NCBI GenBank assembly: GCA_902599805.1
Contig: CACKGP010000004.1
Location: 23,542-87,541 of the forward strand
Length of the DNA: 64,000 nt
From: an uncultured Pelagibacteraceae bacterium
GTDB taxonomy: Bacteria; Pseudomonadota; Alphaproteobacteria; Pelagibacterales; Pelagibacteraceae
Reading direction: 5' to 3'
This document shows positions 1-64,000 of the stretch, piece after piece. The notes under the pieces are model-generated. The model searched no databases and had not been told where the DNA came from. It saw only the letters and a list, made by a program, of their open reading frames with translations. A program made the position numbers and the translations under genes. The first letter of the stretch is position 1, and every line of letters starts with the position of its first letter.

Positions 1-1167
1 AGCCGAGGTAATCCAACAGTTGAGGCAGAATTATTTTCAGAAATTGGTTCTTCTTTAGCAATTGTACCTTCAGGTGCATCAACAGGAACACATGAAGCTT
101 ACGAATTAAGAGATAATGAAAATAACGACTATTTAGGCAAAAGTGTTTTTAAAGCGGTAGAAAACATAAATGGTCCTATTTTTAAAGCTTTAAATAATAT
201 TGACACAAAAGACCAAAAAAAAATTGATAAAATATTAATAGACTTGGATGGCACAGAACAAAAGAAAAGATTAGGTGCAAATGCAATATTAGCAGTATCA
301 ATTGCTGCAATTAAAAACGCTGCATTAGAAAAAAAAACTCCACTATTTAAGTTTATTGGAGGTAATGCCGTAAACACACTACCCATCCCTATGATGAATA
401 TAATAAATGGAGGGGCACATGCAAATAATTCTTTAGAAATACAAGAATTCATGATTAGACCAGATGGAGCTGAAAGTTTCAAAGAGTGCATGAGAATGTC
501 TTATTTGGTTATTCAAAAATTAAAAAAAAATTTAGAAAAGATGAATATTTCAACAAGTGTAGGTGACGAAGGTGGCTTTGCACCCTCTTTAAAATCGGAT
601 GAACAAGCAATAGAATTCATTATACAATCAATTGAATCTGCAGGTTTTGTTCCAGGTAAAGATATTTCAATATGCTTAGATGTGGCAGCAAATGAATTAA
701 AAAAACCTAAAAATGTAGAATACTTTACAAACTTATTAAATAAATATCCTATAAAATCAATTGAAGATCCTTTTAACGAAGACGATTGGAAGTCGAGCAG
801 CGAGCTCACCTCCAAAACAAATATTCAGATTGTCGGAGACGATCTCTTTGCTACAAATTTGAAAAGATTAAAAAAAGGTATCTCAGAAAAATCTGCAAAT
901 GCAATTCTGATTAAACCAAATCAAGTTGGTACTGTCAGTGAGACGTTGGATGCAATTAATTTAGCACATGAGAATAAATTTCAGACAGTGATCTCGCATA
1001 GATCAGGCGACTCAGAAGATACATTTATAGCTGATTTAGCTGTTGCGACAAAATCATCACAAATTAAAACAGGCTCATTATCAAGATCTGAGAGAGTATC
1101 TAAGTATAATCGCCTTATCAGAATCGAAGAGGAACTTGGAAATTCCTCAAAAATAGCTAAAATATAA
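1..1167 (+). CDS. eno: Enolase, 5'-truncated by window edge
   Basis: Frame 1 is open from base 1 (SRGNPTVEAELFSEIG...PSGASTGTHEAYELRD) and continuous with ORF 244..1167; enolase motifs GANAILAVS, GDEGGFAP, IKPNQVGT, SHRSGDSEDTFIADLAV. Confidence 0.98.
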   Translation, partial: SRGNPTVEAELFSEIGSSLAIVPSGASTGTHEAYELRDNENNDYLGKSVFKAVENINGPIFKALNNIDTKDQKKIDKILIDLDGTEQKKRLGANAILAVSIAAIKNAALEKKTPLFKFIGGNAVNTLPIPMMNIINGGAHANNSLEIQEFMIRPDGAESFKECMRMSYLVIQKLKKNLEKMNISTSVGDEGGFAPSLKSDEQAIEFIIQSIESAGFVPGKDISICLDVAANELKKPKNVEYFTNLLNKYPIKSIEDPFNEDDWKSSSELTSKTNIQIVGDDLFATNLKRLKKGISEKSANAILIKPNQVGTVSETLDAINLAHENKFQTVISHRSGDSEDTFIADLAVATKSSQIKTGSLSRSERVSKYNRLIRIEEELGNSSKIAKI

Positions 1168-1169
1168 TA

Positions 1170-1469
1170 ATGGAGTTTTTAAAAGTTTTAAAAAGAAAAA
1201 AACTACTTTTTTTAAATATTTTTTTTCTATTATATATATCTATAAATCTTTTTACTGGTGAAAGAGGTTTAATATCTTATTTTGAGAAAAAAACACTATT
1301 GAGCAATCTAAATAATGAAAAAGGACTGTTAGTTGATGAATTACAAAGTGTTGAAAATAAAAACAATTTATTATCTAATATTCAAAGTTATGATTTAGTT
1401 GATACTTTGATTAGAGAAAAATTTATGTATGGAAAAAAAGGGGAGGTACTAATTAAAACAAATGACTAA
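1170..1469 (+). CDS. ftsB: Septum formation initiator family protein (FtsB/DivIC-like)
   Basis: 99 aa, N-terminal TM then short coiled coil; sits directly after eno. Confidence 0.75.
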
Positions 1470-2403
1470 ACCACGTCACCCCGAAAAAATAAATAAACCT
1501 TACAACCCAATTAAAAAAAAACCTAGTTGGATAAGATCTAAAGTTCTTGATAGCCAGACATTTTTTAATACCAAAGCAATCGTAAATAAAAACAATCTTC
1601 ACACTGTCTGCCAGGAAGCTAATTGTCCAAATATTACTGAGTGTTGGAGCAAAAAACATGCAACATTTATGATTATGGGAGATACTTGCACTAGGGGATG
1701 TGCATTTTGTGATGTGAAAACTGGAAAACCAGGAGCACTCGACTCTTTTGAACATCTTAAAATTTCAAAAGCTGTAAAGGAATTGAATTTAAATCACGTA
1801 GTTATTACTTCAGTCGATAGAGACGATCTTGAAGACGGAGGTGCTGAACACTTTAAAAATGTGGTTCTAGAAACAAAGAAAAAAAATCCTAATACAACTA
1901 TAGAGGTTTTAACACCAGATTTTTTAAGAAAAGGAGATGCATTTAAAAAGGTTTTAGAGGCAAATCCCGATGTCTTTAATCATAATATAGAAACTGTACC
2001 TAGTTTATATTTACAGGTAAGACCAGGCTCAAGATATTTTGGATCTATTAAATTATTAGAGTCTGTAAAAAAAATTAAACCAAATATGTTCACAAAATCG
2101 GGAATAATGGTTGGTTTGGGGGAAAATAAAAATGAAATCTTACAGGTTATGGATGATCTAAGAATAGCTAATGTCGATTTTCTAACAATTGGTCAGTATT
2201 TACAACCATCGCCTAAACACTACCCGCTCCAAAGATATTATCATCCTGATGAATTTAAAGAATTAAAAGAAATTGCGTTATCCAAAGGATTTTTATTAGT
2301 TGCTTCATCACCTTTAACAAGATCTTCATATCATGCTGATGAAGATTTTAAAAAACTCAAAATTAAAAGAGATGAGCAACTTAAATGCCAACAGCTTCAA
2401 TAA
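1462..2403 (+). CDS. lipA: Lipoyl synthase
   Basis: [23 protein letters not shown] radical SAM motif, [17 protein letters not shown]. Confidence 0.98.
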
Positions 2404-2834
2404 AAAAAATTATTCCTTGTAATAAAAAAGATTTAGTAACAATGATACTAGATATTGAGAAATATCCTGAATTTGTTCCTTGGTGTTTATCAGGTAAAAT
2501 TCATAGAAAAGACGACAAACCAGATATGATTGAAATGGAGGCAGATTTAACTGTTGGAAAAAAATTTTTAAATCAGACCTATACCAGCCATGTTACCTAT
2601 TACAAAGATAAAGGAAAAATTTTAGTAAATAATATTGGTGGACCACTGAAACATCTCGAGAATAAATGGCAAATAAGAGAAATTAACAATCAAAGCGAAG
2701 TTCACTTTGAAATTGATTTTGAAATTAAGAATATAGTGTACAATATGATTATGCAAAAGTCTTTTGATCTTGGATTAAAAAAAATTGCTGATGCTTTTGA
2801 GGAAAGAGCAATTAAATTGTATACAAGAAAATGA
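2385..2834 (+). CDS. COQ10/RatA-like START-domain protein (ubiquinone-binding)
   Basis: 149 aa, '[15 protein letters not shown]' typical of the COQ10/RatA family; follows lipA as in many alphaproteobacteria. Confidence 0.85.
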
Positions 2835-3130
2835 TTACAACACTTTTATTTACAATCTTGTTTGTTATTATCTGGTATTATCTTAGAGACCTTATCAACT
2901 ATTATAAAACTGGCGATCCAAATGAAAACAATCAAAACTATTGGATGTTTTCATATGATTTTAAAGATGACAAGGACTTTAAAAAATATTGGGATAAGGA
3001 CATTCAATCTTTAAATCAACGAAAAAGAATAAGAAATAAATTAATCTTTTTATTGTACATTGATACACTTATATTATTTTTACTTACAAATCTTATAGTT
3101 GCTAAAATGATGATTTTTATATCAAACTAG
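2831..3130 (+). CDS. Hypothetical protein with two predicted TM segments
   Basis: 99 aa ORF overlapping the preceding stop; hydrophobic N- and C-terminal segments. Confidence 0.6.
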   Translation: MITTLLFTILFVIIWYYLRDLINYYKTGDPNENNQNYWMFSYDFKDDKDFKKYWDKDIQSLNQRKRIRNKLIFLLYIDTLILFLLTNLIVAKMMIFISN

Positions 3131-3597
3131 ATTAGGTCTTTAATTAATTTTAGTGACTTTCTTACAATAGCATTTTGAATATAAGTTCTTCCTTTGTTAT
3201 TAATAATATACTTTAGAGCTTTAACTTTATTACCTTTTTTTAAGCCTATGAAAACTAAACCAACTGGCTTATTTTTACTCCCACCACTAGGACCAGCAAT
3301 TCCTGTAATCGATATAGATATATTGCTTTTCGCAATTTTACTAAGATTATTAACCATAGATAAACAACACTGAATACTTACGGCACCATACTTTTTTATA
3401 ATATTATTGGGAACCTTTAAAATTTTATTTTTTGATTGGTTTGAATATGTAACTAAACCAAATTTAAATACTTTGGATGAACCACTTACTCCTGTTATAG
3501 ATGACGAAAGCAAGCCTCCCGTACAAGATTCTGCAATAGCTAAAGTTAATTTTTTTTTCTTTAAAGATTTTACTAAATTTAAACTAATTTTTTTCAT
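3127..3597 (-). CDS. CinA C-terminal family protein (nicotinamide-nucleotide amidohydrolase, PncC-like)
   Basis: AIAESCTGGLLSSSITGVSGSS...GLVTYSNQSK...ITGIAGPSGGSKNKPVGLVFIG. Confidence 0.93.
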   Translation of the reverse strand: MKKISLNLVKSLKKKKLTLAIAESCTGGLLSSSITGVSGSSKVFKFGLVTYSNQSKNKILKVPNNIIKKYGAVSIQCCLSMVNNLSKIAKSNISISITGIAGPSGGSKNKPVGLVFIGLKKGNKVKALKYIINNKGRTYIQNAIVRKSLKLIKDLI

Positions 3598-4106
3598 TGA
3601 AGAAAGTAAGTTTTACCAACCATAAATAATATAAAACACAAAACAACATAAATACCTGCTAAAATATCATCAAATAAAATTCCAAATGTATTTTTGAATT
3701 TTTTATCTACATAATCAATTGGAAAAGGTTTTAAACCGTCAAATACTCTAAATAATAAAAAAAACCAGAAATATATCTGAAGTGCTTCATAAGCAGAATA
3801 ATCACTATCACCATGAAAGATTTCAAAAAGTATTATTGGTATGGATTGACCAACAAACTCATCAATTACAATTTCCTGAGGATCCGACTCTTTGAAATTT
3901 TTTAATGAAGAGGCTATTGCAAAATACGAATAAACAAAAATAATAAGTAATAAAATCGTTACTACAAAAACTGATATTTTTAAAAAATAAATTATTGTAA
4001 AAAAAAATAATACCGTAAATAATGAAGCCCATGTTCCTCTATATTTTTGTACAGAGTCTCCAAAAATTAAAAGGGTTACAAAATAGTAATTAAATTTATT
4101 GATCAT
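3594..4106 (-). CDS. pgpA: Phosphatidylglycerophosphatase A
   Basis: GTWASLFTV, DPQEIVIDEFVGQ, FRVFDGLKPFPI, ILFDDILAGIY. Confidence 0.93.
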   Translation of the reverse strand: MINKFNYYFVTLLIFGDSVQKYRGTWASLFTVLFFFTIIYFLKISVFVVTILLLIIFVYSYFAIASSLKNFKESDPQEIVIDEFVGQSIPIILFEIFHGDSDYSAYEALQIYFWFFLLFRVFDGLKPFPIDYVDKKFKNTFGILFDDILAGIYVVLCFILFMVGKTYFLQ

Positions 4107-5235
4107 ATTTTACAATGGACACAATCACCTCGGAAGCTATAGCTTTTTCTTTTCCAATAACACCCAATTTTTCAGTGGTCTTCCCTTTTATATTGATTTG
4201 GTCTTTTGAAATTTCACAAATTTTAGAAATATTATGAATCATTTTGTTTTTGTGTTTCTTTATTTTTGGTGTTTGAGCAATGATATTAATATCAATATTA
4301 TTAATAACGTATCCATTAGAGCTTATTTTTTTTAAGACTCTTTTTAATAGAATTGTCGAGCTAATATTTTTAAATTTTTTATTTTTATCTGAAAACATTT
4401 GACCTATATCTCCCATTTTACAAGCACCTAAAATTGCATCAGTAATAGCATGAAGAACAGGATCACCATCAGAATGTCCGAGTGTTCCTAGTTTTGATTT
4501 GATTTTCAATCCAGCAAGATAAAGCTTTCTTTTTGGAACAAGTCTATGAACATCAAAACCAATTCCCATGCTTGTTTTAAGATTAATATAATTTTTCAGC
4601 ATCATCAGATCACTTATATTTGTAATTTTGAAATTATTTTTTTCTCCATCAATAAACTTAACATTTTTCAATGGCTGAACTAAAGATAGATCGTCATCTT
4701 TATAAAGGGATTTGTTTTTTATATGAAGATTAAATATTTCTTTAAATTTGAATGATTGCGGCGTTTGTGTTAAAAAAAAATTCTCTCTCGGTAAATTTAG
4801 CACAAACCTATCAGCAACTTTTTCTTTAAGTGCATCATGAATTGGTATTTTAGGTATTACAATATTTTTCTTTGAAGCTTTAATGATTTTCTTTATGAAT
4901 CTTATTGAAAAATTAGGCCTCGCAGAATCATGGATTAGAACATTGCTACATTTGAAATTATTTTTTTTTATGTATCTTAAAGCATTCAATGTTGATATTT
5001 GTCTCGTTTTACCCCCCATTACTTTATGAATATTCTTATGATCTATTTTCTTTAAAAATCTCAAATGTTTTTTTTTAACAACAACAATAGTGTCTTTAAT
5101 CTCCTTTATTTTATTAAATTTTGTTAAAGAATGCTCTAAAAGGGTTTTTCCAGCGATTTTAACGAATGGTTTTGGGATTTTAGAATTAAATCTTTTGCTA
5201 TCTCCAGCCGCTAATAAAATTAAGCAAAAACTCAT
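4096..5235 (-). CDS. ispDF: Bifunctional IspD/IspF (MEP pathway)
   Basis: N-terminal LLAAGDSKRFNSKIPKPFVKIAG (IspD); C-terminal GIGFDVHRLV...GHSDGDPVLHAITDAILGA (IspF) in one ORF. Confidence 0.96.
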   Translation of the reverse strand: MSFCLILLAAGDSKRFNSKIPKPFVKIAGKTLLEHSLTKFNKIKEIKDTIVVVKKKHLRFLKKIDHKNIHKVMGGKTRQISTLNALRYIKKNNFKCSNVLIHDSARPNFSIRFIKKIIKASKKNIVIPKIPIHDALKEKVADRFVLNLPRENFFLTQTPQSFKFKEIFNLHIKNKSLYKDDDLSLVQPLKNVKFIDGEKNNFKITNISDLMMLKNYINLKTSMGIGFDVHRLVPKRKLYLAGLKIKSKLGTLGHSDGDPVLHAITDAILGACKMGDIGQMFSDKNKKFKNISSTILLKRVLKKISSNGYVINNIDINIIAQTPKIKKHKNKMIHNISKICEISKDQINIKGKTTEKLGVIGKEKAIASEVIVSIVKYDQ

Positions 5236-5280
5236 TATATTAATTTACCTCATATTTATGTAAAATGTTAAGTATTTAAA

Positions 5281-7056
5281 ATGATTAATACCATAAAAAA
5301 TTTTAAGTGGTTTTTTAGCGTTTCCTTTTTATGTGTAATACTTGGGGTATTCACATTTATAACATTTATTAATCAAGGTTTCCTTTTTTTAAACGAGGAT
5401 AACCTTCAGTATTTATTAATGTTAGACGTAACGCTTTTATTAATTTTTTTGCTACTTTTAATACAAGAAACCTCAAAATTATACACTCAATATTCAAAAA
5501 AACGTTCTGGATCAAAAACAAGCATTAATTATGTTTTGCAATTTTCATTATTTGCATTTTTACCATCATTAGTTATTGCTATATTTTCATTAGTATTATT
5601 TAACGTAGGTTTACAAAAATATTTTGATAAAAGAATTACTTCTGCAGTTAATAATTCTTATCAAGTTGCAAAAAATTATATAGAGGAGACTCAAAAAACA
5701 GTTGAGACAGACATCTATTTAATTAGTCAAGATTTAAATAGATATTCACAAACTTTCTTTTCTAGCCCTAAAAGATTCTCAAATATAGTTAGGGCTCAAA
5801 AAAATTTGAGAAAAGTCGATGACCTATATATCTTTGATAGCTCTGGTACAGTGTTACTTGCAGACGTCAGTAACCCGGAAGATGAATTCCCGATCCCCTC
5901 AGAAGAGATTTTTGAAAAAGCCTTGGAAGGTAATCCTGTTTCAGTAAATCTTTCTAAAGAAAACAAAACTGCATTTATTATAAAGCTTGGTAATTTTATT
6001 GATACATATCTTTATATTTCCAAAAATATTCAACCTCAATTACTTCAATATTTAGATGAAACAGAACAGGCAGTAAATTTTTATTATACTGTCGAAAATA
6101 ATAGAACCGGAATTAAAATAACATTTGCAATTATTTATATAATTATTGTTTCATTATTGTTATTTTTAACTATTGTTCTTGCTGTAACATTTGCACAAAG
6201 ATTAACAAAGCCAATAATTAATTTAATATCTGCCTCAAAAAATATAAGTGCTGGGAAATTAGATAGTAGAGTACCAGATATAGATGCAGATGAAGAAATT
6301 AAATCTCTTAATCAAAATTTTAATAACATGATCGAGAGATTGAAAAAACAACAAGACAAACTTTTAGTTGCAGAAAGGTATTCTGCATGGGAGAGTGTTG
6401 CACGAAAACTTGCACATGAAATTAAAAATCCCTTAACACCAATTCAGTTATCAATAGATAGTTTAAAAGAGAAATATTCAGATCAGCTAAAAGACAAAAA
6501 TAAAAACTTTGATAATTATCTAAGCACAATTAATAGACAGATTAAAGATATCGAAAAATTGGTTAATGAATTTTCAGATTTTGCAAGAATGCCATCTCCA
6601 ATATTAAAAAAGATTAATATTTCAAATGTTGTTGAGAGAGCAGTAGAATTTTACAAAATGTCAGACAAAAATTTAAACTTAAAAGTAGTTATCGATAAAA
6701 AACAAAATTTCAGTATTAAAGGTGATAGCGACCAGCTATACAGAGTTTTTTTAAATCTTATAAAAAATTCCATTGAAGCAATAGAGGAAAAAAAACAAAA
6801 AGATAAGAATTTACAAGGTAAAATTGTTGTAGAAATCGACAGAAATAATGAATATATAGTGATCAAAATGCTGGATAATGGTCCTGGTTTCAACGATATA
6901 AATAATATTACCAAACCTTATTACACAACGAAAACAAAAGGTACAGGATTAGGTTTACCTATAGTAAGTAAAATTATAAATGAGCACAATGGTGACATTA
7001 ACTTTCTTAAAAAAACATCTGGGGCTATAATAGAGATATATTTACCAGCTATATAA
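5281..7056 (+). CDS. ntrY: NtrY-like membrane sensor histidine kinase
   Basis: TM regions, HAMP, 'KLAHEIKNPLTPIQLS' H-box, GTGLGLPIVSKII ATPase motif; followed by ntrX. Confidence 0.93.
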   Translation: MINTIKNFKWFFSVSFLCVILGVFTFITFINQGFLFLNEDNLQYLLMLDVTLLLIFLLLLIQETSKLYTQYSKKRSGSKTSINYVLQFSLFAFLPSLVIAIFSLVLFNVGLQKYFDKRITSAVNNSYQVAKNYIEETQKTVETDIYLISQDLNRYSQTFFSSPKRFSNIVRAQKNLRKVDDLYIFDSSGTVLLADVSNPEDEFPIPSEEIFEKALEGNPVSVNLSKENKTAFIIKLGNFIDTYLYISKNIQPQLLQYLDETEQAVNFYYTVENNRTGIKITFAIIYIIIVSLLLFLTIVLAVTFAQRLTKPIINLISASKNISAGKLDSRVPDIDADEEIKSLNQNFNNMIERLKKQQDKLLVAERYSAWESVARKLAHEIKNPLTPIQLSIDSLKEKYSDQLKDKNKNFDNYLSTINRQIKDIEKLVNEFSDFARMPSPILKKINISNVVERAVEFYKMSDKNLNLKVVIDKKQNFSIKGDSDQLYRVFLNLIKNSIEAIEEKKQKDKNLQGKIVVEIDRNNEYIVIKMLDNGPGFNDINNITKPYYTTKTKGTGLGLPIVSKIINEHNGDINFLKKTSGAIIEIYLPAI

Positions 7057-8417
7057 TGAAAAATGAAATTTTAGTTGTTGATGATAATTTTGATATCAGA
7101 AATCTGATTTCAAATATTCTGAAAGACAAAAACTTTATTGTAAGAGAAGCAGCAAATTTTGATCAAGCGTCTTTTGAAATAGATAAACAATTACCCGATG
7201 TAGCTGTTATTGATGTTAAATTAGACAAAGGAGATAAAGACGGTATTGATTTACTAAAGAAAATAAAAAAAATTACAGATTTAGTACCAGTTATTATGAT
7301 TTCAGGTCACGCTAATGTTGAGATGGCAGTAGAGTCATTAAAACTCGGGGCATACGAATTTATTACAAAACCATTTGCTACAGAGCAATTGTTAAATTTT
7401 ATAAATAGAGCTCTAGAAAATATTAAACTTAAAAGGGAAAACCTTAAATTAGAAAATAAAATGTTCCACTCTTTTGATCTAATTGGAGAAAGTAATCAAA
7501 TTTTAAAAATAAAAAAACTTATAAGTAAATTATCCTCAACAGATAGTAGAGTTTTAATTTCTGGTCCAACAGGCTCTGGTAAAGAATTGGTTGCAAGAAA
7601 AATTCACAAAAATTCTAATCGTTCAAAAAACCCCTTTATTGTTATGAATGGGGCTTTACTTCAATCTGATAATTTCGAAAATGAGTTATTTGGTTCTGAA
7701 AATAAGGACGGAAGTGTATCCTACGGTTTTCTTGAAAAAGCATCTAATGGAACTTTATTGATCGATGAGGTCTCTGAAATTCCACTTGATACACAGGCTA
7801 AAATTTTAAGAGTTTTAATTGATCAAAAGTTTAAAAGAATAAATGGAACCAAAGATATAAACGTCAATATTCGTATTATTTCCTCAACTTCAAAAGATCT
7901 TAAAAGCGAAGTTACAATAGGAAATTTTAGGGAAGACTTATATCATAGAATTAATGTTGTCCCAATTGAGATACCTAAATTAAGTTCAAGGCCAGATGAT
8001 ATACCAATTTTAATAAATTATTTTCAAAAGAAAATATCTGAAATTAATGGAATTCCTGAGATAAAATTAAATGTAGATGAAGAATTACTTTATAGTTATG
8101 ATTGGCCAGGAAATGTTAGAGAATTAAGAAATTTGGTTGAAAGAATATCTATATTATCTCAAAATGAAAATAAATCTAATATTACAAGATTGTTAAATGA
8201 GATATTGAATAAAAATTCGACGCAAAATTTGAATGAAACCACAACATCAATGTCATATCCACTTAAGCAAGCAAGAGAGAATTTCGAAAAAAACTATCTT
8301 TTAAATCAATTGAGAAAGAATAAAGGTAACATTTCCAAAACAGCAGAGTTTATTGGCATGGAAAGATCAGCACTTCATAGAAAACTCAAATCTCTTGGCA
8401 TAAAAGGTATAAATTAA
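7056..8417 (+). CDS. ntrX: NtrX-like sigma-54-type response regulator
   Basis: Receiver domain (VVDDNFDIR, MISGHANVEMAVES), AAA+ domain, C-terminal Fis-type HTH (GNISKTAEFIGMERSALHRKLKSLG). Confidence 0.93.
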   Translation: MKNEILVVDDNFDIRNLISNILKDKNFIVREAANFDQASFEIDKQLPDVAVIDVKLDKGDKDGIDLLKKIKKITDLVPVIMISGHANVEMAVESLKLGAYEFITKPFATEQLLNFINRALENIKLKRENLKLENKMFHSFDLIGESNQILKIKKLISKLSSTDSRVLISGPTGSGKELVARKIHKNSNRSKNPFIVMNGALLQSDNFENELFGSENKDGSVSYGFLEKASNGTLLIDEVSEIPLDTQAKILRVLIDQKFKRINGTKDINVNIRIISSTSKDLKSEVTIGNFREDLYHRINVVPIEIPKLSSRPDDIPILINYFQKKISEINGIPEIKLNVDEELLYSYDWPGNVRELRNLVERISILSQNENKSNITRLLNEILNKNSTQNLNETTTSMSYPLKQARENFEKNYLLNQLRKNKGNISKTAEFIGMERSALHRKLKSLGIKGIN

Positions 8418-8419
8418 TA

Positions 8420-9787
8420 ATGAATATTATTATCTGTGGCGCCGGCATGGTCGGTTTTTCAATAAGTAAACAACTTTCCTCACAAGGTCATTCCGTAACT
8501 GTTATTGACCAATCCTCAGAGGATATAAAAAAAATTAATGATACACAGGACGTAAAAGGCATTGTGGGAAAGGCCACTTTACCTTCGGTTCTGGAAAATG
8601 CAGGTGCAAAAGATGCAGACATGATTATTGCAGTTACTAGAAACGATGAAATCAATATGATCGTATGTCAAATTGCCAGCTCTTTATTTGATATTTCAAA
8701 AAAAATAGCAAGGATTAGATCGCAAGAATTTTTAGATGGAAAGTGGAGTAAGTTATACAGCAAATCAAACATTCCAATTGATGTGATTATTTCACCCGAG
8801 CGTGAAGTTGCTAAATCATTATATAGAAAGCTTGAGGCACCAGGAGCATTAGATAATGTTCCTTTTGTAAAAGACAAAGTAAAGTTGCTGGAGATATCAA
8901 TCGATAAAGGATGTCCAATTATCAACCTACCCTTAAAAGATTTAACAAAAAAATTTCCTGAGTTTAAAGCTCATATTTTTGGAGCCCAAAGAAAAGATTC
9001 TTTTGTTTTTTTAAAAAAAGATGATGTAATGAATGTTGGTGACAAAGTGTATTTAGTAGTAAGTACTGATCAAATTAATAAACTTTTATCTGTTTTTGGA
9101 CACGAAGAAAAATCGGCACAAAAAATTCTTATAATAGGTGGTGGAAATATTGGTTTGCATTTAGCAAAACTTCTAGAGGGTGCAGATGGTTTAAGAACAA
9201 AAATAATTGAAAAAAATAAAAGTAGAGCTGAGCTTTTAGCCAGTGAACTTTCTTCTTCAATTGTAATCTGTGGTGATGCCTTAGATGAAAAAATTCTTAA
9301 AGAAGCTAATATTGAGGAAGTCGAAACAGTTTTTGCACTAACTAATGATGACGAAGATAATATCATGGCATGCGTACTAGCAGAAAAATATACTCCTTCT
9401 AAAAGAACCATAGCTATAATAAACAAACATAATTATAATTTGCTTCAAGAGTCATTGAAAATAGACGATTTAGTCGATCCTCGAATGACAACTGTATCAA
9501 CAATTATGAAACATGTTCATACAGGAACTATAGATACAGTTTATTCATTATTAGATGGAGAATATGAATTTTTAGAAGCTAAAATTTTAGAAACATCAGA
9601 ATTAGTTGGAAAATCAATTAAAGACTCTAATTTACCAGAAGAAGTAAGAGTTGGGGCAATAGTAAGAAAAAGTAAAGTTATGATGCCAAAATCAACATCT
9701 GTTTTTGAAAAAAATGATATTGTTGTACTTTTATCTAAAAGAGATCAATTAAAACAAGTTGAAAATCTTTTTAGTATAACTTCCTAA
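8420..9787 (+). CDS. trkA: Trk potassium uptake regulatory protein TrkA
   Basis: Two RCK-N/RCK-C units: IICGAGMVGFSISKQLS and ILIIGGGNIGLHLAKLLE. Confidence 0.96.
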   Translation: MNIIICGAGMVGFSISKQLSSQGHSVTVIDQSSEDIKKINDTQDVKGIVGKATLPSVLENAGAKDADMIIAVTRNDEINMIVCQIASSLFDISKKIARIRSQEFLDGKWSKLYSKSNIPIDVIISPEREVAKSLYRKLEAPGALDNVPFVKDKVKLLEISIDKGCPIINLPLKDLTKKFPEFKAHIFGAQRKDSFVFLKKDDVMNVGDKVYLVVSTDQINKLLSVFGHEEKSAQKILIIGGGNIGLHLAKLLEGADGLRTKIIEKNKSRAELLASELSSSIVICGDALDEKILKEANIEEVETVFALTNDDEDNIMACVLAEKYTPSKRTIAIINKHNYNLLQESLKIDDLVDPRMTTVSTIMKHVHTGTIDTVYSLLDGEYEFLEAKILETSELVGKSIKDSNLPEEVRVGAIVRKSKVMMPKSTSVFEKNDIVVLLSKRDQLKQVENLFSITS

Positions 9788-9791
9788 AATA

Positions 9792-11207
9792 ATGAAATTA
9801 AAGCCCTGTATTTACTATTTAGGTCTTAGCTGTTTTCCAATCTCAATAATGGCTTTACTAAATATTTTTTATTCTTTTTATTTTGATTACTTACTAAACA
9901 TACAAACATACATTGCTGTTTTATTTTTATCGTTAATTGTGGGATTTAACCTTTATAATTTTGGAAAAAAAGAAAAAGAGAACATCAATATTTTTGAGCA
10001 AATATTTACTATTTTACTTATTTATTTTTTAATAAGTTTTTTTATTCAAATACCCTTTTACTTTAGCGAATATAAAGTCTCTTTTTTAGAATCTTATTTT
10101 GAAAGCATCTCAGGATTAACAGGCACTGGATTTACTATTTTTGAAAATATAAGGTTCTTGGACGATCCTATACTTCTGTGGAGATCATCGTCTCAATGGA
10201 TAGGGGGGCTTTATTTTTTAATATTTTTAGTTCTTATTTTTTCAAATAAACAATTAAATTTTAAACTTTTAGATTTAACTTATAACCAGGAAAATAAAAT
10301 AAATTTTGCACCAAATCTACGAATAGTTTCAACAAGAATTTTTTTTATTTATTTGACACTAACGATTTTAATTTTTGTAATCTTTCTACTATCAGGAATA
10401 AGATTATTTGATGGTTTAAATTTAACAATGACAGTTATATCATCTGGCGGTTTTCTTCCAACGGATTCATTGGATAATATTATTAAAACAAATTATCAGT
10501 CTGTCTCTTTATCTTTAGGATTTATAATATCAATATTGAATTTTTATTTACTTTATAATTTATTTTTAAAAAGAGAAAATTTAAAAGATCATAAAGAAGA
10601 TCTTTATATAATAATTAGCATTTTTGTATTTACTATGATTTTTTATTTATTAAGCGATTTTAATATTCTTCAATCACTATTAACCGTTTTAAGCAGTATC
10701 AGTAATTCTGGTATAAGCATAACGTCAATACCGAATAACTATGGTTTATACTTCATAACTTTAACAATAATTGGTGGTTGCGTTTTATCTTCAACATCTG
10801 GAATTAAATTTTTAAGAATTTATATTTTAGTCAAAGGATTTTTAATAGAAATATACAGGCTTGTTCAACCTAATGTAATATTAAATAACAAAATAATGTT
10901 TTCTGATAAGAAAATTACAAATGAAATTATAAAAATATCCTTTATAGTCTTTATCTTATTTTTTATAAGCATATTTCTTTTAAGTGGTATTTTATTAGTG
11001 GACTTTTTAGATTTCGAAAATTCCTTCAAATTATCAATTTTAACCTTAACAAACACAGTTTCGTCAGATATTTATAGTATGGAAAAGATCGAATTTGTGA
11101 ATTTGTCATCATTTTCAAAAATATCAATTATTTTGTTTATGGTGGTTGCTAAAGTAGAATTAATTTCTATTTTTATATTAATACAAAAAGTTTTTATTAA
11201 AAATTAA
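9792..11207 (+). CDS. trkH: TrkH-family potassium transporter
   Basis: Polytopic; selectivity-filter-like SGLTGTGFTIFENI, VISSGGFLP; follows trkA. Confidence 0.92.
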   Translation: MKLKPCIYYLGLSCFPISIMALLNIFYSFYFDYLLNIQTYIAVLFLSLIVGFNLYNFGKKEKENINIFEQIFTILLIYFLISFFIQIPFYFSEYKVSFLESYFESISGLTGTGFTIFENIRFLDDPILLWRSSSQWIGGLYFLIFLVLIFSNKQLNFKLLDLTYNQENKINFAPNLRIVSTRIFFIYLTLTILIFVIFLLSGIRLFDGLNLTMTVISSGGFLPTDSLDNIIKTNYQSVSLSLGFIISILNFYLLYNLFLKRENLKDHKEDLYIIISIFVFTMIFYLLSDFNILQSLLTVLSSISNSGISITSIPNNYGLYFITLTIIGGCVLSSTSGIKFLRIYILVKGFLIEIYRLVQPNVILNNKIMFSDKKITNEIIKISFIVFILFFISIFLLSGILLVDFLDFENSFKLSILTLTNTVSSDIYSMEKIEFVNLSSFSKISIILFMVVAKVELISIFILIQKVFIKN

Positions 11208-11209
11208 TT

Positions 11210-12163
11210 ATGAGTAAAATATTAATAATTGGAGCAGGTGCAATGGGATCAGCTTTTACTTTTCCATGCATTGATAATAAACATGACGTCACACTTATAG
11301 GATCACCATTAGAAAACGATCAAATTGATAATTTAAATAAGGACAACTTTCACAAAAATCTTAATTGTAAACTTTCAGATAAAATTGTATTTTTAAATTC
11401 TAAAAGCCTTAGTGAGGAAATTAATAAAAAATATGATGTCGTTGTTTTAGGTGTAAATTCAAAGGGGATAAATTGGATTTCAAGTGAACTTAATTCCTCA
11501 AATTCAAAAACCCCGTTACTTTTACTTACTAAAGGTTTATCAATTAAAAACGACAAATTAGAAATATTAACAAATTTATTTAAAAACTCGAATGTCTCAG
11601 CTGTAGCAGGACCTTGTTTAGCTAAAGATTTATCTAAAAGAAACAAAACTGGAGTAGTTTTTACAAATAAAAATATTTCTTCAGCTGAGGCCGTAGGCAA
11701 GCTAGTGAAAACCAGTTATTATTTTATGGATTATTCTGACGATATTGTTGGAGTTGAAATGTGTGCTGCAATAAAAAATTTTTATTCAATGGTCATTGGT
11801 TCAGCAAAAGATCTAAACACAGCAGCTATATTGATGCAAAAATCTGTGATCGAGATGGGAAAATTTATTAAGCTATTTGGTGGTTCAGAACAAACGGTTT
11901 ATGGATTAGCTGGCTTAGGGGATTTATACGTTAGTATTGCCGGCGGAAGAAACCGTAAAATGGGACAACACTTAGGTGAGGGCCATTCATATTCTGAGGC
12001 AAAGAAAAAGTTTATGCCAAACGATACAGTTGAGGGTGCTGAATTAGCATTTCAAATAGGACCAAAGATTTTAAAAGACCTATCTAAAAAAGATTTTCCT
12101 ATTATGTATTCACTTGTAGAGTCTATTTGTAAGGATAAAAAATTTGTTATTAACTTTTTATAA
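11210..12163 (+). CDS. gpsA: NAD(P)-dependent glycerol-3-phosphate dehydrogenase family protein
   Basis: IIGAGAMGSAFTFP, AVAGPCLAKDLSKR, CAAIKNFYSMVIGSA, GLAGLGDLYVS. Confidence 0.88.
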   Translation: MSKILIIGAGAMGSAFTFPCIDNKHDVTLIGSPLENDQIDNLNKDNFHKNLNCKLSDKIVFLNSKSLSEEINKKYDVVVLGVNSKGINWISSELNSSNSKTPLLLLTKGLSIKNDKLEILTNLFKNSNVSAVAGPCLAKDLSKRNKTGVVFTNKNISSAEAVGKLVKTSYYFMDYSDDIVGVEMCAAIKNFYSMVIGSAKDLNTAAILMQKSVIEMGKFIKLFGGSEQTVYGLAGLGDLYVSIAGGRNRKMGQHLGEGHSYSEAKKKFMPNDTVEGAELAFQIGPKILKDLSKKDFPIMYSLVESICKDKKFVINFL

Positions 12164-12246
12164 CAAGCTTATTTACATTCTAATTATTAAAATAATTGTT
12201 GATGAAATCATTAAAGCGGATTAAAGAATATAAAGTGAAACTATAA

Positions 12247-13251
12247 ATGGTAAAAATTGGAATTAACGGTTTTGGAAGAATAGGAAGGCTAATTCTCAGG
12301 GCTTTATTAGAGAATTACAAAGATAAAATTCAAGTTGTTGGTATTAATGATCTTGGTTCCATAGATACCAATGCCCATTTAATAAAATACGATAGTACGC
12401 ACGGAACTCTACCACATGATGTAAGTACATCAAAAGATGGTTTTAAAATTTTAAATCAAAATATAAAAGTTTTTGCTGAAAGGGATCCAGCAAATTTACC
12501 TTGGAGTAAAGTTGGTGCTGATATTGTTTTAGAATGTACAGGCTTATTTTTGAATAAAGAAACTGCGGGCAAACATTTAAAAGCCGGAGCAAAAAAAGTT
12601 ATTATATCAGCTCCAGGAAAAGATGTAGATTTTACAATTGTGCAAGGAGTAAATAGTAAAGATTTAAAAAAAGACCACAATGTTATTTCCAACGGATCTT
12701 GCACAACAAATTGCTTAGCTCCTGTTGCAATGGTTTTGGAGAATAGTTTTGGTATTGAGTATGGATATATGACCACTATTCATAGTTACACAGGAGACCA
12801 AAAATTATTAGATACTCTTCATAAAGATTTAAGAAGAGCAAGATCTACTGAGGGAGCAATGATACCTACCTCAACAGGAGCTGCTAAAGCAATGAGTTTA
12901 GTTTTACCAAGTCTAAAAGGAAAACTTGATGGTACGGCCATAAGAGTTCCAACACCAAATGTCTCTTTAATCGATTTTACATTAGTTACAAAAAAAGATG
13001 TTACCGCCGATAGTATAAATGATGCCATGACAAAAGCTGCTGATGGTGAGTTAAAAGGTATTCTTGGAATTAATAAACAGCCACTAGTTTCAAAAGATTT
13101 TAATCATGATTCACACAGTTCAATATTTGACGTTACCCAAACTCAAGTTGTAAAAAATAAATTTAGTAGAGTACTATCTTGGTATGATAATGAATGGGGT
13201 TTTTCAAATCGTATGTGTGATACATCAATACAAATATCAAAACTTATTTAA
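12247..13251 (+). CDS. gap: Type I glyceraldehyde-3-phosphate dehydrogenase
   Basis: GINGFGRIGRL, SNGSCTTNCLAPVA, WYDNEWGFSNRM. Confidence 0.98.
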   Translation: MVKIGINGFGRIGRLILRALLENYKDKIQVVGINDLGSIDTNAHLIKYDSTHGTLPHDVSTSKDGFKILNQNIKVFAERDPANLPWSKVGADIVLECTGLFLNKETAGKHLKAGAKKVIISAPGKDVDFTIVQGVNSKDLKKDHNVISNGSCTTNCLAPVAMVLENSFGIEYGYMTTIHSYTGDQKLLDTLHKDLRRARSTEGAMIPTSTGAAKAMSLVLPSLKGKLDGTAIRVPTPNVSLIDFTLVTKKDVTADSINDAMTKAADGELKGILGINKQPLVSKDFNHDSHSSIFDVTQTQVVKNKFSRVLSWYDNEWGFSNRMCDTSIQISKLI

Positions 13252-13254
13252 TAA

Positions 13255-14103
13255 ATGGAAGTAGTAACAAAAATTGCGCCTATCGCGCTTGCACTAATAA
13301 TGTTGGCTCTTGGATTGGGTTTAACCGGTCAAGATTTTATAAGAGTAGCAAAACAGCCAAAAGATTTTTTAGTTGGATTAGTTTGTCAGTTAATACTACT
13401 TCCAATTATTGCTTTTCTGTTACTTAAAATTTTTAATTTACCTTTAGAGATTGCTCTTGGCGTAATGATTATTGCCGCTGCACCTGGTGGTGTAACATCT
13501 AATGTACTTACAAAATTTGCTAATGGAGATGTGGCTCTTTCAATTTCATTAACAGCAATTATAAGTTTAATCAGCATTATTTCGGTTCCATTTATTGTAT
13601 TTAAATCTGCAGAATTATTAGAAGTTGCGGAAATTTCAAAAGAAATTTCAATGATAGGAATATCAATGAAAATGTTTTTGGTTGTAACTCTTCCAGTAAT
13701 TATTGGAATGTTAATAAGAAAATTCGCAACAAACTTTGTTATATCTAAATCTCAATTGATTGAAAGAGTTTCAGTTTTTTTATTTGTAGTTGTTTTTGCT
13801 GCTATATGGGTTGAAGAGTGGGAGAATATAATGGGTTATATTAAACAAGCTGGATTAATTACTTTAGTTTTAAATATTGTCATGATGTTTATCGGTTACT
13901 ATGTTGCAAAATTTCTTGCCAGCGGTGTTTCACAAAGAAAATCTATTTCTCTTGAGTGTGGACTTCAAAACGGAACTTTAGCTGTATTTGTAGCAAGTCA
14001 ACTCTTTACTGAAATAACCTATCTCATACCTACGGCTACTTACGCGATAGTAATGTTCATAACTTCAATAATTTACGTTTTTATCGTAAGAAAAATTAAT
14101 TAA
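13255..14103 (+). CDS. Bile acid:sodium symporter (BASS) family transporter
   Basis: Polytopic 282 aa; MIIAAAPGGVTSNVLTKFANGDVALSISLT, LECGLQNGTLAVFVA. Confidence 0.9.
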   Translation: MEVVTKIAPIALALIMLALGLGLTGQDFIRVAKQPKDFLVGLVCQLILLPIIAFLLLKIFNLPLEIALGVMIIAAAPGGVTSNVLTKFANGDVALSISLTAIISLISIISVPFIVFKSAELLEVAEISKEISMIGISMKMFLVVTLPVIIGMLIRKFATNFVISKSQLIERVSVFLFVVVFAAIWVEEWENIMGYIKQAGLITLVLNIVMMFIGYYVAKFLASGVSQRKSISLECGLQNGTLAVFVASQLFTEITYLIPTATYAIVMFITSIIYVFIVRKIN

Positions 14104-15352
14104 ACTTTAAATCTAAATACAAAGCGGCAGACCAAGAAAAATTCTTTGCACCCATTGGTTTACCATTCTTACAACTGTAATATTCAAAAAAACCTTTTTT
14201 TTCTAACATTTCAATAGTTTTATTTTTAATTTTATCAGAAAAAAACTTATCTTTATTTTTTAATCCTTTGTAAATAAACCAGTTACAATTAATCCAGACA
14301 GGGCCTCTCCAGTATCTTTTCTCCTCAAAACTTTTATGATTTGGTTTAATTGATGAAAAAAAATATTTTTCTTTAGGGTTATGTTTTTTAAGATTTTCAA
14401 TTAGTTTATTATTAATTTTATTATTGTTCAAATCAGCAAATAATACAAAATAATTGGTTATTGATGGCATGTAGATCTTTTTATTATTTTTTAGATCTTT
14501 TGAAAAAAAAGTTCCTTTTTTTTTATCATATAATTTAAGGAAATTTTTTTCTGTCATTTTGATATAACCGTCTATTTTATTTTTGTTTAAACCAAAGGCA
14601 TCTAATAATGTAACTAGGTCTTTGTTTGCTTTTAAAAATATTGAATTAAAACCAACATCTACGACATTAAAAAAGGAGGATTTATAAACTTTTTTTGGAT
14701 CATATTTAATTTTTCTTAAATGATTTTTTATTGTGACATATCTATCGTAATCAATATCGTGCGGTCTATAATCTGGATTTACAACTTTATTATCAGCTCT
14801 TTTATATTTTATATTTTTTTCAATTTTTACTTTATTCATAGGCTCATCCCACAAAGGGGAATTATCATATCCACTTTCCCAAGGATGCAAAATTGATACC
14901 AAACCACTTTTTTTTGGATCTCTAAATTGAATTAACCATTCATGAAATTTTTTAATTTTTAAAATTATTTTTTTTATATTTAAAAGTTGGGTTTTGTTAA
15001 TACTATTTTTATTTAAAATTTCTTTTAAAATTGTTGCTAATATTGGTGGTTGAGTTATTCCAGATGAGTGGATTTTATTACCACAATTCCATGCAGTATA
15101 ATTTGGATAATAGTTTGTTCTTGTATTATGAAATAAAATGTGTGGAACCATTCCATCCTTCCATTGTCCATCTAATAATGTATTTATTTCTTTTAATGCA
15201 AAGTTTAAATTAAAGTAAGAATATCCTAGAGCAATAAAGCCTGAGTCCCAATTCCACTGAGCAGGGTAAAGTTTATTATTGGTTGGCAAGGTGTATCCTT
15301 TTCTTCTGTTACCAAGTAAAGTTTTTTTTGCTTTATTTATCGAAATTTTCAT
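14096..15352 (-). CDS. GH63/MGH1-like glycoside hydrolase, predicted cytoplasmic
   Basis: NWDSGFIALGYSYFN, GQWKDGMVPHILFH, KRYWRGPVWINCNWFIYKGL; no signal peptide; next to sugar ABC genes. Confidence 0.82.
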   Translation of the reverse strand: MKISINKAKKTLLGNRRKGYTLPTNNKLYPAQWNWDSGFIALGYSYFNLNFALKEINTLLDGQWKDGMVPHILFHNTRTNYYPNYTAWNCGNKIHSSGITQPPILATILKEILNKNSINKTQLLNIKKIILKIKKFHEWLIQFRDPKKSGLVSILHPWESGYDNSPLWDEPMNKVKIEKNIKYKRADNKVVNPDYRPHDIDYDRYVTIKNHLRKIKYDPKKVYKSSFFNVVDVGFNSIFLKANKDLVTLLDAFGLNKNKIDGYIKMTEKNFLKLYDKKKGTFFSKDLKNNKKIYMPSITNYFVLFADLNNNKINNKLIENLKKHNPKEKYFFSSIKPNHKSFEEKRYWRGPVWINCNWFIYKGLKNKDKFFSDKIKNKTIEMLEKKGFFEYYSCKNGKPMGAKNFSWSAALYLDLKFN

Positions 15353-16545
15353 TAACCCTTTACACTTCCCGCAGTTAATCCACTGACAAGATATTTTTCA
15401 AAGTAAACAAAAATTAAAAGAATAGGCAAAGTTACAACAACAGATCCTGCCATCAGGTATTGTCTAGGTGTTTCAGCATCACCAGTTAAATGATTAATAG
15501 CCCTGGATAATGTAAATGTTTTAGGATTGTCCAAAAACATTAAAGAAAATAAAAATTCATTCCATGCAATCATAAAAACATACAAGGCAACAGATGCTAT
15601 TGCCGGCAAACTTAAAGGGATAATAATTTTAATTATTATTCCAAACCAATTTTGTCCATCCATTAAACCGGCATCTTCAATTTCTTTAGGAATACTTTTA
15701 AAGTAACCTTGTAACATATAAATTGCGACAGGTAGAGTTGTTGCTGTGTAAACAATTAGAAGACCTTCAATTGAATTTCTTAAACCTAACTGACTAAAAA
15801 CAGTATAAAGAGGTATAACCAAAACTATAGCTGGGAACATATATATAATTAATATTGAAGTAGATAAAAAAGTTTTGCCAAAAAAGTTCAACCTAGCAAC
15901 AGCATACGCCGCTGGTATCGCAAAGATCAGAGTAATAATTACAGTTCCTATTGAAACAATAGAGCTTGTATAAATATATCTTCCAAAGTCATAAGTATTA
16001 AAAATAACAAAATAAGATTTAAATGTTTCTGTTAGATTATTTGTTAAACTAATACTTAAATCTAAAGGATTAAACAAAAGAGCGGCTTGAGTTTTGAAGC
16101 TCGTTACGAACATTAAATAAAAGGGAAATAAAATTACAAAAGCAAAAAATACAATTGCAAAAAGTGATAAAAAATCAAAAACAATCTTTTCAGAGATAAA
16201 ATCTTCTCTTAGAAAATTTAAATCATAATTTTTAAGTCTATTTGTAAAAAATAAGCATATTAAAAGAATGCCAGCATTATACCAAATTGGAGCACCTTCA
16301 TTTATCAAAATATAAAAAAAAGTGAATATTAAAGAAAGAATTACAATTTTAATTAAATGATTAAACCTTTTGCCTATTAATATAAACGCCAGACTTAAGA
16401 ATAGAGCTAGGAGAAAATTAATATTAAGGTTTATCTCTGTAAGTTTCAGTCCTTGTAGAGTTGCCATAATTTTCCAGATCGAATTGACCAAAGTTAAAAA
16501 GAATGATGAAATAAATAAATAAATGAATAACGGTTTATATTTCAT
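15352..16545 (-). CDS. Carbohydrate ABC transporter permease (MalG-like) with N-terminal TM extension
   Basis: EAA-loop PKEIEDAGLMDGQNWFGIIIKIIIPLSLPAI; ORF track starts at 16560, but the internal ATG (MKYKPL) at 16545 is an alternative start. Confidence 0.9.
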   Translation of the reverse strand: MKYKPLFIYLFISSFFLTLVNSIWKIMATLQGLKLTEINLNINFLLALFLSLAFILIGKRFNHLIKIVILSLIFTFFYILINEGAPIWYNAGILLICLFFTNRLKNYDLNFLREDFISEKIVFDFLSLFAIVFFAFVILFPFYLMFVTSFKTQAALLFNPLDLSISLTNNLTETFKSYFVIFNTYDFGRYIYTSSIVSIGTVIITLIFAIPAAYAVARLNFFGKTFLSTSILIIYMFPAIVLVIPLYTVFSQLGLRNSIEGLLIVYTATTLPVAIYMLQGYFKSIPKEIEDAGLMDGQNWFGIIIKIIIPLSLPAIASVALYVFMIAWNEFLFSLMFLDNPKTFTLSRAINHLTGDAETPRQYLMAGSVVVTLPILLIFVYFEKYLVSGLTAGSVKG

Positions 16546-17794
16546 TTGCTCTCTTTCCAATTAGTTTAAAGTAAATAATCATAAAAATTATCAGCAACAT
16601 AACTATAACTATAGAAACAGCAGATCCCATTCCTATGTTTGAAACAGCAAAACCTTGTTGATATACATTAATTGGCAATGTTCTTGTTCCTGATGCTCCA
16701 CCAGTCAAAAGAAAAATATCTTCAAACTTATTAAAATTCCAAATAAACCTTATCATAAACAGAATAGATAAAATTGCTGTTATCTGTGGAAGAGTAATAT
16801 TTATAAATTTTCTAAATGGCCCAGCACCATCAACTTCCGCAGCTTCATACAAATCTTTAGGAACAGCTTGCAGCCTAGCTAAAATAAACAAGAAGGCTAG
16901 GGGAAAGTATCTCCAAATTTCAAACATAATTACAGTTGTTAATGCTAATCTTAATTTAATTTCAAAACCAAAAAGACTTAATATTAAATATTTCTGACCT
17001 AATAGATTAATTGGTTTATCAATAATACCGAAGTTAACCAGTAGAGCATTTAAAGTTCCACTGTTTGGATCAAGCATTAATGTCCAAGTGTAAGCTAATG
17101 CAACTACTGGACCCACATATGGAAAAAGTAAAATACTTCTCATAAAAGTCCTACCATAAAACTTTTGATTTACTAATTGAGCAGCAAACATTCCAAAAAT
17201 AATAGCACCAACAGTTCCAAAAAATGTGAAGTAAAAAGTAGTAAGCAATAAATCTAAAAACTCATTTTCATTAAAAACATTTTTAAAGTTTTTTAATGTA
17301 AACTTTGTCGTTAATAAAATATTATCAGCATCACCAGATAGCTTTGGTTTTTGATCTTTAATAGCTCTTTTATCTATTTCCCTATTATTAGTATTTTGAA
17401 TTAAAATTTCAAAATTTTCTTTATATCCAGCTTCCCAATTACCAAAATTACATATAATTTTTTTTGATTTAAACTTACATCTTGAGTCGAGATCTACAGG
17501 TTCTATATTGTTTGGAAGTGTATCTGAAAATTTAATATTATTAATATCTTGAATTAACGAACTATTTCTTAATCTATAAACTATTTTTAATTTTGTTTTG
17601 TCTTCAGGTATAATTTTTACAATTTTTTTTGCTCTTGGCTCAGGAATTCTAATATCTTTTAATTGTACTTCCTTAAAACTTATCCAAATATTTGCAAATA
17701 TTGGAAATAAAACTATGGCGAAGACTAAAAACACCGCTGGTAATAGGAGGGTGTAAGCAGTTCTTTTTTCTATTTTTGATAAAGTGTCTGTCAT
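16535..17794 (-). CDS. Carbohydrate ABC transporter permease (MalF-like) with DUF11-like insert after TM1
   Basis: EAA-loop PKDLYEAAEVDGAGPFRKFINITLPQI; insert contains SRCKFKSKKIICNFGNWEAGYKENFEILI. Confidence 0.92.
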   Translation of the reverse strand: MTDTLSKIEKRTAYTLLLPAVFLVFAIVLFPIFANIWISFKEVQLKDIRIPEPRAKKIVKIIPEDKTKLKIVYRLRNSSLIQDINNIKFSDTLPNNIEPVDLDSRCKFKSKKIICNFGNWEAGYKENFEILIQNTNNREIDKRAIKDQKPKLSGDADNILLTTKFTLKNFKNVFNENEFLDLLLTTFYFTFFGTVGAIIFGMFAAQLVNQKFYGRTFMRSILLFPYVGPVVALAYTWTLMLDPNSGTLNALLVNFGIIDKPINLLGQKYLILSLFGFEIKLRLALTTVIMFEIWRYFPLAFLFILARLQAVPKDLYEAAEVDGAGPFRKFINITLPQITAILSILFMIRFIWNFNKFEDIFLLTGGASGTRTLPINVYQQGFAVSNIGMGSAVSIVIVMLLIIFMIIYFKLIGKRANEI

Positions 17795-17796
17795 AT

Positions 17797-17829
17797 AAAA
17801 AGCGGATAATATTATATTACCCGCTTTTT
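17797..17829. terminator. Bidirectional stem-loop between sugar-binding protein gene and permease gene
   Basis: aaaaagcgg(17797-17805)...ccgcttttt(17821-17829), perfect 9-bp arms with T-run on either strand. Confidence 0.75.
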
Positions 17830-17842
17830 AAAAATATTTTTA

Positions 17843-19165
17843 CTAAAATTTAGCTAATTCAGCGTTGATTTTATCAACTGCTTCATCTGCTGTAATTTGA
17901 TCATCAATAAATTCTCTTGTGATTCTATTTAAGAATTGTGCATTGATGATTTTAGATGCTCTAGAAAGTTCACCTTCTTTAACACCCCATCTGTTAGCAG
18001 TATCTAAACCTGCTACAATGTTATTAATAACATCACCAGAATAAAGTTCTGTTAAAGGTTTCTTTCTATCAACACCAACTGGAAGCTTACTCCAAGCTTT
18101 TGTAAACGCAGCTGGATCACTAGCATTTCCTCTTCTTACAGGAAATTTACCTTCTGGCGCGATAGATAATGTAGCTGTGTAACCTTCATCCATTGAGTAT
18201 TCGATGAATTTTTTAGCTTCATCAGTATCAGCATCAGCAGTAATACCAAAGTATCTAACATCAGCCCAAGCAGCACCTTTTTTATTATCTGGACCACTAA
18301 AGTTCGTGATGAAACCAGTTTTTGATGCAAGTTCCGGCGATGTTGGATCACTGTTTATTGTTGGAGGAGCAGAGTCTCTTAATCCTGCTAATTCGTCCAT
18401 AATAAATGGTGACCAAATAATCATTGGTGTTTTACCAGCGAAGTAAAGCTCTCTAGATTGTTTCCAGAATAATTCTCCTGGAGGGCTTGCCTTAGCAAGT
18501 TCCTTGTAAAACACTAGAGCATTTTTAAGTTCTTTACCTTGTTTCTTTGTTCCACCTTTTTTAACAAAATTAACTCCATTTGCTAAAAGTACATGTTCGA
18601 GTACTTGGCTCATAAAGTTTTCATCTGTTTTTGTGGCAGCAACAAATCCAAATCTGTCCGCATTTGATAAAGCTTTTACAGCTTTAGAAATGTTTTCATA
18701 ATTTGTTGGTGGTTGAAGATTAAATTCTTTGAATAAATCTTTTCTGTAAACAACCATCTGTGTCCAGCCATCAACTGGTACAGCAGCTATTTTTCCACCT
18801 TTTTTTGCCATGTTAAGTGCACCTGGAGCAAAAGTATCTTTGCCCAAAGATTTAACAACTGCGTTGTTAGCATTAACATCTAATATCCCAGCTTCTGCCC
18901 ACGGTAATACGTACTGAAGTGTATGATAGATCACATCAGGTAGATCACCTGCAGCTGCTGCAGCTGTAGCTCTTTTTCCAAGATCTTTTTCTTCAACAGG
19001 AATTACTTCTACGCTAATACCTGACTTGGCTTCAAAAGCTTTAGCCATTGCTTTTTGTTTTTCCATTCTAGCCGGCTGTACTTCAGTCGTCCAAAATGTA
19101 ATTCCGGCATAACTAGAGTTAGCCAAAAATGCAAAAGCAAATAAATAAATTAATATTTTTCTCAT
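17843..19165 (-). CDS. ABC transporter sugar substrate-binding protein
   Basis: N-terminal signal peptide (FAFLANSSYA), extracellular solute-binding family 1 pattern (ITFWTTEVQPARMEKQKAMAKAFEAKSGI). Confidence 0.92.
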   Translation of the reverse strand: MRKILIYLFAFAFLANSSYAGITFWTTEVQPARMEKQKAMAKAFEAKSGISVEVIPVEEKDLGKRATAAAAAGDLPDVIYHTLQYVLPWAEAGILDVNANNAVVKSLGKDTFAPGALNMAKKGGKIAAVPVDGWTQMVVYRKDLFKEFNLQPPTNYENISKAVKALSNADRFGFVAATKTDENFMSQVLEHVLLANGVNFVKKGGTKKQGKELKNALVFYKELAKASPPGELFWKQSRELYFAGKTPMIIWSPFIMDELAGLRDSAPPTINSDPTSPELASKTGFITNFSGPDNKKGAAWADVRYFGITADADTDEAKKFIEYSMDEGYTATLSIAPEGKFPVRRGNASDPAAFTKAWSKLPVGVDRKKPLTELYSGDVINNIVAGLDTANRWGVKEGELSRASKIINAQFLNRITREFIDDQITADEAVDKINAELAKF

Positions 19166-19318
19166 TATTCCCCCTATAGAATTATTAATTTTCTCGAAAA
19201 CCTATCAAACTGAACAAGATATGGAACCCCTCAAAAAAGTTATAGAAGCATCCTAATTTTTGCATTACTTTAAAATACTTAAAAAATAATTCTTATTTAA
19301 ACTTGAAGTTGCATTTTT

Positions 19319-20377
19319 ATGAGTACAGTTGAATTAAAGGGTATAGAAAAAAGTTTTGGAACAAACAAAGTTATTAATAAATTTGATATTAAAATCGAAC
19401 ATGGTGAATTTATAGTTTTGGTTGGACCTTCTGGATGTGGAAAATCCACACTCTTGAGAATGATCTCAGGACTAGAGTCGGTTGATGTTGGAGAAATATT
19501 TTTAGATGAAAAGTTAATAAATAATTTAATTCCTTCTAAAAGAGAAATCGCAATGGTTTTTCAATCCTACGCTCTCTATCCGCATATGAATGTTTATGAG
19601 AACATGTCTTTCGGTTTAAAAACAGAAAAATTAGATAAAAAAGAGATAGATAAAAAGGTTTTAGCTGCAGCAAAAACTTTGCAGATAGAGGATCTTCTCG
19701 ATAGGAAGCCAAGACAGTTATCTGGAGGTCAAAGACAAAGGGTAGCAATTGGTAGAGCAATTACAAGAAACCCAAAACTTTTCCTGTTTGATGAACCTTT
19801 ATCAAACCTAGATGCAGCTTTAAGATCTGAAATGCGTGTGGAAATTTCAAAACTACATAAAAAGTTAAACACAAATATGATTTACGTAACTCATGACCAG
19901 GTAGAAGCTATGACTTTAGCCGATAAAATAGTTATTTTAAATAAAGGTATTATGGAACAGTATGGAACACCAGATGAAATTTATAATAACCCTAACAATA
20001 TTTTTGTAGCTGAATTTATAGGTTCACCTAAAATGAATATTTTAAAAATTCCTAAAGAAAAAATTAAAAATGGTAATACAATAAATATTTTTAATAATGA
20101 CACACAGTTTAATGGCTACAAATTTGTTGATGATATATATCTTGGAATAAGACCTGAACATATAATAGCTGACAATTCAGAAGAAATAAAAGTAAAAATA
20201 AAAGCCGATCTAATTGAAAATCTTGGTTTTGAAAAGATTATTTATACCTCAATAGATGGAAGTGAATTTAGAATTAAAACTTCAAAAAATATCGAAAATA
20301 ATATTTCACAAATTTCTTTTTCAAAAGACAACGTTTATTTTTTTGATAAAGAAAAAATAAGAATTAAAAAAAGTTAA
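19319..20377 (+). CDS. Carbohydrate ABC transporter ATP-binding protein (UgpC/MsmK type)
   Basis: Walker A GPSGCGKST, LSGGQRQRVAIGRAI, Walker B LFLFDEPLSNLDA, C-terminal TOBE-like region; divergent from the other sugar ABC genes. Confidence 0.95.
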   Translation: MSTVELKGIEKSFGTNKVINKFDIKIEHGEFIVLVGPSGCGKSTLLRMISGLESVDVGEIFLDEKLINNLIPSKREIAMVFQSYALYPHMNVYENMSFGLKTEKLDKKEIDKKVLAAAKTLQIEDLLDRKPRQLSGGQRQRVAIGRAITRNPKLFLFDEPLSNLDAALRSEMRVEISKLHKKLNTNMIYVTHDQVEAMTLADKIVILNKGIMEQYGTPDEIYNNPNNIFVAEFIGSPKMNILKIPKEKIKNGNTINIFNNDTQFNGYKFVDDIYLGIRPEHIIADNSEEIKVKIKADLIENLGFEKIIYTSIDGSEFRIKTSKNIENNISQISFSKDNVYFFDKEKIRIKKS

Positions 20378-20390
20378 TAAATATTTTAAT

Positions 20391-21404
20391 TTAAATACAC
20401 TTTTTTAGGGATGAGGATATATCTTTTATTAAATTAAAATAAAGATCTTTACCATTATCTAAATTTGCTCCAAGAGGATCCAAAACTCCAACTTTTACTT
20501 TTGTACCTTTCGCAATTGATTTTATAATGTCAGGATTAAATTGAGGCTCAGAAAATAAACATTTTACATTATCGTGTTCAATTATCTCTCTTATCTCTGA
20601 TATTTGTTTTGCTCCTGGTGCAACATCAGTATTTAATGTTAGAGCTCCTAAAGCGCTTACATTAAATTCTTTTTCAAAATACTGATAAGCATCATGAAAA
20701 ACTATAAAGCTAATATTTTTTTTCAGTTCTTTCTTTGTTGTATTAATTAATTTTTCAATATCTTTAACAGCCCTTTCAGAATTTTTTTTATATGTAGCGC
20801 TATTCTGCGGGTCGATAGCAATTAATTGTTTTGCAATTTCCTCGACCATAACTTCAGCATTATGCGGGTTCAACCAGATATGGGGATCAAACTCTCCATG
20901 ACCATGTCCATGATCATCATGTTTAACTTCTTTCTTATGCCCATGACCATGATCGTGACTTTTTTTCTTTTTATGTCCATGATCATCATGTTTATCTTTT
21001 TTCTTATGTCCGTGATCGTGTCCTTTATGATCTTCAAAAATATTTCTTTCTCTAAATTTAAGTTTGTTTATTCCCTTAATATCCATCATCTCAATTATTT
21101 TTGCTTTTTTACTGATTGATTTAAGTGGTTTCTCAAGAAAACTCTCAATATCTTCCCCAACCCAAAAAATTATATCAGCATTCTCAATATCCTTTGCATT
21201 ACTAGGTTTCATATTAAAATTATGAGGGGAATTAGATCCGTCTACTATTAACGATGGTTTTCCAATGCCATCCATTACATAGCTCACAAGTGAATGGATT
21301 GGTTTAATTGAAGCAACTACTTTTATATCAGCACTAAGATTTGAAAAAGTAAATAGCACCGCGGTAAAAAGAGATATAATGAATGTTGAGAATTTGTTGA
21401 TCAT
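20391..21404 (-). CDS. znuA: Zinc ABC transporter substrate-binding protein with His-rich loop
   Basis: Signal peptide, ASIKPIHSLVSYVMDGIG, His-rich HDHGHKKKDKHDDHGHKKKK..., WLNPHNAEVMV. ATG at 21404 (MINKFSTF) preferred over ORF-track start 21455. Confidence 0.95.
   Translation of the reverse strand: MINKFSTFIISLFTAVLFTFSNLSADIKVVASIKPIHSLVSYVMDGIGKPSLIVDGSNSPHNFNMKPSNAKDIENADIIFWVGEDIESFLEKPLKSISKKAKIIEMMDIKGINKLKFRERNIFEDHKGHDHGHKKKDKHDDHGHKKKKSHDHGHGHKKEVKHDDHGHGHGEFDPHIWLNPHNAEVMVEEIAKQLIAIDPQNSATYKKNSERAVKDIEKLINTTKKELKKNISFIVFHDAYQYFEKEFNVSALGALTLNTDVAPGAKQISEIREIIEHDNVKCLFSEPQFNPDIIKSIAKGTKVKVGVLDPLGANLDNGKDLYFNLIKDISSSLKKCI
20895..21036 (-). repeat. Degenerate tandem repeat encoding the ZnuA His-rich metal-binding loop
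   Basis: Repeated H-D-H-G-H-K-K-K / H-D-D-H-G-H units in znuA translation; recurring catgatcatcatg / ccatgaccatgat at DNA level. Confidence 0.8.
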
Positions 21405-21407
21405 AAT

Positions 21408-21436
21408 GTTATAATATAACAGTGTAATAATATAAC
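21408..21436. promoter_or_regulatory. Two tandem Zur-box-like palindromes in the znuA/znuC divergent promoter
   Basis: gttataatataac at 21408-21420 (perfect palindrome) and gtaataatataac at 21424-21436 (one mismatch to the first); resembles the Zur core GTTATAnTATAAC. Confidence 0.75.
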
Positions 21437-21460
21437 AAATATTGTAAGTCAACATTATAA

Positions 21461-22210
21461 ATGGAAAACTTAAAAAAAAATATTCTAGTAAAATTAGAAA
21501 AAGTTGGTGTAATTCAAAATAATAAATGGCTAGTAAAAGATGTCTCTTTACAAATTGAAAAAGGGAAAATAGTTACTTTAATTGGACCAAACGGATCAGG
21601 TAAAACAACAACTGCAAAAATTGCTTTAGGTATTCACAAAAACATTAAGGGATACGTTACAAAATTTACAGATAAAATTGGGTACGTACCACAAAAAATT
21701 TCTATTGATTGGACATTACCAATTAGAGTTACAGATTTTATGCAGCTAACACACAATCTTGAAAATAGCGAAATTGAAAATGCCTTAAGTTTGACAGGTG
21801 TAAAACATTTAATAAAAAACGATTTAAGAAACTTATCTGGTGGCGAATTTCAAAGAGTATTAATTGCAAGGGCAATATCAAAAAAACCAGATCTTTTAGT
21901 TTTAGATGAACCAGTACAGGGCGTAGATTTTAAGGGAGAGATAGCATTGTATGAATTAATTAAAACAATCTCTGAGAAATTAAATTGTGGAATACTATTA
22001 ATATCACATGATCTACATGTTGTTATGACCGCCACCGATTATGTCGTTTGTTTGAATGGTCATGTATGTTGTTCAGGTTCGCCCACAGCAGTAGCAAACA
22101 ATCAGGAATATCAAAAATTATTTGGTGATCGTGCATCTACTATTTTATCTGTTTATGAACATAGACACGACCACACACATTCACCAGATGGAACGGTAAA
22201 AAATAAATAA
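21461..22210 (+). CDS. znuC: Zinc ABC transporter ATP-binding protein
   Basis: GPNGSGKTTTAK, LSGGEFQRVLIARAI, LLVLDEPVQGVD; His-rich C-terminus HRHDHTHSPDG. Confidence 0.95.
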   Translation: MENLKKNILVKLEKVGVIQNNKWLVKDVSLQIEKGKIVTLIGPNGSGKTTTAKIALGIHKNIKGYVTKFTDKIGYVPQKISIDWTLPIRVTDFMQLTHNLENSEIENALSLTGVKHLIKNDLRNLSGGEFQRVLIARAISKKPDLLVLDEPVQGVDFKGEIALYELIKTISEKLNCGILLISHDLHVVMTATDYVVCLNGHVCCSGSPTAVANNQEYQKLFGDRASTILSVYEHRHDHTHSPDGTVKNK

Positions 22211-23014
22211 ATGTTTGATGATTTTTTTATAAGAGCATTGATTGCAGGTATCGGAATAGCCTTAGTAACAGGACCACTTGGTTGTTTTATAATTTGGAGA
22301 AGACTAGCTTTTTTTGGAGATACATTAGCTCATTCGGCTCTTTTAGGTGTTACATTAGCCTTTACTTTTGAAATAAGTATAGCACTTTCCGTCTTTATAA
22401 TTTCTTCTATAATTGCCCTTATTTTATTAAAACTTCAAAAAAATACAAAACTACCTGGAGACGCTCTCTTGGGACTTCTAGCTCACTCATCTTTAGCAGT
22501 CGGTTTGGTTGTCATAGGTTTTTTATCTTTTATTCGTTTTGATATAATGGGTTTTCTTTTTGGGGATATTCTTGCAGTAAGTACATCAGATCTTATAACT
22601 ATTTGGGTAGGCGGGGCTTTAATTTTATTTGTATTAAATAAAATATGGAAACCTCTTTTTGCCTCAACAGTTAATTACGATCTTGCTGAGGCTGAAGGTA
22701 TGAGTCCAGAAAAAGCAAATGCTATTTTTACAGTTTTGTTAGCTGCTATTATTGCAATCTCAATAAAAATGGTTGGTTTACTACTTATAACCGGAATGTT
22801 TATTATGCCAGCAGCTATGGCAAGGAATCTTTCCAATAACCCTAGGCAAATGGTTATTATTTCAATAATAGGTGGATTATTATCTGTGTTGATTGGATTA
22901 TTTTCTTCTTTAGAGTTTAATACAGCTTCAGGTCCATCAATTATTACTGCAGCATTATTTTTATTTATATTATCTTTGATTAAATTTAAAAAAAATTCTG
23001 AATTGAAACATTAA
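22211..23014 (+). CDS. znuB: Zinc ABC transporter permease
   Basis: Polytopic ABC-3 family; GPLGCFIIWRRLAFFGDTLAHSALLGV, adjacent to znuC. Confidence 0.95.
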   Translation: MFDDFFIRALIAGIGIALVTGPLGCFIIWRRLAFFGDTLAHSALLGVTLAFTFEISIALSVFIISSIIALILLKLQKNTKLPGDALLGLLAHSSLAVGLVVIGFLSFIRFDIMGFLFGDILAVSTSDLITIWVGGALILFVLNKIWKPLFASTVNYDLAEAEGMSPEKANAIFTVLLAAIIAISIKMVGLLLITGMFIMPAAMARNLSNNPRQMVIISIIGGLLSVLIGLFSSLEFNTASGPSIITAALFLFILSLIKFKKNSELKH

Positions 23015-23036
23015 TATGAAAGTGATAAAATAAAAA

Positions 23037-23441
23037 ATGCCTCAAAAACATGAATACCTTTCAAAAAATCAACAAATAGTTCTTAGTATAATTGAAAAAG
23101 CAAAAGGACCACTTAAAGCCTACTCAATACTTTACAATGTTCAGAAAAAAGGCATTAAAGCACCTTTGCAAGTTTATAGAGCTCTAGAAAAGCTTATTGA
23201 AATTGGAAAAATACACAAAATTGAAAGCAAGAACGCTTTTATTGCTTGTAAAAATTCTGATTGTGAAATTTCAAAAGCAACAGCATTTTCAATTTGCAAT
23301 AATTGTGAGCATGTTAAAGAAATTAAAAATACTAAACTTTCAAAATATTTGAGTAATTTCGAAGATAATTCTGGAATGAAATATAAGAAATATAATTTGG
23401 AATTTTTTGGTTTATGTAGAGATTGTAAATTAAAACAATAA
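23037..23441 (+). CDS. zur: Fur-family transcriptional regulator, probable Zur
   Basis: 134 aa, wHTH plus CxxC motifs (CNNCEHV, CRDCKLK); downstream of znuCB. Confidence 0.88.
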   Translation: MPQKHEYLSKNQQIVLSIIEKAKGPLKAYSILYNVQKKGIKAPLQVYRALEKLIEIGKIHKIESKNAFIACKNSDCEISKATAFSICNNCEHVKEIKNTKLSKYLSNFEDNSGMKYKKYNLEFFGLCRDCKLKQ

Positions 23442-23564
23442 TTTCCCTCAAAAACCCTTATTTTACTTACATATAAGATTCACTTTTTAGTTGTGTTCCG
23501 GTTACATTAACTTTTTATACATGCTAGTTTTTTGCAATTATTAATTAATAATTAAGGGGGAAAA

Positions 23565-24506
23565 ATGAGACTATTTAAGTTAATAGTTGCTCTGTTTACT
23601 TCAATCACTATCACAAACGCTGCTAATGCTGCGGAAGTTAAAATGGCAAAAGCAAATTGGGATACTGGTTATTTCCAAGCTGAAATATACAAACAAGCTT
23701 TGGAAGCAATGGGACACACAGTAACTGAACCTAAAGCTATCAAACCTTCAGTATTTTACGTAGCTGCAGCTGCGGGAGATCTAGACCTATGGGTTAATGG
23801 ATGGTTTGGAACTCACGATGGTTACATCAAAGAAGCCAAAGGAAAAGTTAAAACCGTTGGTTACGTGATGAAAAAAGGCGGATTGCAAGGCTATCTAGTT
23901 GATAAAAAATCAGCTGACAAGTATGGAATCAAAAGCGTAATGGATATTAAAGCAAACGCTAAAGCATGGGACTCTAATGGCGATGGTAAAGCAGACATGG
24001 TTGCTTGCCCTCCAGGTTGGGGTTGCGAAAAGCAAATTACAAAACATTTTGCTGAACTAGGCTTAGGTGATTTTATTAATCCAGTTAAGGCTGACTACTC
24101 TGCTTCAATGGCTGATGTAGTTGCTAAATACAAAAACGGAAAACCAGTATTATTTTATACATGGACTCCGAATTGGACTGTTGGTGCTTTAAAACTTGGA
24201 CAGGACGTTGTTTGGATAGAAGTTCCTTACAGCGGTACTAAAAAAGTTAGCGTAGATAATGCAACAAAATCTAAAATTAATATGGGTTTTGGTGCTGATG
24301 ACATCAGACCAGCTGCTAACGCAGATTTCTTAAAAGCAAATAAAGATATAGAGAAGATGCTTAAAAAAGCATCAATTCCTCTAGCTGATATTGCTGCTCA
24401 AAACATGAAAATGAATGCGGGCGAGAAAAGCGAAAGAGCAATTAAAAAGCATGCTGCTGAGTGGATTAAAGCTAACCAAAGTACTTTCAATAGTTGGATT
24501 AAATAG
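23565..24506 (+). CDS. proX: Glycine betaine/proline ABC transporter substrate-binding protein
   Basis: Signal peptide, KANWDTGYFQAEIYKQALEAMGHTV, DLWVNGWFGTH, FYTWTPNWTVGALKLGQDVVWIEVPYS. Confidence 0.93.
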   Translation: MRLFKLIVALFTSITITNAANAAEVKMAKANWDTGYFQAEIYKQALEAMGHTVTEPKAIKPSVFYVAAAAGDLDLWVNGWFGTHDGYIKEAKGKVKTVGYVMKKGGLQGYLVDKKSADKYGIKSVMDIKANAKAWDSNGDGKADMVACPPGWGCEKQITKHFAELGLGDFINPVKADYSASMADVVAKYKNGKPVLFYTWTPNWTVGALKLGQDVVWIEVPYSGTKKVSVDNATKSKINMGFGADDIRPAANADFLKANKDIEKMLKKASIPLADIAAQNMKMNAGEKSERAIKKHAAEWIKANQSTFNSWIK

Positions 24507-24524
24507 GTTGCAATCATAAGTTCA

Positions 24525-25391
24525 GTGAACTTAAAACTTGCACCTTCTGACTACGAAATCTACATTCCAATAGCAGAATGGATTGAAAGAAATATTAAAG
24601 AGTGGCTGTTTACACAACGGCCGCTCTTTAAGAAGTTAGCCGCACCCATTGATGCTACTCTCGAAGGATTAGATACTCTATTTAATTGGATACCATTTCC
24701 AATTGTCGTTTTAATATTTATTTTTTTTGCATGGAAAACAAACGGGGTAAAATTTGCTTTTTTTGCAGCCGTAAGCTTAATCGCTATTGATTTAGTTGAT
24801 CTATGGAAAGAAACCATGACAACTCTTGCTATGATTTTTACCGCGGTTATCTTTTGTATGATTATTGGAATACCGTTAGGTATTGCAGCATCAAGAAGTA
24901 GAATTTTTGAAATAATTTTAAGACCAATACTAGATATAATGCAAACCATACCCAGTTTTGTTTACCTTATACCCGTTGTAATGCTATTTGGTGTTGGTTT
25001 AACACCTGGAGTAGTAGCAACAATTATTTTTGCATTACCACCGGTAATCAGACTTACAAATCTTGGAATTAGACAAGTGGGTAAAGGATTCAAAGAGGCT
25101 GGTGCCAGTTTAGGATTATCAAAATTTAAGATTTTACACAGAATTGAATTACCACTTGCATTAAAAACAATTATGGCAGGAGTAAACCAAACTTTAATGT
25201 TAGCTTTATCAATGGTTGTGATAGCGGCATTAATTGGTGCCGGTGGCCTCGGTTTAACTGTTTATGTTGCACTTGGAAGATTAGATATTGGTGCGGCAGT
25301 AATTGGTGGCACTGGAATTGTAATATTAGCTATCGTATTAGATCGAATTACTCAAAAAATAGTACCTCAGGACAATATTAAAACTAGGTAA
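24525..25391 (+). CDS. proW: Glycine betaine/proline ABC transporter permease
   Basis: GTG start; DIMQTIPSFVYLIPVVMLFGVGLTPGVVATIIFALPP is typical of ProW/OpuAB. Confidence 0.95.
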   Translation: MNLKLAPSDYEIYIPIAEWIERNIKEWLFTQRPLFKKLAAPIDATLEGLDTLFNWIPFPIVVLIFIFFAWKTNGVKFAFFAAVSLIAIDLVDLWKETMTTLAMIFTAVIFCMIIGIPLGIAASRSRIFEIILRPILDIMQTIPSFVYLIPVVMLFGVGLTPGVVATIIFALPPVIRLTNLGIRQVGKGFKEAGASLGLSKFKILHRIELPLALKTIMAGVNQTLMLALSMVVIAALIGAGGLGLTVYVALGRLDIGAAVIGGTGIVILAIVLDRITQKIVPQDNIKTR

Positions 25392-25572
25392 ATATTATTG
25401 ATCCAATAACAAAAATCACTATGGCAGTTAAGACAAAAAATATTAACCACCAATACGTCATAACTTTAAGTGAGGGTTTGGTGAATTTACCTTTTTTATA
25501 TGTCCAAGGCATAAAAGTATACGTGAGTAAAGTTACAAGAATAAAAAAAAGTAAAATATTTGTTAATAGCAT
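25384..25572 (-). CDS. Small hypothetical membrane protein (62 aa)
   Basis: Two hydrophobic segments separated by MPWTYKKGKFTKPSLKVMTYWW; fills the gap after proW on the opposite strand. Confidence 0.55.
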   Translation of the reverse strand: MLLTNILLFFILVTLLTYTFMPWTYKKGKFTKPSLKVMTYWWLIFFVLTAIVIFVIGSIIFT

Positions 25573-25652
25573 ATGAGATCTTTAATGTTTAAAGAAGATA
25601 TGTCAATTGTACATTTGCAGTTATATCTGTTAACAAAAACACTAATATAACA

Positions 25653-26555
25653 ATGACATTTAAAAAAGACCTCATAATTGGGCTTTCCAAAAAAAATAAG
25701 TCTATTCCGTCTAAATATCACTATGATTTAAAGGGAAGCAAATTTTTTGAAAAGATAACAAAACAAAAAGAATATTATCCCACAAGAAAAGAAAAGGAGA
25801 TTTTAAAAAAAATCTCTAAAGAAATACCGAAACTATTTAATAGTAAGCTATCATATGTAGAATTGGGAAGTGGAGCTATAGATAAGATAAAATTACTAAT
25901 TAATAAAGATGTCAAATATTATGTTCCACTCGATATATCCCTAGATTATGTAAAAAAGTCAGTAAAAAAACTTAAAAAGCAATATCCAAAAATTAAAATA
26001 AAACCTAAAAAAATTGATTATTCTAAGCATTTTAAAATACCCAATCTGAAAGAAACAACTAAAGTCTATTTTTTTCTAGGTTCTTCTATCGGCAATTTTC
26101 ATAATAAAGAGGAAGTTAAATTTTTAAGAAAGTTAAGAAAAAGTATAAATAAAAACAACTATTTGTTCATTGGAGTTGATCTTATTAAAAATAAACAAAT
26201 TCTTGATAAAGCATACAATGATAAAAAAGGGTATACGGCTAAATTTAGTTTAAATTTAATTAATATTATAAATAGAACACAAAAAACTAATCTGAATATT
26301 AATAATTTTTATTATCATGGGTATTACAATACTAAATTAAGATGTATTCACGGTTTTTTAGTAAGTAAAATTAATCAAAATTTTAAAATCGGTAATAAGA
26401 AATTTTTTTTAAAAAAGAGTGAGAGAATTTTAGTCGAAATTTCAAACAAATTTACTATTCAATCTTTCACAAAACTGGCTTCAAATACTGGTTGGACTAC
26501 TAAGCGAGTTTGGTTAGATAAACAAAAATATTATTCTCTATTCCTACTAAAATAG
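25653..26555 (+). CDS. EgtD-like (L-histidine Nalpha-methyltransferase family) SAM-dependent methyltransferase
   Basis: YVELGSGAIDKIKLLI, YYVPLDISLDYV, YFFLGSSIGNFHNKEE, FIGVDLIKNKQILDKAYND. Confidence 0.85.
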   Translation: MTFKKDLIIGLSKKNKSIPSKYHYDLKGSKFFEKITKQKEYYPTRKEKEILKKISKEIPKLFNSKLSYVELGSGAIDKIKLLINKDVKYYVPLDISLDYVKKSVKKLKKQYPKIKIKPKKIDYSKHFKIPNLKETTKVYFFLGSSIGNFHNKEEVKFLRKLRKSINKNNYLFIGVDLIKNKQILDKAYNDKKGYTAKFSLNLINIINRTQKTNLNINNFYYHGYYNTKLRCIHGFLVSKINQNFKIGNKKFFLKKSERILVEISNKFTIQSFTKLASNTGWTTKRVWLDKQKYYSLFLLK

Positions 26556-26579
26556 TAAGGTATGCGACGTTTTTGCCAT

Positions 26580-26615
26580 TGATAATCATTATCACTTATG
26601 TGATAACCATTCTCA
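26580..26615. promoter_or_regulatory. Fur-box-like palindromes upstream of Fe3+ ABC genes
   Basis: tgataatcattatca (26580-26594) is a perfect 15-mer palindrome about its central c; a second imperfect copy tgataaccattctca at 26601-26615. Confidence 0.7.
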
Positions 26616-26628
26616 AATGGAGAAAACT

Positions 26629-27663
26629 ATGAATAAATTAATTAGAGTAATTGGACTAGGTATTGTTGGTTTGTTTTCAACTTTACTAGTTGCAAACTCA
26701 GTTTTCGCAAATGAAGTAAACGTCTTCAGTGCGAGACATTATGATTCTGATGTTCAGCTTTATGAAAAATTCACGGCAAAAACTGGAATAAAAGTTAATG
26801 TTGTGTCTGGAAAAGATAAAGCTTTACAAAAAAGAATTAAAGAAGAAGGGAAGGACAGTAAAGCAGATATATATATAACTGCAGATGCTGGAAGATTAGG
26901 AGCTTTTCAAGCTGAAGGAATGTTTCAAAAGGGAGCAAGTTCTGCAGCGTTAAAAAAAGTTGTACCTGCTAATTTTAGATCACCTTATTGGGTTGGAATA
27001 GCAAAAAGAGCAAGAATAATTTATTACAATCCAAAAACAGTTAACCCTTCATGGAATATGAGTTATGAAGATTTAGCTGATCCTAAATACAAAGGTAGAG
27101 TAGTAATAAGAAAATCAAGCAACATTTATAATCAGTCTTTAGTTGCATCACTTATTAAAAATAATGGTGAGAAAAAAACTGCAGCATGGGCTAAAGGAAT
27201 GGTAAATAACTTTGCTAGAAAACCAACTGGTAACGACAGAGCACAGATATTAGCAGTAGCTGCTGGAGAAGCAGATTGGGCTGTAGCAAATACATATTAC
27301 TTAGCTTTAATGTTATCTGGAAAAAAAGGTGCCGAACAACAAGCGGCAGCTAAAAAAGTAATGCCTTTCTTCCCAAATCAGGACGGAAGAGGCACACATA
27401 TGAACATTAGTGGCGGTGGTATATTAAAACACGCACCAAATAAAGCTAATGCAGTTAAATTGTTAGAGTTTCTTCTAACCCCTGAAGCTCAACAGCATAT
27501 TGTTAACAATACTTTTGAGTATCCAATGATACCTGGTGTTGAGGCAAATAAATTAATTGCACAATTTGGTTTAGATTTTAAACAAGATCTAAAAACAAAA
27601 GTTTCTAATTATGGAAAACTCCAAGCTAAAGCTTTGAAAGTAATGAACGAAGCTGGCTGGTAA
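26629..27663 (+). CDS. fbpA: Fe3+ ABC transporter substrate-binding protein (FbpA/FutA type)
   Basis: Signal peptide; NEVNVFSARHYDSDVQLYEKFTAKTGIKVNV, LVQ-type ferric-binding family 'YYNPKTVNP'. ATG at 26629 preferred over 26617 because GGAG overlaps the latter. Confidence 0.92.
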   Translation: MNKLIRVIGLGIVGLFSTLLVANSVFANEVNVFSARHYDSDVQLYEKFTAKTGIKVNVVSGKDKALQKRIKEEGKDSKADIYITADAGRLGAFQAEGMFQKGASSAALKKVVPANFRSPYWVGIAKRARIIYYNPKTVNPSWNMSYEDLADPKYKGRVVIRKSSNIYNQSLVASLIKNNGEKKTAAWAKGMVNNFARKPTGNDRAQILAVAAGEADWAVANTYYLALMLSGKKGAEQQAAAKKVMPFFPNQDGRGTHMNISGGGILKHAPNKANAVKLLEFLLTPEAQQHIVNNTFEYPMIPGVEANKLIAQFGLDFKQDLKTKVSNYGKLQAKALKVMNEAGW

Positions 27664-27677
27664 TTCTATAATAGAAC

Positions 27678-27720
27678 AATTTAGTCCCTGGACTCCTCCG
27701 GGGACTAAATTTAGGAGGAG
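27678..27720 (+). promoter_or_regulatory. Intergenic stem-loop with loop complementary to the fbpB Shine-Dalgarno
   Basis: aatttagtccctgg(27678-27691)/actcct/ccggggactaaatt(27698-27711), 14 bp with one GU; CTCCTCC (27693-27699) complementary to GGAGGAG (27714-27720). Confidence 0.7.
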
Positions 27721-27722
27721 AA

Positions 27723-29339
27723 TTGATAAAGAGGATAAATTTTTGGGTTATTTTTGCTTTTTTAGTACCTTTACTGGTTGCTATACCTATATTCACAGTT
27801 TTTTTAAGTTTTTTTGATACAACAGGAAACTATTTAGATCTTTTAAAAGACACCTTTCTTTTAAAGTATTTAAGTAATTCATTTTTAATTTTATTAGGTG
27901 TATTGTCACTAACTTTTATATTTGGTGTAACCTCAGCTTATTTTGTATCTTTCTATAAATTTCCTGGTGTTAACTTTTTTAAATGGGCGTTGATATTGTC
28001 TTTTGCTGTTCCAGCTTACATTTATGCTTATTCTTTAGTTGCTTTTTTTGAAAATTATGGGACAGCATTTAGTATTTTAACTTATTTATTTGGCGAAGGA
28101 GATTATAATAAAAATATACCAAAATTTGATGGCTTAATTGGATCCATGTTTTCGATTTCTTTCTCTTTATTTGGTTACGTTTATGTTTTAACAAGAGCTT
28201 CTTTTGTATTTCAATCTCACAATCTTATAGAAGTTGGAAAAAATTTAGGTTTATCATCATATGAAAGTTTTTTTAAAATTATTTTACCATCAGCAAGACC
28301 CGCAATAGTAGTGGGGTTATCGCTTGTTGCGATGGAAACCCTGTCAGATTTTGGAACAGTAGATTTTTTTAGTATTTCAACACTAACCACAGCTATTTAC
28401 AATGCCTGGATTTCTTTTGATGATTTAACAACTGCAAATCAATTATCATTTGTTTTATTATTTTTTATCCTTCTACTATTTATTCTTGAAAATCTTTCAA
28501 GAAAAGGAGCAAAATATCATCAAAATTCAAAAGGAAACAAACCTATTCCAAAAATCCAGTTAGTCGGAGGTAAATCTATTCTTGCGACCTGTTTTTGTTC
28601 AATTTTATTTTTCTGTAGTTTTGTTTTTCCAGTTTCTCAAATGACTTATTGGACGATAAAATTTCCAAAATATTTTCAGGATATCAATTTTTGGTCACTA
28701 AATATGAATACATTGCTATTAGTATTTTTATCTAGTTTATTCTTGATCATATTTTCTTTTATGACTAATTATGGAAATAGAGTATCTAAAAATAAACTAA
28801 TTAGTTATTTATCAACTTTCTCAGTATCTGGTTATGCGTTACCAGGAATAATTTTAGCAGTTGCATTTATAACATTTATTTCGTGGTTTAGTGATTTTTT
28901 AAGTTCAATTTTTGGATTTAATAGTTTTAAGAATGTATTTATTGGATCTGTAGTTGGTCTTGTGATTGCGTATTTTGTAAGATTTTTCTCACTTTCTTAC
29001 AATGGAATTAAGTCTGGTTACTCTAAAATAAATAACTCTATTGATGAAAATGCATACCTTCTTGGATATTCTAAACTTAAAACATTCTCAACTATTCACT
29101 TACCTTATTTAAAGACTAATATATTGCTTGTTGGCGTTTTAATAGCTTTAGAAATTATTAAAGAACTTCCGATCACTTTAATATTGAGACCTTTTAATTT
29201 TGAGACTTTTGCAACTAAAGCTTATTCGTACGCCGCACAAGATTTGCTTGAGGCAGCTGCCTTTCCATCTTTATGCCTTATTATATGGGCCAGTATATTT
29301 ATATTATTTATCTCTAAATATATACTTTCTGAAAAATAA
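27723..29339 (+). CDS. fbpB: Fe3+ ABC transporter permease (fused two-domain FbpB type)
   Basis: TTG start after aggaggag; two permease halves, EAA-like GLSSYESFFKIILPSARPAIV and GYSKLKTFSTIHLPYLKTNIL. Confidence 0.92.
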   Translation: MIKRINFWVIFAFLVPLLVAIPIFTVFLSFFDTTGNYLDLLKDTFLLKYLSNSFLILLGVLSLTFIFGVTSAYFVSFYKFPGVNFFKWALILSFAVPAYIYAYSLVAFFENYGTAFSILTYLFGEGDYNKNIPKFDGLIGSMFSISFSLFGYVYVLTRASFVFQSHNLIEVGKNLGLSSYESFFKIILPSARPAIVVGLSLVAMETLSDFGTVDFFSISTLTTAIYNAWISFDDLTTANQLSFVLLFFILLLFILENLSRKGAKYHQNSKGNKPIPKIQLVGGKSILATCFCSILFFCSFVFPVSQMTYWTIKFPKYFQDINFWSLNMNTLLLVFLSSLFLIIFSFMTNYGNRVSKNKLISYLSTFSVSGYALPGIILAVAFITFISWFSDFLSSIFGFNSFKNVFIGSVVGLVIAYFVRFFSLSYNGIKSGYSKINNSIDENAYLLGYSKLKTFSTIHLPYLKTNILLVGVLIALEIIKELPITLILRPFNFETFATKAYSYAAQDLLEAAAFPSLCLIIWASIFILFISKYILSEK

Positions 29340-29356
29340 AGTTATATTACCTCTAA

Positions 29357-30427
29357 ATGAACCCAAATTTTCTTGAAATTAAAAATGCCACATTTGTTGC
29401 GAGTGAAAAAAACAAAATTAATAATGTGTCACTAACAATAAAAGAAAAAGGGGAGATTGTGTGTTTGTTAGGCCCATCTGGAGTTGGAAAGACAACTATT
29501 TTAAGAACAATTGCAGGCTTACAGGAATTAAAATCTGGGCAGATTAATTTAAAAGGAAAAACAATATCTTCTGAAAATTTTAACCTAGAACCTGAAAAAA
29601 GAAATATTGCTATGTGTTTTCAAGATAATTCCTTATTTCCTCATTTCAATGTAATGGAAAATATAAATATCGGAGCCAAAAGAAAAAATGGTTCTAAATT
29701 TAATTATTCAGATAAAGATTTAATTAAAATTCTTCACTTAGACGGTGTTCAAGAAAAATATCCTCACCAAATTAGTTCTGGTGAAGCACAAAGAGTTTCA
29801 TTAGCAAGATCTTTACTTTCTCGACCAGATTTACTCTTACTAGATGAGCCATTTGCTAATATAGACACTAGTTTGAAAGAAGAATTACAAAAGAAAATTA
29901 AAGATATTTTAAAAGAATTCAATATTACTACAATTATCGTAACTCACGATTCATACGAAGCATTCTTTATGGGTGATAAATGTGGAATACTATTAGATCA
30001 ATCACTCAAACAGTATGATGAACCGTACAATATACATCACGAACCAAATTCTCTTGAGGTTGCTAAATTTTTAAATAGAGGAGTTTTTGTTGATGTAAAA
30101 GTAGTTGAGACTGATTGTGCTGTTCATAGCTTAAGTCACCCAACTCTTGGTGAAATCAGAGGCAAACTAGTAAATAATTTTCCCGTTGGAACTACTGTTA
30201 AATTATTATTACAACCAGAGGATTTAAGGCATGATGATCAAAGTAAACTAAAATTAGAGGTTATCGACAGAAAGTTTAGAGGTACAAATTTTATTTACAC
30301 TTTAAAAACGAGCAGTGATGAAAAAATCCCGGTATTTGTCCATTCTCATCATATTCATCAACATGAGAAGTCTGAAAAATTTGGAATTAAAACTCCAATT
30401 TTCATTGACCACCTGGTATGTTTTTAA
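29357..30427 (+). CDS. fbpC: Fe3+ ABC transporter ATP-binding protein
   Basis: LLGPSGVGKTTILR, ISSGEAQRVSLARSLLSRPDLLLLDEPFANID. Confidence 0.93.
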   Translation: MNPNFLEIKNATFVASEKNKINNVSLTIKEKGEIVCLLGPSGVGKTTILRTIAGLQELKSGQINLKGKTISSENFNLEPEKRNIAMCFQDNSLFPHFNVMENINIGAKRKNGSKFNYSDKDLIKILHLDGVQEKYPHQISSGEAQRVSLARSLLSRPDLLLLDEPFANIDTSLKEELQKKIKDILKEFNITTIIVTHDSYEAFFMGDKCGILLDQSLKQYDEPYNIHHEPNSLEVAKFLNRGVFVDVKVVETDCAVHSLSHPTLGEIRGKLVNNFPVGTTVKLLLQPEDLRHDDQSKLKLEVIDRKFRGTNFIYTLKTSSDEKIPVFVHSHHIHQHEKSEKFGIKTPIFIDHLVCF

Positions 30428-30451
30428 GTAAGTATATATAATTAAATTAGA

Positions 30452-30528
30452 GCGCCCTTAGCTCAGCTGGATAGAGCATCGGTTTTCTAAACCGAGGGTC
30501 GTAGGTTCGAATCCTTCAGGGCGCGCCA
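30452..30528 (+). tRNA. tRNA-Arg (anticodon TCT), encoded CCA
   Basis: gcgccct...agggcgc acceptor pairing, anticodon stem tcggt/accga with loop tttctaa, GTTCGAAT T-loop, 3' gcca. Confidence 0.96.
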
Positions 30529-30682
30529 TTAACACTTTAAAATTGTTGAAATCATTATTTAGGCTGAATCTTTATTAATGTAACTATATAAAGTATATAT
30601 TTATAACCCTAATATGATCGTGTCATTAAAAGACGCCTCTTTAACATCTTGAAGTACTGAATTTTATCAAACATAATAAGCG

Positions 30683-30716
30683 AAATTACATACAAATGTA
30701 ATTTATTGTTAACAAT
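30683..30716. promoter_or_regulatory. Two adjacent perfect palindromes upstream of aapJ
   Basis: aaattacat-acaa-atgtaattt (30683-30704) followed immediately by attgttaacaat (30705-30716). Confidence 0.5.
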
Positions 30717-30732
30717 AAAAAGGGGATAAATA

Positions 30733-31770
30733 ATGCTAAGAACATTAAAAGCGTTGGTTTATTTGCTTACTTCAATTGCACTATTAGTTAGTTTCGAAAC
30801 TAGTGCGTTTGCAAAAAAATCAAAAACTCTTAAGAAAACTCAGAAGATGGGTTTTGTAAGATGTGGTGTCTCTCAAGGTCTTCCGGGATTTTCTAATGCT
30901 GATGCATCAGGAAACTGGACAGGCGTTGACGTAGATCTATGTAGAGCTGTTGCAGCCGCTACTCTTGGCGATTCTGGAAAAGTTAAATTTTTTCCATTAA
31001 GCGCAAAAGAAAGATTTACAGCACTTACATCTGGTGAAATAGACGTCTTATCAAGAAATACTACTTGGACATTATCAAGAGATGCTGACATTGGTTTAAC
31101 TTTTGTTGGTGTAAACTTCTATGATGGACAAGGTTTCATGGTTAGAAAAAGTTCTGGTATTACATCTGTAAATCAATTTAAAGCAGGTGTATCAGCTTGT
31201 ACAAACTTAGGTACAACAACAGAGCTTAACATGAGGGACTTTTTTAATTCTAAAGGAATTAAATATGAGCCAGTAACTTTTGAAAAAGCTGACGAAGTCG
31301 TAGCTGCATATGATGCAGGAAGATGCGATACTTACACTACTGACAAATCTGGTCTAGCAGCTCAAAGAATTAAATTGAGCAAGCCAGATGATCATATAGT
31401 GTTACCAGAAACAATCTCTAAAGAACCATTAGGACCTGTTGTAAGACAGGGTGATGCTGTTTGGGAAGATATTGTTAGATGGTCACTAAACGTTATGATC
31501 GAAGCAGAAGAGTACGGTATTACATCTGCTAATGCTGACAGCATGAAATCTTCAGACAATCCAGCAGTAAAAAGATTAGTTGGAGCTGAAGGTGAATTAG
31601 GAGCAGCATTTGGTCTAGATAACGACTGGAGCTTAAGAATTATCAAGCAAGTTGGTAATTACGGTGAAAGCTATAAACGAAATATAGCTGATACTGGAAT
31701 TTTACCAGACAGAGGTCCAAATCAACTTTGGACTAAAGGTGGTATACTTTACGTTCCACCAGCAAGATAA
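30733..31770 (+). CDS. aapJ: General L-amino acid ABC transporter substrate-binding protein
   Basis: Signal peptide, GFVRCGVSQGLPGFSNADASGNWTGVDVDLCRAVAAATLGD, TDKSGLAAQR. Confidence 0.95.
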   Translation: MLRTLKALVYLLTSIALLVSFETSAFAKKSKTLKKTQKMGFVRCGVSQGLPGFSNADASGNWTGVDVDLCRAVAAATLGDSGKVKFFPLSAKERFTALTSGEIDVLSRNTTWTLSRDADIGLTFVGVNFYDGQGFMVRKSSGITSVNQFKAGVSACTNLGTTTELNMRDFFNSKGIKYEPVTFEKADEVVAAYDAGRCDTYTTDKSGLAAQRIKLSKPDDHIVLPETISKEPLGPVVRQGDAVWEDIVRWSLNVMIEAEEYGITSANADSMKSSDNPAVKRLVGAEGELGAAFGLDNDWSLRIIKQVGNYGESYKRNIADTGILPDRGPNQLWTKGGILYVPPAR

Positions 31771-31794
31771 TTGCTAATAATTATTACTAAAAAG

Positions 31795-31826
31795 AAAGGG
31801 CTAGATTTATCTGGCCCTTTTTTTTA
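31795..31826 (+). terminator. Intrinsic-terminator-like hairpin between aapJ and aapQ
   Basis: aaagggctaga-ttta-tctggcccttt followed by ttttt. Confidence 0.88.
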
Positions 31827-31839
31827 TACATAAGAAAAG

Positions 31840-32991
31840 ATGAATTTAAGAATTAAAAGTATTATTCCCCAATTATTAACACTGTTATTTGTGGTAGCAG
31901 TGATAGGCTTTTTCACTATTAATGCACAACTGAACATGGAAGAGAGAGGTATTGATTTCGGTTATGGATTTTTAAACCAGGAGTCATCATTCGATGTTCA
32001 ATTTTCATTGATAGAATATGATGGTTCTCATTCCTATGCAAAAGCATATTTAGTTGGATTATTAAACACTATTTTAGTTTCAGTTTTAGGTATTATTTTT
32101 TGCACTATAATTGGTGTAATTGTTGGTATAGCAAGATTGTCTCCAAATTATTTGATAAGAAATACTGCTGCTTGGTATGTTGAATTTTTTAGAAATGTTC
32201 CATTGCTGTTACAAATATTTTTCTGGTACTATGCTGCTTTAAGAGCATTACCTTTACCTGAAAATACAGAACCTCTATTTGGCGTTACTTATTTAACCGT
32301 TAAAGGTTATTATATTCCACGTTTAATTTGGGAAAATTTTGATATCTTAATTTATTCAATTTTAGCCTCGATAATCTCTATTGTTTTCATAAGAAATTAT
32401 GCGAGAAAATTACAAGAGGAAAAAGGTCAACAGCTTCCAGTTTTTTTGATTTCAGTTGGATTACTATTAATACTTCCAGCGATAACATTTATAACTGGAA
32501 TGGTTCAATTAGACGTTTCATTACCAGTTTTAAAACAATTGTCTAAAACGTCTTTTATATACGCTGAAGGTATAAGTGTCCCACCAGAATTAATAGCATT
32601 AGTATTAGCTTTATCTCTATACACTGCTACTTTTGTTGCAGAATGTGTAAGGGCAGGGATTCAAGGTATTAGCAAAGGGCAGAAAGAAGCAGCTGCCTCA
32701 GTAGGCTTAACACCTAATCAAATTCTCAAACTTGTTATAATGCCTCAAGCTTTAAGAATAATTATTCCACCAACTACCAATCAATATTTAAATTTAACCA
32801 AAAATTCATCATTAGCAGCAGCTATAGCTTATCCTGATCTTGTCTTGGTTTTTGCTGGTACTGCATTAATGCAGACTGGTAGAGCAATTGAGATAGTTTC
32901 AATAACAATGTTAACTTATTTAACCTTAAGCTTATCAATATCAATTTTAATGAATTGGTATAACAAAAAAATAGCAATTAAAGAAAAATAA
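31840..32991 (+). CDS. aapQ: General L-amino acid ABC transporter permease
   Basis: WYVEFFRNVPLLLQIFFWYYA, AGIQGISKGQKEAAASVGLTPNQILKLVIMPQALRIIIPPTTNQYLNLTKNSSLA. Confidence 0.95.
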   Translation: MNLRIKSIIPQLLTLLFVVAVIGFFTINAQLNMEERGIDFGYGFLNQESSFDVQFSLIEYDGSHSYAKAYLVGLLNTILVSVLGIIFCTIIGVIVGIARLSPNYLIRNTAAWYVEFFRNVPLLLQIFFWYYAALRALPLPENTEPLFGVTYLTVKGYYIPRLIWENFDILIYSILASIISIVFIRNYARKLQEEKGQQLPVFLISVGLLLILPAITFITGMVQLDVSLPVLKQLSKTSFIYAEGISVPPELIALVLALSLYTATFVAECVRAGIQGISKGQKEAAASVGLTPNQILKLVIMPQALRIIIPPTTNQYLNLTKNSSLAAAIAYPDLVLVFAGTALMQTGRAIEIVSITMLTYLTLSLSISILMNWYNKKIAIKEK

Positions 32992-32992
32992 A

Positions 32993-34267
32993 ATGATTAA
33001 TATTAATATTTTAAAACCAACTAGTTCTAACTTTCAAACCTATTTATATATAGGTTCAGCTCTTATTTTTTTAGGTATTTTTGATGTTTTCTTGAGAAGT
33101 TTTTTTAATATTAATTATTTAACTTTTTTACCTGACTCGTTAAATTTATTTTTCCCTTTGATAATAGGTTTAATTGGTTTGCAAATGATAAGGCTTGAAT
33201 ATTCAGGTAATAGACTAGTCGATAAAATTAACCAAAATATAAATAATAATTCATTCAATGCGGGATTAACTTTAATAATTATATTTCTTACTCTTTTAAT
33301 AATTCCACCAGCTTTAGATTGGATGATACTTGAAGCAACGATTTCTGGTGACACAAAAGAAGCATGTGTAGCAACAGAAGGAGCTTGCTGGACATATATA
33401 AAAGTATGGTTCAGAAGATTTATGTACGGCATGTATCCTAATGATTTTCACTGGAGAATAAACACTGCATTCATTGTTTTAATTGCATTTGCATTTGTAG
33501 GTTATTTTATGAGAGGTAAATTAAAAAATTATATAACTTTTTATTATGCAATTCTTTATCCAATAATCGCATTTATTATTATTAATTTTTTAATTTCAGG
33601 AGGTTCTTTTGGTCTTGAGTGGGTTGAAACTAATGCATGGGGAGGATTATCTTTAACATTTATTGTCTCATTCTTTGGCTTAATTTTTTGTTTTCCTTTA
33701 GGAATGATTTTAGCTCTGGGAAGAAGATCTGAATTACCAATTATTAAATATATTTCAATTGGTTATATTGAGTTTTGGAGAGGCGTTCCATTGATTACAG
33801 TTTTATTTATGTCATCTGTAATGTTTCCAATGTTCTTACCGTCTGACGCTTTTGTAGATAAACTTATTAGAGTGATTGCAGCGATTATACTTTTCGAGGC
33901 CGCTTATGTTGCAGAGGTTATAAGAGGTGGTTTGCAAGCTTTACCAAGAGGACAATATGATGCCGCTAAATCTTTAGGAATGGGTTATTGGAAAATGCAA
34001 ATTTTCGTAATTCTTCCACAGGCATTAAAATTAGTAATACCTGGAATTGCAAATACATTCTTAGCACTAGTGAAAGACACACCATTAATTTTTGTTGTTG
34101 GCCTATCTGAAGTGGTCGGAATGTTGCAAATGGCTAAAACAAATCCTAAATGGCTCGGATATGCCATGGAAGGCTATATATTTGCCTCTATATTATTCTG
34201 GGCAATTTGTTATGCTATGAGTAAATATAGTCAGTATTTAGAATTAAAATATAAAACGGAAAGATAA
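32993..34267 (+). CDS. aapM: General L-amino acid ABC transporter permease
   Basis: [70 protein letters not shown]. Confidence 0.95.
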
Positions 34268-34268
34268 A

Positions 34269-35003
34269 ATGTCAGAGTCAATTATACAAATGAAGGAAGT
34301 TAACAAGTGGTTTGGTGATTTTCAGGTTTTAAAAGACATTAATCTTGAAGTTAAGGAAAAACAGAAAATAGTGGTGTGTGGTCCATCTGGTTCTGGAAAA
34401 TCAACATTGATTAGATGTATTAATAGGCTTGAAGAACATCAAAAAGGACAAATAATAGTTGATGGCAATGAATTATCTGAAAAAACAAAAGATATAGAAA
34501 AGATTAGAGCAGAAGTCGGAATGGTTTTTCAACAATTTAATTTATTTCCACACTTATCAATTTTAGATAATTGTACATTAGCTCCTATTTGGGTAAAGAA
34601 AACTCCGAAAAAAAAAGCAGAGGAATTTGCCATGAAACAGTTAGAACAAGTTCAAATAGCTGACCAAGCATCAAAATTTCCAGGACAACTTTCTGGAGGA
34701 CAACAACAAAGAGCAGCTCTTGCAAGAGCGTTATGTATGGAACCAAAAATTATGCTTTTTGATGAACCAACATCAGCCTTGGACCCTGAAATGATCAAAG
34801 AAGTTTTAGATGCAATGGTAAATCTTGCAAAAGCCGGTATGACAATGATTGTTGTCACTCACGAAATGGGTTTTGCCAAAGAAGTAGCTGATGAAGTAGT
34901 TTTTATGGACGAAGGAATGATAGTTGAAAGAGCAAAAACAAATGATTTCTTTGCAAATCCAAAAAATGAAAGAACGAAACTTTTCTTAAGCCAAATACTT
35001 TAA
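34269..35003 (+). CDS. aapP: General L-amino acid ABC transporter ATP-binding protein
   Basis: [59 protein letters not shown]. Confidence 0.96.
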
Positions 35004-35029
35004 AATTTTCTGTTTTCACAAAGAAAATT

Positions 35030-35725
35030 ATGAGAAAAATTATTATATTTTTAACTTTATTTAATATAATTCTTTTTCCAAATTTTTTATTAAGTCACGT
35101 AAATCATTACGGTAATTTAAAATTCCTAGAGTATGAAATTTACCTAAATAATGAACTAATTGGCACCCATATTTTTAATTTTAAAAAAGAAAAAGACAAA
35201 TTCTCTGTAACAAGCAAAGGGTATTTCAAAGTAAAAAAACTTGGTATAGATTTAATGAATTATAGTACCACAACAAAAGAAACTTATTTAAATGAACAAT
35301 TAAATAGTTTTATTTCTGAAACATTTCAAAACGATAAAAGAAAATATGTTAATTTAAAGCTAAATAATAATGAAAAAATGTTTGATATCGATGGTTCTTC
35401 CTTTAAAGGACGAACAGATAGCAATAATATTATTGGAAGCTGGTGGAATCATGAAATTATTAACAAAAATGTCCAAATTAGCGCTGTTTCTGGAAGAATA
35501 TTGCCTCAAAAAAATAAATTTCTAGGAAAAGAGAATATAATTTTATTTGATAGAAAATATAATGCGTTGAAATTTCACTTTTTATCTAATGATAATGCAC
35601 CTTTAAAAAAAAAGAAAATAAATTTTAACCTTTGGTATGATGCAGAAAGTCTTTTATGGTTAAAAATGTCTTATGAAAAATTAGGTCAGTGGGAATATAG
35701 ACTGAAAAATCATGCTTTTTTTTAA
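35030..35725 (+). CDS. Hypothetical exported protein
   Basis: N-terminal hydrophobic signal, LEYEIYLNNELIGTHIFNFKKEKDKFSV; weak resemblance to DUF6134/DUF3108-type proteins. Confidence 0.6.
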   Translation: MRKIIIFLTLFNIILFPNFLLSHVNHYGNLKFLEYEIYLNNELIGTHIFNFKKEKDKFSVTSKGYFKVKKLGIDLMNYSTTTKETYLNEQLNSFISETFQNDKRKYVNLKLNNNEKMFDIDGSSFKGRTDSNNIIGSWWNHEIINKNVQISAVSGRILPQKNKFLGKENIILFDRKYNALKFHFLSNDNAPLKKKKINFNLWYDAESLLWLKMSYEKLGQWEYRLKNHAFF

Positions 35726-35882
35726 TTGGGAACAAATCTTGTCCTATATTTTCTATATAAGTCAACCCCTTTTCGAAGATATTTTAAGGTCAATCAGACC
35801 CAAAAAAAAATTATTTTTACTGTTGCCTAAAATGATTTTTTCATGTTCAATTTAATTATTTCAAGAGTTAATTAAGGGGATA

Positions 35883-36248
35883 ATGGAAGAAACTTTTAAC
35901 ACGCATATGGGTAAAAGACTGAGAATGCGAAGACTATCTCTTGGCTTAACTCAAACTAAAGTTGCAAACGCAATAAACGTAACATTTCAACAAATTCAAA
36001 AATATGAAAAAGGGACTAACGGAGTAAGTTCTAGTAGACTTATGCAACTTGCAAATTTTCTAAAAGTTCCAATCACTTACTTTTATGAAGATTTTCCTTC
36101 TTATAAAGTAGAAGGCTCAAGTGATTTCAATAATACTGATCTAAATTATTCTTTTTTAGTCAAAACATTTTCTAAACTATCCGATACAGATAAAAACAAG
36201 TTAATTCAGCTATTAAGAAATTCTACAAATCTTAAAGAAACAGGTTAA
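35883..36248 (+). CDS. XRE-family HTH transcriptional regulator
   Basis: GKRLRMRRLSLGLTQTKVANAINVTFQQIQKYEKGTNGVSSSRLMQLANFL. Confidence 0.92.
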   Translation: MEETFNTHMGKRLRMRRLSLGLTQTKVANAINVTFQQIQKYEKGTNGVSSSRLMQLANFLKVPITYFYEDFPSYKVEGSSDFNNTDLNYSFLVKTFSKLSDTDKNKLIQLLRNSTNLKETG

Positions 36249-36267
36249 AAACAATTAATTGAGTATT

Positions 36268-36343
36268 TGGCTCCTCGGGCAGGACTCGAACCTGCGACCA
36301 ATTGATTAACAGTCAACTGCTCTACCAACTGAGCTACCGAGGA
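36268..36343 (-). tRNA. tRNA-Asn (anticodon GTT), encoded CCA
   Basis: Reverse complement tcctcggtagctcagttggtagagcagttgactgttaatcaattggtcgcaggttcgagtcctgcccgaggagcca. Confidence 0.96.
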
Positions 36344-36382
36344 ATAGAAAAAGAACATACATTTTTAAAAAAATTAAAACAA

Positions 36383-36784
36383 CTAATTATTTAAAGCTCT
36401 TAATAAAGTTTTTAAAGGTAAAAGCAAACACTCTTTTCTAGATAAATTGGTTTTATTCATTATTTTTTTAAATGATAACCATTTACTGATTTTCAAATTT
36501 TTCTGATTTTTAAATAAAGTGTTAGAATTTTTCAAAAAATTTACTGTTTCTTTGACTGATTTATTTTTAGATTTTTTAGCTAATAAACTTGCCGATGCAT
36601 TACAATAAATACAAAAGTTACCTTGATATTTAAGATTAATTATTTTTTCGTTTTTTACTTGAATATATATTTTTATATTATCACCACATGTTGAACTCTT
36701 CGAATTTGAATAATGAGAGTAATTATCAAGATGTCCATAATCTTTATTATTTGACGCAGTTTTAAAAATTTCTTTATCAATCAT
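36383..36784 (-). CDS. NifU/IscU-like Fe-S assembly scaffold family protein
   Basis: STCGDNIKIYIQVKNEKIINLKYQGNFCIYCNASASLLAKKSKNKS...RKECLLLPLKTLLRAL. Confidence 0.82.
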   Translation of the reverse strand: MIDKEIFKTASNNKDYGHLDNYSHYSNSKSSTCGDNIKIYIQVKNEKIINLKYQGNFCIYCNASASLLAKKSKNKSVKETVNFLKNSNTLFKNQKNLKISKWLSFKKIMNKTNLSRKECLLLPLKTLLRALNN

Positions 36785-36800
36785 AAAATACTAATCATTT

Positions 36801-36874
36801 TGGAGGCCACGCCCAGAATCGAACTGGGATAGAAGGATTTGCAATCCTCTGCGTAACCATTCCGCCACGTGGCC
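36801..36874 (-). tRNA. tRNA-Cys (anticodon GCA), encoded CCA
   Basis: Acceptor cgtggcc/ggccacg, anticodon stem-loop gaggattgcaaatcctt on the minus strand. Confidence 0.95.
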
Positions 36875-36946
36875 ATACTAGATTAATATAGGTTTATTTA
36901 TAAAAATAAAGCTAGAAGTTTGCAAATATTATTAATATTTATAAGT

Positions 36947-39580
36947 ATGAGTTTTGATAAATATAATCATCAAAAAGTAGAAACAAAAATATATTCATAT
37001 TGGGAAAAAAATAACTTATTCAAACCTAAGAAAAACAAACGTACTTTTTCAATTGTAATCCCTCCTCCAAACGTAACCGGTAGCTTGCACATGGGGCATG
37101 CATTAAATAATTCATTACAAGATGTTTTGGTTAGATTTCATAGAATGAATAACTATGAGACTTTATGGCAACCTGGCACTGATCATGCCGGAATAGCAAC
37201 CCAAGCTTTAGTTGAAAAAAATTTAAAAATTCAGGGTATTGATAAAAATCAAATTGGAAGAGAAAAATTTATAAAACGAGTTTGGGAATGGAAGGATGAA
37301 TATGGTGGAAAAATAATCAATCAACTTAAAAAATTAGGCTGTTCATGTGATTGGTCAAGAAATGCATTTACAATGGATAAAAATTTATCAAACTCTGTTG
37401 TAAAAGTATTTATTGAACTTTATAAAAAAAATTTAATATATAAAGCCAAAAAACTAGTAAATTGGGATACAGTTTTAAAAACAGCAATATCTGATCTAGA
37501 AGTCGATCAAAGAGAAGTAAGTTCAAAACTTTATTATATAAAGTATAAAATAGAAAATTCATCTGAAACAATTACTATTGCCACTACTAGACCAGAGACC
37601 ATGCTTGGTGACACAGCTATTGCAGTTAGTCCTAATGATAAAAGATATTTCGATTTAGTTAATAAGTTCGCAATACTACCTATTGTTGGAAGAAAATTAA
37701 AAATAGTTCAGGATAATTATGCTGATCCGGAGCAGGGTAGTGGTGCTGTTAAAATTACGCCAGCTCATGATTTTAATGATTTTGAAGTTGGTAAAAGACA
37801 CAAGCTTAAATCTATTAATATTTTTACTGAAGATGGAAAAATTAATAATAATGCTCCGAATGAATATATCGGTTTGGACAGATTTGAGGCTAGAAAAAAA
37901 ATAATTGATAAATTAAAAGAATTACAAATCTTTGAAAAAGAAGAAACCATAAAGAACAAAGTGCCTTACGGCGATAGATCTAATTCTGTAATTGAACCAT
38001 TTTTGACCGAACAATGGTTTTGTGATGCAAAAAAATTATCTATTAAGGCTAAGAAAATTGTTAAAAAAAAAGATACAAATTTTTTTCCATCAAATTGGTC
38101 TAAAACATATTTTCAATGGATGAACAACATTGAGCCCTGGTGTATATCTAGACAACTTTGGTGGGGACATCAAATTCCTGCTTGGTATGGCCCGGATAAA
38201 AAAATATTTGTTGCAGAAAATCAAAAGAAAGCAGAACTATTAGCTAAAAAATTTTATAAAAGAAAAACAAATTTAAAAAGAGACCCAGATGTACTTGACA
38301 CATGGTTTTCATCAGGTCTATGGCCATTTGCTACACTAGGGTGGCCTGATAAAAACTATTATTTAAAAAAATTTTATCCAACATCAGTTTTAGTAACAGG
38401 TTTTGATATAATTTTTTTCTGGGTTGCAAGAATGATGATGCTAGGTATGGAATTTTTAAATAAAGAACCCTTTAAAGAAATTTATGTTCACGCGCTAGTA
38501 AGAGATGAAAAAGGTCAAAAAATGTCTAAATCAAAAGGAAACGTTATTGATCCTTTAGTGCTTATAGATAGTTATAGTGCAGATGCTTTAAGATTTACTT
38601 TGTTATCTATGGCATCACCAGGTAGAGATGTAAAACTTTCAGAACAAAGAGTAAAAGGATATAGAAATTTTTTAACGAAAATATGGAACGTTAATAATTT
38701 TCTTAAAGTAAATAAATGTACATTTGACGGGGTCATTAAACCTAAAAACCTCAAACTTAATATTAATAAATGGATTTATAACGAACTTATTGAAACAAAA
38801 ATTTTAACAGAAAACTCTATTAAAAATTATCGTTTCGATGAAGCTGCAAAAACTATTTATAAATTTGTTTGGAATACTTATTGCGACTGGTACTTAGAAC
38901 TCTCCAAAACCATTTTACTTTCTAAAAATAACTCAGATATTAAAGAGATAAAAACGACATCTGGTCAGGTTTTTAAGGAAATATTAATATTATTACATCC
39001 ATTTATACCATTTATTACAGAGGAACTATGGATAAGAAATAAATTGAAAACAAAAAATACTAAATATCTAATGTATTCCAATTGGATAAGTCTAAAGAAA
39101 TTAAAAACTGACAAAAGTATTCAAAGTGTTAATGAGATTATAGAGTTAATATCAAGTGTGAGATCGTTTAAAAATGAACTCAATGTAAGTCCAGGGTCAT
39201 TTGTAGATATATCGATAGAGAAATTGGATAAAAAAAAACAAACGTTATACTTAAAAAACGAAATAATAATTAAAAAACTAGGTAGAATTAATTCAATCTT
39301 CAAAAAAGATATGTCAAAACAATCAGCAAATTTAGTATTTGGTGGTCAAATATTAAAATTATATTTTGATAAAAGTATCGATCTTGAATTGATTAGACAA
39401 AATTTATTAAAAAAACAAAGCAAAATACAACAAGATTTAGATGTAGTGAATAAAAAATTAAATAATTCTAGTTTTGTAAAACGTGCACCAAAGCATATTG
39501 TAGAACAAGAAAAAAATATCTATAATAATTTAAAAATTAATATTAAAAAGATTACTTTTACATTAAATAGTTTAAAATGA
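36947..39580 (+). CDS. valS: Valyl-tRNA synthetase
   Basis: [34 protein letters not shown]; start at [12 protein letters not shown] (36947) preferred. Confidence 0.97.
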
Positions 39581-41295
39581 AAAAATTTAATAAGAAAAAA
39601 TTACCCAGTCGTCACACTACTTTAGGTCCAGAGAAAGCTTTTCAAAGATCTTTTTATTATGGTATGAATTTGACAGAAAAAGATGTTTCAAAACCCTTTG
39701 TTGGAGTTGTGTCAACCTGGAATGAGGCTGCTCCATGCAACATAGCTTTAATGAGACAGGCGCAGTCAGTAAAAAAAGGAGTTAAATTAGCTGGCGGTAC
39801 TCCAAGGGAATTCTGTACTATTACTGTTACTGATGGAATAGCTATGGGTCATGAAGGCATGAAATCATCTTTAGTTTCAAGAGATGTAATTGCAGACTCG
39901 ACAGAGCTGACAGTCAGGGGGCATTGTTATGATGCTTTAGTAGGTTTAGCAGGTTGCGATAAATCATTACCGGGATTAATGATGGCAATGGTAAGATTAA
40001 ATGTACCTAGCGTTTTTATTTATGGAGGATCAATTTTACCAGGTAGATTAAATGGAAAAGATATAACAGTTCAAGATGTTATTGAAGGTGTTGGAGAATA
40101 TTCATCTGGAAGAATTACTGAACACGCTTTAAGAAAATTAGAATTAAAAGCCTGTCCTAGTGCTGGTGCTTGTGGTGGACAATTTACAGCAAATACTATG
40201 GCGTGTGTCTCAGAAGCAATTGGATTGGCTCTACCTTATTCTGCAGGAACACCAGCTCCATATCAAAAAAGAGACAAATATGCATTTGATAGTGGGAAGA
40301 TGGTTATGAATTTGTTAAGAAAAAAAATTAGACCAAGAGATATCGTAACGAAGAAATCACTAGAAAACGCTGCAGCAATTGTTGCAGCGACTGGAGGTTC
40401 TACAAACGCAGCACTACATCTTCCTGCTATCGCAAATGAAATAGGAATAAAATTTGATCTGATGGATGTTGCAAGAATATTTAGAAAGACACCTTATCTT
40501 GCAAACTTAAAACCAGGTGGATTATATGTAGCAAAAGACATGTGGAAGGCTGGTGGCATACCAATGCTACTTAAAACAATGTTGGACGGAGGATATATTC
40601 ACGGTGATTGTTTGACTGTAACAGGAAAAACTATGAGAGAGAATTTAAAAAATGTTAAATTTAATAAAAAACAAAAAGTCATGAGAAGCTATAACAATCC
40701 TTTGTCAAAAGATGGTGGTGTTGTAGGACTTAAAGGAAACCTTTCACCTGATGGTGCAATAGTAAAAATTGCTGGACTTAAAAATTTAAATTTTACTGGT
40801 AGAGCAAGATGTTTTGACACTGAGGAAGCAGCCTTGAAAGCAGTCTTAAAAAAAAAATATAAAAAAGGTGATGTAATTGTGATTAGATACGAGGGTCCAA
40901 AAGGAGGACCAGGCATGAGAGAAATGTTGCAGACAACTGCTGCAATATATGGTCAAGGAATGGGAGAAAAAGTTGCACTCATAACAGATGGAAGATTTTC
41001 TGGAGCAACTAGAGGTTTTTGTATTGGACACGTAGGTCCGGAAGCATCAGTTGGTGGTCCTATAGGTTTAATAAAAAATGGTGACGTTATTCACATAGAT
41101 GCTAAAAAAGGAACGATTAATGTTGATCTCTCAAGAAAAGAATTATTAAAAAGAAAGAAAAAGTGGAAACCTAAAAGAATTAATTTTGGAAATGGAACAC
41201 TTTGGAAGTACGCCCAAACTGTCGGACCAGCATATCTTGGTGCTTCAACACATCCTGGTGGAAAAGAAGAAGTCAAGTGTTACGCAGATATTTAA
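39577..41295 (+). CDS. ilvD: Dihydroxy-acid dehydratase
   Basis: [62 protein letters not shown]. Confidence 0.98.
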
Positions 41296-42501
41296 ATGAA
41301 AATTAGACCCATAATTCTTTGTGGAGGAGAGGGAACAAGACTTTGGCAAAAAACAATAAACAATGAACCAAAACAATTTATCAACTTTGGTGGCTGGAAT
41401 TTATTTGAAAAAACGTTAAAAAGAATTAAGGGCCAGCAATTTGATTATCCTATAATAAGCACAAACGTAAAATATTTAAAAAAGATCAAATTTTATTTAA
41501 AAAAAAACAAATTTAATAAGCATCATATTGTACTTGAACCAGCTAAAAGAAACACGGGTCCAGCTGTATTATCTGCTGCTCTAGTACCTGATATTCCCAA
41601 CAAACAACCTCTGCTTTTCTTGCCCTCGGATCATCTTTTAGAAAAAAATGATATTTTTAACAAAAGTTTAATTAAGAATTCTAAATATTTAAATAACAAA
41701 AATATTTTTTTATTTGGAATTAAACCTGACCATCCCTCAAAAGAATATGGATATTTAAATGTTAAAAAATCAGGTGGTCATTTAATTAAAATAGTAAAGT
41801 TTATTGAAAAACCTTCTGTTAAAAGAGCAAAAGCATTAATAAAAACTAAAGGGCTATGGAACTCAGGAATGTTTTTTGCAAGAAAAGATTCAATTATAAA
41901 TAATTTTAAAAAATTTGAAAAGAAAATCTTAAAAAATTGCTACATATCTATGTCTAAAGCCAGAACAAAAGGAAAAATAATTAATTTAAATAAAAGGTAT
42001 TTTTTAAAGTCTCCAACAAATTCATTTGACTATGCCATTTTAGAGAAATGTTCCGATATAAATTGTATTGTTCTTAATCTTCCATGGACAGATCTTGGAA
42101 ACTGGAAGGAAATTTTAAAAGTATTTAAAAATAATAAATTAAAATATTTAAAAAAGAAAAATGTTTTTAAAAGACCCTGGGGCAAATATACGAATTTATT
42201 TCGAGGAAATAATTTTTTGATTAAAGAGTTGGTCATAAATTCAAAATCATCTATAAGTTTACAAAAGCACAACCATAGATCAGAACATTGGACAGTTGAA
42301 CAAGGCAAACCAAGAATAACGCTTAATAATAAAAAATTTTTTGTTAATGAAAAAGAATCTGTTTTCATACCAGTAAGAACTATTCATAGAATTGAAAATT
42401 TTTATAATAAACCAGTCAAAATTATGGAAGCGCAAATAGGTTCAGTTTTAAAAGAGAGTGATATTGTTAGATATAAAGATATTTACGGAAGAATTAATTA
42501 A
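41296..42501 (+). CDS. Mannose-1-phosphate guanylyltransferase / mannose-6-phosphate isomerase
   Basis: ILCGGEGTRLWQ, RNTGPAVLSAAL, FIEKPSVKRAKALI; C-terminal cupin RPWGKYTNL...QKHNHRSEHWTVEQGK. Confidence 0.93.
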   Translation: MKIRPIILCGGEGTRLWQKTINNEPKQFINFGGWNLFEKTLKRIKGQQFDYPIISTNVKYLKKIKFYLKKNKFNKHHIVLEPAKRNTGPAVLSAALVPDIPNKQPLLFLPSDHLLEKNDIFNKSLIKNSKYLNNKNIFLFGIKPDHPSKEYGYLNVKKSGGHLIKIVKFIEKPSVKRAKALIKTKGLWNSGMFFARKDSIINNFKKFEKKILKNCYISMSKARTKGKIINLNKRYFLKSPTNSFDYAILEKCSDINCIVLNLPWTDLGNWKEILKVFKNNKLKYLKKKNVFKRPWGKYTNLFRGNNFLIKELVINSKSSISLQKHNHRSEHWTVEQGKPRITLNNKKFFVNEKESVFIPVRTIHRIENFYNKPVKIMEAQIGSVLKESDIVRYKDIYGRIN

Positions 42502-43270
42502 TATCTAGCTCAATAGGCGTGTGGTCTGAAGGCTTAATTTTAGATCTTGGTTTTTTATTAATAAAGATATTTTGCACATTTTTGAGAATATTATTTGAAA
42601 CAAGAAAATGATCTATTCTCAAACCATTATTTTTTTGCCAGGAACCTGAAGTATAATCCCAAAATGTAAATTCTTGTTTATTTCTATTAATATATCGGTA
42701 AACGTCCGTAAATCCTAAATTTAAAAGCTCTCTAAATTTTTTTCTAATTTCTATTTTAAATAGTGCATCATTTTCATATTTTTTATGATCATGACAATCT
42801 ATCTCCTCAGGTATTACATTAAAGTCTCCCGATATTATAATATTTTTATTTTTTTTTAGAGCCTTATCTACCTCTTTAATAAAAGAATTAAGCCAATTCT
42901 TTTTATAATCATATTTCTCTGTTTCTACTGGATTTCCGTTTGGCACGTATACATTGATGAGTTTAATTGAATCTTTTTTATTTTTAATATTTCCTTCAAT
43001 AATTCTAGATTGTTTAAGTTTATCTTTTATAAAATTTGTGCTGATATTATTAATTTTGATTTTTGATACAAAAGCAACACCATTATAACTTTTTTGTCCA
43101 AATATATATGAAGTATAACCTTCCTTTTTAAAATCAATGGTCGGAAAATTTTTATTTTCTGTTTTTATTTCTTGTAACATTAATATGTCAGGTTTAGAGT
43201 GTTTAATGTAATCAAGAATATTGTTTATTCTCGCTCTTACGGAATTTACATTCCAGGAAATAATTTTCAT
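42494..43270 (-). CDS. xth: Exodeoxyribonuclease III
   Basis: ISWNVNSVRARI, MLQEIKTE, YVPNGNPVETEKYDYK, GDFNVIPEEID, FTFWDYTSGSWQKNNGLRIDHFLVS. Confidence 0.96.
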   Translation of the reverse strand: MKIISWNVNSVRARINNILDYIKHSKPDILMLQEIKTENKNFPTIDFKKEGYTSYIFGQKSYNGVAFVSKIKINNISTNFIKDKLKQSRIIEGNIKNKKDSIKLINVYVPNGNPVETEKYDYKKNWLNSFIKEVDKALKKNKNIIISGDFNVIPEEIDCHDHKKYENDALFKIEIRKKFRELLNLGFTDVYRYINRNKQEFTFWDYTSGSWQKNNGLRIDHFLVSNNILKNVQNIFINKKPRSKIKPSDHTPIELDIN

Positions 43271-43588
43271 TTAAACTGAAAAAGACAGGCCGCAACCACA
43301 AGAAGAGCTCGCCTGAGGATTATTAATAACAAACGAGTTACCAATAAGTTCTTTTTTAAAATCGACTACAGAGCCATCAATAATTTTTAATGAATTATTA
43401 TCAATTATTGCTCTATCAAAAATATTATCATTTTTATCAACTTTCTCATCAAAATTGAAATTATACTTAAATCCAGAGCATCCGCCACCCTGTACAGAGA
43501 TTCTAAAATAAGTTTTAGGACTTTTGTTTAAAAGAATCCGATTAATCTCTTTTTTTGCTGAATCTGTAAATTGAATTTTGTTATTCAT
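43271..43588 (-). CDS. erpA: A-type Fe-S cluster insertion protein (ErpA/IscA family)
   Basis: RISVQGGGCSGFKYNF ... NPQASSSCGCGLSFSV. Confidence 0.94.
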   Translation of the reverse strand: MNNKIQFTDSAKKEINRILLNKSPKTYFRISVQGGGCSGFKYNFNFDEKVDKNDNIFDRAIIDNNSLKIIDGSVVDFKKELIGNSFVINNPQASSSCGCGLSFSV

Positions 43589-43628
43589 ATTTTTGTAAAT
43601 ACTGTATTATACATTTTTATCATATCTT

Positions 43629-44762
43629 ATGCAAAAAAGTGAATATTCTAAATTTGCCACACCAATTAAGTCAAAAGGGAGAATTTTTAAGGAAAAATCA
43701 AGTTCATTTAGATCGCCCTATCAAAGAGATAGAGATCGCATTGTTCACTCAACTGCTTTTAGAAGACTGAAACACAAAACTCAAGTTTTTGTTAATACCA
43801 TAGATGATCATTATAGAACAAGACTAACTCATTCGTTAGAAGTTTCACAAATAGCAAGAACTTTAGGAAAAATATTTAATCTAAACGAAGACCTTTGTGA
43901 AACACTGAGCCTCTCCCATGATATTGGTCATCCTCCTTTTGGTCATGCGGGTGAGGAGGCTCTCGATGAGTGTATGAACAATTTTGGGGGTTTTGACCAC
44001 AACATTCAAACATTAAGAATTCTCACTCTAATAGAAAATAAATATTATAGTTTTGAAGGATTAAATCTGACGATAGAAACTTTAGATGGTTTAATTAAAC
44101 ACAATGGGCCGGTCGACGATAAATCAAAATTTGATGAAATCTTAGGAAAAAACATTTTTAAGAACAAAATAATTTATAAAAACAATCCATCTTTAGAAGC
44201 TCAAATTTCAACTATATCTGACGACATTGCTTATAACAGTCACGATCTAGAGGATGGTTTAAAAGCAAAACTTTTTAACATTAACGACTTAGTTCATATT
44301 CCAGTAATCTCAGAAATAGTTAAAAAACATAAGAAAAAAATCAAATCTAAAGATATTGAGCTGATATTAAGACAAATAATAAGAGAAGTGATTAATGTAA
44401 TGGTAAGTGATGTAGTTGAAAATATTAAAATAAATTTAAAAAAATTTAGTCCTAAAAATGTCAATGATATTTATAAATCCAATATAAATTATGTAAACTT
44501 TTCTGAGGAGCTATTGAATTTTGATTATCATATCAGAGATTTTTTGAAGTATAAAATGTATAATAATAAAAAAGTATTAAAAAAAAATGTAAAAGGTAAA
44601 AAAATAATTAATTTTTTATTTACTAAAATTAAAAAAAATCCAAAAAAATATATCAAAAAAAATCTTATGAAAATTTCACCAAATAAGGAAAGGGCCGTTT
44701 GCGATTTTATAGCAGGAATGACAGATAGGTATGCTATAAACTTATTTAATTCATTAAAATGA
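43629..44762 (+). CDS. dgt: dGTPase (deoxyguanosinetriphosphate triphosphohydrolase-like)
   Basis: YQRDRDRIVHSTAFRRLKHKTQVF, RTRLTHSLEVSQIARTL, LSHDIGHPPFGHAGE. Confidence 0.95.
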   Translation: MQKSEYSKFATPIKSKGRIFKEKSSSFRSPYQRDRDRIVHSTAFRRLKHKTQVFVNTIDDHYRTRLTHSLEVSQIARTLGKIFNLNEDLCETLSLSHDIGHPPFGHAGEEALDECMNNFGGFDHNIQTLRILTLIENKYYSFEGLNLTIETLDGLIKHNGPVDDKSKFDEILGKNIFKNKIIYKNNPSLEAQISTISDDIAYNSHDLEDGLKAKLFNINDLVHIPVISEIVKKHKKKIKSKDIELILRQIIREVINVMVSDVVENIKINLKKFSPKNVNDIYKSNINYVNFSEELLNFDYHIRDFLKYKMYNNKKVLKKNVKGKKIINFLFTKIKKNPKKYIKKNLMKISPNKERAVCDFIAGMTDRYAINLFNSLK

Positions 44763-45415
44763 TCAAAAGTCTTAAAATTAGTAAAAAGTTAGAGGATTAT
44801 ATAGTTGAACATAGCTACGAACTAAACCCGATACAAAAAGAAATTATTAATTATAATGAAAAAATGGGAAGCCAAAAAAAAATGCAAATATCCGTTACAC
44901 AAGGATATTTTTTTCAATTCTTCATCAAATCTTTTAATATAAAAAAAGTTTTAGAAATCGGAACCTTTACTGGGTATAGCTCATTAACAATGGCCTTGGC
45001 TTTACCAAAAAATGGACATATTACTTGCTTAGATAAAAATAAAACAACTTCTGAAATTGCAAAAAACTTTTTTATTAAGGCTGGTATTAAAAAAAAAATA
45101 GATATTTTTTTAGGGCCAGCTTTAGATAACTTAATCAAACTCGTAAATGATAAAAAAAAATTTGATATGGTTTTCATAGATGCAGATAAGGATAATTATA
45201 AAAAGTATTTCGATCTTTCTTTGAAATTAATTAATAAAAAAAGTTTTATCTTGATAGACAATGTTTTGTGGCATGGAGATGTTATTGATGGAAGTAAAAA
45301 TGATAAATTTACCAATATAATAAGAGAGTTTAATTCATTTGTAAAAAATGATAATAGAGTAGAAAAAACTATTTTGCCCTTAGGTGACGGTATTACAATT
45401 TGTAAGAAAGTTTAA
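44759..45415 (+). CDS. SAM-dependent O-methyltransferase, family 3
   Basis: VLEIGTFTGYSSLTMALALP, MVFIDADKDNYKKYFD, LIDNVLWHGDV. Confidence 0.92.
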   Translation: MIKSLKISKKLEDYIVEHSYELNPIQKEIINYNEKMGSQKKMQISVTQGYFFQFFIKSFNIKKVLEIGTFTGYSSLTMALALPKNGHITCLDKNKTTSEIAKNFFIKAGIKKKIDIFLGPALDNLIKLVNDKKKFDMVFIDADKDNYKKYFDLSLKLINKKSFILIDNVLWHGDVIDGSKNDKFTNIIREFNSFVKNDNRVEKTILPLGDGITICKKV

Positions 45416-46321
45416 ATGTTCTATATTTTTGGTTTTTATAAGTTTAAAAAATTAACGCGTCTATTATCTTTTAAAAAAGAGTTTAATAGTATCTTAAAAA
45501 AAAATTCAGCAAGAGGCTCAATCATCATCTCAACTGAAGGTTTAAATGGAATAATTTCAGGAGAAAAAAAAGATATTTTCAAAATTATACATAGAATAAA
45601 GACATTTTATAATTTTAAAAACTTTGATTCCCAAAATTCATCTATGTGCCCGTTCCAACCTTTTCATAAATCAAAAATTAAAATTAAAAAGGAGGTTGTT
45701 CCTATTGGAATAAAATTATCCAAAATTAATAAGAAAAAAACTTATATTGAACCCAATAAATGGAATTCATTTTTAAAGAAAAGCGATATTAAAATAATAG
45801 ATGCTAGAAAACCTTTTGAATTCAATATGGGAACCTTTAAAGGTGCAGAAAATCCTAATATTGATAATTTTAGAGATTTTCCTAATTATCTAAAAAAAAT
45901 TAATAAAAAAAAACCAATAGCAATGTTTTGTACTGGAGGTATTAGATGTGAGAAAGCTACTAATTATTTGGTGAAAAAAGGTTATAAAAAAGTTTATCAA
46001 CTAAAAGGTGGGATAATAAACTACTTAAAAAATATTAACATTAAATCGAGTTTATGGAGTGGTGAGTGTTACGTTTTTGACAATAGAGTTTCTTTAAAAC
46101 ATAAACTAAAACTTGGTACATATATTATTTGTAGCGGATGCAGAAAACCAGTATCTAAAGATGAGAAAAAATCAAAAAAATACCAAATGGGTATATCATG
46201 TCCAAAATGTTATGATAAATTGTCTATTTCTCAAAAAGAAAGATTTGCAATGAGACAAAAACAGATCTTGTTAGCAAAAAAAATGGGAAAAAATTATTTA
46301 TTTAAAAAAGAATATTATTGA
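45416..46321 (+). CDS. trhO: Rhodanese-domain tRNA uridine hydroxylase (TrhO/UPF0176)
   Basis: ISTEGLNGIISG, DARKPFEFNMGTFKGAENP, MFCTGGIRCEKATNYL. Confidence 0.92.
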   Translation: MFYIFGFYKFKKLTRLLSFKKEFNSILKKNSARGSIIISTEGLNGIISGEKKDIFKIIHRIKTFYNFKNFDSQNSSMCPFQPFHKSKIKIKKEVVPIGIKLSKINKKKTYIEPNKWNSFLKKSDIKIIDARKPFEFNMGTFKGAENPNIDNFRDFPNYLKKINKKKPIAMFCTGGIRCEKATNYLVKKGYKKVYQLKGGIINYLKNINIKSSLWSGECYVFDNRVSLKHKLKLGTYIICSGCRKPVSKDEKKSKKYQMGISCPKCYDKLSISQKERFAMRQKQILLAKKMGKNYLFKKEYY

Positions 46322-46328
46322 GGTTCAA

Positions 46329-47702
46329 TTGGAAAATAGTTTAAACATAACCTCAAGACCAATAATCTATCTTCTTAAAAAAATAGCAATACCTGCCAGT
46401 ACGGGTAGTTTATTCCAGACTCTTTTTAATATAGTAGATACATTCTTTGCTGGACAAATATCCTCAGAGGCTTTGGCTGCATTAGCAAAATCCTTTCCAT
46501 TATATTTTTTAATTATTTCAGCCGGAATTGGAATAGTAGCTGGTTGTAATTCTTTAATCTCAAATTCATTAGGACAAAGAAACAGATTTGCTGCATTAAT
46601 TTACACTTACCACACGCTTATATATTCAATTCTTTTATCAATAGTTTTAACACTTATAGGTGTATTTTTTTCATACGAAATTTTGAAATTAATGGGAAGT
46701 TCAACAGATAGTATTTACTTAGCGAAAGAATATACTGACATAATATTTTATGGAACTTTATTTTTTCTTATACTTACATCACTAAATGCTGTTTTATATG
46801 CACAAGGGGATACCAAAACATATAGAAACGTTTTAATCATAGGTTTATTTGCAAATATAATACTTAATCCATTATTTATTTTTGGATTCTTATTTATACC
46901 TGCTTTCGGTATTGCTGGTCTTGCAATTTCAACAATTTTAATTCAGTTTTGTGCTTGTATTTATTTATTTTACAAAGTGAATAAAACTGTTTTAAAAATC
47001 GTTATTAAAACTGAAAATTTTTTAATAAGAAAAAATTTTTTTATAAATATATTTAATCAATGTATGCCAATAACTTTTGCACTTTTTTTAGTTGCCGTCG
47101 GTAGTTATATTTTGCTCTCTTTTATTAGTATCTTTGGAGATAATGCGATCGCAGGCTATGGTGCTGCCATAAGATTTGAGCATATATTTACTCTTCCTGT
47201 TATAGGTTTAAATACAGCAGTAATCACTATAGCAGGGCAAAATTTTGGAGCAAGGAGATATGATAGGGTAAGAGATGTTTACAAAAAATCTTTAGCAATT
47301 GGATTTATAATCATGTGCATTTCAGGCATCATAATTTTTTTATTTTCAGAATTAATAGTAAGTTTGTTTACAAATGACTTAGAGGTGATTAAGTTTGGAT
47401 CTAGCTATTTAAAGATCTCTGCTTTTATTGGTCCAATATATCCAGTTTTTTTTATTTCCCACGCTTTGTTTACAGCACTTAAAAAAACCCATTTTATATT
47501 TTATTCTAATTTATTTAGAATGATTATATTACCTTTTGCTATTGTTTGGGTAATTCTTAATATTTACAATGGTTATTTTAATGAAATATTTTATGGAATA
47601 CTTTTAATGAATTGGGTTTTTGGGTTTTTTATTCTATTTCTTTCAAGAGCTTTAATGATTAAAACTTTTAAAGAGCAAAAAAAAGTCTTTTTTGTTTTTT
47701 AA
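46329..47702 (+). CDS. MATE family efflux transporter
   Basis: TTG start; IAIPASTGSLFQTLFNIVDTFFAGQISSEALAAL; 12-TM pattern. Confidence 0.93.
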   Translation: MENSLNITSRPIIYLLKKIAIPASTGSLFQTLFNIVDTFFAGQISSEALAALAKSFPLYFLIISAGIGIVAGCNSLISNSLGQRNRFAALIYTYHTLIYSILLSIVLTLIGVFFSYEILKLMGSSTDSIYLAKEYTDIIFYGTLFFLILTSLNAVLYAQGDTKTYRNVLIIGLFANIILNPLFIFGFLFIPAFGIAGLAISTILIQFCACIYLFYKVNKTVLKIVIKTENFLIRKNFFINIFNQCMPITFALFLVAVGSYILLSFISIFGDNAIAGYGAAIRFEHIFTLPVIGLNTAVITIAGQNFGARRYDRVRDVYKKSLAIGFIIMCISGIIIFLFSELIVSLFTNDLEVIKFGSSYLKISAFIGPIYPVFFISHALFTALKKTHFIFYSNLFRMIILPFAIVWVILNIYNGYFNEIFYGILLMNWVFGFFILFLSRALMIKTFKEQKKVFFVF

Positions 47703-47749
47703 ATTAATAGTTTTTTTCTCTTGAATAATAATATATAAAACCAATGTTT

Positions 47750-47842
47750 GGTGAGGTGGGTGAGCTGGTTTAAACCAGGAGTTTGCTAAACTTCCGTAGG
47801 TGTAACAACCTACCGCGAGTTCGAATCTCGCCCTCACCGCCA
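47750..47842 (+). tRNA. tRNA-Ser (anticodon GCT), encoded CCA
   Basis: ggtgagg/cctcacc acceptor, long variable arm, anticodon loop tttgcta, 3' gcca; 93 nt. Confidence 0.96.
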
Positions 47843-47843
47843 T

Positions 47844-49760
47844 TTAATTAAAAAACTTTTCTAGCTTTACAGGTTTTTGACTAAGCATATATTTGTATAC
47901 ATTCATATTTTCTAATACTCTTTGAACATAATTTCTTGTTTCTTCAAATTTTATTAGTTCTATCCAATTAACATAATCGATTTTATTTTTGCTTGGATCA
48001 CCATTTAATCTTCGCCATTGTCTTACTCTTTTGGGTCCTGCGTTATAAGCGGCTATAGCAAACGGATATACCTCTGCATAATCATTTAATAGTGAATTAA
48101 AATAATAAGTTCCAAGATTAATGTTATATTCAGGATCAGAAGTTAATTTTCTTTTACTATAAGTCACATCCATCTGCTTTGCTACTAGCTTTGCCGTATA
48201 AGTCATTAATTGCATCATACCTTTTGCACCTGCATAACTATTTGCTTTTGGATCAAACTCACTTTCCTGTCTTGTAATTGCCAAAATTATTTCTTGTGAT
48301 GGCATTGATTTACCTTTAAGAACTCTTGGAGTATTTATGATTGGATAGTTAAATTTATTATAAAATCTTTTTTCATATGATGCTTTTTTAGATACTTGAA
48401 TGGAATAGTCGTATCTACCAACATTTGTTGCAAGTTTTGCAGCAAGAACCTCACTTCCTTTTTCTATATTTAATTCAGCAAGATGTTTTATTATGTCTTT
48501 ACTGTATTTAGTTTTATTAAGCTCATATAAAAGAATTACGTGTTTAGTAAGTGGATTTTCATTAAATTCTTTTTCGAATTCCTTAGAGTACTTAGAGTCA
48601 TCTACTAATTCAAAATCTTCAAAAGGTTTGATTTTTTGAAAAGATAATTGACCATAATAAGTTGTTAAAAATTTTGAGCCTTCTTCATAAAATTTTGTAG
48701 CTAATTTTTCGTTTCCAATTTTTTCATATGTTTTACCAATCCAGTATGCTCCTCTAGCTAAACTAATTGGGTATCCTACATTCTCATAAAATTTTTTAAA
48801 ATGTTGAAGAGCTATATAAGGATCATTTAAAAAACTTAAAGATATCCATCCAGACATCCACTCTGCTTCAGCATACTCAGGTCCTTCACTCATAGAATGG
48901 TTTTTTGCAACCTCGTATGCCTCTTGATATCTTTTTTTATAAATTAAAGATCTTGATATTATAGATCTCTCTTTCCACCACAACTCAGGTTTTATCAAAG
49001 CTGTTTCATTATTAGGAATTTTATTTATGATTTCTAAAGATGAGTCTAACCTTCCTCTTCTTCTTCTCCATTTTAATCTGTCGTAATTTAACCCCATATC
49101 ATTTTTAAACCTGGCTGGAACATCAGCTATAGCTTTATCGACGCCGTAAGAACTGCTCATCACAATTTGTCTAGCATTATAAAGTGCTCTGTGATCCTGA
49201 GGTAAATATCTTAAAATTCTTTTTAAATCCCATCTTTTATACTCCCACGCCATATACTCAGCTCTTTTAATATGATCAGATGAATTTAAAATTTTTTTGT
49301 ATTTTTTATTAAGATATCTTAGATCTTTAGAGCTTAAAGATGCTGTAATCCAACCTTCCTTAATTAGTTCAGACCCTTCAGAAATGTTCCCTTTTAATAT
49401 GTATGCTTCTCCCAATTTAATTTTACCAAATCCACTAAGTGGAGGATTTGAGACAAACCAACCAATAACTGTATTAGGACTAGTGGTTTTTAAATTTATT
49501 TTATGTTCAGCAAGATATTTTAACCTATTTATTCTTGGATAGTTTGGGTTCTTATCAATAAAGTTTATATATTCATCAAAACTTGACTTATTAGTTTTTT
49601 CTTTAAGGTAAATCCAAGTTACTAAATTTCTAAAATCTTTATTTTTAACTCTTTTAGTAAGATTAAATGCCGTGCTCCATTTTTTTTGAGTTATATTATC
49701 AAATATTTGTTTTGCATAATCATAATCTTTTTTTTGATAAAATATTTGAACTTTCTGCAA
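47844..49760 (-). CDS. slt: Soluble lytic murein transglycosylase, C-terminal portion (frameshifted relative to 49720..50166)
   Basis: AITRQESEFDPKANSYAGAKGMMQLMTYTAK, NLGTYYFNSLLNDY, AAYNAGPKRVRQWR; no signal peptide in this ORF. Confidence 0.92.
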   Translation of the reverse strand: MQKVQIFYQKKDYDYAKQIFDNITQKKWSTAFNLTKRVKNKDFRNLVTWIYLKEKTNKSSFDEYINFIDKNPNYPRINRLKYLAEHKINLKTTSPNTVIGWFVSNPPLSGFGKIKLGEAYILKGNISEGSELIKEGWITASLSSKDLRYLNKKYKKILNSSDHIKRAEYMAWEYKRWDLKRILRYLPQDHRALYNARQIVMSSSYGVDKAIADVPARFKNDMGLNYDRLKWRRRRGRLDSSLEIINKIPNNETALIKPELWWKERSIISRSLIYKKRYQEAYEVAKNHSMSEGPEYAEAEWMSGWISLSFLNDPYIALQHFKKFYENVGYPISLARGAYWIGKTYEKIGNEKLATKFYEEGSKFLTTYYGQLSFQKIKPFEDFELVDDSKYSKEFEKEFNENPLTKHVILLYELNKTKYSKDIIKHLAELNIEKGSEVLAAKLATNVGRYDYSIQVSKKASYEKRFYNKFNYPIINTPRVLKGKSMPSQEIILAITRQESEFDPKANSYAGAKGMMQLMTYTAKLVAKQMDVTYSKRKLTSDPEYNINLGTYYFNSLLNDYAEVYPFAIAAYNAGPKRVRQWRRLNGDPSKNKIDYVNWIELIKFEETRNYVQRVLENMNVYKYMLSQKPVKLEKFFN

Positions 49761-50166
49761 CTTTTGTAATTTTCTTTTGATATGTTACAGGTTTTTTTGC
49801 TGGTAAAATAAATTCATTACTTACTGTCTTGGAAATTATTTTTTCTTTTTGTATTAAATTAATTTTTTCGCTTTCTTTGCTTTTTATTGGTGTTTCAATA
49901 TTTTTAATTCCTTGTTTAGCTAACTTTTTTTTGTTATCGGCTACTTGAGGCTTTTCTTTTGGTAATAATTGTTTCTTAACTGAGATTTTATTTATTTTAA
50001 TATTTGGTTTTTTTTTAGGCAATATTACACTTATCTTTTTTTCATTTTTAACTGCCGATAATGTGGGTTTAGATTTTGGAAGAAGTTTTAAATTAGTATC
50101 AGATAGAGCAGGTAAGTATGATAAACTGAAGAATAAAAAAACTAGACTAATCAAATGTTTAAGCAT
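49720..50166 (-). CDS. N-terminal signal peptide and linker of the lytic transglycosylase, in a different frame
   Basis: MLKHLISLVFLFFSLSYLPALS signal peptide followed by repeated PK(K/S)KP linker motifs; ends NILSKKRL*, while the downstream frame reads QKKDYDYAK across the same A8 tract. Confidence 0.8.
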   Translation of the reverse strand: MLKHLISLVFLFFSLSYLPALSDTNLKLLPKSKPTLSAVKNEKKISVILPKKKPNIKINKISVKKQLLPKEKPQVADNKKKLAKQGIKNIETPIKSKESEKINLIQKEKIISKTVSNEFILPAKKPVTYQKKITKVAESSNILSKKRL

Positions 50167-50205
50167 AAAGTTACGAGAATTTAGTTTAATACTATATAAA
50201 TAAAT

Positions 50206-51090
50206 ATGTTTAAAGGTTCAATCGTAGCTTTAATAACACCATTTAAAAACAATGTTTTAGACCAAGATAAATACGCGTCTTTAATACATCATCATATAAA
50301 AAATGGAACAAATGGAGTTGTTCCAGCCGGTACAACTGGCGAGTCGCCTACACTAAATCATCATGAGCACAAAAAAGTTATCGAAATAGCAGTTAAAGAA
50401 ACCAATGGTAAAATTCCTGTTATTGCAGGAACAGGATCCAACTCAACAACTGAAGCAATAGAGCTTTCTATACACGCTGAGAAAACAGGAGCAAACGCTC
50501 TTTTAATTGTAACACCATATTATAATAAACCAACACAAGAAGGTTTATATCAACACTATAAGGCTATTAATGACAAAGTTGGAATTCCAATAATTATTTA
50601 CAATATTCCTCCAAGATCAGTTGTAGACATGTCTGTCGATACAATGGCAAGACTCTTTGAACTAAAAAATATAGCTGGTGTTAAAGATGCAACAGCTGAT
50701 TTAAATAGAGTTGACAAACAATTAAAAAAAATGGGACCTGAATTTATTCAGCTTTCTGGAGAAGATGGAACAGCTTTAGAATTTAATTTAAGAGGAGGTG
50801 TTGGATGTATAAGTGTGACAGCAAATGTTGCGCCTAAACTTTGTTCAGATTTTCAAAATGCTTCTTTGAGTAAAAATAATAGTAATTTGATTGCTAAGGC
50901 AAAAGAAATAAATGAAAAACTAATGCCATTACACAAATCTTTATTTATTGAAAGCAACCCTAGTCCTGTAAAATACGCAGCGAGCTTATTAAATTTATCT
51001 TCAGAGGAAGTTAGATTACCTTTAGTAAAAGTAACAGAAAAAACTAAGAAGGAAGTACAAAAAGCACTCAAAATCGCAGAACTTCTTTAA
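50206..51090 (+). CDS. dapA: 4-hydroxy-tetrahydrodipicolinate synthase
   Basis: [57 protein letters not shown]. Confidence 0.97.
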
Positions 51091-51560
51091 TGAAAGTTAA
51101 GAAAAATACTGGAATTAAAATTGTTTGCAATAATAGAAAAGCAAGTTTTAACTATTTTTTTGAAGAATTTTTTGAAGCAGGTATAGTACTTAAAGGTTCA
51201 GAGGTAAAAGCATTAAGAGACGGGAAAGCAAATATTACAGATGCTTATGCAAATGATAACAACGGCGAAATTTATTTAATTAATTCACATATTCCTTTGT
51301 ATAAACAGTCAAGTTATAACAACCATAATCCTAGAGACATGAGAAAACTTTTACTCAATAAAAAAGAGATAAATAAAGTTATTGGTAAAATTAATAGGGA
51401 CGGCTTAACTATAGTTCCAACAAAATTATATTTCAAAAAAGGAAAAGCGAAAGTCGAGTTAGCAGTTGCCAAAGGAAAAAAACTTTATGATAAACGAAAT
51501 GTTAAAAAGAAAAAAAGTTGGGAAAGAGAACAAGCGAGGATATTAAGTAAGAATAAGTAA
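51090..51560 (+). CDS. smpB: SsrA-binding protein
   Basis: [38 protein letters not shown]. Confidence 0.97.
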
Positions 51561-52090
51561 TGATTTTTTTAGGTATTGGTTCAAATTTACAATCAAGTTT
51601 TGGAAATAGATTTAAGAATATTAATCTAGCAATTTCACTAATTGAAAAAAATAATATCAAAGTTATTAAAAAGTCTAGTTTTTATGAGTCAACTTCATTT
51701 CCAAATCCAAAATATCCAAAATTCATAAATATTGTTATCGAAGTTAGCACATTATTAAAACCAATTGATTTAATGAAAATTTTACTAAAAATTGAACAGG
51801 ATCTAGAAAGAGAGAGAAAAAATAAAAATGATCCACGAACCTGTGACATCGATATTATTGATTATAAAAATGAGTCGATGAATTTAAAACTTGAAAAATT
51901 ACAATTAAAAATACCTCATGTATCTATGAAAGAAAGAGATTTTGTTTTATTGCCATTAAAGGAAATCTGCCCTTATTGGTCGCATCCTTTAACTGAAGAA
52001 CCAATTGATCATTTAATAAATAATTTAAAAGGTAAAAATAATAACATTACAAAGTTATCTCAAAGTGATATAATTAACTATGTTGAATAA
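51560..52090 (+). CDS. folK: 2-amino-4-hydroxy-6-hydroxymethyldihydropteridine pyrophosphokinase
   Basis: FLGIGSNLQSSFGNR, IEQDLERERKNKNDPRTCDIDIIDY. Confidence 0.93.
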   Translation: MIFLGIGSNLQSSFGNRFKNINLAISLIEKNNIKVIKKSSFYESTSFPNPKYPKFINIVIEVSTLLKPIDLMKILLKIEQDLERERKNKNDPRTCDIDIIDYKNESMNLKLEKLQLKIPHVSMKERDFVLLPLKEICPYWSHPLTEEPIDHLINNLKGKNNNITKLSQSDIINYVE

Positions 52091-53825
52091 TGAAGAGCTT
52101 ATTAAAAAAGTAAAATCATATAATAGATTTTTAAACCCTGAAGCCTTAAATAAAGCTTATACTTTTGCACTTGAGGCACATAAAAATCAGAAAAGAGACG
52201 AGGGTATTCCGTATATCAGCCATCCTGTTGCTGTTGCTAGTATATTAACGGAGTTAAAATTAGATAGCGCAACAATTGCAACTGGCTTACTCCACGATAC
52301 TGTTGAGGATACAAAAGCCACTTATGAAAGTGTAAAAAAAGAGTTTGGTAAAGAAGTAGCTGATTTAGTAGATGGTGTTACAAAAATTTCTGCTCTTGAA
52401 GAAAAGGCTGTGGAAAATTCTAAAGCTGAAAATTTAAGAAAACTAATTTTAGCTACATCAAAAGATATAAGAGTTTTGTTAGTAAAATTAGCAGACAGAT
52501 TACATAATATGAGAACAATAAATTATGTTCGAGATGATGATAAAAAAATTAGAAAAGCAAAAGAAACAATGGAAATTTATGCTCCATTAGCAGATCGTAT
52601 GGGCATGAATATAATAAGAGATGAACTTGAAGACTTATCCTTTTCTATCTTAAATCCTGATGCGCGGAACTTAATATTAGATAGGTTAACATTTATAAAA
52701 GATAGAAGAGAGGATATTATTAAAAACGTTTATGATGAGTTAAATAAACTTCTTTTACAAAATAATATTAAAGCTGAAATAACTGGTAGAGAAAAAACTC
52801 CTTTTTCAATTTGGAGAAAAATGCATTCTAAAAGAGTTTCTTTAGAACAATTAACAGATATCGTTGGTTTTAGAGTAATAGTAAAAAATATAAATGACTG
52901 CTACATAACTTTAGGTGTTTTTCACAATGAATATTCAGCGATACCTGGTAAATTTAAAGATTACATATCGACGCCTAAAATAAATCAATACAAGTCAATT
53001 CATACCTCGGTAATTGGTCCAATGAAAAAAAGAATAGAAATACAAATTAGAACAAAACCAATGCATGAATTTGCAGAAAGAGGTATAGCTTCTCATTGGA
53101 GATACAAGTCATCTGAAAAATTTTCTGAAATATCCTGGAAGGAATATGATTGGTTGAGAGACTTAGTTGAAATAATAGAAACAGGTGGTAGTCCAGAACA
53201 TTACTTTGAATTTACCAAGTTACAAATGTTTCAAGATAACGTTTTTTGTTTTACACCGAAAGGTGCTGTTATAAAATTACCTAAAGATGCTACCCCAATA
53301 GATTTTGCATACGCAGTTCATACTAATATAGGAGATACAGCCGTAAGCTGCGAAATTAATGGAAAAGAATCTCCATTACAGGCATCACTTAAAAATGGTG
53401 ATATGATAAAAATTATTACTTCAAAAAAAGTTTCTCCATCTTTGCACTGGTTATCTTCAAGCAAAACTGGGAAAGCTAGAGCATCTATTAGAAAACATTG
53501 GCAAGGTAGATTTCTTGATAAAGAGGCCAAATCGAAGGAGTATAGTTCAACTTTATCTATCGACCTACCCCACAAGCCGGGTATCTTGGGTAAGGTGAGT
53601 ACTTTAATTGGTGTAAATAATGCAAATATTATAAATATTGAATTAACAAATAGAGGTGAAGAATACTTAACATTTCTATTTGATATTCAAATAAAAGATT
53701 TAAAAGACTTTACAAACTTAATAAGTCAACTAAAACAAGAAAAACTTAAATTTAAAGTAATACGTCATAAAAAGAAAAAGTATGCTTTCATTCAAAGAGT
53801 CCTTGAAAATTTTAAAAGAAACTAA
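52080..53825 (+). CDS. RelA/SpoT family (p)ppGpp synthetase/hydrolase
   Basis: ISHPVAVASILTELKLD, TGLLHDTVEDTKATYESVK, IEIQIRTKPMHEFAERGIASHWRYK, TGS domain, ACT domain. Confidence 0.96.
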   Translation: MLNNEELIKKVKSYNRFLNPEALNKAYTFALEAHKNQKRDEGIPYISHPVAVASILTELKLDSATIATGLLHDTVEDTKATYESVKKEFGKEVADLVDGVTKISALEEKAVENSKAENLRKLILATSKDIRVLLVKLADRLHNMRTINYVRDDDKKIRKAKETMEIYAPLADRMGMNIIRDELEDLSFSILNPDARNLILDRLTFIKDRREDIIKNVYDELNKLLLQNNIKAEITGREKTPFSIWRKMHSKRVSLEQLTDIVGFRVIVKNINDCYITLGVFHNEYSAIPGKFKDYISTPKINQYKSIHTSVIGPMKKRIEIQIRTKPMHEFAERGIASHWRYKSSEKFSEISWKEYDWLRDLVEIIETGGSPEHYFEFTKLQMFQDNVFCFTPKGAVIKLPKDATPIDFAYAVHTNIGDTAVSCEINGKESPLQASLKNGDMIKIITSKKVSPSLHWLSSSKTGKARASIRKHWQGRFLDKEAKSKEYSSTLSIDLPHKPGILGKVSTLIGVNNANIINIELTNRGEEYLTFLFDIQIKDLKDFTNLISQLKQEKLKFKVIRHKKKKYAFIQRVLENFKRN

Positions 53826-54363
53826 AGCTCTAATTGAAGGGCATTTTATTCTTTCATCAGGACTTCATAGTGATAAATATGTGCAATGCGCAAAATTATT
53901 AAGCAAACCAGACAAATCTAAAGAATTTTGTATTTCTTTATCAGAAAAGATAAAAGAAAATTTTCAAAATTTTAATTTAATTCTTTCCCCTGCAATAGGA
54001 GGAATTATTATTGGTTACGAAATTGGAAGAATTTTAAATACTGAAACAATCTTTGTTGAAAGAGTGAATAACAATTTTCAAATAAGAAGAGGTTTCGAAA
54101 TAAATAGAAATCATAAAATATTAGTTGTAGAGGACGTTATTACTACCGGCAAATCAAGTTTAGAGTGCTCATCCTTAGCTGAAAAATGTGGAGCCGAGGT
54201 TATTGGTTTTGCAAGTTTAATAGATAGAACAGGTGGAAAGAGTGAAATTAATAAAAAAATAGTTTCTCAAATAAAACTAGATATATCAACTTTTACAGCA
54301 GATAATATTCCTGAGAATTTAAAAAAATTAAAGGCCATAAAGCCTGGAAGTAGAAATCTTTAA
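53782..54363 (+). CDS. pyrE: Orotate phosphoribosyltransferase
   Basis: [49 protein letters not shown]. Confidence 0.95.
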
Positions 54364-55086
54364 TGTCAAAAGTAAAACTAGGCGTGAATATAGATCACGT
54401 TGCTACTGTAAGAAACGCTAGAGGTGAAATTTACCCTAGTCCGTTAAGAGCAGCACTAATAGCTCAAAAATATGGGGCAGATTCTATAACGATACATTTA
54501 AGAGAGGACAGAAGACACATAAAAGATAAAGATTTTTTAGAAATTAATAAAAAGTTAAAAATACCTTTAAATTTAGAATTAGCGCCAACAAAAGAAATGT
54601 TAAAAATTTCATTAAAACATAAACCTAATTATATTTGCATAGTTCCCGAAAAAAGATCAGAAATCACTACAGAAGGGGGGGTTAAATTTAAAAAAAAATA
54701 AAAAATTAATAAGAGACTTTTTAAAGAAATTTAGGGCAAAAAAAATTAGAACTAGTTTATTTATTGAGCCAAATATTTCAGATATTAAAGTTGCTAAAGA
54801 AATTAATGCAAATTGTGTTGAAATTCATACAGGTAAATTCTGTAATTTATTGAATAAAAAAAAAAGCACCTCTAATGAATTTAATAGACTCAAAAGAGCT
54901 GTTAATTATGCAAATATTATTGGGTTAGATGTTCATGCTGGCCATGGTATAACATTTGAGTCAGCAAAAATATTATCAAAAATTAAAGGCATTAAAGAAT
55001 ATAACATTGGCCATTTCTTAATCGGAGAGTCAATTTTTTTAGGACTGAAAAAGACAATTAAAAAGTTTAAAAATATTATTAATTAA
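54363..55086 (+). CDS. pdxJ: Pyridoxine 5'-phosphate synthase, apparently interrupted by a +1 frameshift at G7 (54675-54681)
   Basis: [28 protein letters not shown]...; first frame stops at 54701, but removing one G gives [20 protein letters not shown]... continuing to [17 protein letters not shown]...[15 protein letters not shown]. Confidence 0.92.
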
Positions 55087-56810
55087 TGAATCTATTTAAA
55101 AAATACGCCAAAGATATTAAGCATATTATACTCAAAAATAAAAATTCTTTAAATATAAATAATATTTCAAATATTGATAATATCATTGTTGAAAGTCCAC
55201 CTGAACAATTTGATTATGATTTATCTTCAAACGTCGCTATGGTGTTGAGTAAAATAAATAATGAAAATCCAAGGAATTTAGCTGAAAAATTAAAAACTAT
55301 TTTAATTAATAATATTAATGATTTTGCAAAAATTGATATTGCTGGACCCGGTTTCTTAAATTTTAAATTTAATAAAAAAGCATGGGTTTTGATAATTAAT
55401 TCAATCCTAAAGTCAAAAAGTAAATATGGATCAAATAAAATTAAAAAAAAATATAATGTCGAATTTGTATCTGCAAATCCAACGGGTCCAATGCACGTTG
55501 GTCATTGTAGAGGCGCTGTATTTGGAGATGTTATTAGTAATCTTCTAAAATTTAATGGAGCCAAAGTTACAAAAGAATTTTATATAAATGACTATGGTAA
55601 GCAGATAGAAAATTTTACTAAATCAGTTTTTTTAAGAATGAGAGAGATTAAGTTTAAAGAAAATTTTCCCAACGATAAAGATCTTTATCACGGCAATTAT
55701 ATTATCGATATAGCAAAAATGTTATTTAAAAACTCAAAAAAAATAAATTTAAACAGATATGAAGATAGTTTTGACACAATAAAAAATAAATCCCTTGATC
55801 AATCATTAAAATTAATTAAATCAGATTTAAAGTTATTGGGTATAAAACACGACGTTTTCTTTTCCGAGTCTAATATGATCAAAAAAAAATATGTAGATAA
55901 AATTATAAATGTATTAAAAAAAAATAATCATGTTACAGATGGATATTTAAGTCCACCCAAGGGGGAGGAAACAAAAACTTGGAAAAAGACTAAAAGATTA
56001 ATATTTAAATCATCGAACTTTGGTGATGACTCTGATAGAGCTCTCCAAAAAAATGACGGATCGTGGACTTATTTTGCAAACGATATTGGATATCACTTTA
56101 AAAAGGTTTCTAAAAAATATGATAAATTAATAAATGTTTTGGGAGCAGATCATATTGGTTATATAAAAAGAATTTCAGCAGCAGTAACAGCTATTTCAAA
56201 CAATAAAATCAGTTTGACCTGCAAAGTTTGTCAGCTAGTTAAATTTATCAAAAATGGGCAGCCTTTTAAAATGTCAAAAAGATCAGGTGATTTTTTTCCA
56301 TTAAGCAAACTACTATCTGAAGTTAATAAAGACGCCATTAGATTTATGATGTTGTATAGGAGTAACGATGTAGAAATAGAATTTGATTTTAATAAAATTT
56401 TAGAAAAAAATAAAGATAATCCTGTTTTTTATGTTCAGTATTGTTACGCAAGAATTAATTCTATTTTTAATACGTTAAATATAAATCCAAATAAAAAAAT
56501 AAATTATAATTTTAATGAATTTAAATTAAATACATTTGAAGAAAAATTATTAAGAAAAATTATTGAGTGGCCAAAAATTGTTGACATTTCTTCGGATAAA
56601 TTAGAACCACATAGAATCACATTTTATCTCTATCAACTTTCAACAATTTTTCATTCATACTGGAGCAAAGGAAATGAAGATAAAAATTTAAAATTTATAA
56701 ATAATGGAAAAATAAACAATCTATTCACTTTAAAACTTTTTCAACTTATTTATATTATTTTAGAAAATGGAATGTTTATTTTAGGAGTTTCATTGCCAAA
56801 AAAAATGTAA
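55086..56810 (+). CDS. argS: Arginyl-tRNA synthetase
   Basis: VEFVSANPTGPMHVGHCRGAVFGDVISN, KMSKRSGDFFPLS. Confidence 0.97.
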   Translation: MNLFKKYAKDIKHIILKNKNSLNINNISNIDNIIVESPPEQFDYDLSSNVAMVLSKINNENPRNLAEKLKTILINNINDFAKIDIAGPGFLNFKFNKKAWVLIINSILKSKSKYGSNKIKKKYNVEFVSANPTGPMHVGHCRGAVFGDVISNLLKFNGAKVTKEFYINDYGKQIENFTKSVFLRMREIKFKENFPNDKDLYHGNYIIDIAKMLFKNSKKINLNRYEDSFDTIKNKSLDQSLKLIKSDLKLLGIKHDVFFSESNMIKKKYVDKIINVLKKNNHVTDGYLSPPKGEETKTWKKTKRLIFKSSNFGDDSDRALQKNDGSWTYFANDIGYHFKKVSKKYDKLINVLGADHIGYIKRISAAVTAISNNKISLTCKVCQLVKFIKNGQPFKMSKRSGDFFPLSKLLSEVNKDAIRFMMLYRSNDVEIEFDFNKILEKNKDNPVFYVQYCYARINSIFNTLNINPNKKINYNFNEFKLNTFEEKLLRKIIEWPKIVDISSDKLEPHRITFYLYQLSTIFHSYWSKGNEDKNLKFINNGKINNLFTLKLFQLIYIILENGMFILGVSLPKKM

Positions 56811-57073
56811 TGTTTAAAAAGATTAAAACTACAACACATTTAATATTTATTATTTTATTTATCAGTTATGCAATTGTGACTTATTTTTCTAATGAAACAC
56901 AAATAAAAATAAATAAAAATAGAGCTGTATATTCAAAGAAATTTAATAGTGTTATATCTGGTTTGTCTTTACTAAAGAGTGATACAGATAATGTAATTAA
57001 ATATAATATTAAAAACTCTGAAGAAAACAAAATTAAAAAAAGGTACTTCTGGAATTTGCTAAAAGATGAATAG
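56810..57073 (+). CDS. Small hypothetical protein with N-terminal TM
   Basis: 87 aa, HLIFIILFISYAIVTYF; overlaps argS stop and nagZ start. Confidence 0.6.
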   Translation: MFKKIKTTTHLIFIILFISYAIVTYFSNETQIKINKNRAVYSKKFNSVISGLSLLKSDTDNVIKYNIKNSEENKIKKRYFWNLLKDE

Positions 57074-58013
57074 AAAAGCAGCAATCATAAGCATACGGGG
57101 TTCTAAACTAACAGCATCTGAGATTAAACTTTTAAAAAAAGAGAAACCATGGGGAATAATTTTATTTAAAAGAAACATAATCACTTTTAAACAAACTAAA
57201 AATTTGACACAAAAGATACGTAGTTGCATGAAAGACCCTTTTTATCCAATATTAATTGATGAGGAGGGTGGAAAAGTTTCACGATTATCCGGGCTCTTTA
57301 GTACAAAAGAATTTTCTCAGTATTTTTTTGGTCATTTATACGAAAAAAATAATAAAAATGGAAAGTTAATTTATAAATATTATTTAGAAACTATTTGTAA
57401 TATTTTAAATGATCTTGGCATTAACATTAATACTATTCCAGTTATGGATTTATTACAAAATTCTACTCATCAGGTGATTAAAAGTCGTGCGTATTCCTAT
57501 CAAACTAAAACTATTAAGACTTTAGGTAAATTTTGTATATCCTTTTTAAAAAAGAAAAAAATAGCTTCTGTAAGCAAACATGTCCCTGGCCATGGTTGCT
57601 CTAATAGCGATAGTCATTTAAATCTTCCAATAGTTAATAAAAAAAAGTCAAAATTATATAAAGAAGACTTTTCATTGTTTAAAAACCTATCTTCAAATTT
57701 TATGATGACTGCACATATTTTATATAAAAATGTTGATTCTAAAAACCTAGCTACCTTTTCTAACAATATTATTAATCAAATTATTAGAAAAAAATTAAAT
57801 TTTAAGGGAATTTTAATATCAGACGATATTTCAATGAAAGCTTTAAGCAAAAATTTATCTGTAAATGCTGACAAAGCACTCAATGCAGGTTGCAATCTAG
57901 TCCTATATTGTGGAGGAAATATTAAAGAGTCATCCAAATTGCTTAAGAATTTAAGAACTATTGATGAGTTTACACGAAAAAAAACTTATCAATTCTACAA
58001 TTTTTTAAGATAA
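57066..58013 (+). CDS. nagZ: Beta-N-acetylhexosaminidase (GH3)
   Basis: PWGIILFKRN, IDEEGGKVSRLSG, SVSKHVPGHGCSNSDSHLNLP, LISDDISMKAL. Confidence 0.94.
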   Translation: MNRKAAIISIRGSKLTASEIKLLKKEKPWGIILFKRNIITFKQTKNLTQKIRSCMKDPFYPILIDEEGGKVSRLSGLFSTKEFSQYFFGHLYEKNNKNGKLIYKYYLETICNILNDLGININTIPVMDLLQNSTHQVIKSRAYSYQTKTIKTLGKFCISFLKKKKIASVSKHVPGHGCSNSDSHLNLPIVNKKKSKLYKEDFSLFKNLSSNFMMTAHILYKNVDSKNLATFSNNIINQIIRKKLNFKGILISDDISMKALSKNLSVNADKALNAGCNLVLYCGGNIKESSKLLKNLRTIDEFTRKKTYQFYNFLR

Positions 58014-58022
58014 TATTTATAA

Positions 58023-58790
58023 ATGGAATCAAAAACTAATAATTCTATATCTATCGATATACCAAATTATTCAGGACCTTTAGAAACTTTACTTGATTTA
58101 GCAAAATCACAAAAGGTTGATTTAACAAAAATATCAATAACAATACTAGCAGATCAATTTGTGGACTTTATAAAGAATTTTAAAGATAAAAATTTAGACT
58201 TAGCTTTTGAATATCTTTTAATGGCAACTTGGCTAACTTATTTGAAATCAAGATTGTTATTACCGGAAGATCAAGAGGATGATTTTAAAGCATCCGAGGT
58301 TGCAAATAAATTAAAGTTGCAATTAAAAAAACTTGAACTGATAAGACTATTATCTGATGAATTATTGAAAAGAAAAAGAATTGGCAGAGATATTTTTTAC
58401 AGAGGTACAAAAGGTGGTATTAGATCAATTAAAAATCCAGTTTATAAAGTTACTTTATACGAACTTCTTAGAGCATATTCTTTAGTGAAAACACAATCAA
58501 TATTTCAAAAAATAGATATCCCTAAATTACCCGTAATGACGACTCAAGAGGGAATTAAACAAATTAAAGATAATATGCAATTAATCGATGATTGGAAAAA
58601 AATACATGAGTTAATACCCGAGACCTTTAATAAGACACTTAAATCTAAAAAAAGTGGTTTAGCTTCCATTTTTACTGCTTGCCTTGAGTTAACAAAAGAT
58701 GGAATTATAAATATAATGCAAGAAAATTTATTTGGAGATGTTCTAATTAAAAAGTCAGCACACACTCCATTGAGATTAAAAAGAAAGTAA
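58023..58790 (+). CDS. scpA: Segregation and condensation protein A
   Basis: YSGPLETLLDLAKSQKVDLTKISI, YLLMATWLTYLKSRLLLP. Confidence 0.95.
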   Translation: MESKTNNSISIDIPNYSGPLETLLDLAKSQKVDLTKISITILADQFVDFIKNFKDKNLDLAFEYLLMATWLTYLKSRLLLPEDQEDDFKASEVANKLKLQLKKLELIRLLSDELLKRKRIGRDIFYRGTKGGIRSIKNPVYKVTLYELLRAYSLVKTQSIFQKIDIPKLPVMTTQEGIKQIKDNMQLIDDWKKIHELIPETFNKTLKSKKSGLASIFTACLELTKDGIINIMQENLFGDVLIKKSAHTPLRLKRK

Positions 58791-58793
58791 AAA

Positions 58794-59480
58794 ATGGAAA
58801 AAAATAATAAAAATAATATAATTAATTTTCCAAATAAAAAATCTAAACTTGAAAAGGAAATTGAAGCGATTATTTTTGCAGCTGAGGAGCCTCTTGATAT
58901 AGAAACTATTGAGGAGAGAGTAGGTACTAGAACCAATATTAAAAAAATATTGGAAAATTTACAAAAAGAATATACTGGAAGAGGTATAAATCTTGTTTGT
59001 ATATCAAATAAATGGATATTTAGAACTGCTTTAGACGTTTCGAAATTAATGTCTTTGCAGAAATCTAGCCAAAGAAAATTGTCAAAAGCTACAATAGAAA
59101 CACTTTCTATAATTGTTTATCACCAACCTGTAACCAGATCTGAAATTGAGGAGATACGTGGTGTTGCGTTTGCTTCAAATACACTTGAAATTTTATTAGA
59201 GTTAGATTGGGTTAAACCAGCTGGTCGCAAAAATGTACCTGGAAAACCGATTCAATATGCTACTACTGAAAACTTCTTAAATCATTTTAATATAAAAAAA
59301 CTATCAGATTTACCTACTATAGATGAACTCTCCTCTGCGGGATTAATTGATGCAGGATCAGTAGATTCTTCGATATTTGGAACTGGCAAATTTTTTAAAG
59401 AACAATCACAGGACAAAAAGGATAATATTTATTCTGATGTTGATGATGTGCTCAAACAAACTACAAATATTGAGGAATAA
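58794..59480 (+). CDS. scpB: Segregation and condensation protein B
   Basis: IEAIIFAAEEPLDIETI, TLSIIVYHQPVTRSEIEEIRGVA. Confidence 0.95.
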   Translation: MEKNNKNNIINFPNKKSKLEKEIEAIIFAAEEPLDIETIEERVGTRTNIKKILENLQKEYTGRGINLVCISNKWIFRTALDVSKLMSLQKSSQRKLSKATIETLSIIVYHQPVTRSEIEEIRGVAFASNTLEILLELDWVKPAGRKNVPGKPIQYATTENFLNHFNIKKLSDLPTIDELSSAGLIDAGSVDSSIFGTGKFFKEQSQDKKDNIYSDVDDVLKQTTNIEE

Positions 59481-59520
59481 ATATATTTATTTAACTGTTT
59501 TTATTGTGTAGAATAGACTT

Positions 59521-59718
59521 ATGGGTATAAGTTTTTGGCAGATAGCTATAGTAGTAGTTCTTGTAGTTTTACTTTTTGGAAGAGGTAAAATTTCAAGTTT
59601 GATGGGTGATGTAGCTAAAGGGATTAAGAGTTTCAAAAAAGGAATGTCCTCTGACGAAAATAATCAGGCAAATCTTGAGGACAAAAAAGACGAAGATTCT
59701 AATTCGCAAAACAAATAA
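59521..59718 (+). CDS. tatA: Sec-independent translocase TatA
   Basis: [38 protein letters not shown]. Confidence 0.97.
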
Positions 59719-59724
59719 TTATTA

Positions 59725-59949
59725 ATGCCACAAATTGGATGGTTCGAATTACTAATAGTTGTTTTAGTAGCTATATTAATTATCGGCCCAAAAGATTTTC
59801 CAGTAGTGTTAAGAAAATTAGGTAGTTGGATAGGTTCAACGAAAAAATATTTTTCAGATATTCAAAATAAAGTCAATCAAACTGTAGACGAAGAAAATTC
59901 AGTTGAGAAAAAATATTCAAAAAATGCCAATGATAAAAAAGATGAATAA
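59725..59949 (+). CDS. tatB: Sec-independent translocase TatB
   Basis: MPQIGWFELLIVVLVAILIIGPKDFPVVLRKLGSWIG. Confidence 0.94.
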   Translation: MPQIGWFELLIVVLVAILIIGPKDFPVVLRKLGSWIGSTKKYFSDIQNKVNQTVDEENSVEKKYSKNANDKKDE

Positions 59950-60700
59950 AATAGATGATCAAAACACTATCACTGGACATTTAACAGAACTTAGATCGAG
60001 ATTAATTAAATCCTTAATTTTTATTTTTGTAATATTTATTTTTGGATATATTTTTGCTGAATATATTTATAGCTTTTTATTAGAACCATACGCAAAAGCA
60101 GTTAGGAACGATGGTATAGAGAGAAGATTAATTTTTACAGCTCTTCACGAAACATTTATCACCTATTTAAAACTTGCTTTTTTTCTTGCCCTTTTTTTAG
60201 GAAGTCCAATTTTTTTAACCCAAATGTGGAAATTTATTGCACCTGGACTTTACAAAAATGAAAAAAAAGCTTTGTTACCTTACCTTATTGCTACTCCTAT
60301 ATTATTTTTGCTAGGAGGAATGCTTGTTTATTATTTAGTTATGCCACTAGCTATAAAATTTTTTTTAACGTTTGAAACAAGCGGACAAATCAACAACCTG
60401 CCTATTCAATTAGAAGCAAAAGTTAATGAATATTTGTCATTAATTATGAGATTGATTTTTGCATTCGGTTTAAGCTTTCAACTTCCAGTATTACTTAATT
60501 TGTTAGCCAGAGTAGGTGTAATCGACTCAAAATATCTTAAAGAAAGGCGAAGATATTTTATTGTAATTATTTTTGCTGCTGCAGCTATTCTTACTCCGCC
60601 TGATCCAATAACACAAATTGGATTAGCAATACCGTTATTGATACTGTATGAATTATCTATATTATCTGTAAAATTAACGGAAAAGAAAAATAATGCATAG
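59942..60700 (+). CDS. tatC: Sec-independent translocase TatC
   Basis: TGHLTELRSRLIKSLIF, AFFLALFLGSPIFLTQMWKFIAPGLYKNEK; ATG at 59942 overlapping the tatB stop preferred over ORF-track start 59903. Confidence 0.95.
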   Translation: MNKIDDQNTITGHLTELRSRLIKSLIFIFVIFIFGYIFAEYIYSFLLEPYAKAVRNDGIERRLIFTALHETFITYLKLAFFLALFLGSPIFLTQMWKFIAPGLYKNEKKALLPYLIATPILFLLGGMLVYYLVMPLAIKFFLTFETSGQINNLPIQLEAKVNEYLSLIMRLIFAFGLSFQLPVLLNLLARVGVIDSKYLKERRRYFIVIIFAAAAILTPPDPITQIGLAIPLLILYELSILSVKLTEKKNNA

Positions 60701-61940
60701 TATTAAAGCAATAAGAGAAAATCCTGATTTTTTTAAAAAAAAGATAGAAGAAAGAAATACAAAGTTAAATATTGATGATTTACTAACTTTAGATAAAAAA
60801 AATAGAGAAATTACACAAAAAAAAGAAAAACTTGAACAAGAAAAAAAAATTATTTCTAAAAGTAAAAATGAGGATCAGTTTAAAAAGTCAAAAGAAATCT
60901 CAAAAGAAATAAAGATACTAGAAAATGAATTAGAAAAATTAAAAAAAAATATAAATAAAATATTATATTTTATTCCAAACTTAGCTTTAGATGATGTACC
61001 AATCGGAGAAGACGAAAAGTCTAATAAAGAGATTAATAAATATGGCAATATTTCGAATTTTAAATTTAAGCCCAAATCTCATTTTGAAATTGGAAAAAAT
61101 TTAAATTTAATGGATTTTGATATTGCTGCTAAAACATCTGGGTCAAGGTTTGTTTTTTTAAAGGGTAATCTAGCTAAACTTGAAAGAGCTATCTCAGATT
61201 TTATGCTTGATACTCATACAAAAAAATTTGGATATATGGAAATATCACCCCCATTGATAGCTTCAGAAAACGCTATGTTTGGGACTGGTCAACTTCCAAA
61301 ATTTGAGAATGATCAATTCGAAATTAAATTTAATGATGAAACAAATAGAAAATTTCTAATTCCTACCGCAGAAGTAATTTTAACAAACATGATAAGAGAA
61401 AAGCAGTTAAAAAAAGAAGAGCTTCCCTTAAGACTAGTGGCATCTACTGCATGTTTTAGAAAAGAAGCTGGAAGTTATGGTAAAGATACTAAAGGAATGT
61501 TGAGACAACATCAATTTTATAAAGTTGAACTTGTTAGTATTGTTGAACCCGACATGTGTGAAAAAGAGTTAAGCAGGATGATATCTTGTGCTGAGCATAT
61601 ACTTAAGGAATTAAAGCTACCTTATAGAACAGTAATGCTTTGCTCAGGTGATATGGGTTTCAGCGCACAAAAAACAATCGATCTAGAAGTTTGGATACCA
61701 TCAGAAAATACATATAGAGAAATTTCCAGTTGTTCTACTTGTGGCCAATTTCAATCGAGACGAATGAAAGCAAAGTTCAAAAATAAAAATCAAACTGATT
61801 TTCTTGGAACGCTAAATGGTTCTGGTCTTGCAATTGGTAGAACACTTATTGCAATTATGGAAAATTATCAAGATTCAGAAGGAAGAGTGGTTATTCCAGA
61901 TGTGCTCAGACCTTACATGAATAATATAGATAAAATTTAG
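60693..61940 (+). CDS. serS: Seryl-tRNA synthetase
   Basis: N-terminal coiled coil, GTGQLPKFENDQF, TAEVILTNMI, ACFRKEAGSYGKDTKGMLRQHQF. Confidence 0.97.
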   Translation: MHSIKAIRENPDFFKKKIEERNTKLNIDDLLTLDKKNREITQKKEKLEQEKKIISKSKNEDQFKKSKEISKEIKILENELEKLKKNINKILYFIPNLALDDVPIGEDEKSNKEINKYGNISNFKFKPKSHFEIGKNLNLMDFDIAAKTSGSRFVFLKGNLAKLERAISDFMLDTHTKKFGYMEISPPLIASENAMFGTGQLPKFENDQFEIKFNDETNRKFLIPTAEVILTNMIREKQLKKEELPLRLVASTACFRKEAGSYGKDTKGMLRQHQFYKVELVSIVEPDMCEKELSRMISCAEHILKELKLPYRTVMLCSGDMGFSAQKTIDLEVWIPSENTYREISSCSTCGQFQSRRMKAKFKNKNQTDFLGTLNGSGLAIGRTLIAIMENYQDSEGRVVIPDVLRPYMNNIDKI

Positions 61941-61999
61941 TAATAAATGATAAAATTTAGTTGTCTAAGTAAAATTATTAATATATTTATTCTTACATT

Positions 62000-62281
62000 A
62001 TGAGTTCTAATTTTGCACAATTTATTCCACTTATACTAATTTTTGTTATTTTCTATTTCTTTTTAATAAGACCCCAGCAGAAAAAGGTTCGTGAACATAA
62101 AACAATGACTCAAAATCTTAAAAGAGGTGACGAAGTCATTACTTCAGGTGGAATAATAGGAACTGTTGATAGAGTATTCGAAGATGATCGTATAGAATTA
62201 AACATTTCTGATGGTGTAAAAGTTCAAGTTATCAAAAATACAATACAAGGTCATTTAAAAAAAGAAGAGACTAAGAAATAA
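62000..62281 (+). CDS. yajC: Preprotein translocase subunit YajC
   Basis: FFLIRPQQKKVREHKTMTQNLKRGDEVITSGGIIG. Confidence 0.97.
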   Translation: MSSNFAQFIPLILIFVIFYFFLIRPQQKKVREHKTMTQNLKRGDEVITSGGIIGTVDRVFEDDRIELNISDGVKVQVIKNTIQGHLKKEETKK

Positions 62282-62288
62282 TCTTTTT

Positions 62289-63842
62289 GTGTTAAATTTT
62301 TCAAAGATAAAAATTGTATTAATTTACCTTTCTTTTTTAGCAGTAAGTTTCTTTTGTTTTTCTAATATTTCCGATTCTAATAATTTCTTTTTAAAAAAAA
62401 AAATTAATCTAGGTTTAGATTTACAGGGTGGATCATATCTACTCTTAGAGGTTGATAGTACTCCGTTACAAAAAAGACAAATTCAATCAAAAGTAATACC
62501 ATTAAAAAAAAAATTAATTGAAAAAAATATAAATTATAAAAACTTTAAAATTAAAGAAAACACAATTTTATTTGAAATAAATGAAAACGATAAAGAAAAA
62601 TTTGAAAAGTTTTTTAAAGATAAAAATAATGATATTAATATATATTTAAATCAATACAGATCTTTCGAATTAGACTACATTTTTGAAAAAAATTTGGTAA
62701 AAATATTTTTATCAAAAAATGGAATAATAAAACTCAATACTTCAGCGGTTGATCAATCAATTGAAATAGTTCGTAAAAGAATTGATGAAACGGGTACAAA
62801 AGAACCATCTATAATAAAAAGGGGTAGCAACAGAATTTTAGTTGAGCTACCAGGTATTAAAGATCCTGAAAGGATAAAAGAGTTACTTGGAAAAACTGCT
62901 CAATTGTCCTTTAGAATGGTAACTGATGATAAGACTGAATTTGGAAACGAAATTTTTATTCTCAGAGATACCCAAGAAAAAATATCAGTGAGTAAAAGAA
63001 TAATTTTAACAGGGGATAACTTAATAGATGCTAATCCAAAATATGATAATATTAATCAAGAACCAATAGTTGCCTTCACACTCAATAGATTAGGATCTCA
63101 AAGATTTGGGCAGGCAACTAGTAAAAATATTGGTAAAAGATTGGCAATAATTTTAGATAATGAAGCTATAAGTGCACCTGTTATAAGAGATGCAATAACT
63201 GGCGGACAAGGAACAATCTCCGGAAATTTTACGTTTCAAAGTGCTACAGATCTTTCATTATTGTTACGTTCTGGTGCTCTTCCGGCACCTTTATCTGTAG
63301 TAGAGGAAAGAACTGTTGGACCTGATTTAGGACAAGACTCAATAGATGCTGGTGTATTCTCATTAATTATCGGTTTTTTTTTAGTAATAATTTTTATGAT
63401 AATTAAATATCGCCTTTTTGGTTTGATAGCCAATATTTCGTTAATATCAAATTTATTAATGTTAATTGGTTTTTTAACTCTTCTTGAAGCCACTTTAACA
63501 TTACCAGGTATTGCCGGTATCATATTGACTGTTGGAATGGCAGTCGATGCAAATGTTTTAATATTTGAGAGAATAAAAGAAGAATTAAGAAAAAATATTT
63601 CAAACAATATTCAAGCTTTTGACTTGGGTTTTAAAAGGTCAGTAGTAACAATTTTGGATGCAAATATAACAACACTCATTGCCTCAATAATTCTTTTTAT
63701 TTTTGGATCTGGACCAGTTAAAGGTTTTGCCGTAACTTTATCAATAGGCTTAATTACGACATTGTTTTCAGCCTATTTTATTTCAAGGCATTTAACCTCA
63801 ATTATAGTTTTAAGAAATAGAGAGAAAAAATTTTTAATATGA
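62289..63842 (+). CDS. secD: Protein translocase subunit SecD
   Basis: GTG start; GLDLQGGSYLLLEVD, VELPGIKDPERIKELLGKTAQLSFR, TVGMAVDANVLIFERIKEELR. Confidence 0.97.
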   Translation: MLNFSKIKIVLIYLSFLAVSFFCFSNISDSNNFFLKKKINLGLDLQGGSYLLLEVDSTPLQKRQIQSKVIPLKKKLIEKNINYKNFKIKENTILFEINENDKEKFEKFFKDKNNDINIYLNQYRSFELDYIFEKNLVKIFLSKNGIIKLNTSAVDQSIEIVRKRIDETGTKEPSIIKRGSNRILVELPGIKDPERIKELLGKTAQLSFRMVTDDKTEFGNEIFILRDTQEKISVSKRIILTGDNLIDANPKYDNINQEPIVAFTLNRLGSQRFGQATSKNIGKRLAIILDNEAISAPVIRDAITGGQGTISGNFTFQSATDLSLLLRSGALPAPLSVVEERTVGPDLGQDSIDAGVFSLIIGFFLVIIFMIIKYRLFGLIANISLISNLLMLIGFLTLLEATLTLPGIAGIILTVGMAVDANVLIFERIKEELRKNISNNIQAFDLGFKRSVVTILDANITTLIASIILFIFGSGPVKGFAVTLSIGLITTLFSAYFISRHLTSIIVLRNREKKFLI

Positions 63843-64000
63843 AAAAAGAATATAATTATAATTTTATAAAAAAATTTAAAATGGCAAATTTAATCTCTAT
63901 TTTCTTTGTTTTAATAAGTCTAATCCTAATTATTTTTAAAGGTTTAAATTTTGGTATCGATTTTAAAGGCGGAACGTTAATTGAGTTAAGAGTAGAATCA
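63839..64000 (+). CDS. secF: Protein translocase subunit SecF, 3'-truncated by window edge
   Basis: ATG overlapping secD stop; reads MKKEYNYNFIKKFKMANLISIFFVLISLILIIFKGLNFGIDFKGGTLIELRVES. Confidence 0.93.
   Translation, partial: MKKEYNYNFIKKFKMANLISIFFVLISLILIIFKGLNFGIDFKGGTLIELRVES

Follow-up and report, generated by a model that had tools for sequence, protein, structure and literature searches.

A putative loop/start-site operator between the iron-binding protein and permease genes in several SAR11 lineages

A hairpin in the 59-nt spacer between the fbpA and fbpB genes of a SAR11 bacterium has a loop that is complementary to the Shine-Dalgarno (SD) segment of the downstream permease gene, and complementarity between loop and permease start region is maintained through changes of sequence across four lineages of Pelagibacteraceae. 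Judged by the comparison of these spacers, the element is probably an intercistronic operator in which loop and start site pair and hold translation of the permease below that of the iron-binding protein. If this reading is true, several SAR11 lineages carry a built-in RNA brake on permease synthesis. SAR11 are among the most abundant heterotrophs of the ocean, and their iron operon has been put forward as a marker of iron limitation.

The DNA analysed is a stretch of 64,000 nucleotides (the window) from a SAR11 genome (Pelagibacteraceae) with an assembly of 906 kb. The closest named relatives of this genome are uncultured Pelagibacteraceae single-cell genomes.

Operon and hairpin in the window

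The features of the operon are listed in Table 1. The fbpA product matches solved iron-binding proteins with E-values down to 4e-101, and the TTG start of the permease gene is backed by relatives, the N-termini of which align (MIKRINFW, MINFKKINIW, MGKKINIW). The initial annotation had mentioned a Fur-like box; upstream of fbpA there is a perfect Fur/Zur-like GATAATCATTATC, of which the 64 kb contain one exact match, and the chance expectation is about 0.8 with one mismatch allowed.

Directly upstream of fbpA, the window has an EgtD-type L-histidine N-alpha-methyltransferase gene (25653-26555; NCBIfam TIGR03438 above cut-off), which suggests ergothioneine-type chemistry in SAR11. In many SAR11 relatives a gene for a small CxPC-motif protein, which the window lacks, lies between fbpA and the permease gene (for example L047, 4043-4246, 67 amino acids).

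Table 1. Features of the iron operon and of the fbpA-fbpB spacer, in window coordinates
Feature	Position	Strand	Remark
GATAATCATTATC, perfect Fur/Zur-like box upstream of fbpA	26581-26593	+	transcriptional context
fbpA/futA-like periplasmic Fe(III)-binding protein gene	26617-27663	+	sfuC in P. ubique nomenclature
5' stem strand	27678-27691	+	AU-rich base AATTTAG, then GC-rich TCCCTGG
Apical loop ACUCCU	27692-27697	+	
Putative anti-initiation segment CUCCUCC (loop and two stem bases)	27693-27699	+	complementary to 27714-27720
3' stem strand	27698-27711	+	
Shine-Dalgarno segment AGGAGGAG, putative target of loop	27713-27720	+	
fbpB-like ABC permease gene	27723-29339	+	TTG start, 538 aa
ATPase gene, 3' of permease gene	29357-30427		

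The 14-bp hairpin of the initial annotation (AATTTAGTCCCTGG-ACTCCT-CCGGGGACTAAATT, 27678-27711) was confirmed by direct reading; the folding model gives 14-15 bp, the longer form having an additional closing A-U pair and a loop of 4 nt. The minimum free energy of the spacer is -29.1 kcal/mol (z = -3.7 against shuffled sequences, 0 of 200 shuffles being as good), and the stem is clearly more than chance. The complementarity ahead of the TTG-started permease also proved correct, GGAGGAG at 27714-27720 being the exact complement of CTCCTCC at 27693-27699. With the top of the stem fully closed 5 bp can form between loop and SD, and up to 7 bp if the top opens. From the full stem to the SD there are only 1-4 nt, so that in the window complete hairpin and loop/SD pairing are mutually exclusive, as had been annotated.

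By shuffling, the loop/SD complementarity in the window alone is moderately improbable (p about 0.004-0.005). A hairpin scan of the window's assembly, which took in about 440 kb with the window included, placed this hairpin third of 57 strong hairpins for complementarity between loop and downstream sequence. Since the p-value is of this order and two other hairpins score higher downstream, the claim from the window sequence alone is weak. Among 113 hairpins from two genomes no genome-wide excess of loop/downstream matches was found, downstream, upstream and shuffled scores being about equal. It is the homologues, and not the window sequence, that carry the loop/SD claim.

Loop and start region in homologous spacers

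Spacers upstream of the same permease gene were collected from about 240 loci, 147 of them distinct, and the lineages A to G were defined after seeing the data. One hairpin finder overlooked true cases (e.g. L038, L071), so that its counts are lower bounds, and a second finder overlooked others (e.g. L053, L067).

In the window's own genus (lineage A) 18 distinct spacers keep the hairpin, with 99% of cells paired. CUCCU and the SD are both invariant in these spacers, while the neighbouring first loop base is A, U or C. The element is single-copy: a covariance model found it at this locus only (E < 1e-17) in 21 of the 31 genomes of the genus, and no convincing further copies elsewhere in these genomes, the next matches having E > 0.05. 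A sister pair shifts both partners, L019 having CCTCCTCC/GGAGGAGG and L020 CCTCCTCT/AGAGGAGG; in L020 the change costs a stem pair, as G-C becomes G-U. Covariation of loop and SD in the genus amounts to this one event, because the pair hardly varies there.

Loops matching the permease start region are found in four Pelagibacteraceae lineages (A, B, C and G) with unrelated sequences, and apart from the short paired segments these have no sequence core in common. In lineage B (L053, L054) the loop AUUCCUCUAA matches UUAGAGGAGU, which as in A is the SD, over 10 contiguous bp. Lineage C (L096, L149, L169, L216-L219, L221) has a UUACCC loop that together with its flanks matches GGGUAA(U/A) over 7-10 bp, L218 and L219 having the longest matches; the target GGGUAAU overlaps the AUG, starting at the G of the start codon, and an SD is not evident. 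Lineage G (L064=L127, L079, L131, L067, L068, L071, L081=L264, L085=L305) likewise has a UUACCC loop, here matching AAGGGUAA(U/A/G), likely the SD, over 7-12 bp with the longest match in L064.

At position -1 of UUACCC in lineages C and G four pair types occur (A-U 7, U-A 3, C-G 2, U-G 2). All 14 distinct combinations are paired here, where permutation of the partners gives 6.6 on average (p = 6e-5, phylogeny ignored). The stem of lineage C covaries as well, with 5 stem pairs changed on both sides, and in its whole structure 18 cells are changed on both sides versus 6.6 after shuffling. The covariation that the initial annotation proposed to look for is thus present between loop and start region in C and G and in the stem of C; the window's own genus varies too little for this, with 0 pairs changed on both sides.

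A hairpin occupies the same place in lineages D, E and F, but its loop lacks complementarity to the start region, and these lineages were rejected as members. The pairing is therefore not universal. It is weakened or lost in L247, L088, L220, L170 and L130, and the cultured Pelagibacter strain HTCC9565 (L084) and its lineage have no loop/start match, so that no claim is made for all SAR11. When the least favourable representative of each of the seven lineages was used, including the three without a match, Fisher's test gave p = 5e-5; the p-values ignore phylogeny and treat lineages as independent. A binding-protein tree, in which A, B, C and D but not G were placed, sets these four apart, and therefore the pairing is either ancestral with sequence turnover or has evolved repeatedly. 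The element would exemplify a regulatory pairing that outlasts the turnover of its sequence.

The anti-SD idea of the initial annotation is supported, in the form of a segment directed against the initiation site in general, because the loop follows the start region as it changes between A, B, C and G; the spacer also has no matching Rfam family. The initial annotation had also held that homologues with the hairpin and no anti-SD segment would speak for a plain hairpin. Such homologues exist in D, E and F, but these are lineages of their own and differ in their start regions; within the window's genus CTCCT is kept in every distinct hairpin spacer.

Two further arrangements were seen in these spacers. 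In one genus (L263, L268, L280, L298, L301-L303) a near-invariant TTATAAGGCGGATTATAAT is located within the last 40 nt before the permease ATG, and the loop of the upstream hairpin, often UCUCCU, pairs poorly with it. In the L070 spacer, just after 3990, a hairpin is formed from TTAGAGGAGT and ATTCCTCTAA, which are the loop and SD segments of lineage B in reversed order.

Proposed mechanism and alternative explanations

In the proposed mechanism the spacer would act in cis as a translational operator. The hairpin loop would display a stretch complementary to the site where ribosomes land on the permease gene, and the two would pair, the most likely form being an H-type pseudoknot whose upper stem remains closed. 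With only 1-4 nt from stem to SD, this would require opening of the lowest A-U pairs in the window; linkers of about 8-12 nt in C and G perhaps make a pseudoknot feasible with the basal pairs intact. Pairing would mask the SD segment or the start codon. As the paired segment is one of these two, repressed initiation on the permease would be a natural consequence, and the permease would be translated at a lower level than the iron-binding protein, or conditionally with respect to it, presumably to give an excess of binding protein over permease.

The energy of the pseudoknot was estimated roughly, by a hand-made model that uses a fixed penalty together with a simple rule for linker length. On this estimate an H-type pseudoknot with the upper stem kept lies no more than about 4 kcal/mol above the best ordinary fold in any lineage, and below it in several. 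The initial annotation had called a pseudoknot implausible; in the crude model it becomes feasible when the A-U pairs at the base open, and the intact window stem remains incompatible with it. One suggestion of the initial annotation was a two-state switch between the long stem, which leaves the SD free, and a nested 7-bp loop/SD hairpin, which hides it. The trigger of such a switch would be a signal, or disturbance of the 5' arm by a ribosome or chaperone. The incompatibility of complete stem and loop/SD pairing in the window agrees with such a switch, as does a correlation of the RNA chaperones CspE and CspL with iron in P. ubique (PMC2864753). Furthermore, the nested helix is the predicted minimum in L064 and only 1.3 kcal/mol worse in L019. 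In the window, however, the stem is favoured over it by 10.2 kcal/mol, and in the ten computed sequences other than L019 and L064 it is about 5-17 kcal/mol above the predicted minimum, so that without active unwinding it would be essentially unpopulated at equilibrium. A partly opened pseudoknot accounts for the complementarity at lower cost, and we regard the switch as quite improbable.

A somewhat more serious alternative, though still an unlikely one, is a plain intercistronic hairpin with a coincidental loop/SD match, which would serve to protect fbpA mRNA at its 3' end, as has been suggested for hairpins at this kind of position in other operons. Coincidence is eased by the composition of the partners, as the SD is purine-rich and the loop may be pyrimidine-rich. 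The hairpins of D, E and F and the lack of a genome-wide loop/downstream excess fit this explanation, and another binding-protein/permease spacer in the window also has a hairpin (31790-31826). Against it, loop and start region change together elsewhere, including at the non-SD-like GGGUAAU over the start codon and with four pair types at one position, and CUCCU is invariant beside a varying loop base. The hairpin may well protect the fbpA 3' end in addition, which would be compatible with the operator. Two other explanations were considered. Released from the fbpA 3' end as an sRNA, it could act with its anti-SD loop in trans on other messages, and the CUCCUCC loop does resemble the CCUCCUCCC loops of Rhizobiales sRNAs (PMC3927594); yet there is one hairpin only, no intrinsic terminator follows it, and the C and G loops are not general anti-SD sequences but match the start region of their own neighbour, which makes action in trans very unlikely. 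A transcription attenuator or partial terminator would suit a GC-rich stem between two genes of one operon that are presumably needed unequally. A U-run is missing after the stem in A, B and C (UUUAGGAGG, UUUAUUUUAGAGG, CGUUAAAAUGG), however, and a terminator scan of 26500-27800 found no intrinsic terminator; this is the least probable of the explanations considered.

Relation to known RNAs and to the iron response

At the gathering score, Rfam (SAM-II and SAM-V included) gave only tRNAs in the window and no hit over the spacer. A permissive search of the spacers (E up to 5) returned implausible eukaryotic families only, and no description of the fbpA-fbpB spacer element was found in the literature searched. 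Its properties were compared with several kinds of RNA. A ligand-binding core as expected of a riboswitch is not shared across A, B, C and G. A site with a GC stem and U-run, as in an intrinsic terminator or attenuator, is absent from 26500-27800. A trans-acting sRNA of the CCUCCUCCC-loop kind does not agree with a single hairpin whose loop is not conserved as anti-SD across lineages. As for an SD-sequestering H-type pseudoknot, loop/start complementarity is maintained by covariation in four lineages, with four pair types at one position, and by the crude length rule stem and loop/SD pairing might fit together with basal pairs opened (window) or with the 8-12-nt linkers of G and C. From these comparisons the element would work like SD-sequestering pseudoknots but belongs to none of those tested.

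The SAM-II and SAM-V riboswitches of alphaproteobacteria and SAR11, SAM-V having been found in Pelagibacter (PMC2704228), are similar in that an H-type pseudoknot near the start of the next gene has a second helix that can include the SD, giving translational control. Unlike these, the spacer element has no conserved ligand-binding core, a much longer stem and a sequence rewritten between lineages, and its gene is an iron permease and not a methionine gene. The rpsO/S15 and alpha operon/S4 operators are also pseudoknots that embrace the start region and act on translation initiation (PMC10931766), whereas the spacer element separates two genes of a transporter operon and has no known regulatory protein. 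With the alphaproteobacterial CCUCCUCCC-loop sRNAs it shares a hairpin displaying an anti-SD loop; those act in trans and have several hairpins, while here a lone hairpin sits inside an operon, with a loop that fits the adjacent gene.

Iron limitation of P. ubique raises the sfuC, sfuB and sfuA mRNAs 16-, 10- and 5-fold and SfuC protein 27-fold, while SfuB peptides were never detected, which the authors ascribe partly to recovery of membrane proteins (PMC2864753). The same study proposes the RNA-binding CspE and CspL as post-transcriptional actors, and mentions a putative structured RNA upstream of the sfu operon from an earlier survey. The survey entry is the gap between SAR11_1239 and sfuC (PMC2704228), another place than the fbpA-fbpB spacer. 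The covarying loop/start match is a concrete, mutable candidate for the post-transcriptional layer in the lineages that carry it. More tentatively, and with considerable doubt, the spacers may represent a SAR11 class of regulatory RNA not described before, an intercistronic hairpin with a loop coevolving with the permease start. Such a class could form a conditional switch, for instance one opened by cold-shock RNA chaperones rising under iron limitation, and so give abundant binding protein and rationed permease from the same message.

Stabilising intercistronic hairpins occur between binding-protein and permease genes, as in malE-malF. The spacer element resembles these in its place directly after the binding-protein gene and in a plausible role in unequal expression, and differs in having a loop that fits the start site downstream. 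The second such spacer in the window, between a binding-protein gene at 30733-31770 and its permease starting at 31840, carries at 31790-31825 a hairpin of 16 bp and a U-run (AAAAGAAAGGGCTAGA-TTTA-TCTGGCCCTTTTTTTT) and from its sequence looks like an attenuator or partial terminator.
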